Shown here: in pieces, positions 1-64,000 of the stretch
How the letters are laid out: each line of letters opens with the position of its first letter
How positions within the stretch are numbered: the stretch's first letter is position 1
NCBI GenBank assembly: GCA_028278505.1
Contig: JANQEG010000062.1
Coordinates: forward strand, 28,762 to 92,761
Source of the DNA: Rhodobiaceae bacterium
GTDB taxonomy: Bacteria > Pseudomonadota > Alphaproteobacteria > Rhizobiales > JAKPQE01
DNA length: 64,000 nt
Reading direction: 5' to 3'
Made by a program: the position numbers and the translations under genes
The notes under the pieces: model-generated
Databases searched by the model: none
The model's input: only the letters and a program-made list of their open reading frames with translations
What the model was told of the DNA's origin: nothing

Positions 1-693
1 TCGAACGGCTCAAGCGGCACCTGCAGCACCGTCTCGTGGCCCTCCTGGCGGGCCCGCGAAACCCAGCGTCCGAGGCTGTTGCCATAGGGAGCGAACGCAA
101 GGGTCACTTCCGGCGGCAGCAGCCGGATCGCTTCTTGCGTCCCGGTCTGGCTCAGCCCCAGGCCCGACACGATGATGGCGATGCGCGGGGTGCGCGAATC
201 GGCCTCCGGCGCAGGACCGCCATAGACATCCATGGGGCGGCGGCCATCGGCGGCTATGCGCGGCAGCGGACCGTAGCGCGACGCCTCGGTCATCCCCGTT
301 TCCGGGCCGACCGGGATGACCCGGCCGGCGCCGGCGGTCGGGTCGCGGATGACGATGTCGCCATCCGTCGGCGGCGGCGCCGGCGTGCCGGGATTGAGCG
401 CAATGATCTTCGGGCCGCCGGTGGTGGCCGGCTTGTCGGCGGACTGGTCCGGTGCCGCCGGTTGCGGATCGTCGCTTGCGCCAGCAGCGTCTTCTGCCGA
501 CGGCGCCACGGCGACGACGGCGACGGGCTCGCCGCCGTGCGGATCGTCGACGACAATGATCCACGCCACCGCCAGCAGGCCGATGATCAGCAGGAAGCCG
601 CCGAGGGCCGGCACGATGGGTATCCGGCTCAGACGCCGGCCTTGCTCGGGCGCATCTGCACCGAGCGGAGCTGAAAAATCGTCTTCGGCCACG
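1..693 (-). CDS. divergent polysaccharide deacetylase family protein (N-terminal part, runs off window)
   Basis: Minus-strand frame open from a GTG near 693 to the window edge; reads VAEDDFSAPLG..., one hydrophobic segment (ALGGFLLIIGLLAVAWIIVV), then ...RQEGHETVLQVPLEPF typical of this family; lies after the S41 peptidase as is common in Hyphomicrobiales. Not in the ORF track because it has no stop in the window. Confidence 0.75.
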
Positions 694-745
694 ATCGCCC
701 GCCGCTATCGATCACCGGAGACGGCCGGGGGTCCGGTCCGTCGGA

Positions 746-2098
746 TCAGTTGGGAACCGCCTGATTCGAACCCGGCGGAAACGCGTTGTTGACCTGGATA
801 CCGCGCAGCAAATCATAGGCGTAGTTGAGCTGCGCATCGTCCTTGGGATCGGGCGGCACATAGGCCGACGAGGCCGAAACCTCGTCCTTTTCGTCGTCCT
901 TGTCCTCGCCCTTGCCTTCAGCCTTCAAATGCCCGCGCAGCGCCGCTTCGCCGCGGCTCTTGTCCTTGCCCTTCAAATCGTCGGGGACATCCTGGATGAC
1001 GACGATATCGGGCTCGATGCCCTTGGCCTGGATGGAGCGGCCGGCGGGCGTGTAATAGCGTGCCGTGGTCAGCCGGATTGCGCCGTTGGGCCCGAGCGGG
1101 ATGATCGTCTGCACCGACCCCTTGCCGAAGCTGCGGCTGCCGAGAACGGTCGCCCGCTGGTGGTCCTGCAGGGCGCCGGCGACGATTTCGGAGGCCGAGG
1201 CCGAGCCGCCATTGACCAGCACGATCACCGGCTTGCCCTTGGCGATGTCGCCGGGCCGGGCGTTGTAGCGCTGGCCCTCCGCCTTCTTGCGGCCGCGGGT
1301 GGAGACGATCTCGCCGCGGTCGAGGAAGGCATCGGATACGGCAATGGCCTGGTCGAGCAGTCCGCCCGGATTGTTGCGCAGATCGACAACGAAGCCCTTC
1401 ATCTCGTCGGCCGGGATTTCCTTGGTCAGCTTGTGGACCGCGGATTTGAGGCCTTCATAGGTCTGCTCGTTGAACTGGGTGATGCGGATATAGCCGATAT
1501 CCTCCTCGCGCCGTTCGCGCACCGAGCGGATGCGGATGACGTCGCGGATGATCTTGATTTCGAGCGGCTCGTCGGCGCCTTTGCGCACCACCGTCAGCGT
1601 GATCGCCGAATTCACCGGTCCGCGCATCCTGTCGACGGCCTGGGACAGGGTGAGGCCCTGGATCTGCTCGCCGTCGAGATGGGTGATGAGGTCGCCGGCC
1701 AGGACGCCTGCGCGCGCCGCCGGCGTGTCATCGATCGGCGAGACCACCTTGACGACGCCGTCCTCCATCGTCACTTCGATGCCGAGCCCGCCGAATTCGC
1801 CGCGGGTCTGCACCTGCATATCGCGGAAATTCTTCGGATTGAGGTAGCTCGAATGGGGATCGAGGCCGCTCAGCATGCCGTTGATCGCCGATTCGATCAG
1901 ATCGGCCTCGTTCGGCTTGTCGATGTAGTCGCTGCGCACCCGCTCGAACACATCGCCGAACAAATTGAGCTGCCGATAGGTCTCGGTATCTGCGGCAACC
2001 GCCGCGCCGCCATAGAACACCTGGCTCTGAGACGCGAGCGCAGCCGCTGCCGCGCCGGCAATGGCGCCGATCAGGAGGAGTGGAATTTTTCTCGTCAT
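746..2098 (-). CDS. ctpA: S41 family carboxy-terminal processing peptidase
   Basis: 450 aa; signal-like N-terminus, PDZ segment (GGLGIEVTMEDGVVKVVSPIDDTPAARAGVLAGD) and S41 motif (VNGGSASASEIVAGALQDHQRATVLGSRSFGKGSVQT). Confidence 0.95.
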   Translation of the reverse strand: MTRKIPLLLIGAIAGAAAAALASQSQVFYGGAAVAADTETYRQLNLFGDVFERVRSDYIDKPNEADLIESAINGMLSGLDPHSSYLNPKNFRDMQVQTRGEFGGLGIEVTMEDGVVKVVSPIDDTPAARAGVLAGDLITHLDGEQIQGLTLSQAVDRMRGPVNSAITLTVVRKGADEPLEIKIIRDVIRIRSVRERREEDIGYIRITQFNEQTYEGLKSAVHKLTKEIPADEMKGFVVDLRNNPGGLLDQAIAVSDAFLDRGEIVSTRGRKKAEGQRYNARPGDIAKGKPVIVLVNGGSASASEIVAGALQDHQRATVLGSRSFGKGSVQTIIPLGPNGAIRLTTARYYTPAGRSIQAKGIEPDIVVIQDVPDDLKGKDKSRGEAALRGHLKAEGKGEDKDDEKDEVSASSAYVPPDPKDDAQLNYAYDLLRGIQVNNAFPPGSNQAVPN

Positions 2099-3462
2099 CC
2101 GCGGACTTTCTCCTCAGTCGAACTTGCCCACCAGGGCGACGGATCGATCGATGTCCCGTCTTTCTTGAATTCTACATAAAGCACCGGCTGTCGCGATAGT
2201 ATATTCAGCGCGCCCGCCTGTGCCAGTTTTCGATCTCCCATCGCGGCAACGGGCTCTCCGGCAAGAACGAACTGGCCCAATTGGACGTCGATTCGATCCA
2301 TGCCCGCCAGCACGATATGATATCCGCTGCCGGCATTCAGGATCAATAGCTGCCCGTAGGAGCGGAACGGACCGGCATAAACGACCCAGCCGTCGCTCGG
2401 CGCAACGACGCGGGCACCGGCCCGGGTCGCAATTGAAACCCCCTTGGTCTCGCCGCCGATCCCGTCATCGGCGCCGAACTCCCGCAACATTACGCCCCGC
2501 GCCGGCATAGACAACAGCCCTTTGGCGTTGGCAAAGGGGATCGCCGGCGAAAACCGGCCGGTGTCCTGCAGCGCCGCCACCGAGGCTTGCGTGCTGCCTT
2601 CGGTCGCAGCCGCCGCGGCCGCCTCATCCGCCTTCCTGGCCGCCTCGGCGGCTTCTCTCGCCGCATCGATCTCGGTTTCGAGCCGGGCGATCAAATCTTT
2701 GAGATTGCCGCTCTTCTCCGCCAGAAGCGCTGCCTTGCGGCGTTCTTCGTCGAGCGAGGCGGTGGTGTCCTCCGCGCCTTTGCGCTTTTCGACGATCAGC
2801 CGTTCCAGCCGCACCCGCTCTTCCGCCAGCGCGCCGATTTCGGCCCGCTGCCGGTCGCGCTCCTCGGTCATCTGGCGTTCAAGCGAGACGAGTTCGGCGA
2901 GATCGGCGGCGAGCGCTTCCGCTTCGGCGCGCATTTCCGGCAGCACCGCGTTCAGGAGGATGGCGCTGCGCACCGCGGCAAGGGCATCGTCCGGCCGGGT
3001 GACGAGCGCCGGCGGCGGCTTGCGGCCGATGCGCTGGAGCGCGGCAAGCAGTTCGGCGAGCACGCCGCGCCGGGCGGCGAGCGAGGCGCGGATCCGCGCT
3101 TCGTTCTCGCTCAGCGTATCCAGCCGCCTTTCGGTCGCGCTCGCCTGCTCCTCCAGCATCTGGGTCCGCAGCGCCGTCGTGATCAGCGCCGCATTGATGC
3201 GGGCGCGGTCGTTTTCAAGCGCCTCGATTTCCGCCTCCAGCGCCGCCAGCCGGTCGGCCGAGCGGGCGATATCGTCGACGATCGCCTCAAGTTCGGCCTC
3301 GCGCGCCGCCTTGACCGCGGATATCGCATCGGCGTCGGGCGCCGCCTCGCCGGCCGGCGGGGTGATCGGCGGCGGCACCGATGGCTGCTCGGCCTGAGCG
3401 GTCAGGACCGCGGCAAGAGCGAGGATCAGCGGGACCGTTGTCTTTACGGCGTATCGGAGCAC
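2095..3462 (-). CDS. murein hydrolase activator EnvC-type protein (coiled coil plus LytM/M23-like C-terminus)
   Basis: Long coiled coil followed by LytM-like region (GVSIATRAGARVVAPSDGWVVYAGPFRSYGQLLILNAGSGYHIVLAGMDRIDVQLGQFVLAGEPVAAMG). ORF is open to 3666 but a start near 3462 (VLRYAVKTTVPLILALAAVLTAQA signal peptide) is more plausible. Confidence 0.85.
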   Translation of the reverse strand: MLRYAVKTTVPLILALAAVLTAQAEQPSVPPPITPPAGEAAPDADAISAVKAAREAELEAIVDDIARSADRLAALEAEIEALENDRARINAALITTALRTQMLEEQASATERRLDTLSENEARIRASLAARRGVLAELLAALQRIGRKPPPALVTRPDDALAAVRSAILLNAVLPEMRAEAEALAADLAELVSLERQMTEERDRQRAEIGALAEERVRLERLIVEKRKGAEDTTASLDEERRKAALLAEKSGNLKDLIARLETEIDAAREAAEAARKADEAAAAAATEGSTQASVAALQDTGRFSPAIPFANAKGLLSMPARGVMLREFGADDGIGGETKGVSIATRAGARVVAPSDGWVVYAGPFRSYGQLLILNAGSGYHIVLAGMDRIDVQLGQFVLAGEPVAAMGDRKLAQAGALNILSRQPVLYVEFKKDGTSIDPSPWWASSTEEKVRG

Positions 3463-3605
3463 GGGCGGAACCTGCCGGGAAATTCGCGCGAATCGGATAG
3501 CGGAGCCTATGTCGGCTGCGCTTAACGAAGCGTCAACCATTCGATCGGCGGATTTTTTGCCTAGGATTTCGGCGATTGTAAGGAATTCAAACGCTTCTGA
3601 ACCCG

Positions 3606-3646
3606 GGTGGACAAAGGCAAGGTCGCGCGATCTAACCATCGCATCA
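3606..3646. repeat. dispersed repeat copy A (41 bp)
   Basis: ggtggacaaaggcaaggtcgcgcgatctaaccatcgcatca; 36/41 identical to 49826-49866, same orientation. Confidence 0.7.
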
Positions 3647-3810
3647 CCAATGGAACCGATCCGCATTCCGCCGACCGCCCCGCGGTAATCCGATTGCCGT
3701 CGGCGTTTTCGTGTTGCGTCATTGCTGCAGCTTGGCCATAACCGCCGGCAGTGCGCACCGGTCGCGACCGTTTAAGGGGCGGGGGCCCCGCGCCATTCGG
3801 AGGGAAAACC

Positions 3811-5004
3811 ATGTTCGAACAGCTGAGCCCGGCCGCGCCGGACAAGATCCTGGCCCTGATGGCGGAATTCCGCCAGGACGAGCGCAGCGACAAGGTCGAC
3901 CTCGGCGTCGGCATCTATCGCGACGCCGACGGCCGCACGCCTGTGCTGTCGGCCGTCCGCAAAGCCGAGCAGCGTCTCTATGACGCTCAGGACACCAAGG
4001 CCTATGTCGGCATTGCCGGCGATGTCGGTTTCAATGCGGCGATGATCGATCTGGCGCTCGGCGACGCGCTGCCGCGCGAGCGGGTGCGCGGCGCCCAGAC
4101 GCCGGGCGGCTGCGGCGCATTGCGGATCATCGCCGAACTGCTGAACCGCGCCCGCGCCGGCGCCAATGTCTGGCTTTCCGATCCGACCTGGCCCAACCAT
4201 AAGCCGATCCTCGCCGCGGCCGGGCTCGCCACCCGCGATTATCCCTATTTCGATGCGGCGACCGGCAAGGTGAAGTTCGACGAGATGATCGCGGCGCTGT
4301 CGGCGGCACCGGCCGGCGACATCGTGCTCTTGCACGGCTGCTGCCACAACCCGACCGGCGCCAATCTGACCCTTGACGAGTGGCGGGCGCTCGGCGAGGT
4401 GCTCGTCGCGCGCGGCCTCTTTCCCTTCATCGACATGGCCTATCAGGGCTTCGGCGACGGCCTTATTGCCGATGCCGCCGGTGTTCGCCTGCTCGCCGGC
4501 ATGGTGCCGGAGATGGCGGTGGCGGCGTCGTGCTCGAAGAATTTCGGCGTCTATCGCGACCGCGTCGGCTGCGCCATGCTGATCGGCGAGGATGCCGCCA
4601 GGGCCGATCTCGCTTTCGGCCAGATCCAGAGCGTGACCCGCGGCGCCTATTCGATGCCGCCCGATCACGGCGGCGCGGCGGTCCGCATCGTGCTCGAGGA
4701 TGCTGCACTCAGGGCGGACTGGCAGGCCGAGCTTGAGGGCATGCGCACCCGCATGCTGCGCCTGCGCGAGGCGTTCGCCAAGGCGTTGCGCCAACAGACC
4801 AATAGCGACCGCTTCGACTTCCTCGCCGAGCATCGCGGCATGTTCTCGCTGTTGGGCTTGAACGACGCCGAAGTGGCGCGGCTGAAGGCCGAGCACGGCA
4901 TCTACGCCGTCGGGGGCAGCCGCATCAACGTCGCCGGCCTGCCCGAGGATGACCTCGACCGCATCGCCGCGGCGATCGTCGCGGTAACAAGCGCAGCGTC
5001 CTGA
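3811..5004 (+). CDS. aromatic amino acid / aspartate aminotransferase (class I PLP)
   Basis: MFEQLSPAAPDKILALMAEFRQDERSDKVDLGVGIYRD N-terminus typical of AspC/TyrB; NPTG motif and SCSKNFGVYRDRVG lysine motif. Confidence 0.92.
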   Translation: MFEQLSPAAPDKILALMAEFRQDERSDKVDLGVGIYRDADGRTPVLSAVRKAEQRLYDAQDTKAYVGIAGDVGFNAAMIDLALGDALPRERVRGAQTPGGCGALRIIAELLNRARAGANVWLSDPTWPNHKPILAAAGLATRDYPYFDAATGKVKFDEMIAALSAAPAGDIVLLHGCCHNPTGANLTLDEWRALGEVLVARGLFPFIDMAYQGFGDGLIADAAGVRLLAGMVPEMAVAASCSKNFGVYRDRVGCAMLIGEDAARADLAFGQIQSVTRGAYSMPPDHGGAAVRIVLEDAALRADWQAELEGMRTRMLRLREAFAKALRQQTNSDRFDFLAEHRGMFSLLGLNDAEVARLKAEHGIYAVGGSRINVAGLPEDDLDRIAAAIVAVTSAAS

Positions 5005-5013
5005 CACCGCGCC

Positions 5014-5736
5014 TCAGATATACTGGCCGCAATCGACCGGCAGCACCTGGCCGGTGATCATGCGGCCGGCGTCCGACGCCAGGAACACGACTGCATTGGC
5101 GATGTCCTTAGGTTCGGCCAGATGCGGCAGCACCGCCTCGGCGAGCGCCTTGTCGCGGAATTCCGCCGGCAGCGCCAGCGCCATCTCGGTCAGCACCATG
5201 CCCGGCGCGACCGCGTTGACGCGCACGCCCTTGCGGCCGAGTTCGCGCGCCGCGGTCTTGGTCAGGCCGATCAGCCCGGCCTTGGAGGCGGCGTAATTGG
5301 CCTGGCCGAACTTGCCGCGCAGCCCGTTGATCGAGGTGATGTTGATAATGGCGCCGCCGCCGGCCGCGATCATGCCCGGCGCCACCGCGCGGATCATGGT
5401 GAAGGCGCCGGTGAGGTTGACATTGAGCACGTCGGCCCAGTCCTCATCGGACATTTTCAACAACGAGCGGTCGCGGGTGATCCCGGCATTGTTGACGAGG
5501 ATCGTCACCGGCTCGGCGATCGCCGCGACCGCCTCGGCGACGGCGTCTGCTTCGGTAATGTTGACCTCGGCGAACGACCGGCAGCAGGCGGGCGCGGTGT
5601 CCGGCGCCTGCGCATCGAGCCCATGAACGGCGGCGCCGGCCGCGTTCAGCCGTTCGGCCACCGCCAGGCCGATGCCGCGGGCAGCGCCGGTGACGATCGC
5701 GGCGCGGCCGTCAAGACCAAAGGCATCGATGCGCAC
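5014..5736 (-). CDS. SDR family oxidoreductase (3-oxoacyl-ACP reductase-like)
   Basis: TGAARGIG cofactor motif, NNAG, YAASKAG active site; C-terminal MITGQVLPVDCGQYI. Confidence 0.92.
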   Translation of the reverse strand: MRIDAFGLDGRAAIVTGAARGIGLAVAERLNAAGAAVHGLDAQAPDTAPACCRSFAEVNITEADAVAEAVAAIAEPVTILVNNAGITRDRSLLKMSDEDWADVLNVNLTGAFTMIRAVAPGMIAAGGGAIINITSINGLRGKFGQANYAASKAGLIGLTKTAARELGRKGVRVNAVAPGMVLTEMALALPAEFRDKALAEAVLPHLAEPKDIANAVVFLASDAGRMITGQVLPVDCGQYI

Positions 5737-5766
5737 GGCTCTTGCTCCCCGGTAAAATCAGTATTA

Positions 5767-5786
5767 AAGTACCGATTTAGGTATTT
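5767..5786. promoter_or_regulatory. candidate operator dyad AAnTACC-N6-GGTAnTT in divergent SDR/GNAT promoter region
   Basis: aagtaccgatttaggtattt; also a direct repeat TTTAGG at 5776 and 5784; AT-rich island in GC-rich sequence. Confidence 0.4.
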
Positions 5787-5889
5787 AGGCGCATGCGGTC
5801 CGGTCTGTCAATCTGGCCCGGCCGGCAAAGCGGCGCAATTCACGATCATGGCCTGCCGGTCCGGCAGGCGGAGACGGGGACCGAAAGCC

Positions 5890-6897
5890 ATGACGAGCGC
5901 GAGCCGGGAGAGCACCGGAGAACTGACCGTGGGACCGCTGACGGCGGAGGATCTGGAACCGGTCGTCGACATCGACCGCAAGGTCACCGGATCGGCGCGG
6001 CGCGCCTTTTTCGAGAAACGGCTGGCCAATGCGCTCGCCGAGCCGAAGGGCTTCATCTACATCGCCGCCCGCAGCGATGACCGTCTCGTCGGCTATGCGC
6101 TGGCGCGGCTGCTCGTCGGCGAGTTCGGCCGCGACGAGAAGATCGTCATTCTCGACGCCATGGCCGTCGATCCCGATCTGCGCCATGGCGGCGTCGGCAC
6201 CGCCCTGCTCGAGGCGGTCGATGAGGTGGCGCGACACAAGGGCGTGCGCGAAATGCAGACACAGGCGCGCTGGACCAATTCCTCGCTGCTGCGCTTCTTC
6301 AACGCCGCCGGTTTCGAGATCGCGCCGCGCATCGTGCTGTCGCGGCCGACCGATGCGCCGCTCGATCTGCCGCAGGTCGAAGATGACGATCTTGAGGCGG
6401 AACCGACCGAGCTCGACTTCTCCTCGCCCGCGGCGGACGATTTCGATGCGCTCGCCCGCGACCGCGTGCCCGTCCGCTCGATGGCGGCGAGCGACCTCGA
6501 TGCCATCGTCACCATTGATTCTCGTGTGACCGGCGGCGAACGCCGCGACTATCTGCACGGAAAACTGACCGAAGCGCTGACCGAATCGAGCGTGCGCGTC
6601 TCGCTGATCGCCGAGATCGACGGCTATCCGGCCGGCTTCATCATGGCCCGGGTCGATTTCGGCGAATTCGGCCGCACCGCGCCGAGCGCGGTGATGGACA
6701 CGCTCGGCGTCGATCCCGAACAGCAGCATCAGGGCGTCGGCATCGCGCTGATGTCGCAACTGCTCGTCAACCTGTCGTCGCTGCGCGTCGAGACCGTGCG
6801 CACCGAGGTCGACTGGAACAATTTCGAACTGCTCGCCTATTTCAGCCGCATCGGCTTTTCGCCGGCCCAGCACATCCCGCTACGGCGCAGCGTCTGA
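5890..6897 (+). CDS. tandem GNAT-domain N-acetyltransferase
   Basis: Two GNAT-like repeats: VDIDRKVTGSARRAFFEKRL...VDPDLRHGGVGTALL and VTIDSRVTGGERRDYLHGKL...VDPEQQHQGVGIALM. The upstream ORF-track extension is spurious. Confidence 0.85.
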   Translation: MTSASRESTGELTVGPLTAEDLEPVVDIDRKVTGSARRAFFEKRLANALAEPKGFIYIAARSDDRLVGYALARLLVGEFGRDEKIVILDAMAVDPDLRHGGVGTALLEAVDEVARHKGVREMQTQARWTNSSLLRFFNAAGFEIAPRIVLSRPTDAPLDLPQVEDDDLEAEPTELDFSSPAADDFDALARDRVPVRSMAASDLDAIVTIDSRVTGGERRDYLHGKLTEALTESSVRVSLIAEIDGYPAGFIMARVDFGEFGRTAPSAVMDTLGVDPEQQHQGVGIALMSQLLVNLSSLRVETVRTEVDWNNFELLAYFSRIGFSPAQHIPLRRSV

Positions 6898-8094
6898 GCC
6901 TTCGGCCACGCCTTTCTCGGCGCGGCGGCCGAGCCAGCGCATCAGCCGTTCGGCGGCGATCTCCAGGCCCTCGCGCTGGCGGCCGAAGCAGATGCGCATG
7001 AAACCGGCGCCGGCGGCGCCGAAGGTCGGCCCCGGGGCCAGGCCGATATTGGCCTCGTCGACGAGCTTGAGGCCGAGCCTGGCGGTGTCGGGCTCGCCGT
7101 CGATCCCGAAAAACAGGTAGAAGGCGCCCTCCGGCCAGGCGAAGCGCGCGGCGCCGCTCTTTTCCAGGACGCTGCAGAAGATCTCGCGGCCGGCGCGGGC
7201 GCGGGCGAGCTGTTCGGCCATGAACGGTTCGCCGTCGTCGAGCGCGGCGATCGCGCCGCGCTGCGTAAACACCGGCACGCCCGAGGTCGAATTCTGGATG
7301 AGGTTCTCGATTGTGTTGCCGATTTCCGGCGGCGCCCCCATCCAGCCGACCCGCCATCCGGTCATCGCCCAGTTCTTCGAGAACGTGTTGACGTAAAGGA
7401 TGCGGTCGTCATCGGCGGCGATGTCGAAGAAGGACGGCGCCCGTGCGCCCTTGTAGTAGAACCGGGCATAGACCTCATCGGCGATGATCCATAAGCCCCG
7501 CTCGCGGGCAAAGCGCAGGATTTCCGAAAGCTCGTCGGTCGTCGCCGTCCAGCCGGTCGGATTGCACGGCGTGTTGACGAAGATCGCCTTTGTCCGCGGC
7601 CCGCAGGCGGCGAAAACGTCGTCGAGGTCAAGCCGCCAGCCGTCATTGCCGAGCCGCATCCCGATCTCGACCGGCCGCGCCCCGCTGACGGTGAGCGCGG
7701 CCATGATGTTCGGCCAGGCCGGCGTCGGCACGACGACCTCGTCGCCGCTGCCCGCAACCAGTTGCACGGCGATCTGGATCGCCTGCATGCCGGACCCGGT
7801 GACGAAGAACTGGTCCGGCGAAAACGGCCGGTCGTAGAGGCGCCGATGATAGCGGACCAGCGCCTGGCGCAGTTCGGGAATGCCGCCCTGATGGGTGTAG
7901 AAGGTCTCGCCGGCGCGCAAGGACGCGATCGCCGGTTCGCAGATGAAGTCCGGTGTCGGCAGATCGCCCTCGCCGGCCCACAGCGCGATCAGGCCGTCGC
8001 GGCCGCGGCCGTATTCCATCACTTCGACGATGCCGGAATTCGGCACTTCGCGGGCTTCGCGGCGCAGCGCGCCGATGAGGGTGTCAGGCATCAT
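6880..8094 (-). CDS. PLP-dependent class I/II aminotransferase
   Basis: NTPCNPTGW, IIADEVYARFYY and NTFSKNWAMTGWRVGW motifs; convergent 18-bp overlap with the GNAT gene. Confidence 0.92.
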   Translation of the reverse strand: MMPDTLIGALRREAREVPNSGIVEVMEYGRGRDGLIALWAGEGDLPTPDFICEPAIASLRAGETFYTHQGGIPELRQALVRYHRRLYDRPFSPDQFFVTGSGMQAIQIAVQLVAGSGDEVVVPTPAWPNIMAALTVSGARPVEIGMRLGNDGWRLDLDDVFAACGPRTKAIFVNTPCNPTGWTATTDELSEILRFARERGLWIIADEVYARFYYKGARAPSFFDIAADDDRILYVNTFSKNWAMTGWRVGWMGAPPEIGNTIENLIQNSTSGVPVFTQRGAIAALDDGEPFMAEQLARARAGREIFCSVLEKSGAARFAWPEGAFYLFFGIDGEPDTARLGLKLVDEANIGLAPGPTFGAAGAGFMRICFGRQREGLEIAAERLMRWLGRRAEKGVAEGSDAAP

Positions 8095-8138
8095 GTTCGA
8101 AAACCCCTCAAACTGCTTTGTCCGTTGGGGAAAAGACG

Positions 8139-10280
8139 CTAGCGGGAAAACAGCAGATCCCGGACCATATCGCTTGCGTGCGACAGTTTCGACAGCGCTT
8201 CGCGCAGCCGTTCCGCCTGCATCCGGTCGAGCTGCTTGATCCGTATCGAATTGCCGAGCGGATGCCCCTCATGCAGATCTTCCACCTGCTGGCGCAGGAT
8301 CAGTTCGAGCAGGAAGCCGTGGGTCTCCAGCATATGTGTGAGGTCGTTTTCACCGCCGATGCCGAGCGCGCGCACGCCCTCCAGCCGGTCCTTCGTCGCC
8401 CGGTGCACGATGTTGTGGCGGATCGCCAGCACTCGGGCGCTCTGGACGATGGGAAAGAGCCCGCCCCTCTTCAAGTCGATGCGTCCGCTCTCCGATCTGA
8501 AGCCGCCGAAGAAGCTCACCGGCGCCTGATATTCGTCGCCGAGCGCCGCCAGGAGCTTGGCGAAATCCGGCGCCCGATGGCCCATGGCGTAGGATTCCGT
8601 CAACAGCTTCTGGCCCAGCTTGATGTCGCCATGGACGACGCGCAAATCGAAGAAGATGTCGACGTTGAGGAGGTCCTTCGGGTTGGAGCGGCGGATCCAG
8701 CTTTCGACCCGCTCGAGCCAGGTCGCGAGGCTGCCCCGCCATTGCGGGTTCTTCGCCATGACGCCGCCCTTGCACAACGGCAGGTGCACCGCATCGAGGA
8801 TTTCGGCAATGTGCTCGCCGAGTTCGGCGAACCATTGATCCTCCGGACCGTCCGCGTCGCCGGTCTCGAAGATGATCGCATTGTCCTGATCGGCGGCGAG
8901 CAGGCTTTCGCCGCGGCCGGCAGAGCCGAGGATCAGAAGCGCGTAGGGCACCGGCGGGCCGCCGCGACCGGCCTTGAGCATGCGCTCTTCGGCAATAATC
9001 GCCGCCTTGCGGGTGAGCGCGCCGATCTCGCGGCTGATCACCTGGGCGATGTCGCGGGAATCGACATTCTCCACGACCAGGCTTTCGGCCACCATCGGCA
9101 GCTTGGCCCAGGCGGCGCCGAGCGCGCTGACATTGCCGGCCTCGTCGATCTCGTCGCCGAGCGAGATCGCCTCCTGGGCGCGCAGGCGCAACAGATCGCG
9201 CGCCGACAGGGCGCCGACGACGTCGCCGCTGTCGTCGACGACGCCGAGATGGCGGATCTTCATCCGCGACATGCGGCCGACCGCGCGATAGATGAAGGCG
9301 TCCGCCCATATCGTCGCCAGCGGCTTCGACATGAATTCGCCGAGCGGCCGCTCAAGCGCCGCCGCGCCACCCGCCGCGATCGCCCGCAAGACGTCGCGCT
9401 CGGTGACGATACCGGTCTCGACCGCCCGCAAGGTCCCGTCCTCGTCCTGCGGCTCTGCGGTCACGAACGCCGAGCTGATGCGCCGTTCGACGACGTATTT
9501 CATCGCCTCAAGCAGCGGCGTCGTCGCCGGCAGCACGACCGGCGGCGCGCTCATGACATCCTGCACCCGGTGGCGGTAGGGATAGCTGTCGATGCGCGCC
9601 AGCGTGCGCTCCGCGTCGGCGCGGCTCGCCGGCGCCACCGCCTCCAGCCAGCCGGCCCGATGGTGCGCGTCGAGCACCGCCGAAAGCTGCCGGCAGGCCT
9701 GTTCGGCGGCCGCGATCGTGCGGATTTCATCGCTGCGCAGATGCGGAATGAGGGCGTGGTAGAGCTTTGCCGTTGCCGTCGCATCGCCGAGCGCGGTGTG
9801 GCGGTCGGTGAGGTCGACGCCGAGCCACGATCCCATCATTTCCATGGAGAAATCGGGAAGCTGCGGATTGGCGATCTGCGCCAGCAGGCGGGTGTCGAGC
9901 GTGCGCGGCGCTTCCCAGACGATATTGGCGAGCCGGCATTCGCGGCGCAGGATCGCCAGATCGAAGCCGATCGAATGGCCGATGACGATGGCATTGCCGA
10001 TGAAGGCGCTGAGCTTTCTCCACACTTCGGGGAATTTCGGCGCGCCGGCGACCATGGCGTCGTCGATATTGTGGATCTCCGTCGATGCCGGCGGGATCGG
10101 CTCGCCCGGATCGACCAGCAGGTCGAGGCTCTCTTCGGTCCGCAGTTCGCCGTGGCGGATGCGCACCGCACCGACCTGCAGCAGCCGCGCCTTGCTGGTG
10201 TCGAGGCCGCTCGTCTCGGTATCGAGAACGACGGCGTCGATCGCAACGAGCGGCGTGGCGCTTCTGGCGGTGTGGTTCAT
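8139..10280 (-). CDS. 3'-5' exonuclease (DnaQ-like) - CBS pair - DUF294 nucleotidyltransferase-like fusion protein
   Basis: N-term VVLDTETSGLD...IGHSIGFDLAILRREC...HTALGDA (DEDD exonuclease), middle CBS repeats (VQDVMSAPPVVLPATTPLLEAMKYV, ..MKIRHLGVVDDSGDVVGALSARDLLR), C-term LGSAGRGESLLAADQDNAIIF (DUF294). Start set to ATG at 10280 (MNHTARSATPL). Confidence 0.88.
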   Translation of the reverse strand: MNHTARSATPLVAIDAVVLDTETSGLDTSKARLLQVGAVRIRHGELRTEESLDLLVDPGEPIPPASTEIHNIDDAMVAGAPKFPEVWRKLSAFIGNAIVIGHSIGFDLAILRRECRLANIVWEAPRTLDTRLLAQIANPQLPDFSMEMMGSWLGVDLTDRHTALGDATATAKLYHALIPHLRSDEIRTIAAAEQACRQLSAVLDAHHRAGWLEAVAPASRADAERTLARIDSYPYRHRVQDVMSAPPVVLPATTPLLEAMKYVVERRISSAFVTAEPQDEDGTLRAVETGIVTERDVLRAIAAGGAAALERPLGEFMSKPLATIWADAFIYRAVGRMSRMKIRHLGVVDDSGDVVGALSARDLLRLRAQEAISLGDEIDEAGNVSALGAAWAKLPMVAESLVVENVDSRDIAQVISREIGALTRKAAIIAEERMLKAGRGGPPVPYALLILGSAGRGESLLAADQDNAIIFETGDADGPEDQWFAELGEHIAEILDAVHLPLCKGGVMAKNPQWRGSLATWLERVESWIRRSNPKDLLNVDIFFDLRVVHGDIKLGQKLLTESYAMGHRAPDFAKLLAALGDEYQAPVSFFGGFRSESGRIDLKRGGLFPIVQSARVLAIRHNIVHRATKDRLEGVRALGIGGENDLTHMLETHGFLLELILRQQVEDLHEGHPLGNSIRIKQLDRMQAERLREALSKLSHASDMVRDLLFSR

Positions 10281-10344
10281 GTCTTCCCCTGCCCGGAGCC
10301 GTTGCGGCGTCTCTCGTTCTCTTTCTCGCGTGGCAACAGTGCCG

Positions 10345-10989
10345 TCAACTCCGGCCGACATGCGGCACGGCGACCGGGGGCGGTCCTTCGATAATGGTGT
10401 CGGCGATCGCGGGACAATCGGTGCGGGCGATGAACTCCTCATAGAGGCGGCAGAGATTGGAACTCAGATGGGCCTTGATCAGCGTATAGTCGTGGACGCG
10501 CAGCGATTCATGGATCGGCAGATTGTCAAAGAACATCTGCACGGTGTCGACCGGAATGTCCTTGATCGATTTCGGCGGCGCCAGCTGCGCCCGCGCCAAA
10601 TGCTCGGCGATCTCGGTATGTGAAATCGCCCAGAAATCGTCGGCAAAACCTGACGGCACCGGATAGCGGCTCATCACCCCCCGCGAGGCGGCGAGCAGGC
10701 CGTTGGCGAGCGCGGCGGTGCGGTCGGCCGCGTCGGGCCGCAGCGTCGCCTCCACCATCTGCACGATGTAGCCGAGGCCGATCGGGAAGTTGCGCCAGCG
10801 GCACTCGTCAAGGGCGGCGATGAAGGCGGGTTCCTTGAACAGCTTGCTCGACAGCACGCCGGAGCGGGCTCGGGCATATTCATAGACCGTCTTCTGCACC
10901 AGGAAGGCCGTGCGCGAATCGAGGAAATCCTCGACGTCGGCGAAGGTGGCGATCGGCGGTGGCCGGCGGAAGTAGTCGAGTAGTCCCAT
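10345..10989 (-). CDS. conserved hypothetical protein
   Basis: 214 aa ORF (MGLLDYFRRPPPIATFADVEDFLDSRTAFLVQKTVYEYARARSGVL...) co-directional with and 64 bp upstream of the exonuclease-CBS-DUF294 gene; no family recognised with certainty. Confidence 0.75.
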   Translation of the reverse strand: MGLLDYFRRPPPIATFADVEDFLDSRTAFLVQKTVYEYARARSGVLSSKLFKEPAFIAALDECRWRNFPIGLGYIVQMVEATLRPDAADRTAALANGLLAASRGVMSRYPVPSGFADDFWAISHTEIAEHLARAQLAPPKSIKDIPVDTVQMFFDNLPIHESLRVHDYTLIKAHLSSNLCRLYEEFIARTDCPAIADTIIEGPPPVAVPHVGRS

Positions 10990-11133
10990 TTTACGCCCTG
11001 CAACGATTCCGATCGGGGCCTGCCAATCAGCGTCTGGGCCCCCTTTCTGGACATTCGCTATCTTATATGATCCGATTTCGCCGGCGCGTCATCAAGAGAT
11101 GACAAAGCGTTTTACGGAATTCATGGATCCGCG

Positions 11134-14100
11134 ATGCTGCAGGGTTGGGCCGTCGTCGCCGCCGCGCTTGTCTATATCGGCATTCTGTTTGCCGTCGCAA
11201 GCTATGGCGACCGCAAATCCGCGCCGGCGATCAGCAAGCGCGGGCGGCCCAATATCTACGCCCTGTCGCTGGCCGTCTACTGCACTTCGTGGACGTTTTT
11301 CGGCTCGGTCGGCATGGCCACCAAGGCCGGCCTCGATTTCATCGCCATCTATATCGGACCGGCGCTGCTGATCGGTTTCGGCTATCCGCTGATGCGCCGG
11401 CTGGTCAGCCTCGCCAAGACCGAGAAGATCACCTCGATCGCCGACTTCCTGTCGTCGCGCTACGGCAAGAACCAATGGGTGGCGGGGGTCGCCTCGGTGA
11501 TCGCCGTGGTCGGCGTCATTCCCTATATCGCCCTGCAGTTGAAGGCGGTGTCCGCCTCGGTGACGACGATATTGTCCGAACCGCATTTCGGTGCGGCCGC
11601 GAGCGGGCCGGTGCCGGTGTTCGGCGATATCGCGCTGCTCATTGCGATCATGATGGCGATGTTCGCGATCCTGTTCGGCACCCGCCATATCGACGCCACC
11701 GAACACCAGGAAGGGTTGATGCTGGCGATTGCGATGGAATCGGTGGTCAAGCTGATCGCCTTCCTGATCGTCGGCATCTACGTGACGTTCTGGATGTTCG
11801 ACGGCCCCGGCCATCTCGCCTCAGCGGCGGCGGCGGCGCCGGCGGCGGCCGGCATGTTCGCCCACGAGCCGAGCGGCGGCACCTGGATCACCATGACCCT
11901 GCTGTCGTTCTTCGCCGCCGTGCTCTTGCCGCGCCAGTTCCACGTCACCATCGTGGAAAACAACAGCGACAATGAACTGCGCCGCGCGGCATGGCTGTTT
12001 CCCACCTATCTGGTGGTGATCAATCTGTTCGTCGTGCCGATCGCCCTGGCCGGCCTGATCACCTTCGGCACCAGCGTCGACGGCGACAATTTCGTGCTCA
12101 GCCTGCCGATCGCCGCGGGCAATCCCTTCGTCTCCTACTGCGCCTTCTTCGGCGGCCTGTCGGCGGCGACCGCAATGGTGATCGTCGCAACCGTCGCGCT
12201 CTCCATCATGATCTCGAATGAATTCGTCATGCCGGTGCTGCTGCGCCGCCAGCGCTTCGACGGTGTCGCGCCGCGCGACATGGGCCGGCTGCTGCTCAAC
12301 ATCCGGCGCAGCGCGATCTTCGTCATCCTGCTTCTGGCCTACGCCTATTACCGGGCCGCCGCCAACACCGCGGCGCTGGCCGCGATCGGGCTGTTGTCGT
12401 TTGCCGCGATCGCCCAGTTCGCGCCGGCCTTTTTCGGCGGCCTGATGTGGCGGCGCGCCACGGCGCGCGGCGCCATTGCCGGAATGATCGCCGGTTTCGC
12501 GGTGTGGGCCTATACGCTGCTTCTGCCTAATTTCGTCGCCGCCGGACTGGTGCCGGCCGGCATTCTCGAAAACGGCCCGTTCGGCATCGGCATGCTCCGC
12601 CCCGAGGCGCTGTTCAGCCTCGATTTCGATCCGCTGACCCATGGCGTGTTCTGGAGCCTTTCGGCCAATCTCGCCGCCTTCATCGGCTTCTCGCTGGCGC
12701 GCGCGCCGCAGCCGACCGAGCGGCTGCAGGCCAATATCTTCGTGCCGACCGAGTTCTCGCCGACCCCCTCGCTGCGTCTGTTCCGCACCTCGGTCACGGT
12801 CGGCGATCTGACCTCGACGGTGTCGCGCTATCTCGGCGAGGAACGGACCGAGCGCGCGTTTGCCGCCTTCGCCAGGAGCCGCGATCTGCCGCTTGAACCG
12901 CATCGCGAGGCCGATCCGCACCTGATCCGCCACAGCGAGCAATTGCTGGCCAGCGCCATCGGCGCCGCCTCGTCGCGGCTGGTTCTCTCTTTGTTGGTCA
13001 AGCGCCGCGATGCCGCCACCAAGGGCGCGCTGAAGCTGCTCGACGACGCCTCCGCGGCGATCCAGTACAATCGCGACCTGCTGCAGACCGCGCTCGATCA
13101 GGTGCGCCAGGGCATCGCCGTCTTCGACCGCGAATTGCGGCTGATCTGCTGGAACCGCCAGTTCCGCGAATTGCTGCAACTGCCCGTCGATTTCGGCCAG
13201 GTCGGCACGCCGCTCAACACCATCCTGCATTACAATGCCGATCGCGGCGCGCTCGGTCCGGGCGATCCGGACGCCCTCGTCGCCGAGCGCATCGACCGCT
13301 TCGTCACCCGCATGGAGACGGTCCAGGAAAAGCTGCATTCCAACGGCAGCGTGCTCGAAGTGCGCACCGCGCCGATGCCGGACGGCGGCATCGTCATGAC
13401 CTATGCCGACATCACCGAGCAGGTGGCGGCGGCGGACGCGCTGGAGCGGTCGCGCGCGACGCTCGAGCAGCGGGTGCGCCAGCGCACCGAGGAACTGACC
13501 CGCCTCAACAGCGAGCTCGGCCGGGCCAAGGCCGCCGCCGAAGCTGCCAATATCGGCAAGACCCGCTTCGTTGCCGCGGCCGGGCACGACATCCTGCAGC
13601 CGCTCAACGCCGCGCGCCTCTACACCACGTCGCTGGTCGAGCGCCACGCCGGGAACGAGGACCGCGAACTGATCGACAATGTCGATGCGTCGCTCGAAGC
13701 CGTCGAGGAGATCATCGGCGCCGTGCTCGACATTTCCAGGCTCGACGCCGGGGCGTTGAAGCCGGAGGTCACGGTGTTCTGCCTCGACGATGTGCTGCGC
13801 CAGTTGCGGATCGAATTCGCGCCGCTGGCCGGCGACAAGAATATAGACTTCACCGTCGTTCCCACCACCGTCAGCGTCAGATCCGACCGGCGGCTGCTGC
13901 GCCGGGTCCTACAGAACCTGGTCTCCAACGCCATAAAATACACGCCGCCGTCCGGCCGCGTGCTGGTCGGCTGCCGGCGCAAGCGCGGCAGCGCCCTGAT
14001 CAATGTCTACGACAACGGCGTCGGCATTCCCTTCAACCAGCAGGACCTGATTTTCGAGGAGTTCCGGCGCCTCAAGGCCGGCGCCGAGGCGGCGCGCGGC

Positions 14101-14658
14101 CTCGGTCTCGGCCTGTCGATCGTCGAGCGGATCGCGCGCGTGCTCGACCATCGGCTGACGCTCGTCTCGTCGCCCGGGCACGGAACCAATTTCGCCGTCG
14201 AAATCGAAACCGCCGCCGCCGTCGCCGAGCGGCCCAGCGAGGCGCCGCCGCGGGCCCTGCCGGCGATCCGGCTGACCGGGCTGACGGTGCTGTGCATCGA
14301 CAATGAGCGCAAGATCCTGGAGGGGATGGCGGCGCTGCTCGGCGGCTGGGGCTGTGCGGTGGTGAGCGCCGGCGGCTTACGCGAGGCCACCCGGGAACTG
14401 GAGCGGACCGGCATCGTTCCCGATGTCGCCCTGGTCGACTATCACCTCGACGACGACACCGGCATCAACGTCGTGCGGCGCCTGCGGCAGCGCTATGGCG
14501 AGGAACTGCCGGCCGTGCTGATCACCGCCGACCGCTCACCTGCGGTGCGCGGCGAGGCCCGTGCCAACACCATCACCGTGCTCAACAAGCCGCTGAAACC
14601 GGCGGCGCTCCGGGCGGTGCTGGCGCAATGGCGCGTGCAGCGATCCGCGGCGGAGTGA
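11134..14658 (+). CDS. hybrid sensor histidine kinase with N-terminal sodium:solute symporter (SSS/SLC5) domain, PAS, HK and REC (CrbS-like)
   Basis: About 13 hydrophobic segments in the first ~500 aa, PAS-like region (FDRELRLICWNRQFRELLQLP), HisKA motif (FVAAAGHDILQPLNAARLY), HATPase motifs (NLVSNAIKYTP, GLGLGLSIVERIARVL) and REC (VALVDYHLDDDTGINVVRRL). Confidence 0.93.
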   Translation: MLQGWAVVAAALVYIGILFAVASYGDRKSAPAISKRGRPNIYALSLAVYCTSWTFFGSVGMATKAGLDFIAIYIGPALLIGFGYPLMRRLVSLAKTEKITSIADFLSSRYGKNQWVAGVASVIAVVGVIPYIALQLKAVSASVTTILSEPHFGAAASGPVPVFGDIALLIAIMMAMFAILFGTRHIDATEHQEGLMLAIAMESVVKLIAFLIVGIYVTFWMFDGPGHLASAAAAAPAAAGMFAHEPSGGTWITMTLLSFFAAVLLPRQFHVTIVENNSDNELRRAAWLFPTYLVVINLFVVPIALAGLITFGTSVDGDNFVLSLPIAAGNPFVSYCAFFGGLSAATAMVIVATVALSIMISNEFVMPVLLRRQRFDGVAPRDMGRLLLNIRRSAIFVILLLAYAYYRAAANTAALAAIGLLSFAAIAQFAPAFFGGLMWRRATARGAIAGMIAGFAVWAYTLLLPNFVAAGLVPAGILENGPFGIGMLRPEALFSLDFDPLTHGVFWSLSANLAAFIGFSLARAPQPTERLQANIFVPTEFSPTPSLRLFRTSVTVGDLTSTVSRYLGEERTERAFAAFARSRDLPLEPHREADPHLIRHSEQLLASAIGAASSRLVLSLLVKRRDAATKGALKLLDDASAAIQYNRDLLQTALDQVRQGIAVFDRELRLICWNRQFRELLQLPVDFGQVGTPLNTILHYNADRGALGPGDPDALVAERIDRFVTRMETVQEKLHSNGSVLEVRTAPMPDGGIVMTYADITEQVAAADALERSRATLEQRVRQRTEELTRLNSELGRAKAAAEAANIGKTRFVAAAGHDILQPLNAARLYTTSLVERHAGNEDRELIDNVDASLEAVEEIIGAVLDISRLDAGALKPEVTVFCLDDVLRQLRIEFAPLAGDKNIDFTVVPTTVSVRSDRRLLRRVLQNLVSNAIKYTPPSGRVLVGCRRKRGSALINVYDNGVGIPFNQQDLIFEEFRRLKAGAEAARGLGLGLSIVERIARVLDHRLTLVSSPGHGTNFAVEIETAAAVAERPSEAPPRALPAIRLTGLTVLCIDNERKILEGMAALLGGWGCAVVSAGGLREATRELERTGIVPDVALVDYHLDDDTGINVVRRLRQRYGEELPAVLITADRSPAVRGEARANTITVLNKPLKPAALRAVLAQWRVQRSAAE

Positions 14659-14667
14659 GCCGCGTTC

Positions 14668-14687
14668 CCAAGAAACTTAGTTCTTGG
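14668..14687. terminator. possible hairpin between convergent genes
   Basis: CCAAGAA-acttag-TTCTTGG, 7-bp perfect stem overlapping the secB stop; no clear U-tract. Confidence 0.25.
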
Positions 14688-15165
14688 TCATCGAGGCCGG
14701 CGCGTTCTGGCCTTCCATCACCTTCTGGCGGAAAAGCGCGGCGAAATCGATCGGATCGATCAGCAGCGGCGGAAACCCGCCGTTTCGGGTCGCCTCGGCG
14801 ATGATCTGGCGGGCGAACGGAAACAGCATTCGCGGTCCCTCGATCATGACCACCGGCTGCAGATGCTCGTCCGGGATGTTCTGCACCCGGATGATGCCGC
14901 CATAATGCACCTCGACATTGAACAGCACCTCCTTGCCGATGGTGCCGCGGGATTCGATCTTCAGGTCGATTTCGTAGTCGGTCTCGGACTTCTTGTGGGC
15001 ATCGACGTTGACTCCGATCTCGATCTTCGGCGGCTCGTTGCGCGGCTGCAGCGTGCTCGGGGCGCCGGGATTCTCGAAGGACAGATCCTTCAGATACTGC
15101 GCCAGAATATTGAGCTGCGGCGGCAGTTCGCCGGCGGCTTCAGCACCTTGGTTTTCGTCGGCCAT
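14677..15165 (-). CDS. secB: protein-export chaperone SecB
   Basis: [21 protein letters not shown]... [19 protein letters not shown]...[32 protein letters not shown] is diagnostic. Confidence 0.97.
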
Positions 15166-15274
15166 ATCGTCTGTTTCGCGCCGTTAAGGCGCGCCCTTGC
15201 TGATGAGAACGGGAGTAACGTAAGTCCCGGCGCTGCTAACACGTTGCCGCACGGGTGGCAAGGCTTGGCGGCGG

Positions 15275-16234
15275 TTAGTGGCCACCGAGGAAGCGGCGAT
15301 AGCTGGCGCCGAGCAGGGCCGGCGTCATCAGCATCGGAATCTGGTAGCAGCCGATGAACACCATCATCGGATCGGTGAGCACCGGCGGCAGGGCGGTGAG
15401 GAAGAGCGCGATATTGCGGTTGCCGGCGACCAGCCCGATGGCGCCGGCCGCCGGCCGGTCGTCGATGCCGCCGGCCCCGATCAGCAGCGCCGCGATGCGC
15501 CGGCCGGCAAGCTGTAGCCCGAAATTGGCGATTGTGGCCAAAAGCAGCACCCCGATCAGCGCGATCGGATCGCCGAACAGCAGCGGCTGGATGGCGTCCA
15601 TCAGCGCCAGCACGAAGACGGCGAGCACGATCGCCGACAGCCCGTCGATGACCTGCAGCCCGGGCAGGTCGATCTGCCGAATGAGGAGACGGCGCAGCGC
15701 CAGGCCGGAGCCGGCGGCAATGGCGATCAGTCCCGCCAGCCGCGCCGCCGCCTCGGCGACCGAGGCGCCCTCCAGGCCGGCAAAGACCAGATAAAGCGGC
15801 AGCAGCGATGTTAGCGGCAAGAGCAGGGTGCCCCAGATGAGGAGCCGCAATGCGGTAAAGCCGTCGAGGCCGCACATTACCGCGATTGCCGGGCTCGAGG
15901 CGATCGGCGCCGCCGCCGCCATAATCACCAGCACGTTGGCGAGCGTTCCGGTGAAGCCGGCCGCTGAAAAGGTAAGGGCCGCGGCGACCGGCAGCGCCAA
16001 TTGCAGCACCAGGATGACGAGGATGTCGCGATGCGCGTCGCCAATCGCCGAATTCAGCCGCTCCGGGGGAATGCGTAAGGCGGAGAGGAACAGGAGAATG
16101 CCGATCAGCAGCGGCAGCAGCGGGCGCAGGGTCGCGGCCGCTGCCGGAAACGCGATGCCGGCGGCAAGTCCAAGCGCCAGGAGCCAGCGCGCCTGAGCGG
16201 CGCAGAGCCGAAGCAGGCCGCCGGCGCCGGCCAT
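15275..16234 (-). CDS. multi-TM transporter, bile acid:sodium symporter (BASS)-like
   Basis: About 10 hydrophobic segments; MAGAGGLLRLCAAQARWLLALGLAAG...; starts at ATG 16234 overlapping the TauE-family stop by 1 nt. The 694-aa ORF-track call includes non-genic extension. Confidence 0.65.
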   Translation of the reverse strand: MAGAGGLLRLCAAQARWLLALGLAAGIAFPAAAATLRPLLPLLIGILLFLSALRIPPERLNSAIGDAHRDILVILVLQLALPVAAALTFSAAGFTGTLANVLVIMAAAAPIASSPAIAVMCGLDGFTALRLLIWGTLLLPLTSLLPLYLVFAGLEGASVAEAAARLAGLIAIAAGSGLALRRLLIRQIDLPGLQVIDGLSAIVLAVFVLALMDAIQPLLFGDPIALIGVLLLATIANFGLQLAGRRIAALLIGAGGIDDRPAAGAIGLVAGNRNIALFLTALPPVLTDPMMVFIGCYQIPMLMTPALLGASYRRFLGGH

Positions 16235-16959
16235 CAGGAAAGCGCCCTGATCAGAAGCGTGATTGCGGCGAATGCGGAAAGCCCGAGTATGACCGGCCGG
16301 TAGCGGCGGTCGACGATGGCGGTAAAACGCGGCGCCAGCCGCGACGTTACCAGCATGACGGGGAGAAAGAGCGCGATCGCGATCAGATCGCTTTGGCCGA
16401 CCCGGCCGATCAGCGCCAGCGCGGCGAGCGAAAGGGCGGCGGCGATCGCGAAGAAGGCGTTCAGCGTCGCCCGCGCCCGCGCCGGTTCGACGCGCTGGTA
16501 GATCAATCCCATCGGCGGCGCGCCGACGCTTGAGATCGTGCCCATCAGCCCGGACACCGTGCCCATGGCGACCAGCGTGCCGCGGCTGAGCGGGATCAGC
16601 ACGCCGACCAGGCTCATGGCGACCGCGACCAGGATGGCGACCGAAAACAGTAGCATGAAGGTTTCCCGCTCCGGCATCAGCGCCAGCAGGCCGACGGCGC
16701 CGAAGGTGCCGGCGATGCGGCCGCCGAGCGCCCAGCCGATCTCCGGCGCCACGACCTCGCGGCGATGGCTCCAGGCGGCGATGATCGCCGTCAGCGCGCC
16801 GAGCGCGATCACCGGCACCGGCACCAGGCGAATGTCGATCATCGCCAGTATCGGCGCGGTTGCGAGGCCGAAGCCCATGCCCGTGGTCGACTGGACGATG
16901 ACGCCGCAGGCGACCACCAGCGCCGCCAGGGCGAGCAGCAGCGGCGGAATATCTAGCAT
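16234..16959 (-). CDS. sulfite exporter TauE/SafE family protein
   Basis: GMGFGLATAPILAMIDIRLVPVPVIALGALTAI and second-half GTISSVGAPPMGLIYQR motifs; multi-TM. Confidence 0.82.
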   Translation of the reverse strand: MLDIPPLLLALAALVVACGVIVQSTTGMGFGLATAPILAMIDIRLVPVPVIALGALTAIIAAWSHRREVVAPEIGWALGGRIAGTFGAVGLLALMPERETFMLLFSVAILVAVAMSLVGVLIPLSRGTLVAMGTVSGLMGTISSVGAPPMGLIYQRVEPARARATLNAFFAIAAALSLAALALIGRVGQSDLIAIALFLPVMLVTSRLAPRFTAIVDRRYRPVILGLSAFAAITLLIRALS

Positions 16960-16965
16960 GTCCGG

Positions 16966-18309
16966 CTAACCGCCGGCGGCGGCGGCCGCCGACCGCATGT
17001 TCTCCGGCAGCCAGGTGGCGATTTCCGGAAAGCCGATCAGCACGAACACCATCAGCACCATGATCATGAACATCGGCAGCGCCGCATAGGCGATGTAGTT
17101 CATCTGGTGCTGGGTCATGCCCTGCAGGACGAACAGATTGAAGCCGATCGGCGGCGTGATCTGGGCCATCTCGACGACGACGACGATGAAGATTCCGAAC
17201 CAGATGACGTCGATGCCGGCCTGTCGGATCATCGGCTCGACGACGGCCATGGTCAGCACCACCGAGGAGATGCCGTCGAGGAAGCAGCCGATGATGATGT
17301 AGAAGACGAGCAGCGCCAGGAGCAGTTCGAAGCGCGACAGTTCGAGCGTGGCGATCCACTCGGCGAGCGCGCGCGGCAGGCCGGTGAAGCCCATCGACAG
17401 CGACAGGAAGGCGGCGCCGGCCAGGATCAGCGCGATCATCGCCGAGGTCCGGGTCGCCCCCATCAGCGCCTGCAACCAGTTGCTGCCTATGGTGGCAAAT
17501 GATTCACCGGTCAGCCGGCCCTGCACGCCGGACAGGATGAAGGCGCCGACGACGCCGATCGAGGCGGCCTCCGTCGCCGTCGCCGCACCGGTATACATGG
17601 TTCCGATGACAATCAGGACGAGACAGATCACCGGGATCAGAAACCGCGAGTTCCACAGCTTGTCGAAGAAACTCATCCTCGGTTCCGGCGTCGGATGGTA
17701 GCCCTTGGAGATCTGCGACCAGATCGCCACATAGCCCATGAACATGCCGGCGAGGATCAGGCCCGGCAGGATGCCGGCGATGAACAGCTTGGATATGGAT
17801 TCGTTGATGGTGACGCCGTAGACGATCAGCGTCAGCGAGGGCGGGATCATCAGACCCAGCGTCGCCGCCCCGGCGAGCGTGCCGATCACCAGCCTTTCGG
17901 GATAGTCGCGCCGACGCAATTCCGGGATCGACATCTTGCCGACCGTGGTGAGCGTCGCCGCCGAGGAGCCGGAGACGGCGGCGAACACCGTGCAGCCGAC
18001 GATATTGGTGTGCAACAGCCCGCCCGGCAGCCGCGCCAGCCACGGCGACAGACCCTTGAACATGTCCTCCGACAGCCGCGTCCGATAGAGGATCTCGCCC
18101 ATCCAGATGAACAGCGGCAGCGCCGTCAGCGACCAGGACGACGACGACGTCCAGATCGTCGTGATCATGGCGTCGCCGGCCGGCCGGCTGGTGAACAGTT
18201 CCATGCCGACAAAGGCGACGCCGAGCAGCGCCAGCCCGACCCAGACGCCGGAGCCGAGCAGCAGGAACAGGACGAAGAGGAAAATTCCGATCAGTTGAAG
18301 CTCACCCAT
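16966..18309 (-). CDS. dctM: TRAP transporter large permease (DctM)
   Basis: ALPLFIWMGEILYRTRLSEDMFKGLSPWLARLPGGLLHTNIVGCTVFAAVSGSSAATLTTVG, ITPPIGFNLFVLQG typical DctM. Confidence 0.95.
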   Translation of the reverse strand: MGELQLIGIFLFVLFLLLGSGVWVGLALLGVAFVGMELFTSRPAGDAMITTIWTSSSSWSLTALPLFIWMGEILYRTRLSEDMFKGLSPWLARLPGGLLHTNIVGCTVFAAVSGSSAATLTTVGKMSIPELRRRDYPERLVIGTLAGAATLGLMIPPSLTLIVYGVTINESISKLFIAGILPGLILAGMFMGYVAIWSQISKGYHPTPEPRMSFFDKLWNSRFLIPVICLVLIVIGTMYTGAATATEAASIGVVGAFILSGVQGRLTGESFATIGSNWLQALMGATRTSAMIALILAGAAFLSLSMGFTGLPRALAEWIATLELSRFELLLALLVFYIIIGCFLDGISSVVLTMAVVEPMIRQAGIDVIWFGIFIVVVVEMAQITPPIGFNLFVLQGMTQHQMNYIAYAALPMFMIMVLMVFVLIGFPEIATWLPENMRSAAAAAGG

Positions 18310-18318
18310 GACGCGCCC

Positions 18319-18855
18319 CTAGTCGCTGTGCTCGCCAACGGTCTCGGCCTCGATATTGTGGCGACCTTGAACGATGAGCCTGATCAGATTGTCGATGAAG
18401 GCGATCGCCAGCATGATCGTGCCGACGGCCATCACCGATTGCGGAATCCACAAAGGTGTCGCGTCCTGGCCCTGGCTGACATCCTTCAGCTTGTGCGACC
18501 AGTAGACCGCCTTGACCGCGTACCAGGCGAAATAGCACGACAGAGCGGAGGCGATCGTGAAACACCACAATTCGGCCCAGCGCCGGTATTTCCCGAGCGC
18601 GTGCAGCACCAGGCTGACGCGGATATGGGCGCCGTGGTTGAGCGCGTAGGCAAACGCGAAGAACGATGCCGCGGCCATGCAGTATCCGGCGTAAGCCGTG
18701 GCGCCGGGAAACACCGCGCCGGTCCACCGCGCCACCATTTGCGAGACGATGAGCGCCAGGATCGCGATCAGAAACAGCGCCGCGATAACGCCGCCGGCGA
18801 AGTAGAGTGCATCGAGAATGCGTCGGAGTGTCCGTCCAAGTGCCGCCACGGCCAT
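18319..18855 (-). CDS. dctQ: TRAP transporter small permease (DctQ)
   Basis: 178 aa, 4 TM, located directly before DctM; PQSVMAVGTIMLAIAFIDNLIRLI. Confidence 0.88.
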   Translation of the reverse strand: MAVAALGRTLRRILDALYFAGGVIAALFLIAILALIVSQMVARWTGAVFPGATAYAGYCMAAASFFAFAYALNHGAHIRVSLVLHALGKYRRWAELWCFTIASALSCYFAWYAVKAVYWSHKLKDVSQGQDATPLWIPQSVMAVGTIMLAIAFIDNLIRLIVQGRHNIEAETVGEHSD

Positions 18856-18901
18856 TCCCCCCGGTCGAGGGCGCGATTGTGCGCCTGTTATTTCAATGTA
18901 C

Positions 18902-18928
18902 CGGCAGCGGGAGGGACCCCCGCTGCCG
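18902..18928 (-). promoter_or_regulatory. intercistronic hairpin between dctP and dctQ
   Basis: CGGCAGCGGG-AGGGACC-CCCGCTGCCG, perfect 10-bp stem, 7-nt loop, no downstream U-tract on the minus strand. Confidence 0.6.
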
Positions 18929-18970
18929 CGAACCGTTTAAGGGGCGTTTCAGCCAATGCCCCGTCCGGCG

Positions 18971-19957
18971 TCACATCGCCTTGAATGCGTCGACGATCGC
19001 CTTGCCGGACGCGCCGGCGGCGTCGAGCCATTCATTGGTCATGGTGTCGCCGATCGCCTTCAAATCGTTGGTGAGCTGGTCGCCGGCGCGCTGCACCGTC
19101 ATGCCGTTGTCGGCGAGCCCCTTCAGCGTGAACTTGGTGTATTCGACGGCGCGCCAGGTGCCAGCATATTCGGCCAGTTCGCCGCAGCCGCGGATGACGT
19201 TCCTGTTGGCGTCGTTGAGGCCGTTCCAGGCGTCCTTGTTGACCATGATGTAGTTGCGCGGCAGCCAGGCATCGACCTCATAGAAATGGGTGAGGCTCTC
19301 CCAGACCTTGCGGTCATAGCCGGTCGAGCCGGACGAGATCATCGACTCGGCGACGCCGGTGGCAAAGGCTTGCGAAATCTCCGCCGCCTCGATCTGCACC
19401 GGCAGCATGCCGGTCAGTTCGGCAAGCCGCGCCGTCGCCGTATTGTAGGCGCGGAACTTGATGCCCTTCATGTCGGCGACCGAATTGACTTCCCTTTTGA
19501 AATAGAGGCCCTGGGGCGGCCACGGCACCGAATAGACCAGCACCAGATTCTGCTCGTCGAGCACCTTCTCCAGTTCCGGCTTGGCCGCCTTCCACAGCTT
19601 GGCGGCGTCTTCGAACGAGGTCGCCAGGAACGGGATCGAGTCGATGCCGAACAGGGCGTTCTCGTTCTGGTGCGCCGACAGCAGCCGCTCGCCGATCGGC
19701 GCCTGGCCGGTCTGCACCGCGCGCTTGATGTCGGCGCCGTTGAACAGCGATCCGGACGGGTGGGTCACGATCTCGATTTCACCGCCGGTGCCGGTGGTCA
19801 CGCATTTGGCGAATTCGGCGCCGGTGGCGGAGTGGAAATTGGTCGCCGAATAGGCCATCGGCATGTCCCATTTCTCCGCCGCGGCCGGCGCGGCCGCGAG
19901 CCCGAGCAGGGCGGCGCCGGCCAGCAAGGTTTTGACGTGCTGCATTTCATCCTCCAT
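18971..19957 (-). CDS. dctP: TRAP transporter substrate-binding protein (DctP)
   Basis: Signal peptide (MQHVKTLLAGAALLGLAAAPAAA) and DctP-type sequence (FRAYNTATARLAELTGMLPVQIEAAEISQAFATGVAESMISSGSTGYDRKVWE). Confidence 0.93.
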   Translation of the reverse strand: MEDEMQHVKTLLAGAALLGLAAAPAAAEKWDMPMAYSATNFHSATGAEFAKCVTTGTGGEIEIVTHPSGSLFNGADIKRAVQTGQAPIGERLLSAHQNENALFGIDSIPFLATSFEDAAKLWKAAKPELEKVLDEQNLVLVYSVPWPPQGLYFKREVNSVADMKGIKFRAYNTATARLAELTGMLPVQIEAAEISQAFATGVAESMISSGSTGYDRKVWESLTHFYEVDAWLPRNYIMVNKDAWNGLNDANRNVIRGCGELAEYAGTWRAVEYTKFTLKGLADNGMTVQRAGDQLTNDLKAIGDTMTNEWLDAAGASGKAIVDAFKAM

Positions 19958-19996
19958 GTGTGCGACCCGGATCGGGTCAGTCGTTGAATACCGCCC

Positions 19997-21259
19997 TCAT
20001 GAAAAACGTTCCGGGCGGTATGGTGCAAGATCAATATTTGCGGTGCGTCCTGAAATCATGTCGGTGATGAGCCGTCCCGTTCGCGGACCGGCGGTGAGGC
20101 CGATGTGATGATGGCCGAAGGCGAGGTAGGCGCCGCTGACGCCCGGCACCGGGCCGATCAACGGGATCGAATCGCTCGGCGCCGGCCGGTGGCCGAGCCA
20201 GTGCCGGGTCTCGGCCCAGCTCACGCCGGGCAGCGCCTTCCTCGCGTGGCTGAGGAGCAGATCGACCGGCTTGGCGGCGGGCGGCGCCTCGAGGCCGCCG
20301 AACTCGACGATGCCGGCAAGCCGGATGCGGCCCTCCAACGGGGTGACGACGAACTTGCCGGCGGCGATCATCGCCGGCGCCTTCGGCATCGCGCTCGGCG
20401 CGATCAGTTCGACGTGATAGCCGCGCTCGGTTTCCAGCGGCACGCTGAGGCCGAGCCTTTTTGCAAGCGGCCCCGACCAGACGCCGGCGGCGATCACCGC
20501 GGCACCGCAAGGCACCGGCCCGGCCGAGGTTTGCAGCGCCGTGACCCGGCCGCCCTCGCGCGCAATGTCGGCGACGTCTGCAGTGATCAGCCGACCGCCC
20601 TCGGCGACGAATTCCGCCGCCAGATCGGCGACATAGGCGCCCGGATCGGTGATGTAGCCGTGATCGGCGAGATTGGCGGCGAAGCCGCACTCCGCGCCAT
20701 AGATCGGATCATAGGCTTCGATGTCGCTGCGGGTCATCTCGCGCCAGGTGAAGCCGTGGTGCCGGCGCAGGCCCCAGCCGAAACCGTCGGCTTCGAATGC
20801 GGCGCGATCCCGGTAGATAAAGAGATAGTCGGAGGCAACGATGTGGCGCGCGGCCCGGGTGCCGGCGGCAAGCGCCTGGTGCTCCGACAGGCTGTCGGTG
20901 ACGATGCCGGCGAGTGCGGCGGCAATGCGCGCGGTCTCAGTCGACCGGCAATGGCTGAGATAGCGCAGCAGCCACGGCATCATCCGCGGCAGGTAAGACC
21001 AGTTGACAAAGAGCGGGCTCTGCGGATCGAAGATCATCTTCGGCGCGTTGAAGATGAGGCTCGGCACGGTGACCGGCACCACCGAGCACGACGCAAGCAC
21101 GCCGCCATTGCCGAAACTGGTGCCCTCGCCGGGGCCGGCGCGATCGACCAGCACCACGTCGTGGCCGTCGCGCTGCAGCCACAGCGCTGCGGCCACGCCG
21201 ACAATGCCGGCGCCGATGACGGCGACCGTTTTGCGGTTGTCGTTTCCCCCCTGCGCCAT
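19997..21259 (-). CDS. FAD-dependent oxidoreductase (D-amino acid dehydrogenase/DAO family)
   Basis: VAVIGAGIVGVAAALWLQRDGHDVVLVDR Rossmann motif, C-terminal YLAFGHHHIGLTAGPRTGRLITDMISGR. Start at ATG 21259. Confidence 0.88.
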   Translation of the reverse strand: MAQGGNDNRKTVAVIGAGIVGVAAALWLQRDGHDVVLVDRAGPGEGTSFGNGGVLASCSVVPVTVPSLIFNAPKMIFDPQSPLFVNWSYLPRMMPWLLRYLSHCRSTETARIAAALAGIVTDSLSEHQALAAGTRAARHIVASDYLFIYRDRAAFEADGFGWGLRRHHGFTWREMTRSDIEAYDPIYGAECGFAANLADHGYITDPGAYVADLAAEFVAEGGRLITADVADIAREGGRVTALQTSAGPVPCGAAVIAAGVWSGPLAKRLGLSVPLETERGYHVELIAPSAMPKAPAMIAAGKFVVTPLEGRIRLAGIVEFGGLEAPPAAKPVDLLLSHARKALPGVSWAETRHWLGHRPAPSDSIPLIGPVPGVSGAYLAFGHHHIGLTAGPRTGRLITDMISGRTANIDLAPYRPERFS

Positions 21260-21263
21260 CGCT

Positions 21264-22463
21264 TTAGCCTCGCGCCTCGACGGTGAACCGGTCAAGCGCC
21301 GCGGTATCGACGGCAATGCCGAGGCCCGGCGCGGTCGGCACCATAACGGCACCGTTTTCGACCGGGAACGGTTCGGTGAGGATGTCGGCCTCCAGATAGT
21401 AGCGGGCCTGATAGAACTCGCAGCCGAGCGTGATCGCCGGGGTCGCGGCGACCAGATGGGTTCCGGCGAGATGGCCGAGCCCGGATTCGAACATGTCGCC
21501 GCCATAGGCGCCGAGACCCGCGGCGGCGGCGATCTCGGCGATGGTCTGTGCCGGACGGAGGCCGCCAGACTTCATGATCTTGATGGAAAAGCCGTCGGCA
21601 ATGCGGTCGCTGACGGCGGCGAGCGCGTCGGACGGCGTAAACACGCTTTCATCGGCGAGGATCGGCGTGTCGAGGGCCGCCGTGATCGCCGCCATCGCGG
21701 CGCGGTTCGCGGCCGCCACCGGCTGCTCGATGAAGCTCGGCCGGAACGCCTCGATATCGCGTAAGGATCGAACGGCGTCGAACGGCTCAAGGCCCTGATT
21801 ATAGTCCACGCGCAGATCGATATCGTCGTAGCGCTCGCGCAAAGCCGCCAGCCGGTCGAGATCGAAGCGGTGCCCGGCAAAGCCGGTCTTCAGCTTGTAG
21901 AGGCGAATGCCGTCCTCATGGAGTTCGGCGACCTTGTCGAGATCGGCAGCGAAGTCGGGATTGGCGATCGAGAAGCTGAGCGGGATCGTGTCGCGGCAGC
22001 GGCCGCCGATCAGTTCGGCGACCGCCAGCCCGGCGCGCTTCCCGGCAATGTCGAGAAGCGCGGCCTCGAGCGCCGCCTTGGCCTCGGGATGGCCGGCGAT
22101 GAGGCGGCCGGCATCGGCCATGATTGCCGCCACGCGGCTCGGATCGGCGCCGATCACCAATGGGCGAAGATAGCGGTCGAGCGCGGCGGCGGTCGCTTCC
22201 GCCGTGCCGCTGAACGCCGGCCAGGGTGCGGCCTCGCCCCAGCCGACGACGCCGTCGCTTGTGTCCAGGCGCAGCACCACATTGTCGACCGCCCCGGCGA
22301 CGGCGCCGATGCCGTGATCGCGCCGGCCGGTGACCGGCAGCCGCACCAGATGGACCGACATCCGCGCGACGCTGTCCGCAGCAATTCTGCCGTCCGGGGC
22401 GTCTGCCGGCGTTGCGGCGATCTTCATTGCGACCACTCCTCCCTGCGGCCCATTCATCCACAA
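21264..22463 (-). CDS. enolase superfamily protein (muconate cycloisomerase/mandelate racemase-like)
   Basis: LYKLKTGF (KxK-type), DLRVDYNQGL, FIEQPV, ILADESVF, IKIMKSGGL metal and catalytic motifs. Start may be the internal ATG (MKIAATPADAPDG). Confidence 0.88.
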   Translation of the reverse strand: MWMNGPQGGVVAMKIAATPADAPDGRIAADSVARMSVHLVRLPVTGRRDHGIGAVAGAVDNVVLRLDTSDGVVGWGEAAPWPAFSGTAEATAAALDRYLRPLVIGADPSRVAAIMADAGRLIAGHPEAKAALEAALLDIAGKRAGLAVAELIGGRCRDTIPLSFSIANPDFAADLDKVAELHEDGIRLYKLKTGFAGHRFDLDRLAALRERYDDIDLRVDYNQGLEPFDAVRSLRDIEAFRPSFIEQPVAAANRAAMAAITAALDTPILADESVFTPSDALAAVSDRIADGFSIKIMKSGGLRPAQTIAEIAAAAGLGAYGGDMFESGLGHLAGTHLVAATPAITLGCEFYQARYYLEADILTEPFPVENGAVMVPTAPGLGIAVDTAALDRFTVEARG

Positions 22464-22497
22464 TGAAGTTATTCTTATAAAATGTCAATAAAGTATC

Positions 22498-22518
22498 GAT
22501 ATATTATCCCGGTATATC
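22498..22518. promoter_or_regulatory. AT-rich inverted repeat upstream of the enolase-superfamily gene
   Basis: GATATA-N9-TATATC in an AT-rich patch between the ThDP enzyme stop and the enolase-superfamily start. Confidence 0.3.
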
Positions 22519-22522
22519 TCCC

Positions 22523-24220
22523 TCAGGCGATCCATTCGCTCACCGGCGCCATCGCCGCGTCGAGCGGCTGGGCGATGATGTCGATGAGGCTCGGCCGGCC
22601 GCTGTCCAGCGCGCGCTTCAGCACCTTGTCCAGGTCTTCCGGATCGTCGACCCGCCAGCTTTCGATGCCGAAGGCGGCGGCGACGGCGGCGTGGTCGGTG
22701 CGGCCGAAATCCACATTGTAGAACCGCTTGTCGAAGCCGGCGCGCTGGCCCGCCTTGATCCAGCCATAGGAGGCGTTGGAAAAGACGATTGCGGTGATCG
22801 GCATCCTGTAGCGGGTGATCGTCTCCAACTCGCCGCAGCAGAACCCGAACGAGCCGTCGCCCATCAGCGCCACGATCTGCGCCTCGGGGCGGCCGACATG
22901 GGCGCCCATGGCGGCGGCCAGCGAGTAGCCGAGCGCGCCGTGGGCGCGATTGGTGATGAAGCGGCGGCCGGGCGTCTGCTGCCGCCAGAACGCCGCGACA
23001 TAGGGGCAGGGCGTTCCCGGATCGGCGCAGATGATGGCGTCGCGGTCGAGCGTCCGTTGCAGCGCGGCGATGACCCGCTCCGGCCGGATCGGGCGTTCAT
23101 TCGAGGCGGCCAGGGCGGTGAACGCCTCCGTTTTCGCTGCGCGCGCGGCACCGGCGCGCTCGGCGCCGCGATTGCCGCCGTTCAGGCGCCGCGCCTCGAG
23201 ATGTGCGGTGATCGCCTGCAGCGCCAGTCTTGCGTCGCCGGCGACCGCCGCCGCGGTCGGGTAGTTGGCACCGATCACCTGCGGATCGGCATCGATGTGG
23301 ACGATGCGGGCGTCGGGTCCGGGCACGCGCCAGCGCTCCGTCGTCACCGAACCGGCGCGGCAGCCGACAAAGAGCACCACATCCGCCGCCTCGACGACCG
23401 CGCGCGTTGCCGGCACGCCGCCGTTCGAGCCGACGACCCCGACCGAAAGCGGATGGGTCTCGGCAATCGCCCCCTTGCCCGAGACCGTGGTGGCCACCGC
23501 CATGTCGAGGCGCTCGGCGAGATCCAGAAGCTCGGCCTCCGCGCCGGCGAGAATGACGCCGCCGCCGCAGATCGCGACCGCGGAATTCGCGCCTGCAAGG
23601 ATCTCGGCGGCCGCCTCAATCGCGTCGCTGTCGGGCGCGGTCCTGAGGCGCGGAAATTGGCCGACGTCCGCATCGGCCCAGATTTCCGCGCCCGGAACCG
23701 GGCCGCGCTGGGTATCGATCGGAAAAACCAGATGCGCCGCGCCGGGCCGGCCGGTGGTCATCGCCCGGAACGCCGCCCTGACGGTCGCCGGCAGCCGCGC
23801 CGCATCGTCGAGCGACGCGTTCCATTTGGTCAGCGGGCGAAAAAGCGCCTTCTGGTCGAGTTCGGTGAGCGGGTAGCGTCCGCGCGCCGAGGTCGCCACG
23901 TCGGAGGTGATCGCCAGCACCGGCACCGAGCTCTCATTGGCTTCGACGACGCCCGGCACGATATAGGTGGCGCCGCCGCCGGACGGGCCCTCGCAGACGC
24001 CGACGCGGCCGGTGACGCGCGCATAGGCGTCGGCCATGTAACCGGCGTGGCGCTCGTCGCGGGTCAGCAAATGCGTGATGCCGTGATCGAGCCGGTAGAG
24101 CGCGTCATAGAAAGGCAGGGTGGTGTCGCCGCAGAGCCCGAAGAGGTGGCGCACCCCGTGCAGTTCGAGCATGCGCACCATGGCTTCCGCACCGGTCGGC
24201 TCGTTTGCGCCTGCGACCAC
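22523..24220 (-). CDS. thiamine pyrophosphate-dependent enzyme (acetolactate synthase-like family)
   Basis: HLLTRDERHAGYMADAYARVTGRVGVCEGPSGGG N-term; GDGSFGFCCGELETITRYRMPITAIVFSNASYG ThDP-binding motif. Confidence 0.9.
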   Translation of the reverse strand: MVAGANEPTGAEAMVRMLELHGVRHLFGLCGDTTLPFYDALYRLDHGITHLLTRDERHAGYMADAYARVTGRVGVCEGPSGGGATYIVPGVVEANESSVPVLAITSDVATSARGRYPLTELDQKALFRPLTKWNASLDDAARLPATVRAAFRAMTTGRPGAAHLVFPIDTQRGPVPGAEIWADADVGQFPRLRTAPDSDAIEAAAEILAGANSAVAICGGGVILAGAEAELLDLAERLDMAVATTVSGKGAIAETHPLSVGVVGSNGGVPATRAVVEAADVVLFVGCRAGSVTTERWRVPGPDARIVHIDADPQVIGANYPTAAAVAGDARLALQAITAHLEARRLNGGNRGAERAGAARAAKTEAFTALAASNERPIRPERVIAALQRTLDRDAIICADPGTPCPYVAAFWRQQTPGRRFITNRAHGALGYSLAAAMGAHVGRPEAQIVALMGDGSFGFCCGELETITRYRMPITAIVFSNASYGWIKAGQRAGFDKRFYNVDFGRTDHAAVAAAFGIESWRVDDPEDLDKVLKRALDSGRPSLIDIIAQPLDAAMAPVSEWIA

Positions 24221-24352
24221 GGCCCTGTCCTTCTCTAACGTTTACGCCCGCCGCCGCATGGACCGGTCAACATAGATCGGTCTATGCTCGATGGATCGCC
24301 GACCGCCGAGGCCGGCATTGCCGTAATTTGGCGTTCGGGCTTGCCGATATCT

Positions 24353-24380
24353 TATACAACGCTGTATACAGCACAGTATA
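24353..24380. promoter_or_regulatory. 28-bp dyad, candidate operator for the divergent GntR regulator
   Basis: TATAC-aac... precisely TATACAACGCTGTATACAGCACAGTATA: outer arms TATAC/GTATA and perfect central palindrome GCTGTATACAGC (24361-24372), 22 of 28 positions symmetric. Confidence 0.65.
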
Positions 24381-24436
24381 TTGCATGGACCGAGTCAAGC
24401 CGGCAATTGCCGCGGTGAAACTTTTGGGAGCGATCG

Positions 24437-25150
24437 ATGGCCAAGGATGACGGCAAGGCCTCCAATGCCGAGCGCCTCTACGAGGCGGTCCGCGACATGG
24501 CGATCGCCTTTGAATTGAAGCCCGGCGAGCGGATCGTCGAGGGCGCGCTCGCCGAACGGCTCGGCGCCAGCCGGACGCCGCTGCGCGAGGCGCTCAACCG
24601 GCTGGTGGCCGAGAACTATGTGGTGTTCCGGCCCGGCGTCGGCTTCTTCTGCCGCGACCTCGACCCCAAGGAGATCTTCGACCTTTACGAATTGCGCCTG
24701 ATCATCGAGGCCGCCGCCGCCGATCTCGCCTGCACGAGGGCGAGCGATGTCGAGATCGCCGAATTGATCGCCAGGCACCGGAGCTGGACCACCGGCTATG
24801 CCGAGTGCACGTCCCGGGAACTGGTCGCCAATGACGAGGCCTTCCACGAGGACATCGCCGCGCTCTCCGGCAATCGCGAACTGGTGCTGCGCTTACGCAA
24901 TATCAACGGGCGGATACGCTTCGTGCGCTGGATCGATGCCGACGCCCACCTCGCCACCACCCGCGGCGAGCACGCCACACTGCTTGACGCACTTTCTAGG
25001 CGCGACAAGGAGGCCTGCCGCAACACGCTGTTCACCCATATCGCCAAGCGCCAGGATCAGATCATGGATGCGGTCCGCACCAGCCTGTCGCGCATCTATA
25101 TGCCCGAGCCCCTGACCGAACCGGCCCGCAAGCGGGGCGCAGCCCGATGA
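24437..25150 (+). CDS. GntR family transcriptional regulator (FCD-type)
   Basis: GERIVEGALAERLGASRTPLREALNRLVAENYV winged HTH; helical FCD-like C-terminus. Confidence 0.93.
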   Translation: MAKDDGKASNAERLYEAVRDMAIAFELKPGERIVEGALAERLGASRTPLREALNRLVAENYVVFRPGVGFFCRDLDPKEIFDLYELRLIIEAAAADLACTRASDVEIAELIARHRSWTTGYAECTSRELVANDEAFHEDIAALSGNRELVLRLRNINGRIRFVRWIDADAHLATTRGEHATLLDALSRRDKEACRNTLFTHIAKRQDQIMDAVRTSLSRIYMPEPLTEPARKRGAAR

Positions 25151-25902
25151 AGGCGGCGGGCGGCAAGGCGGTTTACGGTGCTGCGGTCGGCATTTTGATG
25201 CTCGACGCGCGATTTCCGCGCATTGCGGGCGATATCGGCAACGCGACGACGTGGCCGTTTCCAGTGCTCTACCGGGTCGTGCGCAGCGCCTCCCCGGACC
25301 GCGTCGTCCGCCGCCGGGCGGAAGGGCTGCGCGACGCTTTTTTAGCGGCCGGCCGCGACCTCGTCGCCGACGGCGCCGACGGCATCACCACCAATTGCGG
25401 CTTCCTCTCGCTCTACCAGGCCGAACTCGCCGCAGAACTCGGTGTGCCCGTTGCCACATCATCGCTGATGCAGGTGCCGATGGTCGCGCGGCTTTTGCCG
25501 CCGGGCCGCAGGGTCGGCATTTTGACGATCTCGGCGGCGACCCTGACCGGCGAACATCTCGCCTGCGCCGGCGTCGATCCCGACACGCCGATCGTCGGCA
25601 CCGATACCGGCGGCGAATTCAGCCGCGTCATCCTCGACGACGCGGCCGAGCTCGATGTCGAGCGCGCCCGCCGCGACAATATCGAGGCCGCGGAAGCGCT
25701 TGTCGCCGCCCATCCGGACATCGGCGCGATCGTGCTCGAATGCACCAATATGGTGCCCTATGCCGCCGATATCCGCCGCGCCACCGGCCGGCCGACCTTC
25801 TCGGCCTATGATTTCATCTGCTGGTTCCAGGGCGGGCTCATGCCGCGACGGTTCGACGATCGCCGACCACCGGCCATTGGCTTTGGACCGGACAGCCATT
25901 GA
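25147..25902 (+). CDS. aspartate/glutamate racemase family protein
   Basis: Two Cys motifs (GITTNCGFLSLYQ, AIVLECTNMVPYA) of the Asp/Glu/hydantoin racemase superfamily; ATGA overlap with the GntR stop. Confidence 0.8.
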   Translation: MKAAGGKAVYGAAVGILMLDARFPRIAGDIGNATTWPFPVLYRVVRSASPDRVVRRRAEGLRDAFLAAGRDLVADGADGITTNCGFLSLYQAELAAELGVPVATSSLMQVPMVARLLPPGRRVGILTISAATLTGEHLACAGVDPDTPIVGTDTGGEFSRVILDDAAELDVERARRDNIEAAEALVAAHPDIGAIVLECTNMVPYAADIRRATGRPTFSAYDFICWFQGGLMPRRFDDRRPPAIGFGPDSH

Positions 25903-25940
25903 AACAATATGATTTAGTCACGGACCCGAAACGATCCTCA

Positions 25941-26489
25941 TCAACCCGAAAATCCACCGGAGTCAAGGAAGTCCGCCTCGTCGCGCGTGGTGTCGCGGCC
26001 GAGCACCGCGTTGCGGTGGGGAAAGCGGCCGAAACGGCGGATCACGTCGAGATGGACGAGGGCGTAGTATTCGCCGTCCTTGTCGCCGCTCAGCCGGAAA
26101 AGATCGACGCCGCGCTGCTGCGCATCGATGTCTTCGGCGTGCATGAAGGGCATGTAGAAGAACGACTTGGCCGGCAGCGGAAAGGCCCGGTCGAAGCCTT
26201 TGTCGATCGCCGACTTTGCCAGCGCGAGCGCCGCATCGTCCTGGGCGAAGGCGCGGGGGTCGTCGCGAAAGAGATTGCGCGAGAACTGGTCAAGCACGAG
26301 GATCAGGGCCAGCGTTCCGCTCGGCGAAAAAATCCAATCTTGGAGCTTTCCCGCCACGGCCTCGCCGTGCAGCGGGGCGAACCGGGCGGCGATCTCGGCA
26401 TCGAAACCGTCGTCGCGGACGAACCATTTCTGCGGCCCGGCGGTCCACCAGAAATCGAGGACATCGAGTGCACCGGCGTCCGTCGACAT
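25941..26489 (-). CDS. DUF924 family protein
   Basis: VLDFWWTAGPQKWFVRDDGFDAEIAARF...LILVLDQFSRNLFRDDPRAFAQD...FFYMPFMHAED. Confidence 0.9.
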   Translation of the reverse strand: MSTDAGALDVLDFWWTAGPQKWFVRDDGFDAEIAARFAPLHGEAVAGKLQDWIFSPSGTLALILVLDQFSRNLFRDDPRAFAQDDAALALAKSAIDKGFDRAFPLPAKSFFYMPFMHAEDIDAQQRGVDLFRLSGDKDGEYYALVHLDVIRRFGRFPHRNAVLGRDTTRDEADFLDSGGFSG

Positions 26490-26523
26490 GCCCGTCTCCT
26501 TTTCTTTCGTCGTTGGCCGGGGC

Positions 26524-28326
26524 TCAGAACCGCAGCGATCCGGACTGGATCGCGGCATAGAGGTCGGCGGTGACCGGCTCGAAACAGCCGCTCTCGGGAT
26601 GATCGAAATAGAGCGTGTCGGCGATCATGGCCGGATTGAACCCTTCCTCGACCAGCGTCACCTTGCGCTGCTTGAAGGTTCCGGTGACCTCCAGCTCGTG
26701 ACGGAGACGCAAGAAGAGCGGCCGTGCATAGGGCGGGAGCTGCCGGCGCAGATGGTCGCGGAAGGCGGCGAGGTCGAATTCGGTGGCGTCGTCGACGACG
26801 AGGGCGGCCATGCCGGCGCGGCCCTCGTGCTTTTCGACCTGCACGCCGTAGACGGTCGATTCCTTGACGCCGGGAAACACGGTGATGATCTCGGAGACCT
26901 CGGAGGTGGCGACGTTCTCGCCCTTCCAGCGGAAGGTGTCGCCGACGCGGTCGACGAAAAAGTAATAGCCGAGCGCGTCCCTGCGCAGCAAATCACCGGT
27001 GCGGAACCAGCGGTCGCCGGGCGCAAAGACGTCGCGCAATATCTTCTTTTCGGTCGCTTCGGGATCGGTATAGCCGTCGAAGCGCTGGCTCGGCTTGGAC
27101 GGGTCATCGACGATTTCGGAGATCATTTCGCCGGCTTCCATCAGCGGGCTTTCGATGCAATAGCCGTCGTCGCCGCGCACCTCTCTTTCGGTTTCGATGT
27201 CGTAGTCGATGATCTTGAACAGGAAACGCCGTTCGAGCCATTTCGGCACGCGGCCGACGGAGCCGGGCATGCCGTCGAAATTGAACAGCACCGCATTGCC
27301 TTCGGTGGCGGCGTAGAATTCGAGAATCTTCGGTATCCGGAACCGGGTCTTGAAATCGACCCAGATGTCGGGCCTCAGGCCATTGCCGCAGCAAAGCCTT
27401 ATCTTGTGCTCGGCCTCGCGGGGATGGGTCGGGCTGTTGAGGAGATAGCGGCAGAGCTCCCCGACATATTGAAACAGGGTGCAGTCATAGCTGACGACGT
27501 CGTCCCAGAACTGCTGGCTGGAAAACCGTTCGCGAATGACGACCGAGCCGCCGACGGTGAGCACCGCGCCGATGGCGATGAGGCCGCCGGTCGAGTGATA
27601 GAGCGGCAGACAGACATACATGCGGTCATCGGCGGTCGCGTCCATCGCCCCGGAAAACCCGTTCATGATCGCCTGGGTGCGGTAGTGATTGATGTTGGCC
27701 GCCTTGGGCAGTCCGGTGGTGCCGCTGGTGTAGATATAGAGGCACGGATCGCTGGTGGTCAGCGCGGTGCGCTCGTCGGGGTCGAGCGGCTCGGGCGAAT
27801 AGTCCTCGATCTCCTGGTCGATACGGCGCCGGTCGCCGGCGGCGCCGTGCAGCCAGATCCCGGGCGTGCCGGTCAGCTCGGCCTCGGCGGTCTCGAAACT
27901 GCCGTAGAGGTCGGCGTCGACGATGACGTGGCGCGGATGGGAAAGATTGATGCAGTGGGCGAGCGGGGTGCCGGTGAGATTGGTGTTGAGCAGTCCGACG
28001 ACACCGCCGGCACGCGCGATGCCGAGCCAGATGACCAGGAATTCCGGCCGGTTGGGCATCAGCAGCGCCACCGAATCGCCCTTTTTCACGCCATGGGCGC
28101 GGGCCCAGCGCGCGTAGCGGTTGGCGCGGGCATTGTAGGCGCGGTAGGTCAGCGTCTCGTGGTCGCTGATCAGCGCCGGCCGGTCGCCGTAGCGTTCGGC
28201 CAGATCCTCGGCGGCATCGGGATAGGTGCGGGTCTTGTCCTTGGCGATCGGTATCGTTCGGCGCAAGGCGCGCAGCGCGCCGGTGAGGTATGCGTACTCG
28301 CTGCGAAGGCGCTGCAGAATTCCCAT
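26524..28326 (-). CDS. long-chain acyl-CoA synthetase (AMP-binding enzyme)
   Basis: YIYTSGTTGLPKAANINHYR AMP-binding motif; FRTGDLLRRDALGYYFFVDRVGDTFRWKGENVAT; C-terminal TGTFKQRKVTLVEEGFNP (FATP-like). Confidence 0.93.
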   Translation of the reverse strand: MGILQRLRSEYAYLTGALRALRRTIPIAKDKTRTYPDAAEDLAERYGDRPALISDHETLTYRAYNARANRYARWARAHGVKKGDSVALLMPNRPEFLVIWLGIARAGGVVGLLNTNLTGTPLAHCINLSHPRHVIVDADLYGSFETAEAELTGTPGIWLHGAAGDRRRIDQEIEDYSPEPLDPDERTALTTSDPCLYIYTSGTTGLPKAANINHYRTQAIMNGFSGAMDATADDRMYVCLPLYHSTGGLIAIGAVLTVGGSVVIRERFSSQQFWDDVVSYDCTLFQYVGELCRYLLNSPTHPREAEHKIRLCCGNGLRPDIWVDFKTRFRIPKILEFYAATEGNAVLFNFDGMPGSVGRVPKWLERRFLFKIIDYDIETEREVRGDDGYCIESPLMEAGEMISEIVDDPSKPSQRFDGYTDPEATEKKILRDVFAPGDRWFRTGDLLRRDALGYYFFVDRVGDTFRWKGENVATSEVSEIITVFPGVKESTVYGVQVEKHEGRAGMAALVVDDATEFDLAAFRDHLRRQLPPYARPLFLRLRHELEVTGTFKQRKVTLVEEGFNPAMIADTLYFDHPESGCFEPVTADLYAAIQSGSLRF

Positions 28327-28502
28327 AGTCCACCCTAGCTTCGTCGTCCCCCGATCCGGTCCGCCTTGTGACGGCTTTTACGAATCGACGACGACATTCT
28401 TGTTCTTATTAGCCGAAAGTAGCAGCAGACCCGGGCGATGGCGAGGGGCGCGGCGCGAAAACGACGCGCACGCAGCGGACAATTCGACGCGATCGGTTCG
28501 GG

Positions 28503-29645
28503 TTATTTGCCCGGATAACCCGGTATCGCCAGCGGATTGTCGGTGAGCGCGGCGGCGTCCGGCGTGTCGGGCCGCGGCGCGTCGGAAAACGCATCGAACA
28601 GGCGCCGCACATAGCCTTCCTGGAGGTCGCGGCCGATGATGACGACCCGCGTGCTGCGGTCGTCGTCGGGCCAGGCCGGCAGCACCGCCGGCGGGTGGAA
28701 GACATGCTGCACGCCGTGCAGCACCAGCGGCCGGTCCGGGTGTTCGGCCGTGCGCACGATCGCCTTCAGCCGCAACAGCGATGCGCCCTGCGTCGAGCGC
28801 AGCAGATCGACGAACATTTCCAACGCCGCCGCCGATATCGCCCGGTCGGCGGAAAAGCTGAAGGCGCGGATGTGATCGTCGTGGCGGTTGACGTCGTGAT
28901 GGTGATGATGGCCGTCAACGGCAAAGGCCTCCGCATTCAGCCAGCGCCGCACGTCCGGGGTCTTGGTTTCGGGATCGTAGAGGCCGCAATTGACGAGCAG
29001 CGCCGGATCGGTGTTGCCCTGGATTGCCGCAAGCACAGGCGCGCCGGGGTTGAGCGCGGCGATCCGGGCGCCCAGATCGGCCGGGATCCCCCGGCCTTCG
29101 ATCAGATCGGTCTTGGTGACGACGATGCGGTCGGCGACGGCGACCTGCTTGACCGCCTCGGCATGGGTGTCGAGGGTCGCCATGCCGTTCACCGCATCGA
29201 CGAGGGTGACGACGCCGTCGAGGCGGAAGCGCTGGACCAGATAGGGGTGCATCATCACGGTGTGGAGCACGGGCGCCGGATCGGCGAGCCCGGTGGTCTC
29301 GACGACGACGCGGTTGAGCGCCGAAATCCGGCCATTGTCGAGGCGGCGCAGCAATCGCTCCAGCGTCTCGACGAGGGCGCCGCGCACGGTGCAGCACAGG
29401 CAGCCGGACGACAATTCGACGATGCCCTCATCGGCCTCCTCGACCAGCAGGTGATCGAGACCGATATCGCCGAATTCGTTGATGATCACCGCGGTGCCGG
29501 CAAAGCTTGGATCGTTGAGCAGGCGGTTGAGCAGCGTCGTCTTGCCGGCGCCCAGAAACCCGGTGACGATCGACAGCGGGATCGGCGGCGGCGGCATTCT
29601 CTCGGCGGGCGTCATCGCGTTCGAAACCAGGGATGCGCCGGTCAC
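28503..29645 (-). CDS. CobW/COG0523 family GTP-binding protein (putative metallochaperone)
   Basis: TGFLGAGKTTLLN P-loop, SSGCLCCTVRGAL (CxCC), VTKTDLI, His-rich GHHHHHDVNRHDDH. Start uncertain (29645 or an internal Met). Confidence 0.92.
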   Translation of the reverse strand: MTGASLVSNAMTPAERMPPPPIPLSIVTGFLGAGKTTLLNRLLNDPSFAGTAVIINEFGDIGLDHLLVEEADEGIVELSSGCLCCTVRGALVETLERLLRRLDNGRISALNRVVVETTGLADPAPVLHTVMMHPYLVQRFRLDGVVTLVDAVNGMATLDTHAEAVKQVAVADRIVVTKTDLIEGRGIPADLGARIAALNPGAPVLAAIQGNTDPALLVNCGLYDPETKTPDVRRWLNAEAFAVDGHHHHHDVNRHDDHIRAFSFSADRAISAAALEMFVDLLRSTQGASLLRLKAIVRTAEHPDRPLVLHGVQHVFHPPAVLPAWPDDDRSTRVVIIGRDLQEGYVRRLFDAFSDAPRPDTPDAAALTDNPLAIPGYPGK

Positions 29646-31012
29646 CGCGCCGGCTTCGGTCTCGGCACGGCCAGGTCCTTGGCGGCGGCCACTGCGGATT
29701 CCGAGGCGACGGGCACGTCGCCGTCGATGGTCAGTGTCGGACGCATCTTCGGCAACGGCGTCTCGCCGGGCGCCGACGTTTTCACCCCGGGTTCGAGCGC
29801 CACCAGCGGCGACGGACGCCGGCCCTGCGGCGCCGCCGGATCGACGCCGCCGAGAGCGACCGCGGCGGGCGCGGTGGTGCGAATGACCGGGCCGACGATC
29901 AGCGTATACGGATCCTGCTTTTTCTTCTTGCCGTTCTTCTTGCTCGTCTTCCCCGTGTCGGGGGCGGGATAGATGCGGACGAGGTCGCGATCGCCGGTCC
30001 GGCTTGCCTGGAAGGCGCTTGCCACGCCGAAACGGGGCTTTGTCCTGGTCTCGGCAATCAGGCTCTCAATGCTCGGCTTGGGTCCGTTCTTCCGGCACAC
30101 ATTTCGCGCCGGGCCGACACCGGCCGGGCGCCGGATGGTGTTGATCGTGGTGCGGGGACCGGCGAAAAGACCCTTCGAACCGAAACCCCGATCGAGCAGT
30201 TTCTTGGCCAGATGGGCGCGTTCGTGACCGGACCGCGCGCCGAAGACGATGGCGACCACAGTTCGGCCGTTTCGCGTCGCGGTGGCGGCGACATTCAATC
30301 CGGAGGCGCAGATATAGCCGGTCTTCATGCCGTCGGCGCCGCGATATCGCTCCAGCAGCGGCCGGTTCGCCGAGCGGAGCGTGCGTCCGTGCAGCTTGAT
30401 CGCGGAGTACTGGAACAACCCCCTGTATTCGGGGAATTCGGTTCTGATCGCCCGGACCAGAATACCGATATCCAGCGCCGTCGTAATCTGGCGATCATCG
30501 GGCATGCCATTGGGATTGGTCCAGCGCGTGTTGCGCATGCCGAGCTGCCGCGACACCAGATTCATTTCGGCAACGAAGGCGGGCTCGCTGCCGGAAACCG
30601 CCTCGCCGATCGCCACCGCGATGTCGTTTGCCGAGCGGACGATCATCATCTTCAAGGCGTTGTCGAGCGTAATCACGGTGCCGGCCGGGAGCCCGATCTT
30701 GCGGCCCCCTTCCGCGAGCGCATTCTTCGAGACGACGACCGGGGATTTGAGGCTGATGCGGCCTTCGCGGATGGCGCGGAACACAACATAGGCGGTCATC
30801 AGCTTGGTGACCGAGGCCGGGTGCCAGGATTTCGTCGCGTCTTTCTGGTAGTAGACGCGGCCGCTTTTGAGGTCGAAGGAAAGCTGCGGTCCGGCGATCG
30901 CCGGCACGCTCGCCGCGACGGCGACCAGGAGAACCAGAAGGACGGCGAGCCCGCCGCGAACGGCGCGGCTCCCCAACCCCTGTCCGGGCACTCTGGTCGC
31001 TGCTGAAGGCAT
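29642..31012 (-). CDS. D-alanyl-D-alanine carboxypeptidase (PBP5/S11 family)
   Basis: WHPASVTKLMTAYVVF (SxxK), VRSANDIAVAI (SxN), MKTGYICASG (KTG). Start set at ATG 31012. Confidence 0.92.
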   Translation of the reverse strand: MPSAATRVPGQGLGSRAVRGGLAVLLVLLVAVAASVPAIAGPQLSFDLKSGRVYYQKDATKSWHPASVTKLMTAYVVFRAIREGRISLKSPVVVSKNALAEGGRKIGLPAGTVITLDNALKMMIVRSANDIAVAIGEAVSGSEPAFVAEMNLVSRQLGMRNTRWTNPNGMPDDRQITTALDIGILVRAIRTEFPEYRGLFQYSAIKLHGRTLRSANRPLLERYRGADGMKTGYICASGLNVAATATRNGRTVVAIVFGARSGHERAHLAKKLLDRGFGSKGLFAGPRTTINTIRRPAGVGPARNVCRKNGPKPSIESLIAETRTKPRFGVASAFQASRTGDRDLVRIYPAPDTGKTSKKNGKKKKQDPYTLIVGPVIRTTAPAAVALGGVDPAAPQGRRPSPLVALEPGVKTSAPGETPLPKMRPTLTIDGDVPVASESAVAAAKDLAVPRPKPAR

Positions 31013-31327
31013 GTTCTGGGGACCGCTCCCGCCGGAGTGATGTTGCCGTTCGCGCTTCCGTCCCGGCAGCCGGCCGAGTGACCGATACGGTTCGGCCTCG
31101 ATGCTGCGCGGCGCCGACCGTCTCCTCAATAACGGTTTTCCCGAGGATTGGCAAAACCTGTTTGTGAACTATGGTTTCCAGGGTGCACAAGGCGCGGTCG
31201 GCGGCTCTCGCGTGATCGGGCGGCTTCGGCCGAACCCATGTCGCAGAAAGACGCTTCAACGGCGCAGCGAAAACGGCGATCGCCACGGTGCTTGCCTAAA
31301 ACCGACAAAATCCGAGGGGTTGCGCAA

Positions 31328-32815
31328 ATGCCCGTCGATCAAGGGGAAAGTGAAATGCCAGGAACGGCCGCGATGACGGTTGCCGCGGACGAACGGGAGG
31401 ACCTCCAGGGCGGGGCCTATCGGGCGCCGGTCGACGTCAATCTCAGCGTGACCGACATCTTCACCATCGGCATCGGGCCGTCGAGTTCGCATACGGTCGG
31501 GCCAATGCGCGCCGCGCACCGCTTCGTCAACGCGCTCGACGCCGACGACAGGCTGCAGGCGACGGCGCGGGTCACCGTCGATCTGTTCGGCTCGCTGGCG
31601 CTGACCGGCAAGGGCCACGCGACCGACATCGCCATCCTGCTCGGGCTCAGCGGCGAGCGGCCGAGCCAGGTCGATCCGGACGCGGTCGCCGGCATCGTCG
31701 CCGCGATCCGCGACAGCCAGAAGATCGCGCTCAACGGACGCCATGAAATCCGGTTCGTCGAATCCCGCGATCTCACCTTCCGCTACGACGAATTCCTGCC
31801 GGAACATTCCAACGGCATGACGATCAATGCCTTCGACAAGGCCGGAGAAGAACTCTTCAGCGAGAGCTTCTTTTCGGTCGGCGGCGGCTATGTGGTGACC
31901 AAGAGCGAACGCGACCGGTCCGAGAGCCCGCGCGACAACATCGCGCTGCCGTTCGGCTTTTCCTCCGGCGACGAGATGCTGGAGGTCGGCCGCAAGTCGA
32001 AGAAGACGATCGCCGAAATGATGATGGCCAATGAGGCGGCGTGGCGCGACGAGGCCGAGACCACCGGCTTCCTCGATGCGGTGCACGCGGCGATGGCCGA
32101 CAGCATCAAGCGCGGCTGCCGCGAAAAGGGCATCCTGCCGGGCGGGCTCAACGTGCCGCGGCGGGCGCGCAAGCTCTATCTGGAGCTAAAAGCGCGGCCC
32201 GAAGCCGGCTTCAGCGATCCGATGACGGTGCTCGACTGGGTCAATCTCTTCGCCCTTGCGGTCAACGAGGAGAACGCCGCCGGCGGCCGCGTCGTCACCG
32301 CGCCGACCAATGGCGCGGCCGGCGTCATTCCCGCCGTGCTGACCTATTACGAACGGTTCATTCCGGGCGCCAACCGGGCCGGCATCCACACCTTCTTGCT
32401 GACGGCTGCGGCGATCGGCACGCTCTACAAGAAGCGCGCCTCGATCTCGGCCGCCGAGGTCGGCTGCCAGGGCGAGGTCGGGGTCGCCTGTTCGATGGCG
32501 GCGGCCGGGCTGACCGCGGTGCTCGGCGGCAGCAATGCGCAGATCGAAAATGCCGCTGAGATCGGCATGGAGCACAATCTCGGCCTGACCTGCGATCCGA
32601 TCGGCGGGCTGGTGCAGATTCCCTGCATCGAGCGCAACACCATGGGCGCGACCAAGGCGATCAACGCCGCGCGGCTGGCGCTGCGCGGCGACGGCACCCA
32701 TCACGTGTCGCTCGACAAGGTGATCGAGACGATGCGCCAGACCGGCTATGACATGCAGTCGAAATACAAGGAAACCAGTCAGGGCGGCCTCGCCGTCAAC
32801 GTCGTGGAGTGTTGA
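31328..32815 (+). CDS. sdaA: L-serine ammonia-lyase
   Basis: [64 protein letters not shown] diagnostic motifs. Start uncertain. Confidence 0.96.
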
Positions 32816-32944
32816 GGGCGAAGCGTTGCGGCATGACGGAGGGGCCGAGACCGGAGCACATCGACCGGCTCGGAAACGCAGCGCCTTCTTTTATAGAGGA
32901 AGCACCTACCGGTCCGGCACCGGCGTCAGTCAGAGGGAAAAATC

Positions 32945-34624
32945 ATGGCGGCTGTAAAGAGTGATATCGAAATTGCCCGGGCAGCAAAAATGGCGCCGAT
33001 CACCGAGATTGGCGCCAAGCTCGGAATTCCCGAGGCGGCACTGGAACCCTATGGCAAGAGCAAGGCAAAGCTCGATTACGACTTCATCGAGGGCCTGCGC
33101 GATCACCCGGACGGCAAGCTGATCCTGGTGACGGCGATCAGCCCGACACCGGCCGGGGAGGGCAAGACGACGACCACGGTCGGCCTCGGCGATGCGCTCA
33201 ACCGGATCGGCAAGAAGACGGCGATGTGCCTGCGCGAGCCCTCGCTCGGCCCCTGTTTCGGCGTCAAGGGCGGGGCGGCGGGCGGCGGCCATGCCCAGGT
33301 GGTGCCGATGGAGGACATCAACCTCCATTTTACCGGCGATTTCCACGCCATCTCGGCGGCGCACAATCTGCTCTCGGCAATGGTCGACAACCACGTCTAC
33401 TGGGAAAACAAGCTCGGCGTCGATCCGCGCCGCATCACCTGGCGGCGGGTCGTCGACATGAACGACCGGGCGCTGCGCGAGATCGTCTGCTCGCTCGGCG
33501 GCGTCACCAACGGCTTCCCGCGCGAGGCCGGCTTCGACATCACGGTCGCCTCCGAGGTGATGGCGATCCTGTGCCTGTCGACGGATGTCAATGATCTGCG
33601 CCGCCGGCTCGGCAAGATCATCGTCGGCTATCGCCGCGACAGGACGCCGATTACCGCCGCCGACCTCAAGGCCGACGGCGCCATGACGGTGCTCCTGAAG
33701 GACGCGATCAAGCCGAATCTGGTGCAGACGCTGGAAAACAATCCGGCCTTCATCCATGGCGGGCCGTTCGCCAATATCGCCCATGGCTGCAATTCGGTGG
33801 TGGCGACGACGACGGCGCTGAAGCTCGCCGACTATGTGGTGACCGAGGCCGGTTTCGGCGCCGATCTGGGGGCGGAAAAATTCTTCGACATCAAGTGCCG
33901 CAAGGCCGGGCTGTCACCGGCGGTTGCCGTGCTGGTGGCGACCGTACGGGCGCTGAAGAGCCATGGTGGGGTCGAGAAGGCGGACCTGTCCAAGCCGAAC
34001 CTGGAGGCGGTGGAGCGCGGGCTCGACAATCTCGGCCGGCATTTGCGCAACATCGCCCAGTTCGGCGTTCCGGTCGTGGTCGGCATCAATCATTTTCTCA
34101 CCGACACGGACGAGGAAATGGCGGCGATCAAGGCCTATTGCGAGGAATACGGCGTCAACGCCCATGTCTGCCGCCACTGGGCCGAGGGCGGCGCCGGCGC
34201 CGAGGATCTGGCGCACGAGGTGGCGCGGCTCGCCGATGAGGGCCACGCCCAGTTCCGCACGCTCTATGACGACCGGGTGACGCTGTGGGACAAGGTGCGG
34301 ATGATCGCCCGCAACATCTACTGGGCCGACGACATCATCGCCGACAAGGCGGTCCGCAACCAGTTCGCGGAATTCCAGAAGGCCGGTTTCGGCAGTTTCC
34401 CGGTGTGCATGGCCAAGACGCAATACTCGTTCTCGACCGACCCGAACCTGAAGGGCGCGCCGACCGGGCATGTGGTGCCGATCCGCGAGATCCGGCTTTC
34501 GGCGGGAGCCGAATTCCTGGTCGTCATCTGCGGCGAGATCATGACCATGCCGGGCCTGCCGCGGGTGCCGTCGGCCGAGGCGATCCACATCGATGCGAAC
34601 GGGCTGACCCAGGGGTTGTTCTAA
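32945..34624 (+). CDS. fhs: formate--tetrahydrofolate ligase
   Basis: [59 protein letters not shown]. Confidence 0.98.
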
Positions 34625-34721
34625 GCGGCGGCAAATTGCGCGATACTGGATGGATGATGGGCCGGAACGGAAGGGGGCTCCGTCCGGTTCCCCGTGCCCG
34701 GTTGCCATGGAGGATCGCAAG

Positions 34722-35939
34722 ATGTCCGATCGCACCACCGGTCGCAGCGCCGGTTTCGCCACCCGTGCCATTCACCACGGCTACGATCCGACGGAGGCCG
34801 AGGGCGCCGTGACGCCGCCGCTGCACCTGACCTCGACCTTTGCCTTTGAAAGCGCCGAGGCCGGCGGCGAAATCTTCGCCGGCGAGCGCAAGGGCAATGT
34901 CTATTCCCGCGTCACCAATCCGACCGTCGATCTCCTGGAACGACGGGTCGCCGATCTCGAAGGCGCCGAGGCGGCGCTCGCCAATGCGTCGGGCATGGGA
35001 TCGATCAGCGCGCTCATGTGGACGCTGCTTTCGCCCGGCGACGAGGTGATCGCCGACCAGACGCTCTATGGCTGCACCTTTGCCTTCCTCAATCACGGGC
35101 TCGGCAAGTTCGGGGTAAAAATCACCCATGTCGATCTGACCGATCCGGCCAATCTGGAGCGGGCGATCGGCGACAGCACCCGCGTTGTCTTCTTCGAGAC
35201 GCCGGCCAATCCCAATATGCGGCTGATCGATATCGCGGCGATCTCGGACATCGCCCGCGCGCACGGGGCGAGGACGGTGGTCGACAACACCTATGCGACG
35301 CCGGTGCTGACCCGGCCGATCGAGCACGGCGCCGATTTCGTCGTCCATTCGGCGACGAAATATCTCGGCGGGCATGGCGATCTGCTCGCCGGCATGATCT
35401 GCGGCCCGGCCGAGGATATGGCCGCGATCCGCATGTTCGGCCTCAAAGACATGACCGGCTCGGTGCTGGCCCCGTTCAACGCCATGCTGGTGCTGCGCGG
35501 CCTGAAGACGCTGGAACTGCGCATGGCGCGCCACAGCGAGAGCGCAATGAGCGTGGCGCGGGCGCTCGAAGCGCACCGCGAGGTCGAGATCGTCCACTAT
35601 CCGGGCCTCGAAAGCTTTCCGCAGCACGACCTGGCGAAGCGGCAGATGGCCGATTTCGGCGGCATGATCGCGTTCGAAGTGAAAGGCGGGGTGGCGGCCG
35701 GCAAGGCGGTGATGAACCGGCTGAAACTGATCCACCGCGCGGTCAGCCTCGGCGATGCGGAAACGCTGATCCAGCATCCGGCCAGCATGACTCATTCGAC
35801 CTACACGCCGGAGGAGCGGCTGGACCACGGCATTTCCGACGGGCTCGTCCGGATTTCGGTCGGGCTGGAGACGGTGGAGGATATCCTCGACGATCTGATG
35901 CAGGCGCTTGAGGCCGGGAGCGCCGAAAAAGCCGCGTGA
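34722..35939 (+). CDS. Cys/Met metabolism PLP enzyme, methionine gamma-lyase-like
   Basis: SATKYLGGHGDLLAG lysine motif; LYGCTFAF with the Cys characteristic of methionine gamma-lyases. Confidence 0.87.
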   Translation: MSDRTTGRSAGFATRAIHHGYDPTEAEGAVTPPLHLTSTFAFESAEAGGEIFAGERKGNVYSRVTNPTVDLLERRVADLEGAEAALANASGMGSISALMWTLLSPGDEVIADQTLYGCTFAFLNHGLGKFGVKITHVDLTDPANLERAIGDSTRVVFFETPANPNMRLIDIAAISDIARAHGARTVVDNTYATPVLTRPIEHGADFVVHSATKYLGGHGDLLAGMICGPAEDMAAIRMFGLKDMTGSVLAPFNAMLVLRGLKTLELRMARHSESAMSVARALEAHREVEIVHYPGLESFPQHDLAKRQMADFGGMIAFEVKGGVAAGKAVMNRLKLIHRAVSLGDAETLIQHPASMTHSTYTPEERLDHGISDGLVRISVGLETVEDILDDLMQALEAGSAEKAA

Positions 35940-35997
35940 GTCGTCGATTTACGATTGCCCGGCCGCTGCGCCTGGCAACAACAAGGATTCGAACCGG

Positions 35998-36405
35998 TCA
36001 GCCGGTCTGGCAGGCGGCGCACAGGCCGCGCAGCTCGATCGTCATCCCGGTCAGCGAAAAGCGGTCGGTTTCGGCCCAGGCCTTCAGGTCACCGGTGATC
36101 CGTGCATCGGCGAATTCGGTGACGCCGCCGCAACTGTCACAAATGGCGAACGCCGCTGGCTCCTCCGTCTCGCCTTCGGCATGGCTGCAGGCAACGAAAG
36201 CATTCAGGCTTTCGAGCCGATGCACGAGGCCGAAAGCGACGAGCTTGTCGAGGGCGCGATAGACCTGCAGCGGCGCCTTGAACCCCTGTTCGCGCAGGCG
36301 ATCGAGCACCTCATAGGCGCTGAGCGGGCCGTCGGCGCGGACCAGCGCGCCATGAACCAGCGCCTGGTTGCGGGTCAGTTCGGGCGCCTTGCCGGCCACG
36401 CTCAT
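35998..36405 (-). CDS. zur: Fur family transcriptional regulator (Zur-like)
   Basis: Fur-fold HTH (LSAYEVLDRLREQGFKAPLQVYRALDKLVAFGLVHRLES) and CDSCGG / CAAC zinc motifs; overlaps znuB. Confidence 0.9.
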   Translation of the reverse strand: MSVAGKAPELTRNQALVHGALVRADGPLSAYEVLDRLREQGFKAPLQVYRALDKLVAFGLVHRLESLNAFVACSHAEGETEEPAAFAICDSCGGVTEFADARITGDLKAWAETDRFSLTGMTIELRGLCAACQTG

Positions 36406-37241
36406 GGTTCGCTCCGCGATGATGGTGCCGCAGGCCGGCCGACAAGCCAGCCGACGAGTGGCGAGAGGCTTATCAGGAAGAGAGCGAGCGCGGCAACGAC
36501 GATGGTCGGGCCGGACGGCGTATCCCAGCCGAGCGAGCCGTAAAGGCCGGCGATGACGGCGCCGGCGCCGACAAGGGCGGCGATCACTGCCATCTGCTCC
36601 GGGCCGCCGGCAAGGCGACGGGCGGTCGCGGCGGGAATGATCAGCAGCGCGGTGATCAGCAGCACGCCGACGATCTTCATGGCAATGGCGATCACGGAGG
36701 CCATCAGCAGCATGAAGACGAGATTGGCGCGCGCCGGCCGCAGGCCCTCCGCCTCGGCGAGTTCGCTGCTGACGGTGGCGGCAAAAAGCGGCCGCCAGAT
36801 CGCCACAAGTACCGCAAGCACGATGGCGCCGCCGCCATAAATGATGGCGATGTCGGTCTTGGAGACGGCGAGGATATCGCCGAAGAGCAGACCCATAAGA
36901 TCGATCCGGACCCAGGTCATGAAGGCGAGACAGACGAGGCCGAGGGCGAGTGCCGAATGAGCGAGCAGGCCGAGCAGCGAATCGGAGGAAAGCGCGGCGT
37001 AGCGCTGCAACAGCATCAGGGCGACCGCAACACCGGCGCAGACCAGGAACACCGCGAGCGGGATATCGATCTCCAGCAACAGGGCAAGCGCGACGCCGAG
37101 CAATGCGGCGTGTGACAGGGTATCGCCGAAATAGGCGAGCCGGCGCCAGACGATGAAGCAGCCGAGCGGTCCGGCGACCAGCGCGACGCCGATACCGGCG
37201 ATGAGGGCGCGGGTGAAGAAATCGTCAAACATGACCGTCAT
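36402..37241 (-). CDS. znuB: zinc ABC transporter permease
   Basis: FFTRALIAGIGVALVAGPLGCFIVWRRLAYFGDTLSHAALLGVALAL; overlaps znuC by 17 bp. Confidence 0.93.
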   Translation of the reverse strand: MTVMFDDFFTRALIAGIGVALVAGPLGCFIVWRRLAYFGDTLSHAALLGVALALLLEIDIPLAVFLVCAGVAVALMLLQRYAALSSDSLLGLLAHSALALGLVCLAFMTWVRIDLMGLLFGDILAVSKTDIAIIYGGGAIVLAVLVAIWRPLFAATVSSELAEAEGLRPARANLVFMLLMASVIAIAMKIVGVLLITALLIIPAATARRLAGGPEQMAVIAALVGAGAVIAGLYGSLGWDTPSGPTIVVAALALFLISLSPLVGWLVGRPAAPSSRSEP

Positions 37242-38061
37242 CCGCCGGTTCGAGATTGCGTGGCGGGGCCGAAGGCTCGTGATGATGGCCGTCTTCAGCG
37301 TGGCAGTGATCGGTGACCGAGCCGTCGCTATGCCGGACGCGGCCGTCGGGCAAGTGCGTGTGGTCGTGATGGTGGCGGTAGATCGCGATCGCCGCGGCGG
37401 CGCGATCGCCGAAAAGCTGCCGGTATTCCGGGCTTTCGGCAACCGCCTGCGGCGTGCCGCGGCAGCAGATATGGCCGTTTAGGCAGACGACGTGGTCGGT
37501 CGCCGCCATCACCACGTGAAGATCATGGGAAATCAGCAGAATACCGCAGTCAAGCCGGTCGCGGATTGCGGCGATCAGCTCGTAGAGGGCGATCTCGCCT
37601 GCGAAATCAACACCTTGAACCGGCTCGTCGAGAACGAGCAGATCGGGCTTTCGGGCAATCGCCCGGGCCAGCATGGCGCGCTGGAACTCACCGCCGGAAA
37701 GGGTGCGGACCGATACCTTGGCCAGATGGGCGATACCGGTACTTTCAAGCGCGGCAGCGATTTCGGTCTTGGTCAGGGTCGCGGTCAGTCGCATGAAGCG
37801 CTCGACGGTGAGCGGCAATGTCCAGTCGATGGACATTTTTTGCGGGACGTAGCCGATCCGCCGGCCCGGTGCGGGCGTTACGCTTCCCTCGTCGGGCGCG
37901 AGTATACCGAGCGCCAGCTTGGCGGTCGTCGATTTGCCCGAACCGTTCAGGCCGATCAGCGTGACGATCTCGCCGGGATGGACCGAGAGATCGACGCCGC
38001 GCACGAGCCAGCGGCCGGCGCGGTGGATGCCGGCATCGTCAAGGCGGATAAGGGGGGGCAT
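37225..38061 (-). CDS. znuC: zinc ABC transporter ATP-binding protein with His-rich C-terminus
   Basis: GLNGSGKSTT, LSGGEFQRAMLARAIARKPDLLVLDEP; C-term YRHHHDHTHLPDG...HCHAEDGHHHEP. Confidence 0.94.
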   Translation of the reverse strand: MPPLIRLDDAGIHRAGRWLVRGVDLSVHPGEIVTLIGLNGSGKSTTAKLALGILAPDEGSVTPAPGRRIGYVPQKMSIDWTLPLTVERFMRLTATLTKTEIAAALESTGIAHLAKVSVRTLSGGEFQRAMLARAIARKPDLLVLDEPVQGVDFAGEIALYELIAAIRDRLDCGILLISHDLHVVMAATDHVVCLNGHICCRGTPQAVAESPEYRQLFGDRAAAAIAIYRHHHDHTHLPDGRVRHSDGSVTDHCHAEDGHHHEPSAPPRNLEPADDGHV

Positions 38062-38121
38062 CTGTCCGGGCAGGGATCGGATCCTTTCGTTCGATTCCCG
38101 TCTTGCACAAGGATATCGCGC

Positions 38122-38158
38122 GTTATAGTGTTACGCTATGTAATAGTATAACATTACA
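38122..38158. promoter_or_regulatory. Zur-type operator in divergent znuC/znuA promoter
   Basis: TGTAATAGTATAACATTACA (38139-38158, 16/20 symmetric) overlapping a second dyad with arms GTTATAgTgTTAC / GTAATAGTATAAC (38122-38152). Confidence 0.75.
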
Positions 38159-38180
38159 GTTCGCAAGCGAGGATCTCTCC

Positions 38181-39266
38181 ATGAAAGCTGTTCCAGCGGC
38201 CTTGTTCGCGTCGACTCTGCTCGCCATGTCGTCCGTGTCGGCAAATGCGGAACCCCGGGTCGTCGCCTCGATCAAGCCGGTTCATTCGCTGGTCGCCGCG
38301 GTTATGGACGGCGTCGGCACGCCCGACCTGCTCGTCGAGGGCGCGGCATCACCGCATACCTATGCGCTGCGGCCTTCGCAGGCGCGCATATTGGAGAATG
38401 CCGATCTGGTGTTCTGGATCGGTCATGAACTCGAGGCCTTTCTGGAAAAACCGCTGGAGACCATCGCCAAAAAGGCGACATCGGTCGAACTGATCGATGC
38501 CCACGATCTCGTCAAGCATCCCTTCCGCGAGGGCGGCGCATTCGAAGCGCATGAGCATGACGACCACGACGATCATGGTCACGACAAAGTCGCCGAAAAG
38601 CATGACGACCACGACGATCATGACCACGACAAGGCGGCCGAGAAGCAAGACGATCACGATCATGACAAGGCCGCCGAGAAGCACGACGACCACGATCATG
38701 ACCACGACAAGGCCGCCGAGACGCACGACGACCACGATCACGGCAGCTTCGATGCCCATGTCTGGCTCGACCCGGCAAACGCCAAAGTCATGATCGAGGA
38801 AATCGCGGTGGCGCTCGTCGGGGCCGATCCGGCCAATGCGCCGAAATACAAGGCCAATGCGTACAAGGCGATTTCAGAACTCGATCAACTGACGGCGGAG
38901 ATTTCAGCCGCGGTCGCGCCCGCCAAGGGCAAGGGCTTCATCGTCTTTCACGATGCCTATCAGTATTTCGAGAAACGATTCGGCGTCGCCGCATCCGGCT
39001 CGATCACCGTCTCGCCGGAGGTCATGCCCGGCGCCGCGCGGATATCGGAGATCCGGGAAAAGGTGAAGCAGCTTGGTGCGGTTTGTGTCTTCTCCGAACC
39101 GCAGTTCGAGCCGAAGCTGGTTGCCGTCGTCGTTGAGGGGACGGAGGCGCGCACGGGCGTTCTCGATCCGCTCGGCGCCGATCTCGACGCCGGTCCGGAC
39201 CACTATTCTGAGCTCATTCGCAACATGGCCGCGGCGATGCGGAATTGCCTCGCCGGTACCGGTTAG
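38181..39266 (+). CDS. znuA: zinc ABC transporter substrate-binding protein
   Basis: Signal peptide, ASIKPVHSLVAAVMDGVGTPDLLVEGAASPHTYALRPSQARIL, His/Asp-rich loop, HVWLDPANAK. Confidence 0.95.
   Translation: MKAVPAALFASTLLAMSSVSANAEPRVVASIKPVHSLVAAVMDGVGTPDLLVEGAASPHTYALRPSQARILENADLVFWIGHELEAFLEKPLETIAKKATSVELIDAHDLVKHPFREGGAFEAHEHDDHDDHGHDKVAEKHDDHDDHDHDKAAEKQDDHDHDKAAEKHDDHDHDHDKAAETHDDHDHGSFDAHVWLDPANAKVMIEEIAVALVGADPANAPKYKANAYKAISELDQLTAEISAAVAPAKGKGFIVFHDAYQYFEKRFGVAASGSITVSPEVMPGAARISEIREKVKQLGAVCVFSEPQFEPKLVAVVVEGTEARTGVLDPLGADLDAGPDHYSELIRNMAAAMRNCLAGTG
38554..38743 (+). repeat. in-frame tandem repeat encoding the His/Asp-rich loop of ZnuA
   Basis: Approximately four reiterations of (H)DDHDHDKAAEKH. 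Confidence 0.85.
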
Positions 39267-39293
39267 AATTTCCCGCGTAGAGGGACGACGCAC

Positions 39294-39319
39294 CGATGCC
39301 GGCCATTGCGCCGGCATCG
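39294..39319. terminator. candidate znuA terminator hairpin
   Basis: CGATGCCGGC-CATTGC-GCCGGCATCG, perfect 10-bp stem; weak T-run downstream. Confidence 0.5.
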
Positions 39320-39330
39320 TCAATTGATAG

Positions 39331-39369
39331 TCTCCGGAACGTCCGTCACAACGGTTCCTTTTCCGGAGA
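39331..39369. promoter_or_regulatory. inverted repeat overlapping the ribosome-binding site of the M20 peptidase gene
   Basis: TCTCCGGAA...TTCCGGAGA, 9-bp arms; the right arm contains GGAG 10 nt before ATG 39379. Confidence 0.5.
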
Positions 39370-39378
39370 CCGGCCTTC

Positions 39379-40770
39379 ATGAGCATACTCGACCGGGTCC
39401 TCGCCCGCATCGACGCTGATTTCGACGCCGGCCTGAAACGGCTGTTCGACTTCATCGCAATCGAGAGCATTTCCACCGACCCGGCTTATAAAACCGCCTG
39501 CGTCGATGCGGCGGAATGGGCGGCGGCGACGTTCCGCGACATCGGCTTCGACATCGCCGTCATCCCGACCGCCGGCCATCCGATGGTGATGGGCAAATAC
39601 CGGCCGAAGGGCGAAGCCCGGGGACCGCACGTGCTGTTCTACGGGCATTACGACGTGCAGCCGGTCGATCCGCTGGAGCTGTGGGAAAAGCCGCCCTTTG
39701 CCGCGCATATGGGAAAACGCAACGGCCGCGACTGCATCTTCGGCCGCGGCGCCTGCGACGACAAGGGCCAGTTGATGACCTTTGTCGAGGCGGCCCGCGC
39801 GATCAAGGCGGAGACCGGTGATCTGCCGATCGCGATCACCGTGCTCCTGGAGGGCGAGGAGGAAAGCGGCAGCCCGTCGCTGATGCCGTTTCTCGACGCC
39901 CATGGCGAGGCGCTGAAGGCCGATGTGGCGCTCGTTTGCGATACCGAAATGTGGGACCCGGAGACGCCGGCGATCACGACACGGCTGCGCGGGCTGATGA
40001 GCGAGGAGGTGGTGATCACCGGTCCCGATCGCGATTTGCATTCGGGCCTTTTCGGCGGGCCGGCGCACAATCCGATCCGCGTCCTGATGAACATTCTCGG
40101 CCAGATGCACGACAGCGACGGCCGGGTCGCCGTGCCCGGCTTCTATGACGGCGTCGATGAGCTTGACGATGGGCTCAAGCGCCAATGGGACGGGCTCGGT
40201 TTCGACGGCGCCGGCTTTCTCGGCGGTATCGGGCTTGAGGCGGCCGCCGGCGAGGAAGACCGTAGTATGCTCGAACAGCTCTGGTCGCGGCCGACGCTCG
40301 AATTCAACGGCGTTATCGGCGGCTATACCGGAGCCGGGACCAAGACGGTGATCCCCTCACAGGCGAGCGCCAAGATCTCCTGCCGGCTGGTCGGCCGGCA
40401 GGACCCGAATGCGGTGCGGGCGGCGCTGCGCGGCTTCGTCACCGAAAGGCTGCCGGCCGGCGTCACCGCCGAATTCTTAGGCACCGAGGGCAGCCCGGCG
40501 ATCGAGATGCCGAGCGAGGCGCCGGTGTTCCGCCGGGTTGCAGCCGCGCTCGGGGAAGAATGGAACCGGCCGGCGGCGATGATCGGCTGCGGCGGCTCGA
40601 TCCCGATCGTCGGCAGCTTCAAGGACAGGCTCGGCATGGACTCCGTGCTCGTCGGCTTTGCGCTCGACGACGACGCGGTCCACAGCCCGAACGAGAAGTT
40701 CAGCCTGTCGAGCTATCGCGGCGGCGTCCGCAGCTGGGCACGCATCCTGCTGACGCTTGGCGAAAACTGA
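39379..40770 (+). CDS. M20 family metallopeptidase (dipeptidase)
   Basis: HVLFYGHYDVQPVDPLELW, GRGACDDKGQLMT, LLEGEEESGSPSL metal-binding motifs. Confidence 0.93.
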   Translation: MSILDRVLARIDADFDAGLKRLFDFIAIESISTDPAYKTACVDAAEWAAATFRDIGFDIAVIPTAGHPMVMGKYRPKGEARGPHVLFYGHYDVQPVDPLELWEKPPFAAHMGKRNGRDCIFGRGACDDKGQLMTFVEAARAIKAETGDLPIAITVLLEGEEESGSPSLMPFLDAHGEALKADVALVCDTEMWDPETPAITTRLRGLMSEEVVITGPDRDLHSGLFGGPAHNPIRVLMNILGQMHDSDGRVAVPGFYDGVDELDDGLKRQWDGLGFDGAGFLGGIGLEAAAGEEDRSMLEQLWSRPTLEFNGVIGGYTGAGTKTVIPSQASAKISCRLVGRQDPNAVRAALRGFVTERLPAGVTAEFLGTEGSPAIEMPSEAPVFRRVAAALGEEWNRPAAMIGCGGSIPIVGSFKDRLGMDSVLVGFALDDDAVHSPNEKFSLSSYRGGVRSWARILLTLGEN

Positions 40771-41755
40771 GACAAGGCGCGCTTGCCAAGACGGCGGCGA
40801 GCCGTCACCATCCGACGATACGACTGTCCGTTTCATCCGACAGATTGGTACGCTTGTTTTGCCCGCGCCGCTTTCGACACCAGACGCCATCCTTAAAGAA
40901 CTCGCCGCCGGGCTGGCGGAGTTCACGCCGGAACTGCGCAAGGCGGCGACCTTCATTCTGGAGAATTCGAACCTCGTCAGCGTCAGTTCGATCCGCGAGC
41001 TGGCGCGTGAGGCCGAGGTCAAGCCGAACACGCTGGTGCGCCTGGCGCGGGCGGTCGGCTTTCCCGGCTATGAGGATTTCCGAAAGCCGTTCCGCGAACA
41101 GGTGATCAGCGGCGCCGACAACTATCCCGACCGGGCGCGGTGGCTGCAGGCGCTGTCGCGCGGCGGCAAGCTCGGCGGCCTTTACCGCGACATGGCAACG
41201 GCGGCGATGTCGAATCTGGAGAACGTCTTCCTCGGCACCAGCGCCAAGGAATTGAAGGCCGCTGCCGACGACATATTGGCGGCGCGCACAACTTACGTGC
41301 TCGGCGTCGGCGTCGCCAACGCCTATGCGCGGAAATTCGCCTATCTCTTGTCGATGGCGCTCGACACGGTGGTGTCGCTTCCCCGCGACGGGCTGGTGCC
41401 GGCGGACGGGCTGGTGCGCGCCGCCAGCGGCGACGTGCTTTTGGCGATGACGTTCAAGCCCTACCGGCGCGAAGTGGTCGAGGCGGTGGCGACGGCGCAG
41501 CGCCAGGGCGTCACGGTGATCGCGGTGTCCGACAGCCCGGCGGCGCCGGTTTTCGCCGAGGCCCGGCATGCTTTTCTGGTGCCGACCGATTCGCCGCAAT
41601 TCTTCACTTCGACCGTGGCGCTTGCGAGCTTTCTGGAAACGCTGATCGCCTTCGTCATCGCCGATGCCGGCCCCGATATCGTCTCGAACATCGAAGCGTT
41701 CCACGCCCGGCGCAAGGAATTGGGGATCTACTGGTCGGACGACGAGCGGGCGTGA
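40757..41755 (+). CDS. MurR/RpiR family transcriptional regulator
   Basis: HTH_6-type N-term (FILENSNLVSVSSIRELAREAEVKPNTLVRLARAVGFPGYEDFRKPFRE) and SIS domain; true start probably downstream of 40757. Confidence 0.87.
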   Translation: MAKTETRRACQDGGEPSPSDDTTVRFIRQIGTLVLPAPLSTPDAILKELAAGLAEFTPELRKAATFILENSNLVSVSSIRELAREAEVKPNTLVRLARAVGFPGYEDFRKPFREQVISGADNYPDRARWLQALSRGGKLGGLYRDMATAAMSNLENVFLGTSAKELKAAADDILAARTTYVLGVGVANAYARKFAYLLSMALDTVVSLPRDGLVPADGLVRAASGDVLLAMTFKPYRREVVEAVATAQRQGVTVIAVSDSPAAPVFAEARHAFLVPTDSPQFFTSTVALASFLETLIAFVIADAGPDIVSNIEAFHARRKELGIYWSDDERA

Positions 41756-41880
41756 GAGTGATGCGGATCCCTCGCATGCGCGCCGTCGCAGCATCTCAAA
41801 GATCCCGGTAAACATCTGATCCGTTTATAAATTCTGCTGTTCCAAGGCGGCCCGTCGCCCGCCTATTGCACGAAATTCCC

Positions 41881-42825
41881 CTACTCCGCCGGATCGCCGT
41901 CCGATTTGCCGTGCGGGCGGCCGAAATCGGGCGCCTCGGTTTCCTGACCGGCCTCGATGATGCCGCGCCGGATCGACCGTGTCCGGCTGAACAGCTCGAA
42001 CAATTCGTCGCCTTCGCCCCAGCGGATCGACCGCTGCAGCGCGAACAAATCCTCGGTGAAGCGGCCGAGCACCTCCAGCACCGCCTCCTTGTTGTGCAGG
42101 AACACGTCGCGCCACATGGTCGGGTCGGAGGCGGCGATGCGGGTGAAATCGCGAAAGCCGCCGGCGGAAAATTTCATCACCTCGGTCTCGGTCACGGCCT
42201 CCAGATCGTCGGCGGTGCCGACGATGTTGTAGGCGATCAAATGCGGGATATGGCTGGTGACGGCGAGCACCAGGTCGTGGTGCTCGGCGCTCATGATTTC
42301 GATATCGGCGCCGCAGCCGCGCCAGAACGCGCTGAGCCGCTCGATCGCTTGGGCCTCGGTGCCGGGCAGCGGCGTCAGGATGCACCAGCGGTTCTCGAAG
42401 AGATCGGCAAAGCCGGCATCGGGGCCGGAATATTCGGTGCCGGCGACCGGATGGGCCGGAATGAAGTGGACGCCATCGGGCAGTTCCGGCGCCATCTGCC
42501 GGACCACCGAGGTCTTCACCGAACCGGCATCGGAGACGATCGCCCCCGGCTTCAGATGCGGCCCGATCGCCGCCGCCACCGCGCCGCTGGCGCCGACCGG
42601 AACCGAGACGATGACGAGATCGGCGTCCTTGACCGCTTCGCCGGCGTCTTCATGATAGCTGTCGCCGAGGCCGAGTTCCTCGGCGCGGGCCAGCGTCGCC
42701 GCCGTGCGCGAGGAGATCGCGATATGTCCGGCGAGCCCGTTGGCCTTCGCCGCGCGGGCGATCGACGAGCCGATCAGGCCAATGCCGATCAGCGCCAGCC
42801 GGTCGATGATGGGTGTGTCGGCCAA
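41881..42825 (-). CDS. prephenate/arogenate dehydrogenase family protein
   Basis: LALIGIGLIGSSIARAAKANGL; FIPAHPVAGTEYSGPDAGFADLFENRWCILTP. Confidence 0.93.
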   Translation of the reverse strand: MADTPIIDRLALIGIGLIGSSIARAAKANGLAGHIAISSRTAATLARAEELGLGDSYHEDAGEAVKDADLVIVSVPVGASGAVAAAIGPHLKPGAIVSDAGSVKTSVVRQMAPELPDGVHFIPAHPVAGTEYSGPDAGFADLFENRWCILTPLPGTEAQAIERLSAFWRGCGADIEIMSAEHHDLVLAVTSHIPHLIAYNIVGTADDLEAVTETEVMKFSAGGFRDFTRIAASDPTMWRDVFLHNKEAVLEVLGRFTEDLFALQRSIRWGEGDELFELFSRTRSIRRGIIEAGQETEAPDFGRPHGKSDGDPAE

Positions 42826-42828
42826 GGC

Positions 42829-43938
42829 TCAGGCCTCCCCGCGTTTGACAAATGCGCCGAGTGCTGCGATCAGCGCCCGGTTCGCTTCCGCCGTCCCCAC
42901 CGAGGCGCGCAGGGCGTTCGGAAAGCCGTAAGCCCCGACCCGGCGCAGCACAAGCCCACGCTTGAGCAGGAAGTCGTCGGCGTCCGGCGCGCGCTGGCCC
43001 TCCCGGTCGGGGAAATGGATGAGCAGGAAATTGGCGACGCTCGGCGTCACCGTCAGGCCGAGCTTAGCGATCTCGTCCTTGAGGATCGGCAGCCATTCCT
43101 CATTGTGCTCGGCCGCGTGCTCGGTGAACGCATGATCGGAAATCGCCGCAGCACCCGCGGCAATCGCCGCACCGGAAACGTTGAACGGGCCGCGAATGCG
43201 GTTGAGCGCATCGATGACGTGCTCGGGACCATAGGCCCAGCCGAGGCGCAGGCCGGCGAGCCCGTAGATCTTCGAGAACGTCCGCGTCATCACCACGTTC
43301 TCAGAGGTGGCGACGAGCTCGATGCCGCTCTCATAGTCGTTGCGGCGCACATATTCCGCATAGGCCGCGTCGAGCACGAGCAGGATGTCCGGCCGCAACC
43401 CTTTGTGAAGGTGCCGGATCTCGCCGATCGGCAGATAGGTGCCGGTCGGATTGTTCGGATTGGCGAGAAACACCATGCGGGTGCGCTTGGTGACGGCGGC
43501 CAGCATCGCATCGACATCGGCGGTCAGATCGGTTTCCGGCGCCACCACCGGGGTCGCCCCGGCGCCGAGGATCGCGATCCTGTAGACGAGAAAGCCGTGG
43601 GCCGAATAGATCGCCTCGTCGCCGGCGCCGAGGAAGCCGTGGGCGAGCAGGTTCAGGATCTCGTCGGAGCCGGCGCCGCACACAAGCCGCGCCGGATTGA
43701 GACCGTAGACGGCGCCGATCGTCTCGCGCAGTTCGCGCGCCGCGCCATCGGGATAAAGCGCCAGCGCATCGCCGGCGCCATGAAAGGCGGCGACCGCTTT
43801 CGGGCTCGGCCCGAGCGGCGTCTCGTTCGAGGACAGCTTGTAGAGCTTGTCGCCGCCGGACGCGGTCGATTTGCCCGGCACATAGGCCTCGATTTTGAGC
43901 ACGCCGGGACGGGGCTCCGGCCGCGTTCTCCGTGTCAT
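42829..43938 (-). CDS. hisC: histidinol-phosphate aminotransferase
   Basis: [50 protein letters not shown]. Confidence 0.95.
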
Positions 43939-44813
43939 TGTTCTTCACCCGGTTTGGTCGCTGCGCCCGGCCGTCCATTGAAGACGAAGGGCGCGGCGTG
44001 GCTGCCGACCGGATCGAGCCGGGAAAGGCCCCCGAGCACATCCTTCAGCAGCGCGCTGAGCGGCGCCTCGCCGGCCGGCCGATCGACCGCGATCAGCAGC
44101 GAGAAACCGTCCGCTCCCTGGTGTTGGTCGACGACATCGATCCCGTTCTCGGAAAGCCGCGCAAGCCCGGCCGGCTCCGGCGCGGCCGGCAGCGCCGCCG
44201 CATAGAGCGCAACATCCTTGGCCGCGGCATCGGTGACCGCCTTGGCGATGACGTAGTGCGGCCGGTCGGCGGGGTGGTCGGCGCGCTCGATCAGCGGCAG
44301 CCGCGCAATGATCTTCGGCGCCTCCGGCGCCCTCAACAGATCCCACCAGGCGCCGTCATTGTGGGCGCCGGCATGCAACAGGCCGAGATCGCCGCGGGCG
44401 GTGTCGACCGCCTGCAGCACCGCCTCCGCATCGTCGTGGACGATCAGCGGCGGCGTGAAGCCGAAATGGAAGCGGGCGACGTCGCGATTGGCGGCGCTCT
44501 CCGCCCCGCCCATGATGTGCACGCTGTAGGGCGCCTGGACATAGGTGAAGGTGGAGATGATCACCCGCCAGATGCTCTCCACCGTGTCGACCGGCAGGAT
44601 GCCGCGATGGCGCTCGACCAGCCGGCGCAGCATATCGGCCTCGCGCGCCGGGCGGAACGCCGAGCCGGTGGCCTCGGTCCGCTTGATCGCGATCAGCGCA
44701 TCGATGATCTCGCCGCGCTCGATCAACAGGCCGTGCAGCAACCCGTCGATGCGGTCGATCTCGTCGCGCAGATCGGCGAGCGTCGGCGGCGTCTGGCGGT
44801 CGTCTCTACCCAT
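43935..44813 (-). CDS. chorismate mutase (AroQ-type) with ~190-aa C-terminal extension
   Basis: [34 protein letters not shown]...[35 protein letters not shown] is AroQ-like; ATGA overlap with hisC. Confidence 0.87.
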
Positions 44814-44953
44814 GAGGAGCCTGCAGTTTCGCGCCCTTTTCGGGCCTTCGGTTTCAGCCGCGGCGGCACGGTCTGCCGGCGGGCGGGCTATTCATAGGCA
44901 GGCTGCGCCGGGAAAGCAAAAGAAACCCGTGCGGACAGGCGTGTGGCCCGGCA

Positions 44954-45721
44954 TCACGAATCCGGCGACACCGGAGTGCTGCGGACGGGAGATCGCGGCG
45001 CCAAGGGCGGCGCCAGCACCGGCCGCAGCGTCGCCCCGGCGCGGGCCTTCTCGCCGGCCGGCAGCGCCCGGTAGAGCTGCTTGGTCGCCTCGACCAGGAT
45101 GATGCCGCCAAAGCCGCCCCAGATCGACCGGCCGACCCGGTCGAAGGCGCGGGCCGAGCGCAACAATGTCCGGTTGGCAACCGGCGCCATGTGCAGCGCC
45201 TCCGACCAGGACACCGGACTGAACATCGCCTCGCGCAGAAGGCCGGTCAGCTGCGAGCGCGAGAACGGCCGGCCGTGCCCGAACGGCGTGCGGTCGGTAT
45301 GGGCCCACAGCCCGCGCCGGTTGGGCACGACGACGACGAGCCGGCCGCCGGGCGCCAGCACCCGCCACAATTCGCGCAGGAGCTGCATCGGCTGTTCCGA
45401 CATTTCGAGCTGGTGGACGATCAGCGCCCGGTCGATCGCCGCATCGTTGAGCGGCAGCGCGTCCTCCAGCACCAGCGCCGCCGCATTGGCGCCGCGGCCC
45501 GGCCAGTTGACCACGCCCTGCGCCGCCGGCATGAAGGCGAGCACCCGTTCCGCCTTCTCCCGATAGGGCTCCAGATAAGGCGTCGCATAGCCGCTGCCGA
45601 TGAGGCTCAGCCCGTCCACATCCGGCCAATGGGTGGCGAGCCGCTCCGAGAGAGCGCGCTGCGCCGCCTCGCCGAGCGGCGAGGCGTAGAAATTCCTCAG
45701 ATCGACCACATCGAGATACAT
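44954..45721 (-). CDS. class I SAM-dependent methyltransferase
   Basis: Methyltransferase_11-like (ALIVHQLEMSEQPMQLLRELWRVLAPGGRLVVVVPNRRGLWA); divergent to gloB. Confidence 0.88.
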   Translation of the reverse strand: MYLDVVDLRNFYASPLGEAAQRALSERLATHWPDVDGLSLIGSGYATPYLEPYREKAERVLAFMPAAQGVVNWPGRGANAAALVLEDALPLNDAAIDRALIVHQLEMSEQPMQLLRELWRVLAPGGRLVVVVPNRRGLWAHTDRTPFGHGRPFSRSQLTGLLREAMFSPVSWSEALHMAPVANRTLLRSARAFDRVGRSIWGGFGGIILVEATKQLYRALPAGEKARAGATLRPVLAPPLAPRSPVRSTPVSPDS

Positions 45722-45864
45722 CGGCGAATCCCTGATCGCTTCCGAGTATCGATCTAGCCTCGCTTTCGGGCCGATCGCAACCCGACGGCTGGAATCGTCG
45801 GCTTTGTGATGCTACGCAGGTGCATCTGTCAGAAGCGCCCTCAACCAGTCCGGGACCGTTGCCC

Positions 45865-46638
45865 ATGTCCGAACTTGCCGTTCACCTGTTTCCCTGCCTT
45901 ACCGACAATTACGGGGTGCTGGTGCACGATCCCGAGAGCGGCGAAACGGCCGTTGTCGACGCACCGGACGAGGCGGCGATCAAGCGGGCGGTCGCCGAGA
46001 CCGGCTGGACCCCGACCCAGGTCTGGGTGACCCACCATCACTGGGACCACACCCAGGCGATCCCGGCGCTGAAGGATGCTTACGGCGCGACCGTGGTCGG
46101 CCCGCGCCAAGAAGCCGCAATGATCGTCGACCTCGACCTCAAGGTCGGTGATGGCGACAGCGTCCAGTTCGCCGGCGCGACCGTCCGGGTGATCGGCACG
46201 CCGGGCCACACTCTCGGCCAGGTTGCCTACTGGCTTCCCGACGCCGCCCTCGCCTTCACCGGCGACACGCTCTTTGCCATGGGCTGCGGCCGGGTGTTCG
46301 AAGGCACGCCCGAGATGATGTGGACCTCGCTCGACCGCCTTGCCGCGACGCTGCCGGCGGAGACCCGGATCTATTGCGGGCACGAATACACCCTTGCCAA
46401 CGCCAAGTTCGCGGTGACCGTCGATCCCGACAACGCCGCCCTGGCCGAGCGGCTCGAGGCGGTTGCCGCGATCAGGGCCCAGGGCAAGCCGACGCTGCCG
46501 ACGACCATGGCCGAGGAACGGTTGACCAATCCCTTCCTGCGCGCCGGCGACGAGGCCTTGCGCGCCCATCTCGGCATGGCCGATGCCGCCGACTGGGAGG
46601 TGTTCGCCGAGGTGCGCCGGCGCAAGGACCATTTCTGA
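45865..46638 (+). CDS. gloB: hydroxyacylglutathione hydrolase (glyoxalase II)
   Basis: LTDNYGVLVHDPESG, THHHWDHTQAI, TPGHTLGQVAYW, GDTLFAMGCGRVFEGTPEMMW, YCGHEYT. Confidence 0.97.
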   Translation: MSELAVHLFPCLTDNYGVLVHDPESGETAVVDAPDEAAIKRAVAETGWTPTQVWVTHHHWDHTQAIPALKDAYGATVVGPRQEAAMIVDLDLKVGDGDSVQFAGATVRVIGTPGHTLGQVAYWLPDAALAFTGDTLFAMGCGRVFEGTPEMMWTSLDRLAATLPAETRIYCGHEYTLANAKFAVTVDPDNAALAERLEAVAAIRAQGKPTLPTTMAEERLTNPFLRAGDEALRAHLGMADAADWEVFAEVRRRKDHF

Positions 46639-47081
46639 TGCCGGCCGGCGGTCCGGACGGGCCGACGGCGGACGATATCATCGCCGTCCTGGCGCTTGAG
46701 CCGCACCCGGAAGGCGGCCATTTCCGTGAGACGTTTCGCGATGCCGCCGGGCAGGGCGGCCGCGCCCATTCGACCGCAATCTATTTCCTGCTGCGGTCGG
46801 GCGAGCGTTCGCACTGGCACCGGGTCGATGCCGCCGAGATCTGGCACTGGTATGCCGGCGCGCCGCTGGATCTGGAGATCGCGGATGATGACGGCCGCGT
46901 ATCGGTTCGGATCGGCAGTGATTTATCCGCCGGCGAGCGGCCGCAGGCCGTGGTCCCGGCGGGCGCCTGGCAGTCGGCGGCAAGCCGCGGCGCCTGGACC
47001 CTGGTCGGCTGCACCGTCGCCCCGGGTTTCGCGTTCGACGGCTTCGAACTCGCCCCGCCCGGCTGGAGCCCGGAAGGTTGA
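46638..47081 (+). CDS. cupin domain-containing protein (DUF985)
   Basis: LEPHPEGGHFRETFRD...STAIYFLLRSGERSHWHRVDAAEIWHWYAGAPL; TGATG overlap with gloB. Confidence 0.92.
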   Translation: MPAGGPDGPTADDIIAVLALEPHPEGGHFRETFRDAAGQGGRAHSTAIYFLLRSGERSHWHRVDAAEIWHWYAGAPLDLEIADDDGRVSVRIGSDLSAGERPQAVVPAGAWQSAASRGAWTLVGCTVAPGFAFDGFELAPPGWSPEG

Positions 47082-47161
47082 TCCGATACCGGCTTTGACT
47101 CCAACGCCGAATTCGCGTTAGGCGAACGCTTTGCCCCAGCGTCCTTCAACCGGATGTCGAG

Positions 47162-47665
47162 ATGCCGAAATCCCGCGACGACCTCTTTGCCTTTCTCGCC
47201 GATCTCGCTATCGCGACAAAGACCCTGGAGCACCCGGCGGTCTTCACCGTCGAGGAATCGCAGAAGCTGCGCGGCGAGATTTCCGGCGGTCACACCAAGA
47301 ACCTGTTTCTGAAGGACAAGAAGGACCGGCTGTGGCTGGTGGTGGCGCGCGAGGATGCCGGCGTCGATCTGAAGCGGTTCCATACGATCATCGGTTCGGC
47401 GCGGCTGTCCTTCGGCAAGGCGGAGTTGCTGCGCGAGGTGCTCGGTGTCGAGCCGGGGTCCGTCACCCCGTTTTCGGTCATCAACGATGCCGATGGCCGG
47501 GTGACCGTGGTGCTCGATGTCGGGCTTCTCGGCCATGACCGGCTCAACTTTCATCCCCTGGCCAACACCGCGACGACGACGATCGGGCGCGACGATTTCC
47601 TGCGCTTTCTGAATGAGACCGGTCACGAGCCGCTTGTCGTCGACCTCGGCTCGGCCGCCGAATAA
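47162..47665 (+). CDS. YbaK/ProX family prolyl-tRNA editing-type protein
   Basis: HPAVFTVEESQKLRGEISGGHTKNLFLKDKKDRLWLVVA; NTATTTIGRDDFLRFL. Confidence 0.92.
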   Translation: MPKSRDDLFAFLADLAIATKTLEHPAVFTVEESQKLRGEISGGHTKNLFLKDKKDRLWLVVAREDAGVDLKRFHTIIGSARLSFGKAELLREVLGVEPGSVTPFSVINDADGRVTVVLDVGLLGHDRLNFHPLANTATTTIGRDDFLRFLNETGHEPLVVDLGSAAE

Positions 47666-47770
47666 GCGGTCCCGGTTTGCATTTTCGGGCGGGAATCCCA
47701 TTTATCGAAAAAACCGAATATAATGACCTGCGCTCGGGCCGCCGCGGCACGACGAGACCACGAGGCGAAA

Positions 47771-48676
47771 ATGGAAGCAGTTCTGAGCGGAGCGCCGTCA
47801 CCGGCGGCCGGCGAAATCGTCGACACCACGACGGCCGGCTTCGCCGCCGATGTCATCGACGCATCGCGCGAAAAGGCGGTTCTGGTCGATTTCTGGGCCG
47901 ACTGGTGCGGCCCGTGCAAGCAGCTCACCCCGATCCTGGAAAAGGCGGTCAAGGCCGCCGCCGGCAAGGTCAAGCTGGTCAAGATGAACATAGATCAGCA
48001 TCCTGAGGTGGCCGGCCAGCTCGGCGTTCGCTCGATCCCCGCGGTCGTTGCCTTCAAGGACGGCCGGCCGGTCGACGCCTTCATGGGCGCGGTGCCGGAA
48101 AGCCAGGTCATGGCCTTCATCGAAAAGGTCGCCGGCCCGGTCGGGCCTTCGGAGACGGAGCGGCTGGTCGAGGCCGGCGATGCCGCCTTCGCCGAGCAGA
48201 AATGGGCCGAGGCGGCCGAGGCCTATGCCGCCGCGCTCGGCCGCGAGGCCGGCAATCTTGCGGCGATCGGCGGGCTGGCGCGTTGCTATGTCGCAACCGG
48301 CGATCTCGACCGGGCCGAGGAATCGCTGGCCCTCGTTCCGGAGACCAAGGCCGGCGATCCGGCGATCGCCGGCGCCCGTGCCGAACTCGAACTGGCGCGC
48401 CAATCGGGCGATGTCGGCGATCCGCAGGCGCTCGCGGCCGCGCTCAACGCCGATCCGGGCGATCACCAGACGCGCTTCGACCTGGCGCTCGCGCTCAACG
48501 CGAGCGGCGACCGCGACGGCGCCGCCGACGCGCTGGTCGAGATCATCCGGCGCGACCGCGAATGGGAAGACGACGGCGCCCGCAAGCAATTGCTGCAGTT
48601 TTTCGATGCCTGGGGAGCGGACGACGCTGCGACCGTTTCGGGTCGCCGCAAGCTGTCGAGCGTCCTGTTTTCCTAG
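47771..48676 (+). CDS. thioredoxin / co-chaperone YbbN-like (Trx plus TPR)
   Basis: VDFWADWCGPCKQLTPILEKAV Trx motif followed by TPR-like region (WAEAAEAYAAALGREAGNLAAIGGLARCYVATGDLDRAEESL). Confidence 0.92.
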   Translation: MEAVLSGAPSPAAGEIVDTTTAGFAADVIDASREKAVLVDFWADWCGPCKQLTPILEKAVKAAAGKVKLVKMNIDQHPEVAGQLGVRSIPAVVAFKDGRPVDAFMGAVPESQVMAFIEKVAGPVGPSETERLVEAGDAAFAEQKWAEAAEAYAAALGREAGNLAAIGGLARCYVATGDLDRAEESLALVPETKAGDPAIAGARAELELARQSGDVGDPQALAAALNADPGDHQTRFDLALALNASGDRDGAADALVEIIRRDREWEDDGARKQLLQFFDAWGADDAATVSGRRKLSSVLFS

Positions 48677-48803
48677 AGCGTATTCCCGAAAAGGCCTGCC
48701 CCGGGCCTGAACCAGGGTGGGAACCGGTTTTCGGATAGGAATACGCGACAAAGCAAACCGATAGAGCGTTTCGAGTGTTTCGGCGAAAACGGAAAGCGCT
48801 CTA
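48674..48803. repeat. two adjacent intergenic palindromic repeats (TAGAGCG-type)
   Basis: GCGTATTCC...GGAATACGC (48678-48746) and TAGAGCGTTTCG...GGAAAGCGCTCTA (48762-48803). Confidence 0.7.
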
Positions 48804-48826
48804 AACGAGCGGCAAAGGGGCCGACA

Positions 48827-49510
48827 ATGGCAACCATGCGAAAGACCTTCCGCGGACCGCCCGATCTGCCGGAGATCGTGCCGGTGTTCCCGCTGCCGGC
48901 GGTGCTCTTGCTGCCGCGCGCGCAACTGCCGCTCAACGTGTTCGAACCGCGCTATCTGGCGATGGTCGATGCGGCGCTGGCGGGAAATCGCGTCATCGGC
49001 ATGGTCCAGCCGCGCTTCGACGGCAACGAGGAACCCGACCTCGCCGGCGCGCCACCGCTCTGTCCGGTCGGCTGCATCGGCCGCATCATCACCTTTGCCG
49101 AAACCCGCGACGGCCGCTATCTGACGACGCTGACCGGTATCTGCCGCTTCCGCCTGATCGAGGAGATCGAGGCCGGAACCGACTATCGCCAGTGCCGTAT
49201 CGATGCGTCCGAATATGCCGACGATTTCATGCCCGGCATGGGCGAGGACGATGTCGACCGCACCGGCCTGATCGAGGCGTTCCAGGCCTATCTCGACAAG
49301 ACCGATCTGGAGGCCGACTGGAAGACCGTGGAGCGCGCCTCCAACGAGGTGCTGGTCAACACGCTGTCGATGCTGAGCCCCTACGGTCCGGCCGAGAAGC
49401 AGGCCCTGCTCGAAGCCCCCGATCTCGCCACCCGCGCCTCGACGCTGATCGCCGTCACCGAACTGGCGCTGGCCCAGGCCGACAGCGACTCCAATTCGGT
49501 GCTGCAATAG
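48827..49510 (+). CDS. LON peptidase substrate-binding domain protein
   Basis: PVFPLPAVLLLPRAQLPLNVFEPRYLAMVDAALAGNRVIGMVQP; about 220 aa without AAA/protease domains. Confidence 0.92.
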   Translation: MATMRKTFRGPPDLPEIVPVFPLPAVLLLPRAQLPLNVFEPRYLAMVDAALAGNRVIGMVQPRFDGNEEPDLAGAPPLCPVGCIGRIITFAETRDGRYLTTLTGICRFRLIEEIEAGTDYRQCRIDASEYADDFMPGMGEDDVDRTGLIEAFQAYLDKTDLEADWKTVERASNEVLVNTLSMLSPYGPAEKQALLEAPDLATRASTLIAVTELALAQADSDSNSVLQ

Positions 49511-49664
49511 GGATTGTCGCGGTCGGGACGCCGAAGACACACGCAACGGCATCTCCGGCTCTGCAATGCCAATGGTTCCCCGCTTTCGCGCTAGGGGATG
49601 CACACTTCTTGCCGATTCGCGCCGCTCTGGGGGGGAAAAATCTGCGCGCAAGGACAGCCTCTCG

Positions 49665-49866
49665 GCACCTCACCCGCGAAAGCGGGTGCCCATTGGCCGA
49701 TCCGCCCTTATTGGCGCTTGTTTGTCGGTCGATTCTTCAATCCGCAACAGCCGAGGACAGTGCGTATCGAGAGGATAATTGGATTCCCGTCCCCGCCTGC
49801 GCGGGGACAGGCTTTTCGCGGGAAAGGTGGACAAAGGCAAGGCTGCGCCAACTGACCATCGCATCA
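49665..49866. repeat. composite dispersed-repeat region incl. copy B of the 41-bp repeat
   Basis: Hairpins CACCCGC-GAAA-GCGGGTG (49671-49688) and GTCCCCGC-CTGC-GCGGGGAC (49789-49808), then ggtggacaaaggcaagg...accatcgcatca (49826-49866). Confidence 0.65.
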
Positions 49867-50140
49867 ATTCGGCGACGTTCGAACAGGGGTATTTCCTGAA
49901 CCGGACGGCCGTGCCGATCGGCGGACGCCGGCTTTTTCGCAGGCCGTTTTCCTCTCCCGATCGTCCTCTGCCGGGTTTGACGGCAATTGCGTCGCCATCG
50001 TAATTCTAGATGTCGGAACCGGCGGTTACGCCCGCCCACCGATCCGCTATCGTCGCGCCGGATTGGCATCGTGAGACGGCGAATGGGCGGCCGCAAAAAG
50101 AGGCGCAGAACCGGATCGCCGATCCGGACCGGAGGATGGA

Positions 50141-51817
50141 ATGTCAGAAGCTGCGCCGCAGAAACGCCGGGCGCGGGCAACGCCGAAGGGCCGACAGCTC
50201 GATCCGCTAGCGCGCGACGCGATCGCCGCGCTGCTCGGTGACCGGCCGCGGCGGCGCGATCTGCTGATCGAGCATCTGCATTTGATCCAGGACGCTTTCG
50301 GCCATCTCTCGGCGGCGCATCTGCGGGCGCTCGCCGAAGAGATGCGGCTGTCGCAGGCCGAAGTGTTCGAGGTCGCAAGCTTCTACCACCATTTCGATAT
50401 CGTGAAGGAGGGTGCGGCGGCGCCCGCCGCGATCACCGTGCGGGTCTGCGACTCCGTCTCCTGCATGCTCGCCGGCGCCGAAGACCTGATTTCGCGGCTC
50501 GACAGTCTCGTCGACCCGGCCCGCATCCGCGTGGTCCGGGCGCCGTGCATGGGCCGCTGCGCCGAGGCGCCGGCGGCGATGATCGGCAAGCGGGCGGTGG
50601 CGCCGGCCGAGGCCGCGGCGGTGGCCGATCTTGCCGCGCGCGGCGAGACGGCGGCGGAAATCTCCGCCTGTACCGGCCTTGACGCCTATCGGGCCGATGG
50701 CGGCTATGCGGTGCTCGATTCATGCCGGGCCGGCGCTCGCACGCCCGAATCGGTTATCGGCAAGCTGTCCGATGCCGGCCTGCGCGGCATGGGCGGCGCC
50801 GGCTTTCCGGCCGGCCGGAAATGGGCGATCGTCCGCGGTTTTGAGGCGCCACGGCTGGTCACCGTCAACGCCGATGAGGGCGAGCCGGGCACGTTCAAGG
50901 ACCGCCACTATCTGGAGACCGATCCGCACCGGGTGCTCGAAGGGGCGCTGATCGCCGCCTGGGCGGTCGATGCGGAGCGGATATATATCTATCTGCGCGA
51001 CGAATATCCGGCGATCCACGCGGTCTTGACCAAAGAGATCGCCGCCCTCGACGCCGCCGGCCTGACGGCCGGTTGCGGTATCGAACTCAGGCGCGGCGCC
51101 GGCGCCTATGTCTGTGGCGAGGAGTCGGCGATGCTGGAATCGATCGAAGGCAGGCGCGGCCTGCCGCGCCACCGGCCGCCCTATATCGCCGAGACCGGCC
51201 TCTTCGGCCGGCCCACCCTCAACCACAATGTCGAGACGCTCTACTGGGTGCGCGACATCGTCGATCGCGGTCCGGACTGGTTCGCCGATCAGGGCAGGCC
51301 GGACCATAAGGGCCTGCGCTCCTATTCGGTCTCGGGGCGGGTCGCCGCGCCCGGCGTGAAACTGGCGCCGGCCGGGATTTCCTTGAACGAGCTGATCGCC
51401 GACCAGTGCGGCGGCATGGCCGACGGTCACACGCTTGCCGCATTCCTGCCGGGCGGCGCATCGGGCGGCATCTTCCCGGCGTCGATGGCCGATCTGCCGC
51501 TCGATTTCGGCACGTTCGAACCCCATGGCGGGTTCCTGGGCAGCCATGCGGTCGTCGTGCTTTCCGACCGCGACGATCTCAAAGCGGTCGCGCTCAATCT
51601 GTTGAAATTCTTCATGCACGAAAGCTGCGGCCAGTGCACGCCGTGCCGGGTCGGGACGGAAAAGATGGTCGCGCTGCTCAAAGCCGGGAACTGGGACGAA
51701 GCACTCATCGGCGATCTGGAGGCGGTGATGCGCGACGCCTCGATCTGCGGCCTCGGTCAGGCCGCGCCCAATCCGGTGCGCAGCGTTCTGAACTTCTTCA
51801 CGGAGGCGCCGTCATGA
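50141..51817 (+). CDS. NAD-dependent formate dehydrogenase beta subunit (NuoE-NuoF fusion)
   Basis: NuoE-like 2Fe-2S N-term (VRVCDSVSCMLAGAE...RVVRAPCMGRC) then NuoF (GLRGMGGAGFPAGRKW, NADEGEPGTFKDRHYLETDPHRVLEG, ESCGQCTPCRVGTEK). Confidence 0.93.
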   Translation: MSEAAPQKRRARATPKGRQLDPLARDAIAALLGDRPRRRDLLIEHLHLIQDAFGHLSAAHLRALAEEMRLSQAEVFEVASFYHHFDIVKEGAAAPAAITVRVCDSVSCMLAGAEDLISRLDSLVDPARIRVVRAPCMGRCAEAPAAMIGKRAVAPAEAAAVADLAARGETAAEISACTGLDAYRADGGYAVLDSCRAGARTPESVIGKLSDAGLRGMGGAGFPAGRKWAIVRGFEAPRLVTVNADEGEPGTFKDRHYLETDPHRVLEGALIAAWAVDAERIYIYLRDEYPAIHAVLTKEIAALDAAGLTAGCGIELRRGAGAYVCGEESAMLESIEGRRGLPRHRPPYIAETGLFGRPTLNHNVETLYWVRDIVDRGPDWFADQGRPDHKGLRSYSVSGRVAAPGVKLAPAGISLNELIADQCGGMADGHTLAAFLPGGASGGIFPASMADLPLDFGTFEPHGGFLGSHAVVVLSDRDDLKAVALNLLKFFMHESCGQCTPCRVGTEKMVALLKAGNWDEALIGDLEAVMRDASICGLGQAAPNPVRSVLNFFTEAPS

Positions 51818-54564
51818 CCGCAAAGATCGCGTTTTCCCTCGACGGCCGATCCGTCACCGCCGCGCCGGACGAGAGCCTCTGGCAGGTGGCGAAGCGGGAA
51901 GGCAACACCATCCCCCATCTCTGCCATAAAGACGCGCCCGGCTACCGCGCCGACGGCAATTGCCGCGCCTGCATGGTCGAGATCGAGGGCGAGCGGGTAC
52001 TCGCCGCCTCCTGCCAGCGCAAACCGGCCGAGGGGATGGTGGTCAGGACCGACACCGCACGGGCTGAAAAGGCGCGGCAAATGGTGTTCGAACTGCTGCT
52101 CGCCGACCAGCCGGCAAGGGCGCAAGCGCATGATCAGGCGGCGCCGTTCTGGGCCTGGGTCGCGCAAATGGGTGTTCAGCCGACCAACCGGTATGCGCCG
52201 CGCCCGGCGCCGGCGCCCGATCCCTCGCATCCGGCAATGGCGGTCAATCTCGACGCCTGCATCGCCTGCGGGCTGTGCGTGCGCGCCTGCCGCGAGGTCC
52301 AGGTCAACGACGTCATCGGCATGGCCGAGCGCGGCCACCATGCCATGCCCGTATTCGATTTCGACGATCCGATGGGCGCCTCGACCTGCGTTGCCTGCGG
52401 CGAATGCGTCGCCGCCTGCCCGACCGGGGCGCTGATGCCGAAATCGATCGTCGATGAAAAAACCGGCGTCGGGTCGCGCGGCGCCGATGAAACGGTGCGG
52501 TCGGTCTGCCCCTATTGCGGGGTCGGCTGCCAGATCGATTACAAGATCCGCGACGGCAGCATCGCCTATGTCGAAGGCGCCGACGGCCCGGCCAACGAGA
52601 ACCGGCTCTGCGTCAAGGGCCGGTTCGGCTTCGACTATATCCATTCACCGCTGCGCCTGACCCGGCCGCTGATCCGCAAAGACGGCGCGGAAAAGGGCCT
52701 CAACGTCGACCCGGCCGATACGCTGACCCATTTCCGCGAGGCGAGCTGGGAGGAAGCGCTTGATGTCGCCGCCGCCGGGCTCGCTAAGCTGCGCGATGAG
52801 GCCGGCGGCCGCGCGATCGCCGGATTCGGCTCGGCCAAATGCTCCAACGAGGAGGCCTATCTCTTCCAGAAGCTGATCCGCACCGGCTTCGGCCACAACA
52901 ATGTCGATCATTGCACGCGGCTCTGCCACGCCTCCTCGGTCGCTGCGCTGATGGAGGGCATCGGCTCGGGCGGCGTCACGGCGCCGTTCAACGAATGCGC
53001 CAATGCCGATTTGATCATCGTCATCGGCGCCAATCCGGGCGAGAACCATCCGGTGGCGGCGACCTATTTCAAGCAGGCGGCCAGGCGCGGCGCCAAGCTG
53101 ATCGTCATGGACCCGCGCGGCCAGGCGCTCGAACGCCACGCCACTTATATGCTGCAATTCCGGCCCGGCGCCGATGTCGCCCTGCTCGATGCGATGATGA
53201 ACGTGATCGTCGAAGAGGACCTCTACGACACCCAGTACATCCAGGCGCATACGGAGGGCTTCGCCGCACTCAAGGACCATCTCGCCGGGTTCACGCCGGA
53301 GAGGATGGCGCCGGTCTGCGGCATCGATGCAGGGACGATCCGCGACGTGGCCCGCGCCTATGCGCGCGCCGACCGGGCGATCATCTTCTGGGGCATGGGC
53401 GTCTCCCAGCACGTGCACGGCACCGACAATGCCCGCTGCCTGATTTCGCTGGCCATGATCACCGGCCATGTCGGCCGCCCCGGCACCGGCCTGCATCCCT
53501 TACGCGGCCAGAACAACGTCCAGGGCGCCTCCGATGCCGGGCTGATCCCGCTCGTCTTCCCGGACTATGCCAAGGTCGGCGAGGCCGCCCACCGCGAACG
53601 GTTCGAAAAGCTCTGGGGGGCCCAACTCGACCCGCAGCCCGGGCTGACCGTGGTCGAGATCATCAATGCGGCGGCGCGCGGGCAAATCCGCGGCATGTAC
53701 ATCATGGGCGAGAACCCGGCGATGTCCGATCCCGATGCCGGCCACGCCCGTGAAGCGCTGGCTGCGCTCGATCATCTCGTCGTCCAGGACATCTTTATGA
53801 CCGAGACGGCGATGTTCGCCGACGTGGTGCTGCCGGCGACCGCCTGGCCGGAGAAGACCGGGACGGTCACCAACACCAACCGCCAGGTGCAGATGGGCCG
53901 CAAGGCCGTCGATGCGCCCGGCGAGGCACGCGCCGACTGGGCGATCACCGTCGACCTTGCCCGTCGCCTCGGCCTTGACTGGGCTTACGAGCACCCGGCC
54001 GACGTCTTCGCCGAGATGAAGCGGGCGATGCCGTCGCTCGACAACATCACCTGGGAACGGCTGGAGGCGGAAAACGTCGTCACCTATCCGTGTCCGGCGC
54101 CCGACCATCCGGGCGAGGGCGTCGTCTTCGGCGATGGTTTTCCGACGGCGTCGGGCCGCGCCCTTCTGGTGCCGGCCGCCGTCACCCCGCCGGCCGAACT
54201 GCCGGACGAGACCTATCCCTTCGTGCTGACCACCGGGCGCCAGCTCGAACACTGGCATACGGGCGCGATGACCAGGCGGGCCGCGGTGCTCGACCGGCTC
54301 GAGCCGGGTCCGGCGGCGAGCCTCCATCCGGCGACGTTAAAGCGCCTCGGCATCAGTGCCGGCGACGAGATCACCGTGGAGACGCGGCGCGGCGCGATTA
54401 CGCTCATGGCGCGGGCCGATACGGCGCTGCAGGAGGACATGATCTTCATTCCGTTCGCCTATGTGGAGGCGGCCGCCAACATCCTGACCAATCCGCAGCT
54501 CGATCCTTTCGGCAAGATCCCCGAGTATAAGTTCTGCGCGGCACGGATCGCCCCGGCCGCCTGA
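51814..54564 (+). CDS. formate dehydrogenase alpha subunit (molybdo/tungsto-bis-MGD enzyme)
   Basis: N-term 2Fe-2S ferredoxin domain, 4Fe-4S CIACGLCVRACREVQ / CVACGECVAACPTGAL, VCPYCGVGCQ, NNVDHCTRLCHASSV (catalytic Cys). Starts at ATG 51814; the ORF-track extension is spurious. Confidence 0.95.
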   Translation: MTAKIAFSLDGRSVTAAPDESLWQVAKREGNTIPHLCHKDAPGYRADGNCRACMVEIEGERVLAASCQRKPAEGMVVRTDTARAEKARQMVFELLLADQPARAQAHDQAAPFWAWVAQMGVQPTNRYAPRPAPAPDPSHPAMAVNLDACIACGLCVRACREVQVNDVIGMAERGHHAMPVFDFDDPMGASTCVACGECVAACPTGALMPKSIVDEKTGVGSRGADETVRSVCPYCGVGCQIDYKIRDGSIAYVEGADGPANENRLCVKGRFGFDYIHSPLRLTRPLIRKDGAEKGLNVDPADTLTHFREASWEEALDVAAAGLAKLRDEAGGRAIAGFGSAKCSNEEAYLFQKLIRTGFGHNNVDHCTRLCHASSVAALMEGIGSGGVTAPFNECANADLIIVIGANPGENHPVAATYFKQAARRGAKLIVMDPRGQALERHATYMLQFRPGADVALLDAMMNVIVEEDLYDTQYIQAHTEGFAALKDHLAGFTPERMAPVCGIDAGTIRDVARAYARADRAIIFWGMGVSQHVHGTDNARCLISLAMITGHVGRPGTGLHPLRGQNNVQGASDAGLIPLVFPDYAKVGEAAHRERFEKLWGAQLDPQPGLTVVEIINAAARGQIRGMYIMGENPAMSDPDAGHAREALAALDHLVVQDIFMTETAMFADVVLPATAWPEKTGTVTNTNRQVQMGRKAVDAPGEARADWAITVDLARRLGLDWAYEHPADVFAEMKRAMPSLDNITWERLEAENVVTYPCPAPDHPGEGVVFGDGFPTASGRALLVPAAVTPPAELPDETYPFVLTTGRQLEHWHTGAMTRRAAVLDRLEPGPAASLHPATLKRLGISAGDEITVETRRGAITLMARADTALQEDMIFIPFAYVEAAANILTNPQLDPFGKIPEYKFCAARIAPAA

Positions 54565-54713
54565 GACAGCGCCCGGAGGCGCTCGCCGCAACCTGTCGCA
54601 CGGGAAAGATGCAAAACTGGTAAGCCGGCACCGGCGTGCCTACATGGGCTATGGCGCAAACATCTGCCATAACCGGCGGGTGCGCCGGAGGGAATCGGTC
54701 GAGGAGGATGCAG

Positions 54714-55799
54714 ATGGCGAAAATCCGTTTCGATGAAATCGAAAAGAACCTGGAGGGCGTGCGGATCGAAATCGCCGACTCGGTTGAGAAGCAGCAGCAG
54801 ATCGACGAAAGGCTGAACAAAATCCTCGGCGAGACCGAACTGAAGGAGGTGGTGGTCGACACCGCCGATGCGGATTTCGAGGCGGTGATGAAGAACAGCG
54901 AGGCGGCGCAGGCCAACATCGCCGCGCTGATCCACGGCCTTGACGAAATCACCCGCGCCTTCGGCTCCGAATTCGAACAGATGTCGAAGCCGACATTCGG
55001 CGAAACGATGATGGGCTGGTTCTCGAAGCGCAAATCCGAAGAGATGCGGTCGGCGCGCGTCCGCGAGGCCGATATCCGCACCAATCTCAACGAACTGATC
55101 CGCAAATCGGATGTCATCCGCACCCTGCTCGAAGAGCAGCTCGCCATTCTCGACGACCGCAACGACAGGACCCGGAGCGCGCATTCCAGCGTGCTCGACC
55201 GCGCCCGGGAGCTCGCCGGCGAGATCGACGGGTTGCAGGGGCGGCTCGACGAACTCGGTCCGAACATCGCCGAGATCGATGCCCGGCTTGCGGACGCGAC
55301 CGGCGAGGCGCTGAAGGCGATCGAGGCGGAGCGGGCGCAAGCCGCGATCGACTACAACGATGCCCAGGCCAAGCTGCAGGAACTGACGGCCGTGCAGCAG
55401 TCGCTAGAGCGCTACGCCGCGCAATACGAGAACTACGTGGAAAGCCTGACCAAGCAGTCGGCGGCCCAGCGCACGCTGATCCACAAGCTCGAAATCGACA
55501 CCGAACAGCGCTCGGTGATGTATGACGCGCTGACCGAATCGATCCGCACCAGCGAGCAGCAGAACGTCGCCCACCGCATCGACGATGTCGGCCGCGAAAC
55601 CGACGCCCAGGCCGATGCGATGATGACCCAGATCGGCATTTCCTCTGAAAACCGGATCGTCGGCATGATGGAGAGCCACGAGATCTTCATGAAGCGTACC
55701 GCGGAAATCCGCAAGAAAGGCGAGATCGCCAACGCCGAATTCACCCGCCGGTTTTCAGAGATTCTGGAAAAGGTCGATACGGGTAAGTATGTCGGCTAA
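54714..55799 (+). CDS. uncharacterised coiled-coil protein
   Basis: 361 aa, mostly heptad-rich charged helices (MAKIRFDEIEKNLEGVRIEIADSVEKQQQIDERLNKIL...); RBS gaggagg at 54701-54707; no family recognised with certainty. Confidence 0.82.
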   Translation: MAKIRFDEIEKNLEGVRIEIADSVEKQQQIDERLNKILGETELKEVVVDTADADFEAVMKNSEAAQANIAALIHGLDEITRAFGSEFEQMSKPTFGETMMGWFSKRKSEEMRSARVREADIRTNLNELIRKSDVIRTLLEEQLAILDDRNDRTRSAHSSVLDRARELAGEIDGLQGRLDELGPNIAEIDARLADATGEALKAIEAERAQAAIDYNDAQAKLQELTAVQQSLERYAAQYENYVESLTKQSAAQRTLIHKLEIDTEQRSVMYDALTESIRTSEQQNVAHRIDDVGRETDAQADAMMTQIGISSENRIVGMMESHEIFMKRTAEIRKKGEIANAEFTRRFSEILEKVDTGKYVG

Positions 55800-55832
55800 C
55801 AGATGCATCGTCCACTGCGGAACCGCCGGCCC

Positions 55833-55970
55833 AAAGCCCTCTCCCCTCTGGGGAGAGGGTTGGGTGAGGGGTCGTCATATGACAAAAGCCAATCACCCTC
55901 ACCCGACGTCGACCAGCGGCTCAGCTTCGCTTCACCGGGTCTCCGTATCCCTCTCCCTCAAGGGAGAGGG
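55833..55970. repeat. ~135-bp intergenic dispersed repeat, copy 1
   Basis: aaagccctctcccctctggggagagggttgggtgagggg...tcagcttcgcttcaccgggtctccgtatccctctccctcaagggagaggg; closely matches 57320-57452. Confidence 0.85.
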
Positions 55971-56050
55971 AAAGATCCGTTGTCGCGTCGGATGCAATAG
56001 TACTCCAACGGCGTGGTGCGTCCTTAGCGACGCCGAACGGACATTGCCCG

Positions 56051-57094
56051 ATGACGCCTAGGACCGACACCGCCCGGGCGCTCTATTTCCGCACGCTGGA
56101 GCGGGTCTCCGGCGTGCTCGCGGGCTTTTCGGAAGGCACGTCGGCGGAAACGTTTTCGCGGCTAAGGAATCTCTTCCGGCTGATCGATCTGCGCACCGCG
56201 GCCGGCGATCCGCCCAAGACCGACAGGATCAATTCCGGGTTTCCGATCCTGAAGGAAGTGGTCTCGATCGCCAATGACCGCAAGCACGGCCTTCCCGGAA
56301 ATCCGACCGCCGATCCGGAGCGGCTGCGCACCGACATGCTCGACCAGATGCTGGCGCGGCGGCGGTTGCCGAGCCCGCATATGATCGCGGAGATGGCGCG
56401 GGCGGTCTATGCGGCGGCGCTGAACCAGGATCCCGACATTGTGTTCATGTCCGATGTCCGCAATTCGCATAGCTGGATGAAGGCCGGGAACGCCTATTGG
56501 ATGTGGTGGGACCATTGGGACGGGCCGACCTCGCGGCCGGTCCGCTGCGCCGCCGTGTTCGACGTCAACAGCGACGATGTGCACAACAAGGATCGGCTGG
56601 AACCGGCGATCGTCCGGGTCGCCGAAATTGCGGCCGCCTATACCGGCATCGGCTTCTTGTTGTCGACGCTCGCCGGCGAGATCGACGAGGGCGTCGAAGA
56701 CCTGCGGCTGAAATCGCTGAAGCGGGTCGCGGTCGGTCCGTTCGTGTCGCCGGTGTTTTCCGAGATCGAGGACCCGATCGCCGGTCTCGTCGCCGATGCG
56801 GACGATCTCGACGATGCCTGGGCGCTGCGCTGGGTGATCGAGACGATCGTCTCGGCCGGCACGACGCGAGTTGCCGGTGGGTTCTTCTCGCGGGCGCGGA
56901 CGCGAGAGAAATTCGTCATCACCAAGCGCGACCCGGCCTGCGAAAGCCGCGGCATTACCGAATTCGAATCGAATATCGCCATGCCGCACGGCATTTATCA
57001 GCGGGTGAGCGACAGCAGCGAGCGTCGGACGCTGCTCGCCGGGTCCAGGCCCTGCGTGGTGACCCCGGCCGGCCGGCTGATCGAGAACGTCTGA
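56051..57094 (+). CDS. uncharacterised protein
   Basis: 347 aa (MTPRTDTARALYFRTLERVSGVLAGFSEGTSAETFSRLRNLFRLIDLRTAAGD...); clean start, codon usage like neighbours; family unknown. Confidence 0.82.
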   Translation: MTPRTDTARALYFRTLERVSGVLAGFSEGTSAETFSRLRNLFRLIDLRTAAGDPPKTDRINSGFPILKEVVSIANDRKHGLPGNPTADPERLRTDMLDQMLARRRLPSPHMIAEMARAVYAAALNQDPDIVFMSDVRNSHSWMKAGNAYWMWWDHWDGPTSRPVRCAAVFDVNSDDVHNKDRLEPAIVRVAEIAAAYTGIGFLLSTLAGEIDEGVEDLRLKSLKRVAVGPFVSPVFSEIEDPIAGLVADADDLDDAWALRWVIETIVSAGTTRVAGGFFSRARTREKFVITKRDPACESRGITEFESNIAMPHGIYQRVSDSSERRTLLAGSRPCVVTPAGRLIENV

Positions 57095-57139
57095 ATGGTG
57101 ACAGCGATGAGTAGCCGGCGAAATATGGTTGAGGATTGC

Positions 57140-57281
57140 CTCACCCCTCCCCCTTGCGGGGAGGGGTCGGGGGTGGGGGTTAAAAGAGAAGACAGCAACG
57201 CTGCTGATCTGCGAACATTTTGGTATTACCCCCACCCGGCCGGCGCTGACGCGCCGTCCACCCTCCCCACAAGGGGGAGGG
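57140..57281. repeat. GC-rich palindromic intergenic repeat
   Basis: tcacccctcccccttgcggggaggggtcgggggtgggggtt ... acccccacccggccggcgctgacgcgccgtccaccctccccacaagggggaggg: terminal palindromes and inverted gggtggggg/cccccaccc. Confidence 0.75.
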
Positions 57282-57319
57282 TTGTTTGGGCGGAATACCC
57301 CCGGATGCCAACACTCTCC

Positions 57320-57452
57320 AAAGCCCTCTCCCCTTGGGGGAGAGGGTTGGGTGAGGGGGCTAAGAAAAAAACCATCACCCTCACCCGACTTCGACCAACG
57401 GTTCAGCTTCGCTTCACCGGGTCTCCATACCCCTCTCCCTCAAGGGAGAGGG
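57320..57452. repeat. ~135-bp intergenic dispersed repeat, copy 2
   Basis: aaagccctctccccttgggggagagggttgggtgaggggg...ttcagcttcgcttcaccgggtctccatacccctctccctcaagggagaggg; direct orientation relative to copy 1. Confidence 0.85.
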
Positions 57453-57508
57453 CATATCTGGCAGGCGCCGACATCCGGACCCGAAAGAACTTGAGGTAGC
57501 GCGACACC

Positions 57509-59401
57509 ATGGAAAGCCGGTCGGTCCGCATTCCCGAGGCGCGCATCCGCGAGCATTACGACACAGCGCTCGGCATCATGGCCAATGCGGAGACGGTGGA
57601 GGCTGCGCCGCAAACCGCGCAGAAAGGCCGGATCCGCTATGTCAGCCCGCTCGGCAGCGGCGGGGTGGGACCGAAAAAGCGCAGCCGCACCGATTTCGCC
57701 GCGGTGCTTGCCAGCGACGACGACACGCTGCTTTCGCCGGAGCGCCACGCCATTCTCTATGAGACGCGACGGGCGATCGCCGTCGGGCTGGCGATCAGCG
57801 AGTATTTCGTCGAGCCGCTCGGCTATCTCGATCTCGGCGCCCGCAACAAGGCGGGCACGCTGCACGGCGCCGATCTCGACCGGTTCCGGGCACTTGTCCG
57901 GGCGAAGGCGCTGGTCGCGACCTTTGCCGCCGCCGCCCACCTTTTCGCCATGCGGGCGACGGCACCGACCGGCGCGCCGGCGCCGCTCGGCGAGGTCCCG
58001 AATGACAGCACCAATGACGCGCTCGGCTGGTTCGTAAGCCGGCTTGCGAGCGCCGTCAAAGGCGTCGGCGACGACGCCATCGACGAGACGGTCGCCCGGC
58101 TCGCCGCCGACGCTATGGACGCGGTCGAGGCCGACGCCCATTCGGCCATGGGTGCCGATATTCCGGCGTTCGAGGCGGTCGCCTATGCGGTCGAGGCCGA
58201 CGACTTCCATTTGCACGGTTTTGCCCGGCCCGGCTCGGCCGCCAAGCGGCGGCGGGTCGAAATCCCGTTCAAGCAGCCGCACGAGGTGGTCGGCAACCAC
58301 ATCGCCAAGGCGCAGGCGCTGAAGCTCGCCCGCATGCTCGCCTCCTACGATTTCGAGGCACGCAAGAACCCGTTCGTCGAACTCGGCGGCTTCATCTTCA
58401 CCGTCATGGGCGACGGCTATCCGGGCACCGGCAAGACGACGCTGATCCAGATGATCGCCGGGCTCGTCAATTCCTATTGCGAGATGGCCGGCTACCCGTT
58501 CCATTTCGAGAATTTCGGCATCGACCAGATCTCGGAGTATCAGGGCAAGTCGGGCCAGAACTGCAAGGCGTTCATCGAGCGGGTGCTCGATCCGCGCGCG
58601 ATCGCCTTCGGCACCGTCGACGACATCGACCAGGTCGCCGGCAAGCGCGACGACCATCGATCCTCCGGCGGCCAGCAGGAGGTCACCGCGGTTCTGATGG
58701 AATCGCTGTCGGGGACCGGAACCGTGATCCGCGGCAATTGCGCCTTCGGCATGTTCTCCAACTATCCCGAAAAGGTCGACGACGCGCTGCGCCAGCGCGC
58801 CGGCGCTCGCTGGCTCGTCGACGGGCCGCAGACCCGCGACGACTATATCGACATCTTCCACCTGCTGATCGGCAAGAACCATTCGATCGCGCTCGGAAAG
58901 CACGATCTTTATGCGGCTCAAGAACTGAAGAAGATGGTGGCGGAGAACTATGGCCGCCATTCGGTACCGCAGGAGCATGGCCTGCGCGATGTCTGGGACG
59001 ATGTCGTCGCCGATATCGGCTCGCCGGACACGATCGCCGATATCGGCCAATATCTGCACCAGATCAAGGAACGCGAACCGCGCTTCACCGGACGGGCGAT
59101 CAAGAACATCACCGATGCGATCAAATACCGGGCGATGGATGTGGACCTGCCGGACGACTGGTTCGAGGCGCCGGAGGCCTATCTGCGCCTGCCCTATGAG
59201 CAGAAGCTCGCCATGATCGGCGAACTGCGCCGGCCGATCACCCTGGACATGGTCATCCAGGAGATCAACCGCTATGCGGATTCCGAGTTCCGCTATTCCG
59301 GCAAGACCGACGAGGCGGCGATCTCGGCCCAGGTTCGCGACATGAAGATCCGCACCGCGGCGAATGAGCGCTTCCGCCGCGACTTCGGGGATGACGGCTG
59401 A
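57509..59401 (+). CDS. AAA+ ATPase of uncharacterised family
   Basis: Walker A GYPGTGKTT (about 58414-58440), downstream AFGTVDDIDQ, FGMFSNYPEKVDDALRQRAGARWLVDGP; about 300-aa N-terminal region of unknown function. Confidence 0.88.
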   Translation: MESRSVRIPEARIREHYDTALGIMANAETVEAAPQTAQKGRIRYVSPLGSGGVGPKKRSRTDFAAVLASDDDTLLSPERHAILYETRRAIAVGLAISEYFVEPLGYLDLGARNKAGTLHGADLDRFRALVRAKALVATFAAAAHLFAMRATAPTGAPAPLGEVPNDSTNDALGWFVSRLASAVKGVGDDAIDETVARLAADAMDAVEADAHSAMGADIPAFEAVAYAVEADDFHLHGFARPGSAAKRRRVEIPFKQPHEVVGNHIAKAQALKLARMLASYDFEARKNPFVELGGFIFTVMGDGYPGTGKTTLIQMIAGLVNSYCEMAGYPFHFENFGIDQISEYQGKSGQNCKAFIERVLDPRAIAFGTVDDIDQVAGKRDDHRSSGGQQEVTAVLMESLSGTGTVIRGNCAFGMFSNYPEKVDDALRQRAGARWLVDGPQTRDDYIDIFHLLIGKNHSIALGKHDLYAAQELKKMVAENYGRHSVPQEHGLRDVWDDVVADIGSPDTIADIGQYLHQIKEREPRFTGRAIKNITDAIKYRAMDVDLPDDWFEAPEAYLRLPYEQKLAMIGELRRPITLDMVIQEINRYADSEFRYSGKTDEAAISAQVRDMKIRTAANERFRRDFGDDG

Positions 59402-60708
59402 TGGAAAAGCTGATCCGCGAGGGCCTGCGCTTCGGCGGGCTGGTGCGCGTGTCCGCGCCGCACCTGATCGAGCGCTATAACGCCGCGCTCGAAGCGTTCC
59501 GGCTGCCGCGGGTCGCGCTTGACGACTTCCATCTCGACGCCTCGGGCTATTCGCTGGAGGTCGCGGATGCGCTCGGCGACATGGACTATCTCGATCCAAA
59601 CGGCATCAACCGGCGTTTCATCATCGTCACCCCGGAGCAGCGCAACGCGCCGCTGATCGCCACCGCGTTCTCCGTCGATGCCGCGCTCTTTGAGCTCTTC
59701 TATGCGAACAACCAGGCCGCCATTGAAGCGCTGACGCTGAAGGATGCGGTCTATGGTGAGATCGAGAACCTCGTTTTCGATGTCCGCACCCCGGCCGACA
59801 TCGTCTCGATCCGCAAGGTCAGTTTCGGCGTCTACACGCCGAGCCGGCTGCTCGCCGATGCGCGCAGCCTCGAGGCGCTGACCGAGCGCTTCATGACCGA
59901 GACCGACGGCTGGCGCGACGCGACCTTGATGGCGGAGATCGTCGAAGGCGCAAAACGCTGCGGCGACATAAGGGCCAACGGCATCATCCCGGAAAAGCTC
60001 GAATTCGACTGGCCGGCGGCGTTTTTCTCCACCCATTTCGGCGGCACTTATGTGTTCCGCTATGGCAACAGCGTGCTTCTGGTCGGCGATCCCGAGCGAT
60101 TGCAGCCGCGGACGCGAAACATGCTCGTTATTGCTCGCGGCGACGGCGGCCAGATCCTCGATGCACTCGACACATTCGGGCTGATCGAGCCGTTCAATCC
60201 GCGCTGGCTCGTCGACTCCGGCATGCTGGCGCAGCGTTTTCGCATGGCGGTCGCCGCTATTCTCGGCCGCAACGGCGTCGCGTTTGCGCCGCAGGAGATC
60301 ATGGATGAGCGCTATCTCAACCGCTTGGTCCAGGAGTCGATCGATGCGATGCAGGCCGATCCGGCGTTCCGGGCGATTTCCGGGCTGCGCGGCGTCATCG
60401 GCAATGACGGCGATGCGGCCGGCATTGAGGCGACGCTCGAGCCGGCAACCAAGCTGATCTTCCGCCGCGCCCTGCCCGAACATCCGGGCGTCTGGGAGGC
60501 GAACCGGCTGATCGCGGAATTCTCCGAATTCGACGTCGTCGCCCTCTTCATCCTCAACAAGCCGCGCTTCTACGAGGTCTATGAGGCGATGTCGGCGCCG
60601 ATGCGGACTTTTGCGGTCGAGGCCGTCAAGACGGTCTACATGCCCGACGGGGTCGAGGCATCACGCCGCAAGGACGAAGTCAAGGCGCGCCTTTATGGTG
60701 CGCACTGA
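59401..60708 (+). CDS. DUF6638-like protein of unknown function
   Basis: 435 aa (MEKLIREGLRFGGLVRVSAPHLIERYNAALEAFRLPRVALDDFHLDASGYSLEVADALGD...); TGATG 1-nt overlap with the AAA+ gene. Family name from recall, not verified. Confidence 0.75.
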   Translation: MEKLIREGLRFGGLVRVSAPHLIERYNAALEAFRLPRVALDDFHLDASGYSLEVADALGDMDYLDPNGINRRFIIVTPEQRNAPLIATAFSVDAALFELFYANNQAAIEALTLKDAVYGEIENLVFDVRTPADIVSIRKVSFGVYTPSRLLADARSLEALTERFMTETDGWRDATLMAEIVEGAKRCGDIRANGIIPEKLEFDWPAAFFSTHFGGTYVFRYGNSVLLVGDPERLQPRTRNMLVIARGDGGQILDALDTFGLIEPFNPRWLVDSGMLAQRFRMAVAAILGRNGVAFAPQEIMDERYLNRLVQESIDAMQADPAFRAISGLRGVIGNDGDAAGIEATLEPATKLIFRRALPEHPGVWEANRLIAEFSEFDVVALFILNKPRFYEVYEAMSAPMRTFAVEAVKTVYMPDGVEASRRKDEVKARLYGAH

Positions 60709-60755
60709 GACAATGGTGGGGGGACTGGGCCCGGTTCGAACGAAGGGGACGAGCC

Positions 60756-61931
60756 ATGTTTGATCCGCTGATCGACTTCATCAAACGCATTTTCGCGGCC
60801 GTGCGCACGTTTCTGCGTTCGCTTTTTCTGCCGGCCCCGAAAGCTAAGCCGGACGGCACCGCGCCGCGCTTGCGGCTGATCCGCTACGGCGTCAAGATCG
60901 GCATCGTGCTGCTCATCCTCGCCTATATCGTGCCCTTCATCTGGCACGCGCTGTTGGTGCGCGATTTCAACCTCGCCTATCCGCAGCAGGTGCTGAAGCC
61001 CTCGCAGATGGTCTCGGCCGACGAGCAGGTCGACCCGGCCGGCGGCGGCGCGACCAGCCGCTCCTGCGGCCGTTCGCAGATCGTCGACATGCAGGTCCAT
61101 CTGATCCGCTTCCTCACCGAGACGAACGCCTGGGTGCCGGCGATGCCGCAGACCAAGATCGGCCTTTTTGGCATTGACTGGGAAAACACGCCGTATCTCG
61201 ACAACAAGGCATCGTTCCAGCACGGCGTGCTGTTTGCCCTGCGCCGGGTTTCGATCGAGCTTGCCGACGTGCTCGGCCGGGTGCGCGGCACCTCCGAGGC
61301 CGACCGTGACCTGCAGGCGGCGCGCGGCGCGCTGCAATTCGATTCGGAGACCTGGTGGTTCAACCCGTTCGATCCGCAGCGGCCTTTCGGGCCGACGACG
61401 CCGTCGGGCCGCTACTACCGCAATGCCATCGGGACATTCGAGCGCTTCAACGACCGGCTGGAGCAATGCGACGCCCTGTTCGATGCCCGCGCCGACAATC
61501 TGCGCTCGTTCCTGTCGCGGATCACCGCCGATCTCGGCTCGGCCGCCGATGCGCTGGCCAAGCGCTCGATCGGCACCCGCTACGACCCGGCCACCGATAC
61601 CTTCGTGCCGGGCGAGGGCAATGACCGCGGCTGGTTCGATTTCCGCGCCGACAATTATTTCAACGAGGCGCTGGGCCAGGTCTACGCCTATCACGGCCTG
61701 TTGCAGGCGGCGCGGCTCGACTTCGCCGAGGTCATCAAGGTGCGCGGCCTCGACGACATCTGGAACCGCATGGAGGCGCATGTGGCGCAGGCGGCCGCCC
61801 TGTCGCCGTTGATCGTCTCAAACGGCCGCGAGGACGGTTTTCTGATGCCCGACCATCTGGCGGTGATGGCGCAGGCGGTGCTGCGCGCACGCGCCAACAT
61901 GACCGAGATCCGCGATATCCTTGATCGGTAG
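60756..61931 (+). CDS. DUF2333 family membrane-anchored protein
   Basis: Single N-terminal TM (LIRYGVKIGIVLLILAYIVPFIWHALLVRDFNLAYPQ) and RYYRNAIGTFERFNDRLEQCDALFDARADNL; family name from recall. Confidence 0.8.
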   Translation: MFDPLIDFIKRIFAAVRTFLRSLFLPAPKAKPDGTAPRLRLIRYGVKIGIVLLILAYIVPFIWHALLVRDFNLAYPQQVLKPSQMVSADEQVDPAGGGATSRSCGRSQIVDMQVHLIRFLTETNAWVPAMPQTKIGLFGIDWENTPYLDNKASFQHGVLFALRRVSIELADVLGRVRGTSEADRDLQAARGALQFDSETWWFNPFDPQRPFGPTTPSGRYYRNAIGTFERFNDRLEQCDALFDARADNLRSFLSRITADLGSAADALAKRSIGTRYDPATDTFVPGEGNDRGWFDFRADNYFNEALGQVYAYHGLLQAARLDFAEVIKVRGLDDIWNRMEAHVAQAAALSPLIVSNGREDGFLMPDHLAVMAQAVLRARANMTEIRDILDR

Positions 61932-62110
61932 GGGCAGGGTCGTCGACCGGCAACGTCAGTCTATCGGGGTTCGCGCCCGCTGCCGGTGGCGTGCTTTGGC
62001 GCGACGGCGAGAGCGGCGTCAGGCGCCCTTTTCAGCGATTGACATGAAACGAGTACCGGCGACGGAAGGGAATGCGGACGCCCGGCGCCGACAGCCGGAC
62101 CGGACGGTGC

Positions 62111-62431
62111 TCAGACCGTGCCTTCGATCCACTCGACGAGCCGGCCCTTCGGCTGCGCGCCGACCTGCATGGCCGCCGGCTTGCCGTCCTTGAACAGGAT
62201 CAGCGTCGGGATCGAGCGGACGCCGTATTTGATCGCCGTTGACGGGTTCTCGTCGATATTGAGCTTGGCGACCTTGACCTTGCCCGCCATTTCGGTGGCG
62301 ATTTCCTCAAGCGCCGGCGCGATCATCTTGCACGGTCCGCACCACTCCGCCCAGAAGTCGACGACGACGGGCTCGGTGGAATTGATGACATCGTTGTCGA
62401 ACGATGCGTCGGTGGTGGTTTCGGTCGCCAT
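62111..62431 (-). CDS. trxA: thioredoxin
   Basis: 106 aa, [24 protein letters not shown]...[29 protein letters not shown]. Confidence 0.97.
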
Positions 62432-62489
62432 TCTGGTTCCTCTGACGCTTACGAGGACGCTTCGCCCCCAAGATTGTCCCGCCTGTTAG

Positions 62490-64000
62490 TTAAGAACGCC
62501 ACCGGTCAGCGTCAAGCGCCGCCTGTTCGTCCCCGTCGTCGTCCAGTACGGCGTCGAGAAGCGCCGCCGGGATCGGCACGAGCTTCGGCGCGGCGGTGAA
62601 GATCAGCGCCGCCGTGATCGTCCGGTCGGGATAGAGATCGCCGAGAAGCCGGTAATAGATCGCCAGTTGAAGGAGGCTGGCGCGATCGGCCTCAGCCGCC
62701 GTATCGGGCACCCGCCTTGACGTCTTGAAATCGACAACCAGCACGCCCGTATCGGTGACCGCGAGCCGGTCGACGCGGCCGCCGGCGCGCACCCTCCGGC
62801 CGCCGATCTCGACACTGCCGTAGAGGTCGACCTCGGCGCGGCTGCCCGGCGCGAAGGCGGCGGCGAACGCCGGCTCGGCCATGATCCGCAGGGCTTCCTC
62901 CAGAACAGCCGCGCGTTCGCCGTCATCGAAGTCACCGGCGACCGCGACAAGATATCGCGCGCCGGCTCGCGCCCGCGCCGGTTCCGGCAATTCCGGCAGG
63001 GATTCGAGCAGCCGGTGGATCAGCTCGCCGCGCCGCGCCGCCCGCCGCCGCGCCGGCGCGCTTATATCCCGGCCGGTCGGCGCCGGCCCGGTTGCGGTGA
63101 TCCGCGCCTCGGGCATGGCGGCCGGCACCGGCGCCTTCAGCCACGGCGGCGGCGGTTCGGCGGCCGTGGCAGCGGCCGCCGCCTTCGGCTTGACCGGGCG
63201 CCGCGGCGTCGTCCGGAAGACGAGCGCCGGCTCGTCGGCGCCGGGGAAGGGTTTTGGCGTGCACCGCGCCTCAAGGCCGTTCCTCACCAGCGCATACCAG
63301 GATCGTTCGGGCACGCCGGTCTTGCCGACATGCCCGCAGACGGTGAGCCGGTCGCCGGCCCGGGTCATCGCCACATAGAGCAGCCGCCGGTATTCCTCTT
63401 CATCGCGCTTTCGGGCAGCGGCGATCGCCGCCTCGTGCAGGGCGGTGCGGTCGGCCTTGCCGGTGTTCCACAAGATCGTCTCGGCCGCGCGGTCGTCCGA
63501 CGGCGCCAGCTTCAACACCACCGGGTCGTTGCGCGGGCCCGGTGGCGAGCAGGTGTCGGCGAGAAAGACGATCGGCGCCTCAAGCCCCTTTGCGCCGTGC
63601 ACGGTCATCACCCGGACCTCGTCGCGCCTTCTGTCCTGGTCGCGGGCGATCACCGGTGCGGTGGCGCCGAGCCAGGCGAGAAAGCGCTGCAACGTCGCCG
63701 GCGCCGTCCGTTCGAAGTCAAGCGCGAGCGCCAGGAATTCATCGAGCGCCTCCTCGGCCTCGCGGCCGAGACGGGCAAAGAAGGCGCGGCGGCCGCCGTC
63801 GCGGCCGAGCACGCGGGCGAAGAACTCATAAGGCGGCATGGTGTCGGCGATGCGCCGCCAGTCGGCCAGCCGGTTCTGGGCCGCGGCAAGCACCGGATCG
63901 TCACCGGCCGCCGATCCAAGCGCCGCCCACAGGCTCCCGGTCCGGCCATGGGCGAGGCGGAAGAGATCGTCCTCGGAAAGGCCGATCAGCGGGCTTTTCA
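62490..64000 (-). CDS. addA: double-strand break repair helicase AddA (C-terminal part, runs off window)
   Basis: VMTVHGAKGLEAPIVFLADT helicase motif, YVAMTRAGDRLTVCGH motif VI, C-terminal nuclease VLVVDFKTSRRVPDTAAEADRASLLQLAIYYRLLGDLYP; frame stays open to 64000 (KSPLIGLSEDDLFRLAHGRTGSLWAALG). Confidence 0.95.
   Translation of the reverse strand, partial: KSPLIGLSEDDLFRLAHGRTGSLWAALGSAAGDDPVLAAAQNRLADWRRIADTMPPYEFFARVLGRDGGRRAFFARLGREAEEALDEFLALALDFERTAPATLQRFLAWLGATAPVIARDQDRRRDEVRVMTVHGAKGLEAPIVFLADTCSPPGPRNDPVVLKLAPSDDRAAETILWNTGKADRTALHEAAIAAARKRDEEEYRRLLYVAMTRAGDRLTVCGHVGKTGVPERSWYALVRNGLEARCTPKPFPGADEPALVFRTTPRRPVKPKAAAAATAAEPPPPWLKAPVPAAMPEARITATGPAPTGRDISAPARRRAARRGELIHRLLESLPELPEPARARAGARYLVAVAGDFDDGERAAVLEEALRIMAEPAFAAAFAPGSRAEVDLYGSVEIGGRRVRAGGRVDRLAVTDTGVLVVDFKTSRRVPDTAAEADRASLLQLAIYYRLLGDLYPDRTITAALIFTAAPKLVPIPAALLDAVLDDDGDEQAALDADRWRS

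What the first reader, a model, noticed from the sequence alone, without database searches (positions are those of the whole stretch)
54714..61931. Uncharacterised AAA+ ATPase cluster: coiled-coil protein, orphan ORF, AAA+ ATPase, DUF6638-like, DUF2333 membrane protein
Five co-directional genes encode a heptad-rich 361-aa protein, a 347-aa protein with no recognisable family, an AAA+ ATPase with a clear Walker A (GYPGTGKTT) and a large N-terminal region, a DUF6638-like protein translationally coupled to it (TGATG), and a single-pass membrane DUF2333 protein. An ATPase plus a membrane anchor, a coiled coil and unknown partners suggests a multi-component envelope-associated machine (remodelling, stress or anion resistance, or assembly). 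To my knowledge no function is assigned to it. Basis: motifs and gene coupling are seen; family names are from recall; function is inference. Best candidate for a novel system in this window.
Basis: partly seen in the sequence, partly recalled or inferred. Interest (0 to 1): 0.78.

Follow-up and report, generated by a model that had tools for sequence, protein, structure and literature searches.

The report
Unnamed four-gene AAA+ machine
A set of four neighbouring bacterial genes - a motor-like ATPase and three partner proteins of unknown function, one with a predicted shape unlike any solved protein - is inherited as a unit across rhizobia, other alphaproteobacteria and some vibrios, so it is very probably a real, undescribed protein machine whose job is still unknown.

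Summary
Four form a tight unit: coiled coil (P1), orphan (P2), AAA+ ATPase (P3), DUF6638 (P4). In 299 sampled genomes of the phylum, P2 and P4 occur in exactly the same 20, always beside P1 and P3; in 199 genomes of the order all 29 with P3 have P4. Vibrio replicons carry the same four. DUF2333 (P5) is not core: it is in 68/299 genomes, mostly without the others; DUF1523 takes its place in 11 sampled loci, and the Vibrio loci have neither.

P3 has the Walker A, sensor-1, Arg-finger and Y-x-G pore-loop motifs of classic AAA ATPases, but Asp where Walker B normally has catalytic Glu. P4 is predicted confidently (pLDDT 94) with no PDB fold match. Four Rhizobium-type genomes lost P2-P3-P4 together; they keep DUF2333 and a decayed P1 that has lost residues 276-312, elsewhere strongly conserved.

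Best reading: an AAA+ machine (P2-P3-P4) acting on coiled-coil P1, with swappable inner-membrane partners. The unit is well supported; the mechanism is inference. ESCRT-III, TelA, MoxR/vWA and defence membership were tested and not met.

The parts
54714..55799 (+). P1: coiled-coil protein, 361 aa, core component; strong AGGAGG-type ribosome site just upstream
55539..55649 (+). P1 residues 276-312: segment conserved where P2-P3-P4 are present and lost where they are absent; candidate contact site
56051..57094 (+). P2: orphan protein, 347 aa, core component; same 20/299 genomes as DUF6638
57509..59401 (+). P3: classic-type AAA+ ATPase, 630 aa, with about 290 N-terminal residues of unknown family; core component
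58415..58441 (+). Walker A, GYPGTGKTT (P3 residues 303-311)
58538..58552 (+). YQGKS, position of pore loop 1 (P3 residues 344-348)
58613..58630 (+). Walker B, TVDDID (P3 residues 369-374), Asp at the usual catalytic Glu position
58760..58762 (+). Sensor-1 Asn418
58790..58810 (+). Arg-finger region RQRAGAR (P3 residues 428-434)
59401..60708 (+). P4: DUF6638, 435 aa, core component; confident model (pLDDT 94) without PDB fold match; start overlaps P3 stop (TGATG)
60756..61931 (+). P5: DUF2333, 391 aa, lineage-specific membrane neighbour, not core; single TM at residues 50-68, Cys104 and Cys238 invariant
55831..55970 (.). Palindromic repeats in the P1-P2 gap
57318..57452 (.). Second copy of the palindromic repeats, in the P2-P3 gap

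Best explanation
P1-P2-P3-P4 is one undescribed AAA+ protein machine. P2, P3 and P4 form the ATP-driven module: P3 probably assembles as a ring and grips its substrate through the Y-x-G pore loop, while P2 and P4 act as dedicated adaptors or cofactors. Its main client or scaffold is the coiled-coil protein P1, contacted through residues 276-312; the module would assemble, disassemble or reshape P1 (or P1 bound to something else) at the cytoplasmic face of the inner membrane. In most lineages a membrane protein with a periplasmic domain (DUF2333 or DUF1523) is the local membrane partner. Shown: the four genes are inherited as a unit, P3 has the AAA motifs, P2-P3-P4 are lost together, and the 276-312 segment of P1 is lost where they are lost. 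Inferred: ring assembly, P1 as client, membrane location, and any physiological role (envelope maintenance or remodelling is the best guess).
For: Unit: P2 and P4 in the same 20/299 genomes, P1 in those 20 plus 4; P3 in 29/199 genomes of the order, all with P4, the two extra P4 genomes being multi-contig assemblies. Same order in about 96 loci from Rhizobiaceae, Devosiaceae-like, Rhodobacteraceae-like and Vibrio genomes, in different surroundings. Distances between loci correlate at 0.92-0.99 among P1-P4 but 0.72-0.86 with P5. AAA motifs including an invariant Y-x-G pore loop aligned with Rpt2. Loss of P2-P3-P4 at one and the same site in four genomes, with the 276-312 segment of P1 lost. Swappable membrane neighbours DUF2333/DUF1523.
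Against: Walker B is DD, not DE, so ATP hydrolysis may be slow and P3 could be a switch rather than a motor. The Vibrio loci have no DUF2333 or DUF1523 beside the core, and no DUF1523 on that replicon at all, so a membrane partner is not a fixed feature. The four reduced loci are close relatives and may be one loss event; their P1 is eroded throughout. The conserved hydrophobic-basic motif of P1 (GWExFVGxFSK) is not clearly amphipathic. No direct evidence exists for any contact between the proteins.
Confidence: 0.45

Rival explanations
1. P3 is a chaperone-type AAA+ activator or assembly factor (working like CbxX, NorQ or MoxR proteins) that, with P2 and P4, matures or reactivates a soluble complex of which P1 is a scaffold; the membrane neighbours are incidental.
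For: No transmembrane segment in P1 or P3, and no good one in P2 or P4; DUF2333 is mostly found without the core and P5 distances follow the others less well; Vibrio loci lack a membrane neighbour.
Against: No enzyme target is encoded consistently beside the unit; no vWA domain in the partners; two different membrane families occupy the same place in different lineages.
Confidence: 0.25
2. It is an anti-phage or other conflict system with an AAA+ ATPase and passenger effectors.
For: Patchy distribution; the P3-P4 and P2-P3 junctions of some genomes carry DUF559 endonuclease, Fic or antitoxin genes.
Against: Same chromosomal site and co-inheritance throughout Rhizobiaceae; passengers vary between close relatives; only weak ATPase-domain or coiled-coil hits in PADLOC; no viral or phage relatives.
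Confidence: 0.1
3. P1 is a divergent TelA-like protein and the unit gives toxic-anion or related stress resistance.
For: Similar length and helical make-up by eye only.
Against: No PF05816 match in P1 of the window genome or in 35 P1 members; profile-profile comparison with 12 TelA proteins gave probability 0.1%.
Confidence: 0.04
4. P1 is an intracellular member of the helical pore-former (ClyA/YaxA-like) fold group, loaded or restrained by the AAA+ module.
For: The best PDB fold matches of the P1 model are tripartite alpha-pore-forming proteins.
Against: No match at E <= 0.001, TM-scores 0.3-0.4, model pLDDT 75; no hydrophobic tongue or transmembrane segment. Such matches are common for long helix bundles.
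Confidence: 0.04

Closest known systems
Classic AAA ATPases (Vps4/katanin/fidgetin-like, proteasomal Rpt, AFG2)
   Same: PF00004 domain, Walker A, sensor-1 Asn, arginines after it, Y-x-G pore loop 1 aligned with Rpt2.
   Different: DD in Walker B instead of DE; a large N-terminal region with no Pfam match and no MIT domain; three dedicated partner genes not known with any classic AAA protein.
ESCRT-III-like systems (PspA/Vipp1/Snf7 with Vps4-like AAA), including the bacterial PspA-AAA+ neighbourhoods described in PMC11237479
   Same: A helical coiled-coil protein encoded with a classic-type AAA ATPase and, often, a membrane protein.
   Different: P1 matches neither PspA/IM30 nor Snf7 in any of 35 members; no ESCRT-III entry among the 50 best fold matches shown; P2 and P4 have no counterpart there. 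At most it works like these; it is not a member.
MoxR/vWA and CbxX-type AAA+ activation systems
   Same: AAA+ protein with dedicated partner genes.
   Different: AAA domain is PF00004; no von Willebrand A domain in any partner; P4 has an unmatched fold.
Pfam DUF6638 (PF20343) and DUF2333 (PF10095)
   Same: P4 and P5 pass the curated cut-offs.
   Different: Both are families of unknown function; DUF2333 is mostly found without this cluster.
TelA (PF05816)
   Same: Length and helical composition only.
   Different: No sequence or profile similarity detected.

Membership tests
Classic AAA ATPase (PF00004) | Curated Pfam match and Walker A | tested here: met
   44.5 bits against a cut-off of 21.2; invariant GxPGTGKTT
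Classic AAA ATPase (PF00004) | Walker B with catalytic Glu (hhhhDE) | tested here: not met
   Invariant DDID in 12 aligned members, aligned with DEID of Rpt2
Classic AAA ATPase (PF00004) | Sensor-1 Asn, Arg fingers, aromatic-x-Gly pore loop | tested here: met
   N418, R428/R430/R434 and Y344-Q-G346 invariant; pore loop aligned with Rpt2. Sequence only
Classic AAA ATPase (PF00004) | ATP-dependent ring assembly and hydrolysis | not testable with these tools
   needs biochemistry
ESCRT-III/PspA-Vps4 remodelling system | Polymer subunit with PspA/IM30 or Snf7 homology | tested here: not met
   Neither family among the Pfam matches of 35 P1 members at E <= 0.05
ESCRT-III/PspA-Vps4 remodelling system | ESCRT-III fold of the helical subunit | tested here: inconclusive
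   P1 model has a long helical hairpin (pLDDT 75); no ESCRT-III entry among the 50 best PDB matches shown
ESCRT-III/PspA-Vps4 remodelling system | MIT domain on the ATPase | tested here: not met
   No MIT match in P3 at E <= 1
TelA toxic-anion resistance | PF05816 homology of P1 | tested here: not met
   profile-profile probability 0.1%
MoxR/vWA AAA+ system | vWA-domain partner | tested here: not met
   No vWA match in P1, P2, P4 or P5
Known anti-phage defence system | Match to a described defence family | tested here: not met
   Only weak ATPase-domain or coiled-coil hits in PADLOC; no viral or phage relatives
DUF6638 | PF20343 gathering score | tested here: met
   237.6 bits against a cut-off of 27
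DUF2333 | PF10095 gathering score | tested here: met
   97.2 bits against a cut-off of 22

The most novel reading that the evidence does not exclude
A bacterial membrane-associated polymer-handling machine that arose independently of ESCRT: a classic-type AAA ring, with two protein families new to structural biology (P2, P4) as adaptors, threads residues 276-312 of a coiled-coil scaffold P1 to assemble or disassemble it at the inner membrane, with DUF2333 or DUF1523 as interchangeable receptors.
Probability: 0.2. Interest if true: 0.85.

Novelty: new variant of a known kind. Interest (0 to 1): 0.62.

Why it matters
A whole four-protein machine is conserved across ecologically and agriculturally important bacteria (Sinorhizobium, Mesorhizobium, Rhodobacteraceae-like genomes, vibrios) with no function assigned. 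One subunit (P4) has a confidently predicted fold unlike anything in the PDB, and another (P2) belongs to no known family. The natural loss of P2-P3-P4 in some Rhizobium-type genomes, together with segment 276-312 of P1, gives a specific contact site to test at once. If P3 handles P1 at the membrane, this would be a bacterial parallel to AAA-driven remodelling of coiled-coil polymers.

Tried and rejected
TelA relationship of P1: rejected (PF05816 searches, profile-profile; my first TelA extraction picked wrong frames and was redone). PspA/ESCRT-III membership: no sequence match, structure inconclusive. Pore-former-like fold of P1: weak, generic helix-bundle matches. P4 fold search against the PDB and viral models: nothing. 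Profiles of P1, P2, P4, P5 against PDB sequences: nothing meaningful; the P3 profile gave no match at E 1e-4, although the single sequence matches classic AAA chains. Defence: no support. Genes between P3 and P4 as functional parts: rejected, they differ between close relatives. Amphipathic-helix test of a P1 motif: unconvincing. Promoter scan: nothing above chance. Literature: nothing on DUF6638; one incidental DUF2333 mention beside an hcp3 locus; a ChvI-binding DNA fragment inside S. meliloti SMc02733 (PMC3687685), which by counting genes between choX and shmR might be P3 of this locus, but that mapping is from memory and unverified.
Full report
OBSERVATION. The window (G000:C121:28762-92761 of a 3.35-Mb, 150-contig, 85%-complete assembly) contains the five genes as described. 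P1 is a 361-aa heptad-rich protein, P2 a 347-aa orphan, P3 a 630-aa AAA+ protein, P4 DUF6638 and P5 DUF2333. P3 and P4 overlap as TGATG.

THE UNIT. DUF6638 occurs in 20 of 299 sampled genomes of the phylum. Reading 20 kb around each showed P1-P2-P3-P4 in the same order in all 20. An alignment of 12 P3 sequences brought in 80 named loci: Mesorhizobium, Sinorhizobium, Rhizobium, Hoeflea, Shinella, Aminobacter, Roseitalea, a Devosiaceae bacterium and others. The Devosiaceae and Hyphomicrobiaceae loci are closest to the window (P3 and P5 about 60%). Vibrio vulnificus and V. parahaemolyticus replicons of about 0.9 Mb carry the same four genes. Across the loci the order is constant, and genes that are missing lie beyond contig ends. 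Independent searches with P1, P2 and P3 gave: P2 in exactly the same 20/299 genomes as P4 (Fisher p 1e-31), P1 in those 20 plus 4, and P3 in 29/199 genomes of the order, all with P4. Of the two P4-only genomes, both are draft assemblies of 220-300 contigs. Pairwise distances between loci correlate 0.92-0.99 among P1-P4; shared species history accounts for some of that, but P5 correlates less, 0.72-0.86.

WHAT IS NOT PART OF THE CORE. DUF2333 is in 68/299 genomes, only 9 of them with the core. Elsewhere it stands in unrelated surroundings. In 11 of the sampled loci (family f17, which looks like Rhodobacteraceae, one other family of the order, and one genome of another class) the place after P4 is taken by DUF1523, often with an 88-aa protein with two predicted transmembrane segments. 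In the three such genomes tested, DUF1523 occurs only at this locus. The Vibrio loci have neither. The P3-P4 junction often carries unrelated small genes (DUF559 endonuclease, DUF3825, a weak DUF4145/HEPN-like match, antitoxin-like ORFs), and the P2-P3 junction a Fic gene; the types differ between relatives, so I treat them as passengers.

ANATOMY OF P3. The ATPase domain (from about residue 300) has invariant Walker A, Y-Q-G-K-S in the position of pore loop 1 of Rpt2 (Y-L-G), sensor-1 Asn418 and L-R-Q-R-x-G-A-R. Its Walker B reads D-D-I-D in all 12 aligned members instead of D-E-I-D. Because the Glu usually activates water (established AAA+ knowledge), hydrolysis may be slow; this counts against a simple fast motor. 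The N-terminal 290 residues match no Pfam family.

P1, P2, P4. P1 is predicted as a helical protein with a long hairpin (mean pLDDT 75). Its best PDB matches are alpha-pore-forming proteins with TM-scores of 0.3-0.4 and none at E <= 0.001, which I read as generic long-helix similarity. P2 has no detectable relative outside the unit. P4 is predicted with high confidence (pLDDT 94, pTM 0.88) and has no PDB match better than E 1.5 and no viral match better than E 0.75. At Foldseek sensitivity it is therefore a fold without a solved representative; predicted cellular proteins could not be searched. P5 has one transmembrane segment preceded by a basic N-terminus, which by the positive-inside rule puts the conserved domain in the periplasm; its only two Cys residues (104, 238) are invariant, fitting a disulphide there (inference).

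A NATURAL LOSS EXPERIMENT. In four genomes of the same family (G043, G107, G253, G265) the same chromosomal site (choline transporter - thymidine kinase - P1 - P5 - formate-tetrahydrofolate ligase) lacks P2, P3 and P4 altogether. P5 there is still about 55-66% identical to full loci, whereas P1 is down to about 24-31%. The segment of P1 matching residues 276-312, 95% identical among full-locus Rhizobiaceae and 58% identical to the distant f17 loci, is reduced to 10%; three of the four sequences lack 22 residues of it. This is what one expects if that segment serves P2, P3 or P4. The caveat is that the four may descend from one event and that P1 is relaxed along its whole length.

MECHANISM. 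I propose (confidence 0.45) that P2-P3-P4 form an ATP-driven module acting on P1 through residues 276-312 at the inner face of the membrane, with DUF2333 or DUF1523 as local membrane partner. The unit, the motifs, the joint loss and the segment loss are shown. Ring assembly, threading, P1 as client, membrane location and physiological role are inferred. The rival that P3 is a chaperone-type activator of some soluble complex is not excluded (0.25). A defence role (0.1) has little support: no viral relatives, no defence-family match, a conserved site and co-inheritance in Rhizobiaceae.

KNOWN SYSTEMS. P3 is a classic AAA protein by Pfam and most motifs but does not meet the Glu criterion in Walker B. 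The whole works like, at most, AAA-coiled-coil systems such as Vps4-ESCRT-III; the literature reports PspA next to AAA+ genes in some bacteria and suggests ATP-dependent membrane remodelling (PMC11237479). It is not a member: no PspA/Snf7 homology, no MIT domain. TelA and MoxR/vWA membership were tested and not met.

VERDICT. A real, conserved and, as far as the library shows, undescribed machine.

Noticed in passing
window 55831-55970 and 57318-57452: Near-identical palindromic repeats (CCCTCTCCC..GGGAGAGGG; an 87-nt unit 91% identical) in the two gaps around P2; all four exact copies of the palindrome in the window are here. They lengthen gaps that are 20-40 bp in relatives.
   Followed up: partly
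window 58619-58630 (P3 residues 371-374): Invariant Asp in place of the Walker B catalytic Glu in all 12 aligned P3 sequences.
   Followed up: partly
L037 6303-7133; L025 8305-9129; L027 8603-9316; L123 10073-10477: Fic, DUF3825, DUF4145/HEPN-like (weak) and DUF559 endonuclease genes sit inside the cluster in single genomes or small clades; the P3-P4 junction seems to be an insertion-tolerant spot.
   Followed up: partly
L142, L143, L144, L145: Reduced loci: decayed P1 next to well-conserved DUF2333, with P2-P3-P4 missing, at the same chromosomal site as full loci.
   Followed up: yes
L122 and L125 (Vibrio replicons of about 0.9 Mb): The core lies on chromid-like replicons directly upstream of an mfd gene.
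   Followed up: no
window 50141-54564 and 62111-63998: Flanks look like an NAD-linked formate dehydrogenase operon upstream (named from recall), and a convergent thioredoxin and a UvrD/AddA-like helicase downstream; not seen beside the unit in the sampled relatives that were checked.
   Followed up: no
L146, L147, L148, L150, L151, L152 (DUF2333 loci): In other alphaproteobacteria DUF2333 stands without the core, in several cases near a conserved 160-190-aa gene: a possible separate partner.
   Followed up: no
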